A stretch of DNA of 24,947 bases from Fragilariopsis cylindrus CCMP1102 (Eukaryota; Bacillariophyta; Bacillariophyceae; Bacillariales; Bacillariaceae). Where the stretch lies: contig FMBT01000680.1 of assembly GCA_900095095.1 (NCBI GenBank), positions 1 through 24,947 of the forward strand. Reading direction: 5' to 3'. The notes under the pieces are model-generated. The model made no database searches. It had not been told where the DNA came from and worked only from the letters and a program-made list of their open reading frames with translations. The number at the start of each line of letters is the position of its first letter. Within the stretch, counting starts at the first letter, position 1. The translations under genes were made by a program, and so were the position numbers. This document shows, piece by piece, positions 1 through 24,947 of the stretch.

Positions 1-1395
1 GCTCTAACGGAAGCGTTGGTTCCGTTTGCGTGATCTAATGCGTTTGACGCTACCGTTGGTTCGTATGTAACCTGTGACGGAGTCGAGAGTGCACAGAAAA
101 GGTGCTCGTTCCCTATATGGTTGTCGCCAATGTTGTTGCAATGTTGTTGTACTTAGAACATTCGTGAATTTGAAATAAGCGGCATATAAGGATTCACTCC
201 GGCGTTGAATTTGTACGGTGGCGTTGAATTTATCGTACGCTGGTGTCGAGCGTTGGAATGGAAGTTTGATTCCGGCATTGTTTCTTTCCCGTGGTAGCAG
301 GTGGAGAAACCACATGTGATTTGTGAGCGAAAAGGTGTTTCGCGTTTTGCCTTATCATGTTAAAAGGTGATCGTAACGATGAGTTGTGCCTGACGGCGTG
401 TGGCGAGCCAACCGTAAATGATAAAAGGTATGAGTGGCTGGCGCGTGCTGATAGTGTTTATAGCCCGTAGTGCCGGCTGTTTTGAAGGTTCGTCGACGTA
501 TGCGTCGAGATCCCTAAAGGCGCGCTTGTGTGCGGTGGTGTTTCCGTTGTTCCTCGTATTGTGGTAGTAAAGTGAAAGTGAAAACTAAAAATGACGTGCC
601 GGTGGCAGTCCTTAAGTGCAATTGGCTGGTTTTTGGTGACGTGAGCGCGGCGTGCGCTGTCACAAAAATTTGGACCGAATCTGTATTGGTTTACTGCTTT
701 TGCATTGTGATTGATGCGAGAGCTGATGGTGTCGTTGCACCTTTGGTTGTCCTCTCGGTGTGTACCGGTGTGAGGATTATGAGACCGGAGGTCGATTCTT
801 GAACCAGACGATGGCAGACCGTTGCTCCGCTGTGGAGTGTGGTGCTATGGCGCTGTCGTTGTTCAAATGTTTGTGTTGTACTGTCTACAACCCACCCAAG
901 TATTGATTTTCGCGTCGTCGTGGCTCTGGTGTCGAGTTTTTTGACGGAAATTGGTGGTTCCATTGATCTGTGTCCTGTTGTGAAGTGTGTGTTGATACTC
1001 TTACTGTTGGTGTAGCCCAAGAAAGCATATACAGTAAGGTTACTTCAGTCGAGTCTTTTCGACGACATAGGTCAAATCTGACAAAGAATGAGAGTGTAAT
1101 AGGTGTATACTATTTCACTCTGCCTCCGCCTTCCTTGCGCGTAGGTTGTACGCGCAGGAGGCGAATTCATCACTGCACTTGCTGGACCTGCGTGTCAAGA
1201 AATTTTTAAAACCATCTCCCCCATAGTTGATAGTACCTTCCGTCGGCCGTCGCCATCAGAATTTTTTTTGTGTTCACATTTTTTTGAACAATTTCATTAT
1301 TCGACATCTTTTCTATTATTGATTTGGATAGCAGCGAAGAAGTACAAGCAGACACAGCCGAGTACATGACATATAAGATATCAGAAAAACCTTGA
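1..1395. other. GT-rich stretch without a convincing gene
   Basis: No reading frame here has a recognisable domain; the longest open frames on either strand are about 100 codons and look random. The top strand is visibly rich in G and T for roughly the first 1.2 kb (38 of the first 60 bases), a strand asymmetry not seen in the other intergenic regions. Short words recur, for example a 12-base direct repeat GGCGTTGAATTT at 201-212 and 220-231. A strong inverted repeat lies at 1122-1162. It could be a decayed transposable element, a long non-coding transcript or the untranslated end of a gene outside the window; I cannot tell which. Confidence 0.5.
1122..1162. repeat. Two-part inverted repeat (hairpin)
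   Basis: TGCGCGTA at 1136-1143 is perfectly complementary to TACGCGCA at 1149-1156 around a five-base loop. Outside it GCCTCC (1122-1127) pairs with GGAGGC (1157-1162), leaving an eight-base bulge on the left arm. The structure is GC-rich and sits about 230 bases upstream of the EF-hand gene. Its role is unknown; it may be the end of the GT-rich segment or a structured RNA element. Confidence 0.6.
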
Positions 1396-3012
1396 ATGAT
1401 GTATACGAGCGTCGTAGGAATGCGAACAGCAACGATAACGAATCGACTATTCTTACACCAACGCCACAATGGTACATTCCGAGTAGTGACGACGTTTGAG
1501 TCGATGACTTCAAAAGTGAAACGTCGTCGGTGTATTATGTCAACAACAATCTGCAGCCAACAACGGTATTTTTCCGATATCGCCGCTGGTGCTAGCACTA
1601 CCTCTGGCACTGGCACTGGCACGAAGACGCCTTTTGACGATTCACTTGTTTCGAACTATAAATCGATTCCAACCGCACTAGAAGTTGCACGGGTAGGCGG
1701 CGTTTGGGCGCTGACATCGGCTAAACGTGACAAACTAGGAGAACTCAAGGCAGCATTAACTGAAGGACAAGAGACGTTGGATGATGTAGCCACTGAGGAA
1801 GAATTATTGGATCTATATTTTGCTGATGGTTTGAACTTAATAGCCAAAGTAACGGATACTGCATCTGACACAAAACACACAGAATTTTACCAAATTCATG
1901 ATAACGGTACGATTCTAAACGAATTTTCTACTTGGCTTGATAATCAACTTGATCCATCTCTTCCCGACACTGTTAGCAAATCAGTATTAGAATCCAAGTT
2001 GGAAGTTGCTTCTGCAAAAATCGATAACCTACTCGAACGGCTTCCTACCGATCAATGTTTAGTATCTGTTCGGGACTATCTAGATCCAGCCGTCGTGGAC
2101 CGTGAAGATAAACAAAATAATATTTCAAGTAGTCTTGACAGCAACGATACATTCAACATGGATACAACTTCCTTTCAGGATGCAGTGAGTCATTTCAGAC
2201 TACTGCTCGCGAAATCAGCTATCAATCAAGTCTTGAAGTCGTGGAAGACCTTAACTACTGTATCGGATGCGGACCTCGATCGTGCGGCAGTAGAAGGAAT
2301 TGCCTTAAAATCGGATTTAGACACCTTGTCACTTTCTAAGGTCTTCGCGTTCGTACAGAAAAATATCTCTGGTAACTGTTCTGATCGACTTACCGCTGCA
2401 TGGAATCTCCTGGACCGAGACGGGGACGGATCTTTGGACCAGGAGGAGATGAATGAGGTAGTTCATCTTTGTGTCCGTATCGAACAAGAGGCTTCACAGG
2501 CACTTTTCAAAGAGGCTCTTGATATAGTTCCAGTTCGTGCTCCTTTGTCAGCGATCGGAAGTGATGATCAACCTTCAGCTCCTCAAGGGTGGAGACAACG
2601 TAGAATAGAGAAAATTGCCAAAAAAAATTTAATTCAGATGTTTCAACAATCTTGTAAGAAACATTTTGAGGTCGAAGTAGAGATCAACCATAGACTTCGA
2701 TGTATTTATAGCTGGGCAAACAAGGCAGATCAAGACAACAAAATGAAATCTGTTCTTGTGGATGACCATGGTTGGAGTGGGCGAAAACGATACGTAGAAC
2801 TATCTCCCAAGATTTCGGAGTCTGAATTTCGTGAAGTCCAAGAGATTCACTTTACTCATTTGAATAGGATAGGAAGTGAAACCATAACGAGCTTTCGTGA
2901 AAACTTGTGGGTGCTGCAGGGAAAAGGACGAGAACGAAAGGAACTACTTCGAAATAGTGCACTGTTCCTATCGGCGGTGAGCCTTATAGACTTCGTAATA
3001 CTTATGTTATAA
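1396..3012 (+). CDS. EF-hand protein, probably mitochondrial, C-terminal membrane anchor
   Basis: A single uninterrupted frame of 538 codons. A TGA immediately precedes the first ATG, so the start is 1396 or one of the later in-frame Met codons. The first 65 residues are rich in Arg, Ser and Thr and poor in acid, and contain RYFS, which looks like a mitochondrial presequence. Residues about 339-352 carry one canonical EF-hand loop (DRDGDGSLDQEE), predicting calcium binding. The following region is basic and contains a WSGRKRYVELSP segment. The last 20 residues are hydrophobic and could be a tail anchor. The middle (residues 100-330) is helical and acidic with no family I recognise. LETM1-like proteins also combine EF-hands with the inner membrane, but I do not see the LETM1 core, so I leave it unnamed. 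It converges on the TFIIB-like gene. Confidence 0.75.
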   Translation: MMYTSVVGMRTATITNRLFLHQRHNGTFRVVTTFESMTSKVKRRRCIMSTTICSQQRYFSDIAAGASTTSGTGTGTKTPFDDSLVSNYKSIPTALEVARVGGVWALTSAKRDKLGELKAALTEGQETLDDVATEEELLDLYFADGLNLIAKVTDTASDTKHTEFYQIHDNGTILNEFSTWLDNQLDPSLPDTVSKSVLESKLEVASAKIDNLLERLPTDQCLVSVRDYLDPAVVDREDKQNNISSSLDSNDTFNMDTTSFQDAVSHFRLLLAKSAINQVLKSWKTLTTVSDADLDRAAVEGIALKSDLDTLSLSKVFAFVQKNISGNCSDRLTAAWNLLDRDGDGSLDQEEMNEVVHLCVRIEQEASQALFKEALDIVPVRAPLSAIGSDDQPSAPQGWRQRRIEKIAKKNLIQMFQQSCKKHFEVEVEINHRLRCIYSWANKADQDNKMKSVLVDDHGWSGRKRYVELSPKISESEFREVQEIHFTHLNRIGSETITSFRENLWVLQGKGRERKELLRNSALFLSAVSLIDFVILML

Positions 3013-3652
3013 GAACAAGATTTTCTTCAATCAATTATTATTATTGAAAGAAGTAAAAGATAACAAATAATTCTGTATAGTAGATAGTAGAGCACTTTAA
3101 TACTGAACATCAGCTAGAAATAAAATAATGGTACTGTCTCTGTGATAGATTAGAATGATCCATCTAATTCTTTTTGTTATATCTGTAGAAGTGAAGAAGT
3201 AGTACTGTATGTACTCATGTTGTCATGATTCTAATATTTGTTTGTCAAAACAACTGATTGGTTTAAACTTTCGTCTTGCAAACACAACATAAAAGCAAAA
3301 GCAAACAAGTTAATGGACTGTGCAATTAATGATTAGAAAGATAAAGAGTCTATTGTCATTTCAGATGGAAGTCATAATGTTCCAACATACATTGTGTCGT
3401 CTAGCTAGGATGAGTGTATAATTCTTCATCTGGCAATCGATGTCTATCCTTAAAGCAATTCGAAATGCGAAACCACGCCCCTTGCGCTGAATACTATCTC
3501 CTATATATATTCAATATCCTTGATTTTTTCGATTGAGATTACTGGTCCTACTGTAGCAAGAATTAAAATTAAAAAGTTAAAATTAAATGGCATTTGAATA
3601 TACAACTATAATGACATTGGTTCTATGACTATGGTACACTAGATCTGGATTT
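3013..3652. other. Convergent intergenic region, 3' ends of two genes
   Basis: About 640 AT-rich bases between the stops of the EF-hand gene and the TFIIB-like gene. It presumably holds both 3' untranslated regions. No coding frame, RNA gene or repeat of note was seen. Confidence 0.5.
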
Positions 3653-5797
3653 TCATTTGCTGCTCATCAATGTACCAGATGTAGAAATATGTGCAAGCAA
3701 AATCGTAGCAAGTGGAGTGTGGCGAAGCGAGGAACCCGATTCATTGACACATTCGCTTTTCAAAATCTCCTCCCCGGAAACAGCACCTCTCAATACATTC
3801 AACAGACATTCCCTTCTAGAATGCATATCAGTTTTGTAAAGTTTCGAAACCATATTCTTTGATACACCACACGATTGTTCTATTTCAAGCAACGAACGAG
3901 ACCATGGCATCTGCTCAGCCCATGCATCCCACATTCTTCTCATATTATATTCAAGTTTTTCTTGTTGATTCTCAACAACAGCATCATGTGTAAAGACGTC
4001 GAAAAGTGCCTTGTCCTTCTCCTCCTCCTCCTCCTTATCCTCGTCGTCGTCATCATCATCTGAATCTTTTGTTGGGTCTTCTTGTGCATGGTCTAAATGC
4101 TCTATTTTTCCCTTCAATTTTCCTGTTGATTTTATGTTTATATTGTTTTGTGTAGTTGCTGACCCAGATTGAGATGTTGTCTTAGACTTACCATCATTTT
4201 TCATATGGACTTGTTTTGCTACTTTTTGCATGACCGCTCCAGCTGTGCACACAAAGTATGCAACTGCAGCACACATAGTAGACATTTTTGTACCGCTGTT
4301 ACGACCAAGCTGCATCTGCTCATTTCTACAATGCACAAGCAAAACGCGAATGGAAGCTTCGGCCACAGGTGGTAGTTGTAAGTTTCGAATGAAATGATCC
4401 GCGAAATTTGAAGTAGAGATACTGTCATAATTATTGGTTGAAGACTGAGAATCACCTGTAGCATCGTTACCAATCGGTACTCTTGCGTATTCTGGAAAAT
4501 ATACCTTAATTTCATTCATAGCACAAGAGCAGTGCTTCGGTTTGATCAATACAGTTTCTTTAGTGTATTCTAACTTAGGATGAAAGCAGTTGCATATTTC
4601 AACCATAGTTCTGGTCCATCCAAGATTCCTCGTAGTCAGAAAAAGAATGGCTGCACCCAAGGAGCTGATCTGCTTTACCTTGTTATATTCCCTCAGTCTG
4701 ACGGTAGCAGCCTTCCGTTCCTCTTTACTTTCGTTCTTATTTTCCTTTGAGAGACGACTAGACACCCCTTTCACAGAATAACCATCTCTTCTAGTAATAT
4801 AGCGCACGAGGCGATGAATGGCTTCATCTATGACTCGACTTGGAATATTAATCTTTCTGGCAGCTGATGTTATCAAAGTGTAGGAATAGTACAGATCTCG
4901 AGATGCGGTTTTTAATTTACTATCCATTTGAGAGAGCACGTCCTCACGATTTTCGCCCATTTCTGAATAATTCTTTCCCCCAAATGAGTCTTGAGATGTA
5001 CCATGCAACATTATAGCTCTATCGAGAGACCATTTGTCTGCGTATATTGCTGCCTGTAACCTATGAGCATCTTCTTCTTCTTGTACAACAATCATATCGA
5101 ATTCAGGCCGAACTGAAGAGTTAAAATCTGTATCTGCGATATTATTTGCATTTGTTCCACCTTCTTTCTTCAATCGCACCCTTCTATCAAGCTGGGCATC
5201 ATGAAGGGCCCTTTTATGGGCCTTACCCATCAGATGGTCAAGTTTTTTGTTGGTAGACTTAAGCTGTTTTCGAATTAGGGCCATTTTGTACCCTCCCGCA
5301 TTATCTCCGAAGGCACTTTTTGAAAGTATTGTCGGTTGCAGACCACCAACGTATTTGGTTTCATCGACCGGAACAAGTCCACTACGTGACTTGGACGGCA
5401 ATCCTTTTATTATGTCTTCTGCGTCATTAAAATCCTTCCATTCTGGTCGATCGTCCATCATACGGCTTTCGGCTACAACACCACAATTAGTACAAATCTT
5501 ATCCCCTTGCGACCAGTCGGTTACCATAGCTGTAGAGTGACAGCTACGACATGTTTCCTCATCTTCGTCTATCGTCGGACATCCTCTCCCGTGGCAATTA
5601 TTTCTTTCATTGGCGTTAAATACGACAGGTATGGATTCAGGTCCATTCAAACAAGGTGCACTGATTGGTGGGTTGTGTGGTAGCTTCCTGGTTACAACAT
5701 TCTTTGAATTTTGTCTACTACTTTTATTATTATTAATATTAATATTATTATTATTTGATATTGTGGGACTCCAGGGTACCATCGTTATGCTGTTCAA
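3653..5797 (-). CDS. TFIIB-like RNA polymerase II initiation factor, enlarged
   Basis: A 714-codon intronless frame. An Asn-rich low-complexity leader (residues 15-30) precedes a zinc ribbon with Cys83, Cys86, Cys102 and Cys105 (CRSC ... CTNC). A B-reader-like segment follows (DDRPEWKDF), as in TFIIB, where it enters the polymerase active-site cleft. Two cyclin-like repeats come next: the first around residues 300-440 (SRVIDEAIHRLV; GAAILFLTTR), the second from about 480 to 700, ending in a helix-turn-helix-like LLEIEQSCGVSKNMVSKLYK. TFIIB is normally about 310-350 residues. The extra length lies in a linker rich in charged residues (about 160-290) and an acidic insert near 577-592, where roughly 20 consecutive residues are mostly Asp or Glu, inside the second repeat. 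It should recruit polymerase II to TBP-bound promoters. Being so enlarged it may be a divergent paralogue rather than the main TFIIB. I saw no C-terminal Brf1 domain. Confidence 0.85.
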   Translation of the reverse strand: MNSITMVPWSPTISNNNNININNNKSSRQNSKNVVTRKLPHNPPISAPCLNGPESIPVVFNANERNNCHGRGCPTIDEDEETCRSCHSTAMVTDWSQGDKICTNCGVVAESRMMDDRPEWKDFNDAEDIIKGLPSKSRSGLVPVDETKYVGGLQPTILSKSAFGDNAGGYKMALIRKQLKSTNKKLDHLMGKAHKRALHDAQLDRRVRLKKEGGTNANNIADTDFNSSVRPEFDMIVVQEEEDAHRLQAAIYADKWSLDRAIMLHGTSQDSFGGKNYSEMGENREDVLSQMDSKLKTASRDLYYSYTLITSAARKINIPSRVIDEAIHRLVRYITRRDGYSVKGVSSRLSKENKNESKEERKAATVRLREYNKVKQISSLGAAILFLTTRNLGWTRTMVEICNCFHPKLEYTKETVLIKPKHCSCAMNEIKVYFPEYARVPIGNDATGDSQSSTNNYDSISTSNFADHFIRNLQLPPVAEASIRVLLVHCRNEQMQLGRNSGTKMSTMCAAVAYFVCTAGAVMQKVAKQVHMKNDGKSKTTSQSGSATTQNNINIKSTGKLKGKIEHLDHAQEDPTKDSDDDDDDEDKEEEEEKDKALFDVFTHDAVVENQQEKLEYNMRRMWDAWAEQMPWSRSLLEIEQSCGVSKNMVSKLYKTDMHSRRECLLNVLRGAVSGEEILKSECVNESGSSLRHTPLATILLAHISTSGTLMSSK

Positions 5798-7324
5798 ATA
5801 CCAGATGGTACTACAGCTAGCTCTAACTAGTAGTAATCGATAAAATCATTCACTAATTTTCTTGAACTTGTACCTTAGAGCCGATGAAAACAGGAACTCT
5901 TGATGGTATTAGTACAATAATGTAGTATTGTTGAAAAGTACAAAACAATATTTTTTTTTTCAAATAACTCTCCAAAAAACTTGAGTAAATTAGCACTTTT
6001 TAAGCCACGTTAACGACGGTATCATGTAGGTATGCACTCTTTTGACCTCGCTCTTTCGATTGACTGGCTCCTATTACTCCCACTATTTTTATCTGCGCGC
6101 GATACATGTATTAATTAATATAGTGGAGGTACAAAATACAGTAGCATTACTGCAGCAAAGAGCTGAAGCAAAGAATGGGAACAGACAAGAACAATACTTT
6201 CCTTCTGTGTGAGTGCAATGCATATTGTAGTAGTAGTTTTCTTTTCCTTCTTTTTTTCTCTCATAATTTTATTGTCAACAATTGATCATGCTCAACTATT
6301 AGGGGTCAGCGGTCAGCGTGTTGGCCGGCCATGGGGGGATGCGCATAAGAAGAATCAATGTACTATTTTTGTGAAAAGGTAGATTTTAGCCCTATGTATG
6401 ACTAACAGCTTCAATTAAAAAAATTGTCTACTGTTCATCAATTCTTGAAAAGTGTTTATAAATCACATTTGAAAAACTGATGAATGAATATTCATTGTTA
6501 TTAGTACTGGTGCAGGTTTTATTAGATTCAGAACCGGGGTTTCAGAGCAGCAGTACGGCTATGTTGAGGGCAGCACAATTAGCAATCATTCACAAACCAA
6601 ACTGAATGTGTCTATTTCTGTTATGTTCCTGTTGTCAATAATGCTGCTACAATTTGCCCTTTATTCGACTAAGTTCCCCTCATAATTTTTTTTGATCCAA
6701 GTAGTCAAAACGAGTCGGTTATGTTGTTTCACTTTTTCACTTAGTGGGTGAGAAAATCAAAATAAAACCAGAAACAACTAAAAACACCAGTAGAACGTGT
6801 AGAAACCTGGGCGAAATCCTGTGCTAAAAATATATAGTTACGGTACTTAACACTATTTTCAAATATATTTATTTTTAGAATACGAAACTCCCTCTCTCTC
6901 TCATTTTCTCTCTCTCTTTCTCTCTCTCTCTACTTAAGTACTTTTTCACGCAATGAACTTAGACGCCCCCTCGCGCCAGCAACAATCTTATTTTTAGCCA
7001 GTCCTGCCAAAACACATGATCTTGTGATCGATTCGAGTCGTGTCGCGTCTGTCCATGTCTATCTTGAATCTCCTATGAGGACGCGCTCCATTGAAAATTC
7101 AAAAGTCTCAACAGCCATCAGCCATCTTTAAATTGACATAAATCTGCTTGTTTTGTGGCTGAATTCAATTTGCTGAAGGTAACATCAATATTCTTCAAAA
7201 TTCTTCCCCGAAGTTGACGAAAACAAAATACAAAAACAAAATAAACAATTGTATCAGATATATTGTATTCCGTCGCAATTGGTAGGAAATCATCATCCTT
7301 CTCTCGACTAACCGATATACAATA
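5798..7324. other. Divergent intergenic region between TFIIB-like and helicase genes
   Basis: About 1.5 kb of AT-rich DNA with no frame longer than about 60 codons. It must contain the promoters of both flanking genes. Visible structure is limited to a CT microsatellite (6888-6931) and a GGCCGGCC palindrome near 6325. No RNA gene was recognised. Confidence 0.5.
6888..6931. repeat. CT dinucleotide microsatellite
   Basis: A nearly pure pyrimidine tract of CT repeats, interrupted twice by short T runs, about 400 bases upstream of the helicase start. Such tracts are common and length-variable in eukaryotic promoters; no function can be read from it. Confidence 0.85.
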
Positions 7325-9380
7325 ATGGTGCGAAAAATGACGAGTTACTGCTCAAGAATTACTCTATCCAAAGCAATCCCATCCCTACTTTCTGTACTGA
7401 CGGTGCTTCTCATTTGTGAGAAGGTTAATGGATTCGCAATAACACCGAAGCAAAGATCACTCAACAGACCATGCGACACTATTCGGATCATGTCATCTTC
7501 ATCATCATCATTTTCGGTTCTACATATGTCAAAATTCGATAGACGCGACGGCGACTACGACGACGATGATGAGGAGTGGATTCGACCGACGAAAGGATCG
7601 TCGAGAGACCAGTCACGTTATTCTAATAGTAGGACTGGTGATAGAAATAAAGAAAGAAATAGCAACTATAATCCTAATTATAAGAATAATAATAATCAAC
7701 GACGACAACAGGTTGGGGCACTACAGGATGGCGATGTGGCAGAAATTACAGAGACTAATGCTCATTTTTTCAGTAAAAATCCTTGAACGAACCATCATTC
7801 CATCAGTTTTTCTCAGATACAGAAATTGCAATAGATTCAGACAATAATGACAAAAGCAGTACAAGTAATCAAGAGTTGCATCAGTTACTTTGTCAAGGTG
7901 CAGGAATAACGAGGCCTTCTCGTATACAATCTCTTGCGTGGCCCCAAATTTTAAGTGGGAATCACACAATCGTAGCCGACCAAACCGGCTCTGGTAAAAC
8001 AGGTGCCTACCTGGTTCCTTGCTTGCTACGATCTTTGCAGACACCATCAATCAAGCAAAATGGCGCTCCTAAGGTTCTCATTCTAGCTCCAACAGCAGAA
8101 TTGGCAGATCAGATACGAGCTGTTTGCTTAAAAATTTCTCAAAATGGTACACCCTTCAACACAATGGTCGTCACGGCTAACGGAAAGTTTACAACATCTA
8201 TTCGTGACCAAATACGAATGATTCAGCGGACACAGGTGGATGTTTTGATCAGTACACCGGGACGTGTTTCTACAATTCTACGCACACGCAATTCCGGTCT
8301 CGATTTATCTAACCTACAATCTATTGTGTTAGACGAGGTTGATATTTTAATGGTCGATGAAACCTTTGGACCGCAACTAAGGACCGTTGGGGCTGCTGCA
8401 CCACTTTAGGGAAAACGCAATTCATATTTGTAACTGCAACACTTCCAGATTCAGTCGTTGAGACTATTGAAACTGAATTTCCGGGTGTGGTCAAAATCAA
8501 AGGACCTGGTCTACATAGACTAGCTCCGTCGTTGCAAGAGCATTTGGTGGACGTTTCAGTCCCAGCGGACCAGAATCGGAACGAAGAGCTTTGTTTTGAT
8601 GTCAAAGCTAAGCAATTATTGAAGGCTCTGCGACAGAACCGTTGCCGAAGAACACTTATCTTTTGTAATACAGTCGAATCTTGTCGTACCGTGGAAAATT
8701 TATTGAATCGAAAGGATCGACATAATCGCGTCTTCGAGGTATTGTCATACCATAGTGCTATGAAACCAGAATCACGGAATGCAAATTTAAGCTTATTCGC
8801 TAATGGCAAGAAAAATAACAGCTACGAAGAAGTTGATTATGTTCTAATCTGGTAAGTGCTGTAATTGGATATTTGCATACCCCCATACAAAAGTATAGAA
8901 TTGCATATTTGACTAACCTCTACTTTATTTCTTGATTCGATATCTCACGTCCTTACTTATTTATGTAATATTTCATATCTCCTGTTATGGTTATGCTTTA
9001 ATCTGGATGTGTTCTCACAAAAAAAAATGCTCATCCTTAGCACGGACCGAGCAGCACGTGGAGTAGACTTTGATGCAGCTCCAGTAGATCATGTTGTGGT
9101 GTTTGATTTTCCAAAAGATCCCGCGGAATATATTCGAAGAGTTGGCAGAAGTGCTCGAGCAGGAAGGAAAGGTACGAGTACGGTATTTGCATATGGTTGG
9201 CAACTCCCCATTGCAAGAAGCGTAATGGGTAATAAGTTGGGTAGCTACTCTGTATCAGCCAATGGCAACGATATGGCAGACAATGAAAGTGACTACGAGC
9301 CTCGTTTTAATCGAAGGACAAAGAAGAGGAAGGACGTTATGATGAAGGAAAAAATTGAGAATGGAAGTCTCTGGGAATAG
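7325..9380 (+). CDS. Plastid-targeted DEAD-box (DEVD) RNA helicase, RH50/RH39-like
   Basis: Two exons, 7325-8851 and 9041-9380, joined by a 189-base GT-AG intron; the join makes Cys from TG|C and restores motif V ([14 protein letters not shown]). The N-terminus is a signal peptide (hydrophobic residues about 14-36) followed at the cleavage site by FAIT, so the protein should enter the plastid. Helicase motifs in order: Q motif (RPSRIQ), I (ADQTGSGKT), Ia (PTAELA), Ib (TPGR), II (DEVD), III (TAT), IV (LIFCN), V, and VI ([13 protein letters not shown]). The PTAELA, DEVD and RRVGR variants fit, as I recall them, the plant plastid RH50/RH39 group, which acts in plastid rRNA maturation. The frame breaks twice: near the A5 run at 7775-7779 and near the T3 run at 8405-8407. 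One added base at each gives 622 residues ([25 protein letters not shown]). The breaks are probably assembly errors; a decayed gene is less likely because all motifs are intact. Confidence 0.87.
8852..9040 (+). other. Intron of the plastid helicase gene
   Basis: Begins GTAAGT and ends CTTAG; phase 2. Removing it joins motif V of the helicase exactly, and reading through it gives a stop at once. This makes it one of the best supported introns in the window and shows normal spliceosomal signals in this genome. Confidence 0.92.
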
Positions 9381-9719
9381 TACTCTCAACCTCATAAGTA
9401 GCATCTCTAAGGTTAAATAGTAGTTATATACACTAAAAATAATTTTAAATACTATATTTTTATACCCTTCTACCTAGAGTAGTACCGTATATTATCACCC
9501 CTGAATTGTAGTCAATACCCTTCTACCCCGATGGGTCCACCAACCTCCCCCAAATAAACAGAGCCATTCGCCATCGTACGACTACTGTAGTAGATTAAAT
9601 TTTGGAAAACGAGAAAAAGTTTATCTGTTTTATCTGAAAATACAACCTAAACAACTACTTCAAGTACTCTCATACTGTAGTAGAAAGCAATAATGTTGTA
9701 CTAAAGTGCTAGTTCAAAG
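9381..9719. other. Intergenic region with a 13-base direct repeat
   Basis: About 340 bases between two genes on the same strand. ATACCCTTCTACC occurs at 9462-9474 and again at 9515-9527. The segment should contain the helicase 3' end and the promoter of the methyltransferase gene. The repeat could be a protein-binding site or chance. Confidence 0.5.
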
Positions 9720-10883
9720 ATGAGAATGCCTTTGATTAGGCACGATATATCTAGACCATGCCACATCATACGTGTTCTAGTACTTGTAGTAATAATGAAT
9801 CTCTTTCTCCTTCCAGCTACGACTAACATCGGACGATGCCGGGCATTACGTTCTTCTTTGGAAACAGTTGGTCGTATCAATCATAGGTCTCTCTACAATA
9901 CCGGAAGTAGGAATAGGGGTAGAACTAACAGATGCTCACCGTTGGCAATCGATCGGGACAGTCATAACGATGCTATCCATGAATCAGTCTCAAACATGTT
10001 TAGTCGTGAGAGCAGGAACTACAAGAGGTTGTATCATCTTGAAAATATGGCTGCTGATAATACTGACGGTACAACAAGTACGAATATAATATCATCTGCT
10101 GGAAGGAAAAAATATAACGTCGCAGATATAGGTACAGATCATGGTCTTTTAGCAATGGGACTAGCCCTAACAGGAAAATATGATAAAGTTATAGGTGTGG
10201 ATGTTTCGGATCAGGCACTGGAAGGGGCTCTGGAAAATTTTGGTAATCGTATGGACGTCGAGTTCAGATTGGGGAATGGCTTACAAGCTTTAAAAGATGA
10301 CGAAATTGATATTATATGTATAGCTGGAATGGGTGTCAATACTATGCTTGAAATACTAGACCAAAATTCCGCGACGATGACGACGACGACAGTCGATGAT
10401 TACAATGATGGGGATAATGATAATGATAATAATACCACAGATCTAGAGAGAGTTGGGTGCAAGCGACTTGTCTTACAACCCACGAACTCTAAACCACGAA
10501 ACTTGGTTATATTGTATGATTGGCTACAAAGTAAAGGGTGGAATATAAAGGACGAACGAATTGAAAAAATTTCCTCTCGTTGGTACTTTTCGACGAGTTT
10601 CGAATTGACTAAACAAAATCAACAATACACAAGTAGTATGGATAGTATGCAACTACCGGGATGTAAACTTGTTTGTTTAGACCAGTCTCATTCGATGAGA
10701 AAGGAATTCGACGAGTACTGTAAGCATCATAAGTTATGGATAAAGCAAGATCAAAGAGTATCAGACCAGAAGAAGGAGATTAATCCTCGTGAATCGAGAT
10801 GGCTAGAATACTTCTTCGATAATGATACCGATAATAATGGTATCCATATTGAACAAATAATAACGCAACAACAAACGGAATAG
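9720..10883 (+). CDS. TrmK-like tRNA (adenine-N1) methyltransferase with signal sequence
   Basis: A single 387-codon frame. After an N-terminal hydrophobic stretch (residues about 17-33) and a basic, Ser-rich leader, the catalytic part starts near residue 130. It has VADIGTDHGLLAMGLA (S-adenosylmethionine motif I of TrmK), VIGVDVS (motif II), IAGMG near residue 200, and RLVLQPTNS followed by LYDWLQSKGW. These are the hallmarks of the TrmK/COG2384 family, which in Bacillus methylates A22 of tRNA at N1. Bacterial TrmK is about 230 residues. The excess here is the leader, an Asp/Asn-rich insert of about 25 residues after the IAGMG region, and a C-terminal extension. The family is mainly bacterial, so a eukaryotic copy suggests bacterial or organellar ancestry. 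The signal sequence suggests ER or plastid delivery, though no clear Phe-led plastid motif follows it; plastid tRNA as substrate is inference. Confidence 0.8.
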   Translation: MRMPLIRHDISRPCHIIRVLVLVVIMNLFLLPATTNIGRCRALRSSLETVGRINHRSLYNTGSRNRGRTNRCSPLAIDRDSHNDAIHESVSNMFSRESRNYKRLYHLENMAADNTDGTTSTNIISSAGRKKYNVADIGTDHGLLAMGLALTGKYDKVIGVDVSDQALEGALENFGNRMDVEFRLGNGLQALKDDEIDIICIAGMGVNTMLEILDQNSATMTTTTVDDYNDGDNDNDNNTTDLERVGCKRLVLQPTNSKPRNLVILYDWLQSKGWNIKDERIEKISSRWYFSTSFELTKQNQQYTSSMDSMQLPGCKLVCLDQSHSMRKEFDEYCKHHKLWIKQDQRVSDQKKEINPRESRWLEYFFDNDTDNNGIHIEQIITQQQTE

Positions 10884-11028
10884 TAAACGCAGACTTTTTC
10901 TATCAGATCACTATGTTGAATGTTTCTGATAAATAAATAATATTAAAATCTAAATTTTTTTCTAATGAATTCCTTACTAATACAGAAAGAAACTATTGAA
11001 TAACTTTGACCATCGTTTTCAAACAATT

Positions 11029-11083
11029 TTCAGGTTTAGCACAAAAAGGAAAAGCCCCTTTAAAATAAAAGCACTACCGTCAT
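11029..11083 (-). promoter_or_regulatory. Weak SECIS-like candidate
   Basis: On the minus strand ATGAC (11083-11079) and TGAA (11032-11029) could form the non-Watson-Crick quartet of a SECIS core. The 46 bases between them are a plausible spacing. Helix II is poor: GG(T)AGTGC against GTGCTA..ACC with a bulge and two wobble pairs, and the AAA in the apical region lies 17 bases from the quartet, farther than usual. I list it only because a SECIS is expected here. Confidence 0.2.
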
Positions 11084-11179
11084 TCATGTTGGTTTTCGAA
11101 CTTGTCATTTCGATTGTTTCTTTGCATAGGGAATCAGTCAAACTAACGTTATGTGGTATCATTGGATTGCTCCAACGAA

Positions 11180-11214
11180 GCCCGCCAAGGACAGTAAATG
11201 TGTCCTTGTCGGGC
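11180..11214 (-). promoter_or_regulatory. Strong hairpin just 3' of the selenocysteine UGA
   Basis: On the minus strand a 14-base arm (11214-11201) pairs with 11193-11180 around a 7-base loop, with a single A-G mismatch; the outer five pairs are G/C. It starts right after the terminal TAA and six bases after the UGA codon. That position resembles the selenocysteine redefinition element described for the animal SELENON mRNA, where a hairpin about six bases downstream promotes UGA recoding. It has no SECIS quartet, so it is not the SECIS itself. An alternative role is 3' end formation or RNA stability. Confidence 0.6.
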
Positions 11215-13593
11215 TTAACCTCAGCATCCACCAGCAGCGGCGTCATCGCCACTACTCTTAGTGATAGATAGTGTTACAAGTTCTTCTGATGATGTTGGAT
11301 GAATACCAACTGTATCAGTAAGCTGTCTGTATGTTAAACCATTCTTCATTGATACACCATACCCCTTTACCAGTATAAATTAAATAGAATGGGTCAGTTG
11401 AGTGATATAAATTAGAGTGAATAAGAAAGAATCGTCTATGAACAACCTGAACAAAAAATATCACACCATTTCCGATGACTTACCTGCATAATCTCTCCAG
11501 CATTGGGACCAACATAGTGGATTCCAACCACCTGCTCATCAGAAGATTTCGCATCAACCAAGATTTTGGCAAAAGCATTGGAATCATGTCGGGAAAGGGA
11601 CCATTCCAGGGGTAAAAATTCCCTATGATAAACTTCGATTCCATCCTTCCCGTGCTTTGCAATCGCATCTTCTTCAGATAGGCCGATACAAGCGTATTCG
11701 ATTGGTGTGAATACCGTTGTACAAATATTGATATAATCCATGGGTTCTTTTGAACCACCATAAAGACGACGAGCTAAAGCTTTTCCAGCTTGGATGGCTA
11801 CGGGTGTTAGCTCAGGACATCCATCCATAACGTCCCCAATAGCATAAATATTGGGACACGAAGATTGTTCATTTATGGTCTTGATTTTACGATTCTTGGG
11901 ATTAGTATCAACGTTGACAGATTCGAGGCGCAGTTTGATAGTGTCAGCAGTTCTACCGACAGCTCCCAGGACAGTGTCGTAAACATCATCAGTTCCATCA
12001 GAGAATGTGACCTTGATGCGATCATTCTCTACCCTTTCGAGCTTGCTTGGAGTTACTTTCGTTTTGAACTTGACCCCGTGTTCTTTCATGTAATCCCCAA
12101 TCCGTTCTGAGCACTCACGATCAAATCCTCGTAGAAGGATACTGCGAACCGCAACTGTAACATCCTTACTCATTCCAGCCAGAAATCCGGCACATTCCAA
12201 ACTAATGTAGGAAGCTCCCACGCACAATGTTTTACCCGGATCTTTATCTAGAAAAAAAACATCATCACTCGAAATTGCCAAGTCGCCACCTTCACAATCC
12301 AATGGTGTTGGTCGTCCACCAGTCGCCACAAGAAAACGCGAAGCGGTAATTTCACTAGTTTGGCCCTTCTTATCAACTAACTCGACGGTGTGATTATCTT
12401 TGAAGGAAGCCAGTTTGTTCAGATACTGAACACTCTTCTCACGAAGTCCAACCCTGTACTTGAAGTTTAAACTGCGAATGTAATTCTGAATATTGTCTTT
12501 GACTGCCATCCAATTTTGATCTGTTTTTAAAGTAGGTGGCTGGCCCATTTCATCTGGCTTGACCCCAACCGATGATATCCCGAAAAAGTTCGCGTCTGCT
12601 TGAATGGATTCTCTCAAAGTTGCACCGATATGGAATAGCTTTTTGGGGATACAACCTACATTGACACAGGTTCCTCCCAGTCCCCATGTAGTTCCCTCCG
12701 GTGAAGGCTTAACGAAATCACATAGTGCCACTTTGGCCCCCAGAAGCGCTGCTTCTTTAGCAGCAGCCATTCCTCCACTACCACCACCAATTACAACAAG
12801 CTTTCGAAGGAAGGAAGACAGAAAGAAAGCAATGGTATAAGTTTTAAAATTTCTTGTGGTATACCAATTATTATTACGATTGCAGATATAATATCTGTGA
12901 ACTCATCATCTCGTCATCATCATCAACAACCTCAATGTACGACACTGCTTTCAATTACAAAGATGAAACACAACACAAGACAAGACAAGAAACTTACGTC
13001 GTAATCGTAACCGTGATCGGCCTTGTTTCCATCAGCTACCATAACTGCTTCGGGTTTGTAACTTTCTAATTTTGCTGGATTCATGAAGACCCGACACCAA
13101 TCCAAAGTTGCATCGTGACCGCCCAAATACTTAGTAATATCGGCAGGATCTGGATCACCTTCCCGCGGAGAATTCGAGATCCAAACAATAGGACAGGATA
13201 CGTGCTCCTTTCCATCCTGCTCACAGAAATTGCTCCTAAATTCATCGTCCACTAACCACTCGCGATACTTTGTACGATCATCAAATTGGTGAACACGAAC
13301 ACACAATCGATTGGGAAAGAGTAGGGAGATACTTGACAAACATTTTGTGATGCGATTGTAAAAACCACCTTCAAAGAAATATGAAATTTTTTAATGATTA
13401 TCATATACAATATACAATGTACCAAAAGAAGTGAAAGTTTGTGAGAGGAGAGGATCGGAATAGTTGTAAATTATCTCGTGGTTTCGGACATCATCGACGC
13501 AAAAATAATATCGCACGAAAGGAAAAACGTATTCTGAAACATACACGAAGGATAACCTGCAACATGCAGGACTTTCGGTCCGGATGTTGACAT
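11215..13593 (-). CDS. Selenoprotein: glutaredoxin-like domain fused to thioredoxin reductase
   Basis: Four exons by canonical splice signals: 13593-13545, 13368-12998, 12800-11484 and 11364-11215, giving 628 residues. Introns are 176, 197 and 119 bases, starting GTATGT, GTAAGT and GTAAGT. Residues 1-140 form a glutaredoxin-like domain with Cys17-Gly-Phe-Tyr20, a cis-Pro-type SCPIVW and YLGGHDATLDW. The exon 2/3 join gives YDYD-LVVIGGGSGG, the FAD motif. CVNVGC (Cys185, Cys190) is the flavin-proximal disulfide, and HPTSSEE holds the catalytic His601. The C-terminus reads Gly-Cys-UGA-Gly-TAA, the classical selenocysteine tail of high-Mr thioredoxin reductases. The enzyme should use NADPH to reduce thioredoxin; the fused domain may extend this to glutathione-type substrates as in animal thioredoxin-glutathione reductase (inference). 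No mitochondrial or plastid leader is evident. If UGA is a plain stop, a form ending in Cys626 would be made. Confidence 0.9.
11221..11223 (-). other. Predicted selenocysteine codon (UGA)
   Basis: The TGA lies between TGC and GGT-TAA, so reading it as selenocysteine gives a C-terminal Gly-Cys-Sec-Gly, identical in layout to vertebrate thioredoxin reductase. The frame is fixed by the preceding conserved VGIHPTSSEELVTLSITKSSG segment in the same exon. Confidence 0.85.
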
Positions 13594-14486
13594 TGGTTTG
13601 TGTTGACTGCAAGTGTAGTTTAATGAGTTTTACACCGGTATCTGCGTACTTTCAATATATTTTTATATTGAATGCCGTATACGAATGTATCTGTTTTTCC
13701 TTTGGATCAAAACAAAGTAACTGATTTATGATATACAGTATGCAGGCAGTACAGTAAACTTTTGTTGTTTGTGTTGATGGTGAGAGTACAATGAGATGTA
13801 TGATATTTTTTGTGACACGGGGGTGAGTTACCGGTAACTTATGATGGGGGCGAATAAGAAGATTGAAATAGGGTGTGGTGTGTTTGGCGCTATCGATCCA
13901 GCGCGCCACTTTCGCCGGATATTTTTTGATGGAATTCAAAAAAACTACGTAGGTACGGTGCAGTAAACAACATGGAATATTGTTTTTATTGGACACAGTC
14001 AGTCTCGCATAGGGCTTTTAGTCGAACCAGTCGTCTTGACATTTTGACGTACAACGTACTTACCGAATTTTGTAGCCACAGCCACCACGAAGAAGAATTC
14101 ACACAGAAAAAATAAATGAACAATTAATTTTCATCATTCGAACAAGAACATTCAAGACAAATAGAACATAAGTACCAGCTTACTACGTCACCTAACAAAG
14201 CAAATACCAGTATGCACTGCTACACCCACAGTATCAACTATCAACTAAAATAAGTAGAGATCTACGATTATCGTTGACACGATAATTGCTACTCCTTAAG
14301 GAAGAGTTATTTGTTGGGAAAGAAATAGAAGTCGTACAATAAGCGCGAGGTACAAAAGACACATTGATAATACCGTAGGACTAAAGCAACTCAACAACAG
14401 AAAAATTGGTTCCAACACTATCACACATCACAATTACAATCACCACCGACTTATAATAACCCGAATACGACTACGACTACCACGTC
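13594..14486. other. Divergent promoter region between the thioredoxin reductase and UTP11 genes
   Basis: About 890 bases with only low-complexity frames (one of 114 codons on the minus strand shows no domain). It must contain both promoters. One clean inverted repeat is present at 14267-14286. No RNA gene was seen. Confidence 0.5.
14267..14286. repeat. Inverted repeat ATTATCG-6-CGATAAT
   Basis: Perfect seven-base arms around TTGACA, about 200 bases upstream of the UTP11 start. The symmetry would suit a dimeric DNA-binding protein; a chance occurrence is also possible. Confidence 0.5.
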
Positions 14487-15369
14487 ATGTCTTCCTTACG
14501 AAATGCCGTGAAGCGTATTGCTCATAAAGAGCGGTCGCAGCCCGTCGATAGGCAACATCTGGGTATCTTGGAAAAGAAAAAAGATTACAAGCAACGTGCT
14601 ATTGACTATCATCGGAAGGAAGATAGGAAGAATGCCATGAAACAGAAAGCATCTATGAGAAATCCTGATGAATTTTACTTTGGGATGCATAATTCTAAAA
14701 TGGAAGATGGTAAACATAAATCGAATGAAGATTATAGAAACTTGTCTCCGGATTTAGTGAAGGTAATGAAAGATCAAGATTTGAGTTATATTAGGATGCA
14801 AAAGCAAAAAGATACGAAAAAGGCAGAACGGTTACAAGCATTTTTACATTTGTTAGATTCTGATGGTGTCGGTACCGGAACACATACTGTCTTCGTAGGA
14901 AGCAAGAAGGATGCTCGAGAATTTAATGTTGCAGACCATTTTGGAACAATCCCAGAAATGGCTGGTAGAGCCTTCAACCGATTACGTAAAAGTGATATTG
15001 AAAAACTTGCCCAAAGAAAACTTGGTGGGTCAAGTACGAGTACTAGTAGAGGAGGGAATGATGATGTACAAGTAGATGATAGTAATGATAATTCACAAAA
15101 ACAACAAACAACAGAAAAAACTTACTGTCGACCAACTAAATAAATTGCAAAGAAAAGAACGAAAATTAGCCAAGACGCTTGCTAAGGCAAGATCTGGTTC
15201 ATATAAGGAATTGGAATCCAGAAGAGACCGAGCAGATCAAATGAAAACGGCGGAAGATCATTTGGTTACCGAGAAGCTTGTTGCTGGGAAGGGAAGAAAA
15301 CGCAAAGTGAAAGCAGAAGACGATGGTCGACCTGCTCAGTATAAATGGCGAAGAAAGCGATTGGGATAG
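14487..15369 (+). CDS. UTP11: U3 snoRNP-associated protein UTP11
   Basis: The N-terminus matches the UTP11 family: SLRNAVKRIAHKERSQP, then LGILEKKKDYKQRA, DYHRKEDRKNAMKQKASMRNPDEFYF and the HTVFVGSKKDAREFNVADHFGT block. UTP11 is a component of the small-subunit processome and acts in the nucleolus in 18S rRNA maturation. The frame breaks at the A6 run 15115-15120, just after an Asp/Ser/Gln-rich low-complexity insert. Removing one A there continues into LTVDQLNKLQRKERKLAKTL and the basic end YKWRRKRLG, for a total of 293 residues (family about 250). The tail is a typical UTP11 coiled coil and basic terminus, so I treat the break as a sequence error. No intron is needed. Confidence 0.92.
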
Positions 15370-15923
15370 ATAGCTTTACTAAATAAAGTAAACGTTAAAC
15401 TATACAGGTAATATTTAAATTCTAGACTCATTTCAATTTCCTCTTTTAAGGTTCGAGACACGGGTATTACATGTACAAGTACTGGGTTACCTAGCGATCC
15501 TAATATATAAAATAAAAAATACGGTACAACCGATCAAATTTTACTACTTAGTTCTGTAGAATAAAGAATGATATTCCTTCTTTATTTACATTAACATCAT
15601 AATATACCACCATTACTTTCATTGCAACAAGAGATGAAAATCAGTCTAATTGTAGTTCCCCCCGAAACCAAGACTTCACCCCCCCCCAAAGCAACTCGCA
15701 TAATTTGCGCGTTCGCCAGCATTGTTGGGTTTGGATTTTTGTGTGCAATTGAAAATTGAAATCACAATGCGATTGATTCTCATTGAATGTATTCAACATT
15801 GTACGCTAACAATAGAATTAACTTGACGACGACGACGACGACGATCCATCATTATACATTGGTTTTGGAATTATAACTGAAATACTTACTACCTTAACAA
15901 CAGTTAGCATCACTTTTTAGAAA
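15370..15923. other. Intergenic region upstream of NSE3
   Basis: About 550 AT-rich bases between two plus-strand genes. It holds a run of C near 15680 and a (GAC)6 microsatellite at 15825-15842. No gene or RNA was recognised. Confidence 0.5.
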
Positions 15924-17483
15924 ATGCCACGATCAGGAAAACGTAAACACGATGACGATGATGATGATGATGATGATGACGATAATCTTCTCGATGAAGA
16001 CGATAGATTTGGTGAACCGATGTTCTCTCAACTTCCCCCTGAGGCCTCTCAAAGTGTGAAACCAGAGACTGAAAGTCATCGAAAGAATTTAGATAACTTG
16101 AACATTGAAGCACAAGAAAAGCATCTCGTATCGATTTCACGATTGATTCTATTTCGTGGTCTTGAAAAGGAACCAATTGATCGTCTTAAGGTGACCAAAG
16201 ATGCTGGAATTGCTGGAAAGGATAACATTGGGTCTGCCGCTTTTCAAGAAGCATCCCGTCGTCTACGTAATGTGTTTGGTTTTGAACTGAACAAATTCCC
16301 AAGGTAAATATAGTATAAACCGTAACTTGTTGTTACCGTGTATCATTACATACTGCATTCATCATGTGCGCTGATGATGCATTCATTACACATTACACCA
16401 AATCAGTCATCATGTGTGTCGTCATCCTTGTATTTGTGTTTATCTTTGCTGTGATCTTTCGTTCAACTTACCTTGCTTACTTACATACTTTGTTCTTCCT
16501 TCATTACTACTACTACAACTACTCGTAATTCCGTATCCAGTACATGGAAAACCAAAAAGGGATGCCACCTAGATTCAAGGATCGATACTACCTACAAAAT
16601 GATATAGGCGACACTCAACAAGGGCATCATTCTCGGGCCATTCATTCAGTCCATCAATCGTCCTGTATTGAAAAGGGTTTCATTTTACTGGGTAAATGGA
16701 TTGATATTTTGCAAAGGGGAATCGAAGTCTAACTCCACGCGAAAGATATTAGAGCGAGACCTATGTACGTTATGAACTACTTATCTTTATATGAACTTTT
16801 ACAAGTGTCCCAGATGAAATAATAGTAACAACAGCAGCAACATCGCCTTCTCATTTATATCGCACTCTCTCTCGATTCTACATTATACTACCAAAATTAA
16901 CATTATTTCTTTCTAATAATAATTATATAACAACAGATCGATACTTACATCGGGTCGATGACGCAATTCCAGAAGAACCACCAGTTCATGGTAGTACGAG
17001 ATTTAAAGCACGTTCTCAATATTGTAGAGGCACTCAAGGGGAGGGCTTAACTCCAAATGTTGATACATTGTTGGAACAGGGTGTCAATTGGGATTATTTT
17101 ATTAAGGAGAAAGCCACCGAAGATAACTGCTCATCCCAAAACTTAGATGAGGGAGATATTTTGTATTCGATTGGACCTCGTTCAGGTTCGTCACATACAC
17201 GTCAAATAATCGTTCTTGGATTCATAATATATATAAAATCGTATCGTATCGTATCGTATCGTATCGTATCGTATCGACGAAGCACTCTCACTTACTATTA
17301 TTGTGTCTGTACCTTTTTGTTTCTGTAGCAATTGAGATTGGTAGGAGACAAATTATTGTCTTCTGTGCTTCGATTCTTGGTGAAGCACCCGACCCGTCGA
17401 TGTTACGAGAGATTGAGGAAGATATCGAAGATGGAGAAGAAGAAATAGAAGATACCTATATGGAGGGTCCTGAAGATTCGTAG
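15924..17483 (+). CDS. NSE3: NSE3 / MAGE-domain subunit of the Smc5/6 complex
   Basis: Four exons: 15924-16303, 16541-16764, 16937-17185 and 17329-17483; 335 residues after correction. An acidic leader with an Asp tract (GAT repeats) precedes the MAGE homology domain: LVSISRLILFRGLEKEPI, FQEASRRLRNVFGFELNKFP, KDRYYLQND, then GFILLVNGLIFCKGES, YRYLHRVDDAIPEEPP, NWDYFIKEKA and YSIGPRSAIEIGRRQIIVF. NSE3 binds the NSE1 RING ubiquitin ligase and NSE4 and supports DNA loading of Smc5/6 in repair. Exon joins make Tyr from T|AT and Ala from G|CA. Exon 2 needs two opposite corrections: one base gained near A5 at 16554-16558 and one lost at GGG 16690-16692; the first also fixes the exon 1-2 phase. The acidic C-terminus follows the MAGE domain directly. 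The name rests on the single-copy, non-animal MAGE pattern; confidence in the MAGE fold is high. Confidence 0.85.
17238..17276 (+). repeat. GTATC pentanucleotide microsatellite in NSE3 intron 3
   Basis: Seven perfect copies of GTATC at 17241-17275 with part copies at the ends, all inside the 143-base third intron (17186-17328) of NSE3. Because it is intronic its length can vary freely; it would be a good polymorphic marker. Confidence 0.95.
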
Positions 17484-17835
17484 TCATAATATCCTTTTCC
17501 TCTTTTTATCCATGACACCAACAACATTATTGATAAAGAACAAGTCCATTTCTCATATGTTCCGACTTATTCATTACTCCCTAACCAAAATAAAAGCAAG
17601 ACACAGATCGCAATCAAGCAATGAGCAGACACAGACAGACCACACAACATATATATATAATATTGAACTAGAAACTACCAAGAACAAGAAAGTCATCACC
17701 ACTACTAGTTTTACATTAGTTTCGGAAAGGCTGACTCAATTTCATATATCATTTGCAGCAGTTTAGTTTTTCATCATGTGCGTTGACAGCCACCACTGCC
17801 ATTCATCTATTATCATTAGTTCTATTCAATACTAA
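17484..17835. other. Convergent intergenic region
   Basis: About 350 bases between the stops of NSE3 and the ApaH-like phosphatase gene. It is A-rich and presumably the two 3' untranslated regions. Nothing else was seen. Confidence 0.5.
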
Positions 17836-18992
17836 CTAATAAAACTGCAACTTTATTCTATTTTTTACTATTATTGCTGAATACTCTTTCGACTTAACAG
17901 AAACAAGTTTTCTTTCTGTGTTGGAGGATAAAATCAAGCCCGTTAGCATTCCTCCATATACAGCCCCTGTGTCTAAACCGATCGCATTATCGTACATCTG
18001 CAATTTGCGTTTTGCATCGTGACCAAAAATAACGAAAAGGACCATTCCACGCGTTCCCCATGGTACAGGGGTCGTTTTCCTTGTTATCCTTACATATCGC
18101 CTTAGTATCGTTACATCCATCTTCGATGATGCCATCCTTTCTCTTTTCGTAGTATTCATAATGAGTGAACTTATCATCTTCGTCGTATCGAGGTAACAAA
18201 TCTCGTATCGTTATCATTGTCTTAATTTCCTGTGTTTCTGTTTCACGATTTGGGATTAAGCCAGCATGGACCAATTATTGTATCATCATTCTGTTCGAAT
18301 TTAATTTCTCCTCCTCCGAAAAAGTCACCCGGAATCTTTATTGTATACGGCAGGTCAGCCATAAATTGTACGTCATCATCAGAAAGGGCTTCAACCCATT
18401 GGTATTTGTTCTTTTGTAGACGACTTCTTCCGCCAAGAGTTGCTAAAAGAGCCCCATCGTCGTGATTTCCTCTCACCGAAAACCAATTAGAAGATAAACG
18501 AACATGACGAATCACTTTCGCAGATTCTGGTCCCTTGTTACACAAATCTCCCACAAGTATAACGTACTGAAATGGTATCTGATCATTTTCATTTAAAGCT
18601 TTGTTGTGTAGCTCCAATAATTCGTTATAGCAACCGTGGACATCTCCAACTACTAAAATATTCTTCTTCTTCTGGTTATTCATCTTACGATCTTCGTCAC
18701 TCCTCTCCGATTCTTCGTCCGCAGCAGCTGCTGCAGCTGCTAACTCTGTCAGTATTGCATGTGGTATAGATGGAGGAGGGATCTTTTTGTGTTCTTTATA
18801 GTATTCGTCAGCAGGTGTCTGAAAACACCTAACAGTGGCTTTTTCCAAAGTGCATATTTCGGATAATGAATTCCTTCTGCTAGAATTAATATTAGCCCAG
18901 AAAAAGAAAGCTGTTGCGAAACCAACAGGTATACCGACCGCCATTGCAATATTTTTGGTGCTAGTATTGGCGAGAATGCGCCGATATTGCAT
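17836..18992 (-). CDS. ApaH-like metallophosphatase with N-terminal membrane anchor
   Basis: Residues about 14-34 form one hydrophobic segment, then a Ser/Ala/Glu-rich linker, then a calcineurin-type phosphatase fold: GDVHGC, GDLCNKGP, GNHDD, VHAGLIP, WNGPFVIFGHDAKR and GLDTGAVYGG. This set, especially VHAG and GLDTG, defines the bacterial-type diadenosine tetraphosphatase ApaH and its eukaryotic ApaH-like (ALPH) relatives. ALPH proteins hydrolyse nucleoside polyphosphates, and the trypanosome one decaps mRNA; the substrate here is unknown. The frame breaks twice: an extra base in the GG at 18271-18272 (minus strand) just before VHAG, and an extra T in the T4 complementary to 18035-18038 just before VIFGHD. 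Correcting both yields 384 residues. All metal ligands are present, so the gene is probably functional. The anchor suggests a membrane-bound form with an unknown compartment. Confidence 0.87.
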
Positions 18993-19531
18993 TGGTTTGA
19001 CTTTGACTACGAATTGACTCTGACTTTGACTTTGACTACGAATAGACTATGTACTGGTTACCATCGAATTGATGTAAGGTTTTTGTAAGTGTTATGTTAC
19101 ATGTAGCAAAGATTAAATTTTTCAAGGGGATAATATTATACCGGTAATGTAATATATTATAATAGAACATCGTATGTGGTATGATACAACTGTTGTTGTG
19201 CAATTATCATGTGTTCATATCGTGATTAATAGCTAAAAGTTATCAAACTCGTCAGTTTGCGTATTTTGCGCGTCGAGATACGACACCCCCTTTTGTTCGA
19301 GTTCCTGCCCCCGAAGCAAAAACTGAGGTGCGCTTTATTATATTTATCATTTCCTTATAAACTTTACCGGTAGTATCGAAGTACAAGTATGTAATAAAAC
19401 AAAAGAAGTAGAAGGTTAAAGTAGTATTTCAATTTACGAACTGCAACGAAGGCAGACAAGATTGATGAAGACATGCATGCATATATACCGTACATACATT
19501 TACGTCATCACTCTAATGAACAAGAAAAATA
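18993..19531. other. Divergent promoter region
   Basis: About 540 bases between the phosphatase start and the start of the acidic protein gene. Apart from the tandem repeat beside the phosphatase start, only AT-rich sequence was seen. Confidence 0.5.
18996..19048. repeat. Tandem repeat, 24-base unit in two copies
   Basis: The 24-base units at 18996-19019 and 19025-19048 differ at one base and are 29 bases apart; each is itself built from TTTGAC hexamers. It sits directly upstream of the phosphatase start, so it lies in that gene's 5' untranslated region or promoter. Confidence 0.9.
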
Positions 19532-20794
19532 ATGGCACCGTCGTTTGTTGTTAGTAATAGTGGCGACGATAGTGGTCTATCTAGCTCTCGCGGCACAAGC
19601 ACTGACATCCCCATCGATATCGATTCTAGGAACAGTAGCGATATCGATTCCAGTTCGTCCGACGACGACGAGAATGGCAGTGACAATGAAGAAGATGAAG
19701 ATTCTATCAGGAAAGACGACGACGATGATACAAGCAGTAGCAATTGTAATGACGAAACTAGTTCTGATCCTGAGGAAAATACGAACGAAAGTGTCGAAGG
19801 AGATGAAATAGAAGATGAGGACTTTATCTCTCCATACGAATTTAATGAATGTGAAGAGGACGACGAGGATTGTTTTGACGAATTGAAAAATATACTGCTC
19901 CCTGTAGCTGTCCCGGGCGGCGATGAGGACCACATCAATCCAAAAATGGAACTTCTGTTTGGTGATGTATTAGCTCGAGCTCTATACAATGCTCATATTG
20001 AAATCGCAAAATCTGGAATGACATATAGTCCATCGTGGAGAGAGGGTAAGATCCGTGGTCGATCTTTTGGTTGGATCCCCAGGAGGCAGTTATTGTTGGT
20101 ATTACACGAGCAACGATTTGCTAGGAGTGACGTTGCTATTTTACAGGCAATCGTTAAGAATCTTAACTGTTTTGATCTTACCATAGAGGCAATGAAGATG
20201 TGGAATTTTGTACATACCTATCCGAATCTTGAATCGAACCTACTTGAAAAAACATTCATTTTCGATCATCAAAAAATACGCTGTCACAAATGCGAGATTT
20301 TTGTGGCAAGAGCATTTGCTACGTTACAAATTCTAAGAAAGTCTCATGAAATTAGTCAATCTTTAACAAATAAGATCAAAAAATGTCTAAGTATAATGAA
20401 CAAGTATGTTCGACCGAATCAGAAAGAACTTACCAAACTTCAGCAGAAGTCCAAAAAATATGCGCACTCTGCTTTTTCCAGACATCATCATCAAGTCAAA
20501 ACTCGAACTCGACCACTCGTCGAGATCACTATGGATCGTAGAAATGAAACATCTGATACCGAAAGCGGTGTTACTAGAAGTGACGTGACCACAGATAGTA
20601 GTAGCCCTATCGACGACGCAAACCATACTACTAAACCTCTTAAGATTCAGAAATGCGAAGATGAGTCGATTCTCGTTTCTTACGATATTATGCACACACA
20701 GGTACTAAGAATCAATCAGATGATGAGCATATTCCAGTCGCAACTGCAAGGTCATAGAGAGATTTTGAAAGAAGAGATCACGGAGAATACATAG
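19532..20794 (+). CDS. Acidic protein of unknown function
   Basis: A 420-codon intronless frame that I do not recognise. Residues 1-115 are extremely acidic and Ser-rich (long Asp/Glu/Ser runs). From about 120 to 325 the sequence becomes ordered and partly basic: MELLFGDVLARALYNAHIEI, SFGWIPRRQLLLVLHEQRF, NLNCFDLTIEAMKMWNFVHTYP, then IRCHKCEIFVARAFATLQIL and a Lys-rich stretch with YVRPNQKELTKLQQKSKKY. The C-terminal third is again Ser/Thr/Asp-rich, with a short helical end. The composition (acidic tail plus basic core) resembles nuclear or nucleolar chaperone-like proteins, but that is a guess. No signal peptide or membrane segment is present. The ordered middle without stops over 200 codons, and the divergent arrangement with the phosphatase gene, support it as real. 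Confidence 0.75.
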   Translation: MAPSFVVSNSGDDSGLSSSRGTSTDIPIDIDSRNSSDIDSSSSDDDENGSDNEEDEDSIRKDDDDDTSSSNCNDETSSDPEENTNESVEGDEIEDEDFISPYEFNECEEDDEDCFDELKNILLPVAVPGGDEDHINPKMELLFGDVLARALYNAHIEIAKSGMTYSPSWREGKIRGRSFGWIPRRQLLLVLHEQRFARSDVAILQAIVKNLNCFDLTIEAMKMWNFVHTYPNLESNLLEKTFIFDHQKIRCHKCEIFVARAFATLQILRKSHEISQSLTNKIKKCLSIMNKYVRPNQKELTKLQQKSKKYAHSAFSRHHHQVKTRTRPLVEITMDRRNETSDTESGVTRSDVTTDSSSPIDDANHTTKPLKIQKCEDESILVSYDIMHTQVLRINQMMSIFQSQLQGHREILKEEITENT

Positions 20795-21632
20795 GAAGAT
20801 AAATACTCATGGTGGTTATAAGAATATCGATATCGATAGGTCAGATAGTCCATGTGGTCGGGGAGAGGAATTTAGGGTCTAGTAACGAAAGTTGTGGTGG
20901 TTGTGGCTTTGGAAGTCACTTCAAGAATAGTTTTCGGGAATCACGAAGAAGGTGTTTGCGATTTTTTTCCAGTGTTTCAATTCGGTTTCAATTTGTATTT
21001 ACTGTCTCTGCAAATTAAAATTACTGTACATGATTATATCGAATATTTACAAGTTTGCAAAAAAACTAGATTTCTTTTTCTTATAATTGAAAGTTACTAG
21101 GGTTTTCCTTATAATATTATATAATATATAGGATTAGGCAGTCTTAATTGTGTGTATTTTGTTATCTGTTGAACCCTACCTGAAGTTGAGCAAAGATTCA
21201 TTAATGCTCTGTCTATTTCTATCCAGATTGAAAATAGATCTCACAAAAAATATCTATGTGTAGAGAGTGTTAGCTATCTTTAGCTTTTCATAGTTGGTAT
21301 TGGAGGAATTATTTATGTACAAGTAGTATGATTCTTTGGTTTTAACATATCCGGGATCAAATCCAGTCCCGTATAAAAATGTGCGCGACATGCATCACTC
21401 ATGCTGACTCGTTGACTTTACATAAACACACGCTACATCAGCATACTTCTCGTACAGCAGGTAACTTGAACCTACTTATTGTCATAAACCAACGCAAATA
21501 CGTCGTCACTACCAATATAATCAGAAAGAGAGAGAAAAAAAGAAAGAAAGGAAGAAAGAAATAGATATCACACACGCCCCCCGCCACAGCTTCGAAACAT
21601 CACATAAAATACCTTATAACAAAGCAGAAATC
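20795..21632. other. Intergenic region
   Basis: About 840 AT-rich bases between two plus-strand genes. It holds a short hairpin CGGGA...TCCCG near 21352-21374 and a purine-rich tract (AAAG/GAAA repeats) at about 21522-21563. No coding frame over about 70 codons and no tRNA was recognised. Confidence 0.5.
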
Positions 21633-22559
21633 ATGACCGGAATCGTCTCTATCTGTATACAATATTATGTGGTGTTCTTACTATCGTCATCATGTTGTTT
21701 TGGTCTACTAATTCCTAAAGAATCTAAGAAACCTGAGATTCCATCACTGTTTTATCAGGAATCGACAACAACTGAACAATTTACGCATGATGACTATTCT
21801 TTTACAACTGAAATTAACAGTCCCATAGAAGTCGAAGACAATGTTAATAATAATCACGCATCGTACTATACGTTGGATCCGACCTTTGATTTATTAGTCG
21901 ATTGGACATTAGATTTTGTTGATGCTGTTGACTTAGCGGGGGGTATGACAAGGGTGTCAGTAAATCAACAGCAAATGTTTGCAGAAGATTTTGTGTTCAC
22001 ATCTCCAGCCATCGGTCCCATTTCAAAAAATGATTTCATTACTCTTATGAATTATTATCAACACAATGGCCTTGATTTAGGTTCTGCGATACCCGACTTG
22101 ACAGTTTCCTACGAGGGTTGGCATCAGGATCCACATGATCCTTGGAGGATTTGGGCTGTTGCTCGTTACTCGGGAACACATACAGGGATTGCTATATTGC
22201 CTGGTTCTGGTTTGACATTGGCTCCTAAACATCCAAGTGAACAAGAAAGATTCACCACTGGACCAGAACTGCAATCATTCTTGTGGACCCCAAGTAAGAA
22301 ATTGATTTTCCATACAGTTGGTTACATCGGTGATCAACATACCGGTTCAGGACAAGGACATGGATCGTTGCACGGACTACTTGTATCTATGGGATTACCT
22401 CCACTATACCTAGAATCGACGGAATCAATACGAAACGTCCAAAACTGGTTTTCGCAGTTCCGTCAATCTGAAAATGCTCCAAGAGTTAAGAGTCCATATA
22501 GCTATCTTCCACAATGGTGGCACGAGCGTAAATCAAGGGAAAAAAATATTCAAAGGTAG
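21633..22559 (+). CDS. NTF2/SnoaL-like protein with signal peptide, possibly plastid
   Basis: A 308-codon intronless frame. Residues about 4-23 form a signal peptide ending in SSCCFGLLIP; a Phe just after the likely cleavage site fits the plastid-targeting motif of diatoms, though the surrounding Cys residues make this less certain than for the helicase. After an acidic Thr/Asn-rich linker, residues about 85-245 look like an NTF2-like (SnoaL) alpha/beta cone: LLVDWTLDFVDAV helix, then MFAEDFVFTSPAIGPISKNDFI, WRIWAVARYSGTHTG, and LIFHTVGYIGDQHTG. Such folds range from enzymes to simple ligand binders, and no catalytic pair can be named here. A Gly-rich HTGSGQGHGSLHGLLVSMGLPP segment follows and is shared, as far as I can recall, by algal proteins of this type. 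It does not have an obvious partner among its neighbours. Confidence 0.7.
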   Translation: MTGIVSICIQYYVVFLLSSSCCFGLLIPKESKKPEIPSLFYQESTTTEQFTHDDYSFTTEINSPIEVEDNVNNNHASYYTLDPTFDLLVDWTLDFVDAVDLAGGMTRVSVNQQQMFAEDFVFTSPAIGPISKNDFITLMNYYQHNGLDLGSAIPDLTVSYEGWHQDPHDPWRIWAVARYSGTHTGIAILPGSGLTLAPKHPSEQERFTTGPELQSFLWTPSKKLIFHTVGYIGDQHTGSGQGHGSLHGLLVSMGLPPLYLESTESIRNVQNWFSQFRQSENAPRVKSPYSYLPQWWHERKSREKNIQR

Positions 22560-22816
22560 ACTCCTAACAAATTTGTTATTATTATTTCGCTAAGTGTGAT
22601 TATAACTATTGTATTATATTATTTTATACTTTACTACTTCAAGTATATCTGCATCTATAAACAATTAGTAGTTCATTTACTAATTATTTGTGTTACCACG
22701 TCAAAAAAAAGGATATGGGAATGGAAAACGAAGAGGTTGAAAAAGAAATCAGTAGTCTCTCAGACAAAACCTAGTTTTTCCTGTGGCTAGGTAAGCTATA
22801 AACAGTCAACCCATCA
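22560..22816. other. Convergent intergenic region
   Basis: About 260 AT-rich bases between the stops of the NTF2-like gene and the kinase gene. Nothing beyond presumed 3' untranslated sequence was seen. Confidence 0.5.
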
Positions 22817-24947
22817 TCATTTTTTGACAAGCCATGCATTCAAGGTGGTTTGTTTGGAATTATTAATTTTAGGGCGTTTCGAAGAGTTATTTGTGTTTCC
22901 TTCTTCAGCGCATCGTTTGTTTTGGCTAGGCTCGAGACATACTTGATCTACTATTGAGGTCTCGTTCATTTCGATCGTCTCATGCGGAGACGATGAGGAT
23001 ATAGAAGAGTCACTAAATGATTCGACACTAGATGGTTCTGAACTGAATTGAGATAGTATAGGATCATCCATATTTTCACCCGGCTCTTCAACATCTGAAT
23101 CTGGTTGCTCTCGCTGTCGTTTGATGTTTGACGAGGTAGGCGTCACGGCTGTTTGGGACTGTCCGTTACCGTCTGATGATTCAAATAATTCGGAAGCATC
23201 CAACGATGGTGAGCCGAGATCAGTTTGCTTGATAAGAATCTGGTCCCGAAATTGATTGCCTCTTTTGTTCAGATTCAACTTTGTCAGTGGAGATCGCGGT
23301 GGTTGGCAAACGTCATCAGAGAATGATACGTTATCCAAGCACTCAGTATTCGTATTTGGGATACCATCAGGACTACTAGTTTTTATCTCATCATCATCAT
23401 CATCATCGTCGTCCACATTTTCGCCTCCGGCACTAATATTATTGTTGTTATTGTCACTCTCAAGAGGCATTTGTTTGATACATCCGGAAGGAGACGGCGG
23501 TTTTGATATTTGGATTTTTGACATGGACGAAGGATTTGAAGCATTTACGTTACACATGTTAGTTTCAGGTAAATCTGTGATATCAAGGTGGAATACACTA
23601 TCAGTTCGACTATGACTGGAGATCGCGGCGTCAGATTCTTCTTTCGACAGAACACTATCATCTTTGGAACACTGGGAGGCTATTTCGTCGTTATTATATG
23701 GTGCAGAATCGTCAACACCATCTAAGTTCTTGACTTCTAATTCTTGTTTGAAAAGACGCTTGTTTGTAGTAACTGCTGGATCATCAAGCGGGTGACAGTG
23801 TGTGTCACCATCATCAACGTTGATCCAGGAATGATCACAGGCTTGACGAACCGTAAGTCTTCGTTTGGGATCTTTACGAAGCATTTGAGCGACGAGCTCC
23901 TTCGCGGCGCTCATTGTAGACCATACATCGAGGTCCGATTCAAAGTCGACCTCAAACCCTTGAAATTCATCCATATTAGTATCAAATGGAGGCTTTCCAG
24001 TCAGCAAAATATACAAAATCACTCCGAGGGACCACATATCTGCGGGTTTTCCATAACGTCCCTGTCCTGCTACAGTACCACGACGCTGAAGCACTTCCGG
24101 CGCAAAGTACGCTGGGGTTCCACAAAATGTCTTCAATCCATCCGACTTGACAATTTTAGCAAGTCCAAAATCAGCAAGTTTCACATGCGTCGGAGAGGAA
24201 CAAAGTATATTTTCCGGCTTCAAGTCTCTATGGACAATGTTTGAATCTTCGTGAAGGTAATGGATGGCAGACAAAAGTCTTCTCATTGCTCTCCTGGCCT
24301 CCACCTCGGTATATCTTTGTTTTTCTACAATACTATCAAAAAGATCACCACCCTTTACAAGTTCCATCACCAGATACATGGCTACTCCGTGTTCAACAAA
24401 CACTTCTACTAATTTCACAATGTACGGATGATCAATGGACTGAAGTATACTAACTTCCCTCTCCATCATCTCCATCATGGAGGTGTCGACATGCCGCCGA
24501 AGATTGATTACTTTAACTGCTCTCTCTTTCCCAGATTGTCGATGAATAGCACGACGCACCTGACCAGAGGTTCCATCACCAAGAACCTCTCTCATATCAT
24601 AAAAGGTTTCAATGCGCCTGGTTGTTGCTGTTGGAGAAGCGGCAGGATTATTATTTTTATGTTCATTATTGTTGATGTTGTTCCGATTGTTCCTGCCGAT
24701 GCCAGCACCGAAGTTTGTAATTCATGGCACGTGGATTGACACAAGATTTTCGTGGTTTGGACACAACAAATACAAAAGAAAATTGTTGCAACACCATCTG
24801 TACAATTCTATGCGATGATATCTTCTTGCGGAGTGTTTCTGAATTGATCAAGCAAATTTCATCTCCCGAATGAAGAATACGAGTTTCACCTTTTTGTAGA
24901 TGTATTCCTTGATTGATAAATGTTCCGTTTCCAGAATTGTCTTCAAT
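22817..24947 (-). CDS. FHA-domain protein kinase, Rad53/Chk2-like (5' end outside window)
   Basis: From the window edge the frame encodes the end of an FHA domain (DNSGNGTFIN, KGETRILHSGDEICL, SFVFVV), which binds phosphothreonine. Then comes an Asn-rich linker and a complete CAMK-type kinase domain. Counting from the Met at 24595: glycine loop GDGTSG (6-11), catalytic Lys28, HRDLKPEN (122-129), DFG (142-144), APE (165-167). FHA plus CAMK kinase is the architecture of the DNA-damage checkpoint kinases Rad53/Chk2. The long C-terminal tail is acidic and Ser-rich, with a poly-Asp stretch, and ends in KRPKINNSKQTTLNAWLVKK, a basic segment followed by a PIP-box-like motif. Between FHA and kinase the frame changes near TTT 24714-24716; removing one base gives MNYNFGAGIGRNN and an uninterrupted 709 residues plus stop. 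A short intron there is an alternative. Confidence 0.87.

Follow-up and report, generated by a model that had tools for sequence, protein, structure and literature searches.

A Diatom Selenium Thioredoxin Reductase with an N-Terminal Glutaredoxin-Fold Domain Probably Common to the N-Terminus of MDH1B

Overview

The stretch of DNA analysed here (24,947 nucleotides of Fragilariopsis cylindrus CCMP1102, family Bacillariaceae; hereafter the window) encodes what is probably a diatom selenoprotein thioredoxin reductase (TrxR) preceded by a glutaredoxin-fold domain of the class that forms the N-terminus of malate dehydrogenase 1B (MDH1B). Fusions of glutaredoxin (Grx) with TrxR are known from animals, and the selenium reductase of these marine primary producers would be built in this way too, though with an unnamed partner domain of another class. 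Among the matches listed in a search of open-access titles and abstracts, no report of a diatom Grx-TrxR fusion was found, and none of the algal selenoprotein domain fusions in the available part of PMC7539508 involves TrxR. On this basis the fusion of a glutaredoxin fold to TrxR in diatoms appears to be new, the more novel part being the unnamed domain family. The identity of the enzyme and its fusion are far firmer than the redox role that we propose for the N-terminal domain.

Gene Structure

The first-pass annotation had joined four exons into a single 628-residue frame, and rebuilding the frame from the window reproduced it exactly: the gene runs from 13593 to 11215 on the minus strand, the joined exons give 629 codons (628 residues plus TAA), all three introns follow the GT...AG rule, and the codon of Cys17, described as split by the first intron, is read directly in that form (Table 1). 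The motifs CGFY (residues 17-20), SCPIVW (74-79) and YLGGHD (97-102) that this annotation had named are likewise all present in the rebuilt protein. When eight AG positions between the donor of intron 2 and the FAD motif were tried as acceptors, only the one before 12800 left exon 3 open throughout.

Table 1. Positions of the gene, its protein features and its neighbours in the window, and of tRNA-Sec runs on other contigs
Feature	Position	Strand	Remarks
Exon 1	13545..13593	-	Met1 to base 1 of the Cys17 codon; join matched by P0001
Intron 1	13369..13544	-	176 bases, GT-AG; Cys17 codon split T/GT
Exon 2	12998..13368	-	Cys17 to Asp140; bulk of the glutaredoxin-like domain
Intron 2	12801..12997	-	197 bases, GT-AG
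Exon 3	11484..12800	-	Leu141 to Gln579; FAD and NADPH domains, most of the dimerisation domain
Intron 3	11365..11483	-	119 bases, GT-AG
Exon 4	11215..11364	-	Gly580 to Gly628 plus TAA
Thioredoxin-fold domain, residues 7-112	13082..13575	-	b-a-b-a-b-b-a, from predicted models and fold matches; interrupted by intron 1
Pro76, expected cis-proline position (SP-x-x-W)	13190..13192	-	102 of 102 covering sequences
Gly99-Gly100-His101-Asp102, glutaredoxin-like glutathione-site element	13112..13123	-	by sequence likeness
CVNVGC, FAD-proximal redox disulfide Cys185/Cys190	12651..12668	-	nearly invariant in the 42-sequence alignment
TGA, Sec627 of the C-terminal GCUG	11221..11223	-	single in-frame TGA
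Strong hairpin	11178..11216	-	begins 4 bases past the Sec UGA, overlaps TAA
TFIIB-type zinc ribbon protein frame	3653-5797	-	neighbour
TrmK-like methyltransferase frame	9720-10883	+	convergent neighbour
Utp11 frame	14487-15143	+	neighbour
Protein kinase frame	22817-24595	-	neighbour
tRNA-Sec run	C69:253984-254395
tRNA-Sec run	C547:25383-25794
tRNA-Sec run	C138:53536-54004
tRNA-Sec run	C56:120323-120828

One homologue, P0001, is an unbroken 626-residue frame (contigs of at most 2370 bases) that differs from the model at two of 626 residues, 276 and 557, both away from the joins at residues 17, 140/141 and 579/580. As it carries no introns, we infer that P0001 is derived from RNA, and since its frame spans all the joins with so few differences, the gene model is not due to chance. 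The same layout is shared by MMETSP and EukProt entries such as P0002, P0004 and P0056, which we take to be transcriptome proteins; the MMETSP protein P0002, marked complete at 628 aa, is 80% identical in the N-terminal region. Separate mRNAs for the two domains had been named as an observation that would speak against the fusion, and in these transcriptome proteins both halves lie in a single open frame. The public F. cylindrus CCMP1102 protein (P0103, 515 aa) starts at Met112 and is identical to model residues 112-626, thus being devoid, as deposited, of both the extra domain and selenocysteine (Sec).

The Thioredoxin Reductase Module and Selenocysteine

The C-terminal module contains the FAD and NADPH domains of high-Mr TrxR (Pfam Pyr_redox_2, residues 139-479, E 1.8e-53) and its dimerisation domain (Pyr_redox_dim, residues 500-610, E 8.8e-27). 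The NCBIfam model TIGR01438, which covers the TR module with a cut-off of 475.85 bits, is passed by P0001, P0098 and P0056 with 616, 632 and 636 bits, respectively. The gene ends in GGA-TGC-TGA-GGT-TAA, that is Gly-Cys-Sec-Gly-stop, so that both the CVNVGC motif and the GC-UGA-G of high-Mr TrxR are present; Gly625 and Cys626 are invariant in the 42 sequences picked for alignment, and 74 of the 103 homologues described below end in GC. In the source genome (67.9 Mb in 818 contigs) tRNA-Sec gave 13 matches that exceed the cut-off, a count in which haplotype copies are not set apart. These genes lie in tandem triplets with a start-to-start spacing of 163 to 220 bases, some of them likely being haplotype copies.

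No SECIS was matched by Rfam across the window, and a permissive Rfam run on positions 9000-11300 gave three weak matches (two microRNA models and IS009) that were taken as chance. A crude scan for UGA/GA quartets in 1515 bases of 3' sequence returned best matches no better than those of 20 shuffles, and the Rfam model SECIS_1 found nothing in the whole genome. Diatoms have 20-44 selenoprotein genes each in a survey that includes F. cylindrus, according to the available part of PMC7539508, so the lack of any SECIS_1 match suggests that this model is probably blind in the F. cylindrus genome.

The N-Terminal Domain and Its Likeness to MDH1B

Predicted models and fold matches place the N-terminal domain within the thioredoxin/glutaredoxin fold; a location of residues 1-140 outside that fold, which the first-pass annotation had considered damaging to its proposal, was thus not what the models gave. 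Neither PF00462 nor any other Pfam family matched residues 1-140 at E values up to 1, and among the sequences of solved structures neither a glutaredoxin nor MDH1B was found at E values up to 10, so the link with MDH1B rests on the comparison of profiles and of folds. For the former, 62 TrxR N-domains picked by their C-x-F-Y motif and length were compared with 43 MDH1B N-domains, the MDH1B set coming from a search with 353 matches among 401 candidates, of which the best 120 were listed. The two profiles aligned in hhalign with a probability of 85% and a score of 38.5 over 91 columns, matching the Cys, W-L, H-x-x-SP-x-x-W and LGG elements in the same order, whereas 40 column shuffles reached at most 20.8 and the reversed profile 10.9. 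Smaller sets of 14 TrxR and 5 MDH1B N-domains still gave 74% and a score of 34.0. When the partner set was four glutaredoxins from this genome, the TrxR N-domain scored 28.4 (43%), a rough figure given that four sequences stand against 43 for MDH1B, and the MDH1B N-domain itself scored 14.0 (0.6%) against these four F. cylindrus glutaredoxins.

In the structural comparison, MDH1B was the first match of the N-domain model (chain 9d2f_F, 1.7 A over 94 residues), with the qualification that three of the 33 rows in the alignment behind the model were MDH1B, which could favour it. In Foldseek alone thioredoxins came out on top, with E values of 0.006 and worse and none below 0.001, and the MDH1B chain was absent among the best 50 rows. 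A further search matched MDH1B because MDH1B rows were in its query alignment. On this evidence the likeness of the domain to MDH1B appears to be ahead of that to glutaredoxin, within one fold. The earlier proposal that the domain stands nearer to MDH1B than to a CPYC glutaredoxin therefore holds by profile score, 38.5 against 28.4 with the much smaller glutaredoxin set, and by structure. Homology with the MDH1B-type N-terminal domain is thus supported here; the malate dehydrogenase module PF02866, present in P0222, is absent from the diatom protein.

A close-up view of the motifs shows what is common and what differs. The MDH1B N-domain, solved in the mouse respiratory radial spoke RS3 (9d2f_F), has the same fold and the same C-x-[FY]-[YF], W-L, H-x-x-SP-x-x-W and LGG elements, but CPYY or CPYF/CPFF in place of the diatom CGFY and GG-x-N in place of GG-[HC]-D, and it is followed by a malate dehydrogenase-like module instead of TrxR. 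Classical glutaredoxins (PF00462) share the fold, the cis-Pro position and the GG-x-D element, whereas the diatom domain lacks a Pfam match and a CXXC/S site, and in its model additional helices follow helix 2, ahead of strand 3, relative to glutaredoxins as we know them. The available text of PMC12399478 describes a Tetrahymena protein, diminished in a CFAP91 knock-out, whose likeness to mouse MDH1B is confined to residues 1-66, as would be expected of a mobile domain.

Within the domain, besides Pro76, Gly99, Asp102 and Trp79 are found in all 102 covering homologues and Gly100 in 101 of them, Tyr20 is kept in 78 of 81, and the GG-x-D element reads GGCDD in centric diatoms (P0085 and P0099, for example). 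Cys17 is the single active-site Cys, and the CXXC/CXXS of the glutaredoxin domain of thioredoxin-glutathione reductase (TGR) is absent. Position 17 is Cys in 68 and Gly in 12 of the 80 homologues (out of 103) that reach the active site, the other 23 being cut off earlier. In the 12 with Gly the preceding residues are unrelated to the domain, and these proteins may be frames reading out of the intron in the Cys codon. Taking the homologues of both searches, 19 frames enter the coding sequence at the GGF point, as would be expected of frames running on from an intron at this place; the position of intron 1, inside the codon for Cys17, the presumed catalytic residue, is therefore probably old.

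Homologues and Relatives Outside TrxR

The first homology search gave 103 matches among 135 candidates, all with a TrxR-type Pfam domain, and in 63 of them a Cys motif within the first 60 residues is combined with a C-terminal GC. Those with an organism name come from pennate and centric diatoms (Nitzschia, Pseudo-nitzschia, Fragilariopsis, Thalassiosira and Cyclostephanos, among others), so that the fusion, as judged from these sequences, is present in both groups. Two named sources are not diatoms: the dinoflagellate Kryptoperidinium foliaceum, which we take to be the host of a diatom endosymbiont, and the ciliate Tiarina fusus, whose homologue possibly comes from prey.

A search of short proteins with the domain profile produced 47 matches among 2599 candidates, of which 23 run into the TrxR FAD motif, 14 are pieces of the diatom-type N-domain and ten lack TrxR; P0255 and P0266 are divergent fusions. 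The ten relatives without TrxR (P0260-P0265 and P0267-P0270) have HTSSPFVW-like and GGCD motifs in common, their active site being CPFH in six, CPSH in one, CGFF in one and uncovered in two. P0260 is a lone domain of 130 aa, P0261, P0264, P0265 and P0268 are extended at the N-terminus, and in P0267 the domain is followed by FKBP_C, the sole Pfam family above the cut-off among P0260, P0261, P0265, P0267, P0268 and P0269. Eight of the ten scored 154 against the TrxR N-domain profile, a similarity by construction as they were found with that profile, 37.9 (87%) against MDH1B, where 40 shuffles reached at most 18.1, and 30.5 (65%) against the four glutaredoxins. Of the sequences without TrxR that the searches brought up, these CPFH-type proteins are the closest relatives; we guess that their hosts are probably algae or other protists.

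Comparison with Known Fusions

The available part of PMC8914392 describes fusions of a glutaredoxin-fold domain with TrxR in filarial nematodes, flatworms and mammals, the mammalian cases being TXNRD3 and a splice form of TXNRD1. The TGRs (TXNRD3 and the platyhelminth enzyme) resemble the diatom protein, which passes TIGR01438, in joining such an N-terminal domain to a selenium TrxR module, and SjTGR ranks first in Foldseek with the full-length diatom model. Their active site is CPYC in flatworms or CPHS in mouse (excerpts of PMC8914392 and PMC3530482) versus CGFY in diatoms, and the diatom domain, without a Pfam glutaredoxin match, has MDH1B and not the Grx domain of TGR as its nearer neighbour in the structural comparison. 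The parallel drawn at first with animal TGR, one frame with TrxR and a different class of partner, thus stands, and an independent invention of the diatom fusion would be plausible.

The filarial enzymes of Brugia malayi and Onchocerca volvulus resemble the diatom protein in CVNVGC, GCUG and the selenium TrxR module, and also in a Grx-like domain devoid of Grx motifs, with one exposed Cys; the available text of PMC8914392 describes no CGFY, GG-x-D or SP-x-x-W signature in them. In that text the filarial form belongs to clade IIIc nematodes, in contrast with the pennate and centric diatoms of the present form. The same source relates that Cys22 of the Brugia domain contacts the Cys-Sec tail, that the enzyme is without GSSG reductase and Grx activity, and that Cys22Ser changed nothing measured. 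Mouse TGR reduces through its monothiol CPHS site, and the glutathione-site elements given in the accessible part of PMC3530482 include a Tyr/Phe beside the Cys, a cis-Pro motif and a GG kink. These three recur in the diatom domain as Tyr20, Pro76 and Gly99-Gly100, with Tyr replacing the second Cys/Ser.

Proposed Mechanism and Alternative Explanations

Electrons in TrxR pass from NADPH to FAD, to the proximal Cys pair and on to the Cys/Sec tail of the other subunit, and in TGR they go on from this tail to thioredoxin or to the enzyme's own Grx domain. By analogy, NADPH would reduce FAD in the diatom enzyme, and the electrons would pass by way of Cys185/Cys190 to the Cys626/Sec627 pair of the second subunit. 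The next acceptor would be thioredoxin or else Cys17, present in a mixed disulfide or glutathionylated, and a single enzyme might in this way serve thioredoxin and glutathione-type substrates like the TGR of flatworms and mammals. Given that CGFY has no second Cys, either Cys17 would take a monothiol route or the domain may only bind glutathione or dock partners. The conservation of Tyr20, Pro76 and Gly99-Gly100, with Tyr in place of the second Cys/Ser, favours a monothiol glutathione-linked Cys17; we predict this role over a silent domain with somewhat better than even odds, and only slightly so because the Brugia Cys touches the Cys-Sec tail and yet its change to Ser had no effect that was measured (available part of PMC8914392).

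The strongest competitor is a redox-inactive N-domain, a module for glutathione binding, docking or stability attached to an ordinary selenium TrxR, an arrangement that may also apply to filarial TrxR and that we regard as a serious possibility while leaning against it. The CGFY site without a second Cys and the silent Cys22Ser change speak for it, as does the fact that ciliary MDH1B forms part of the RS3 head, a structural assembly (9d2f_F; available part of PMC11779644). However, 68 of 80 homologues retain Cys17, the 12 with Gly being apparent read-outs of intron 1, and Tyr20, Pro76, the GG pair and Asp102 are conserved as well, more than a domain of structural use only should require. It is unlikely, in our view, that the domain is instead an ordinary glutaredoxin that has diverged strongly, going back to the ancestral Grx-TrxR fusion of animal TGR and not of MDH1B type. 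Such an origin would agree with the fold and domain order of TGR, with the glutaredoxin-type GGCDD element of centric diatoms, and with the glutaredoxin scores of the TrxR domain and the CPFH relatives, which exceed a shuffle range obtained with MDH1B columns.

Two further readings concern the ends of the protein. If the TGA were a true stop, the enzyme would end at Gly-Cys as a truncated TrxR without Sec, and neither Rfam, in window and genome, nor the crude 3' scan found a SECIS. This is nevertheless very improbable, as GC-UGA-G-stop is the signature of high-Mr TrxR, Gly625-Cys626 is invariant in the alignment and the genome holds tRNA-Sec matches; GCUG is also given as a TrxR ending in an excerpt of PMC8914392, and the surveyed diatoms are rich in selenoprotein genes that SECIS_1 probably misses. 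At the other end, the start of P0103 at Met112 could suggest that the fusion is an artefact of modelling two adjacent genes as one. That reading is contradicted by P0001, a single frame with identical joins, and by the 63 homologues with both ends, several of them MMETSP or EukProt entries, and its probability is close to nil.

A broader proposal, which we hold tentatively and with a little less than even confidence, is that the motif series C-x-F/Y-x ... SP-x-x-W ... GG-x-D/N marks a redox-domain family not described before. This family would have been attached on separate occasions to malate dehydrogenase in the MDH1B of animal cilia, to selenium TrxR in diatoms and, in one sequence, to FKBP, and would also occur alone. 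In diatoms, independently of animals, it would have given rise to a glutathione-linked selenium reductase with a single Cys and a Tyr for the resolving Cys/Ser, and this reductase would be the usual TrxR of diatoms. Should the domain prove active, selenium would connect the thioredoxin pool of diatoms with their glutathione pool, a connection that annotation would have missed, the public F. cylindrus protein lacking both domain and Sec. Moreover, the orphan MDH1B N-domain of ciliary radial spokes gains relatives tied to a redox enzyme, and its function thereby becomes testable.

The Locus, Its Copies and a Hairpin after the UGA

No functional link between the TrxR gene and the four neighbouring frames of Table 1 was seen in the window. 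A further copy of the locus is present on each of contigs C276 (98.5% identity) and C476 (97.8%), collinear for some 10 kb; both appear to be haplotype or assembly copies of a single locus. The C476 copy was set aside as a paralogue candidate, being collinear and differing mostly by single-base indels in one-base runs. Such indels are many along C476:112500-122400, probably an uncorrected long-read assembly, and frames on this contig are consequently unreliable.

The hairpin listed in Table 1 is seen only at the window locus and its C276 copy. The surrounding 61 bases fold at -26.7 kcal/mol (z -4.3), and none of 200 shuffles was equally stable. It was discarded as a SECIS since by eye it has no UGA/GA quartet. 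Recoding aids placed like this hairpin have been described downstream of some Sec UGAs, and it is by analogy a possible candidate for such an aid.
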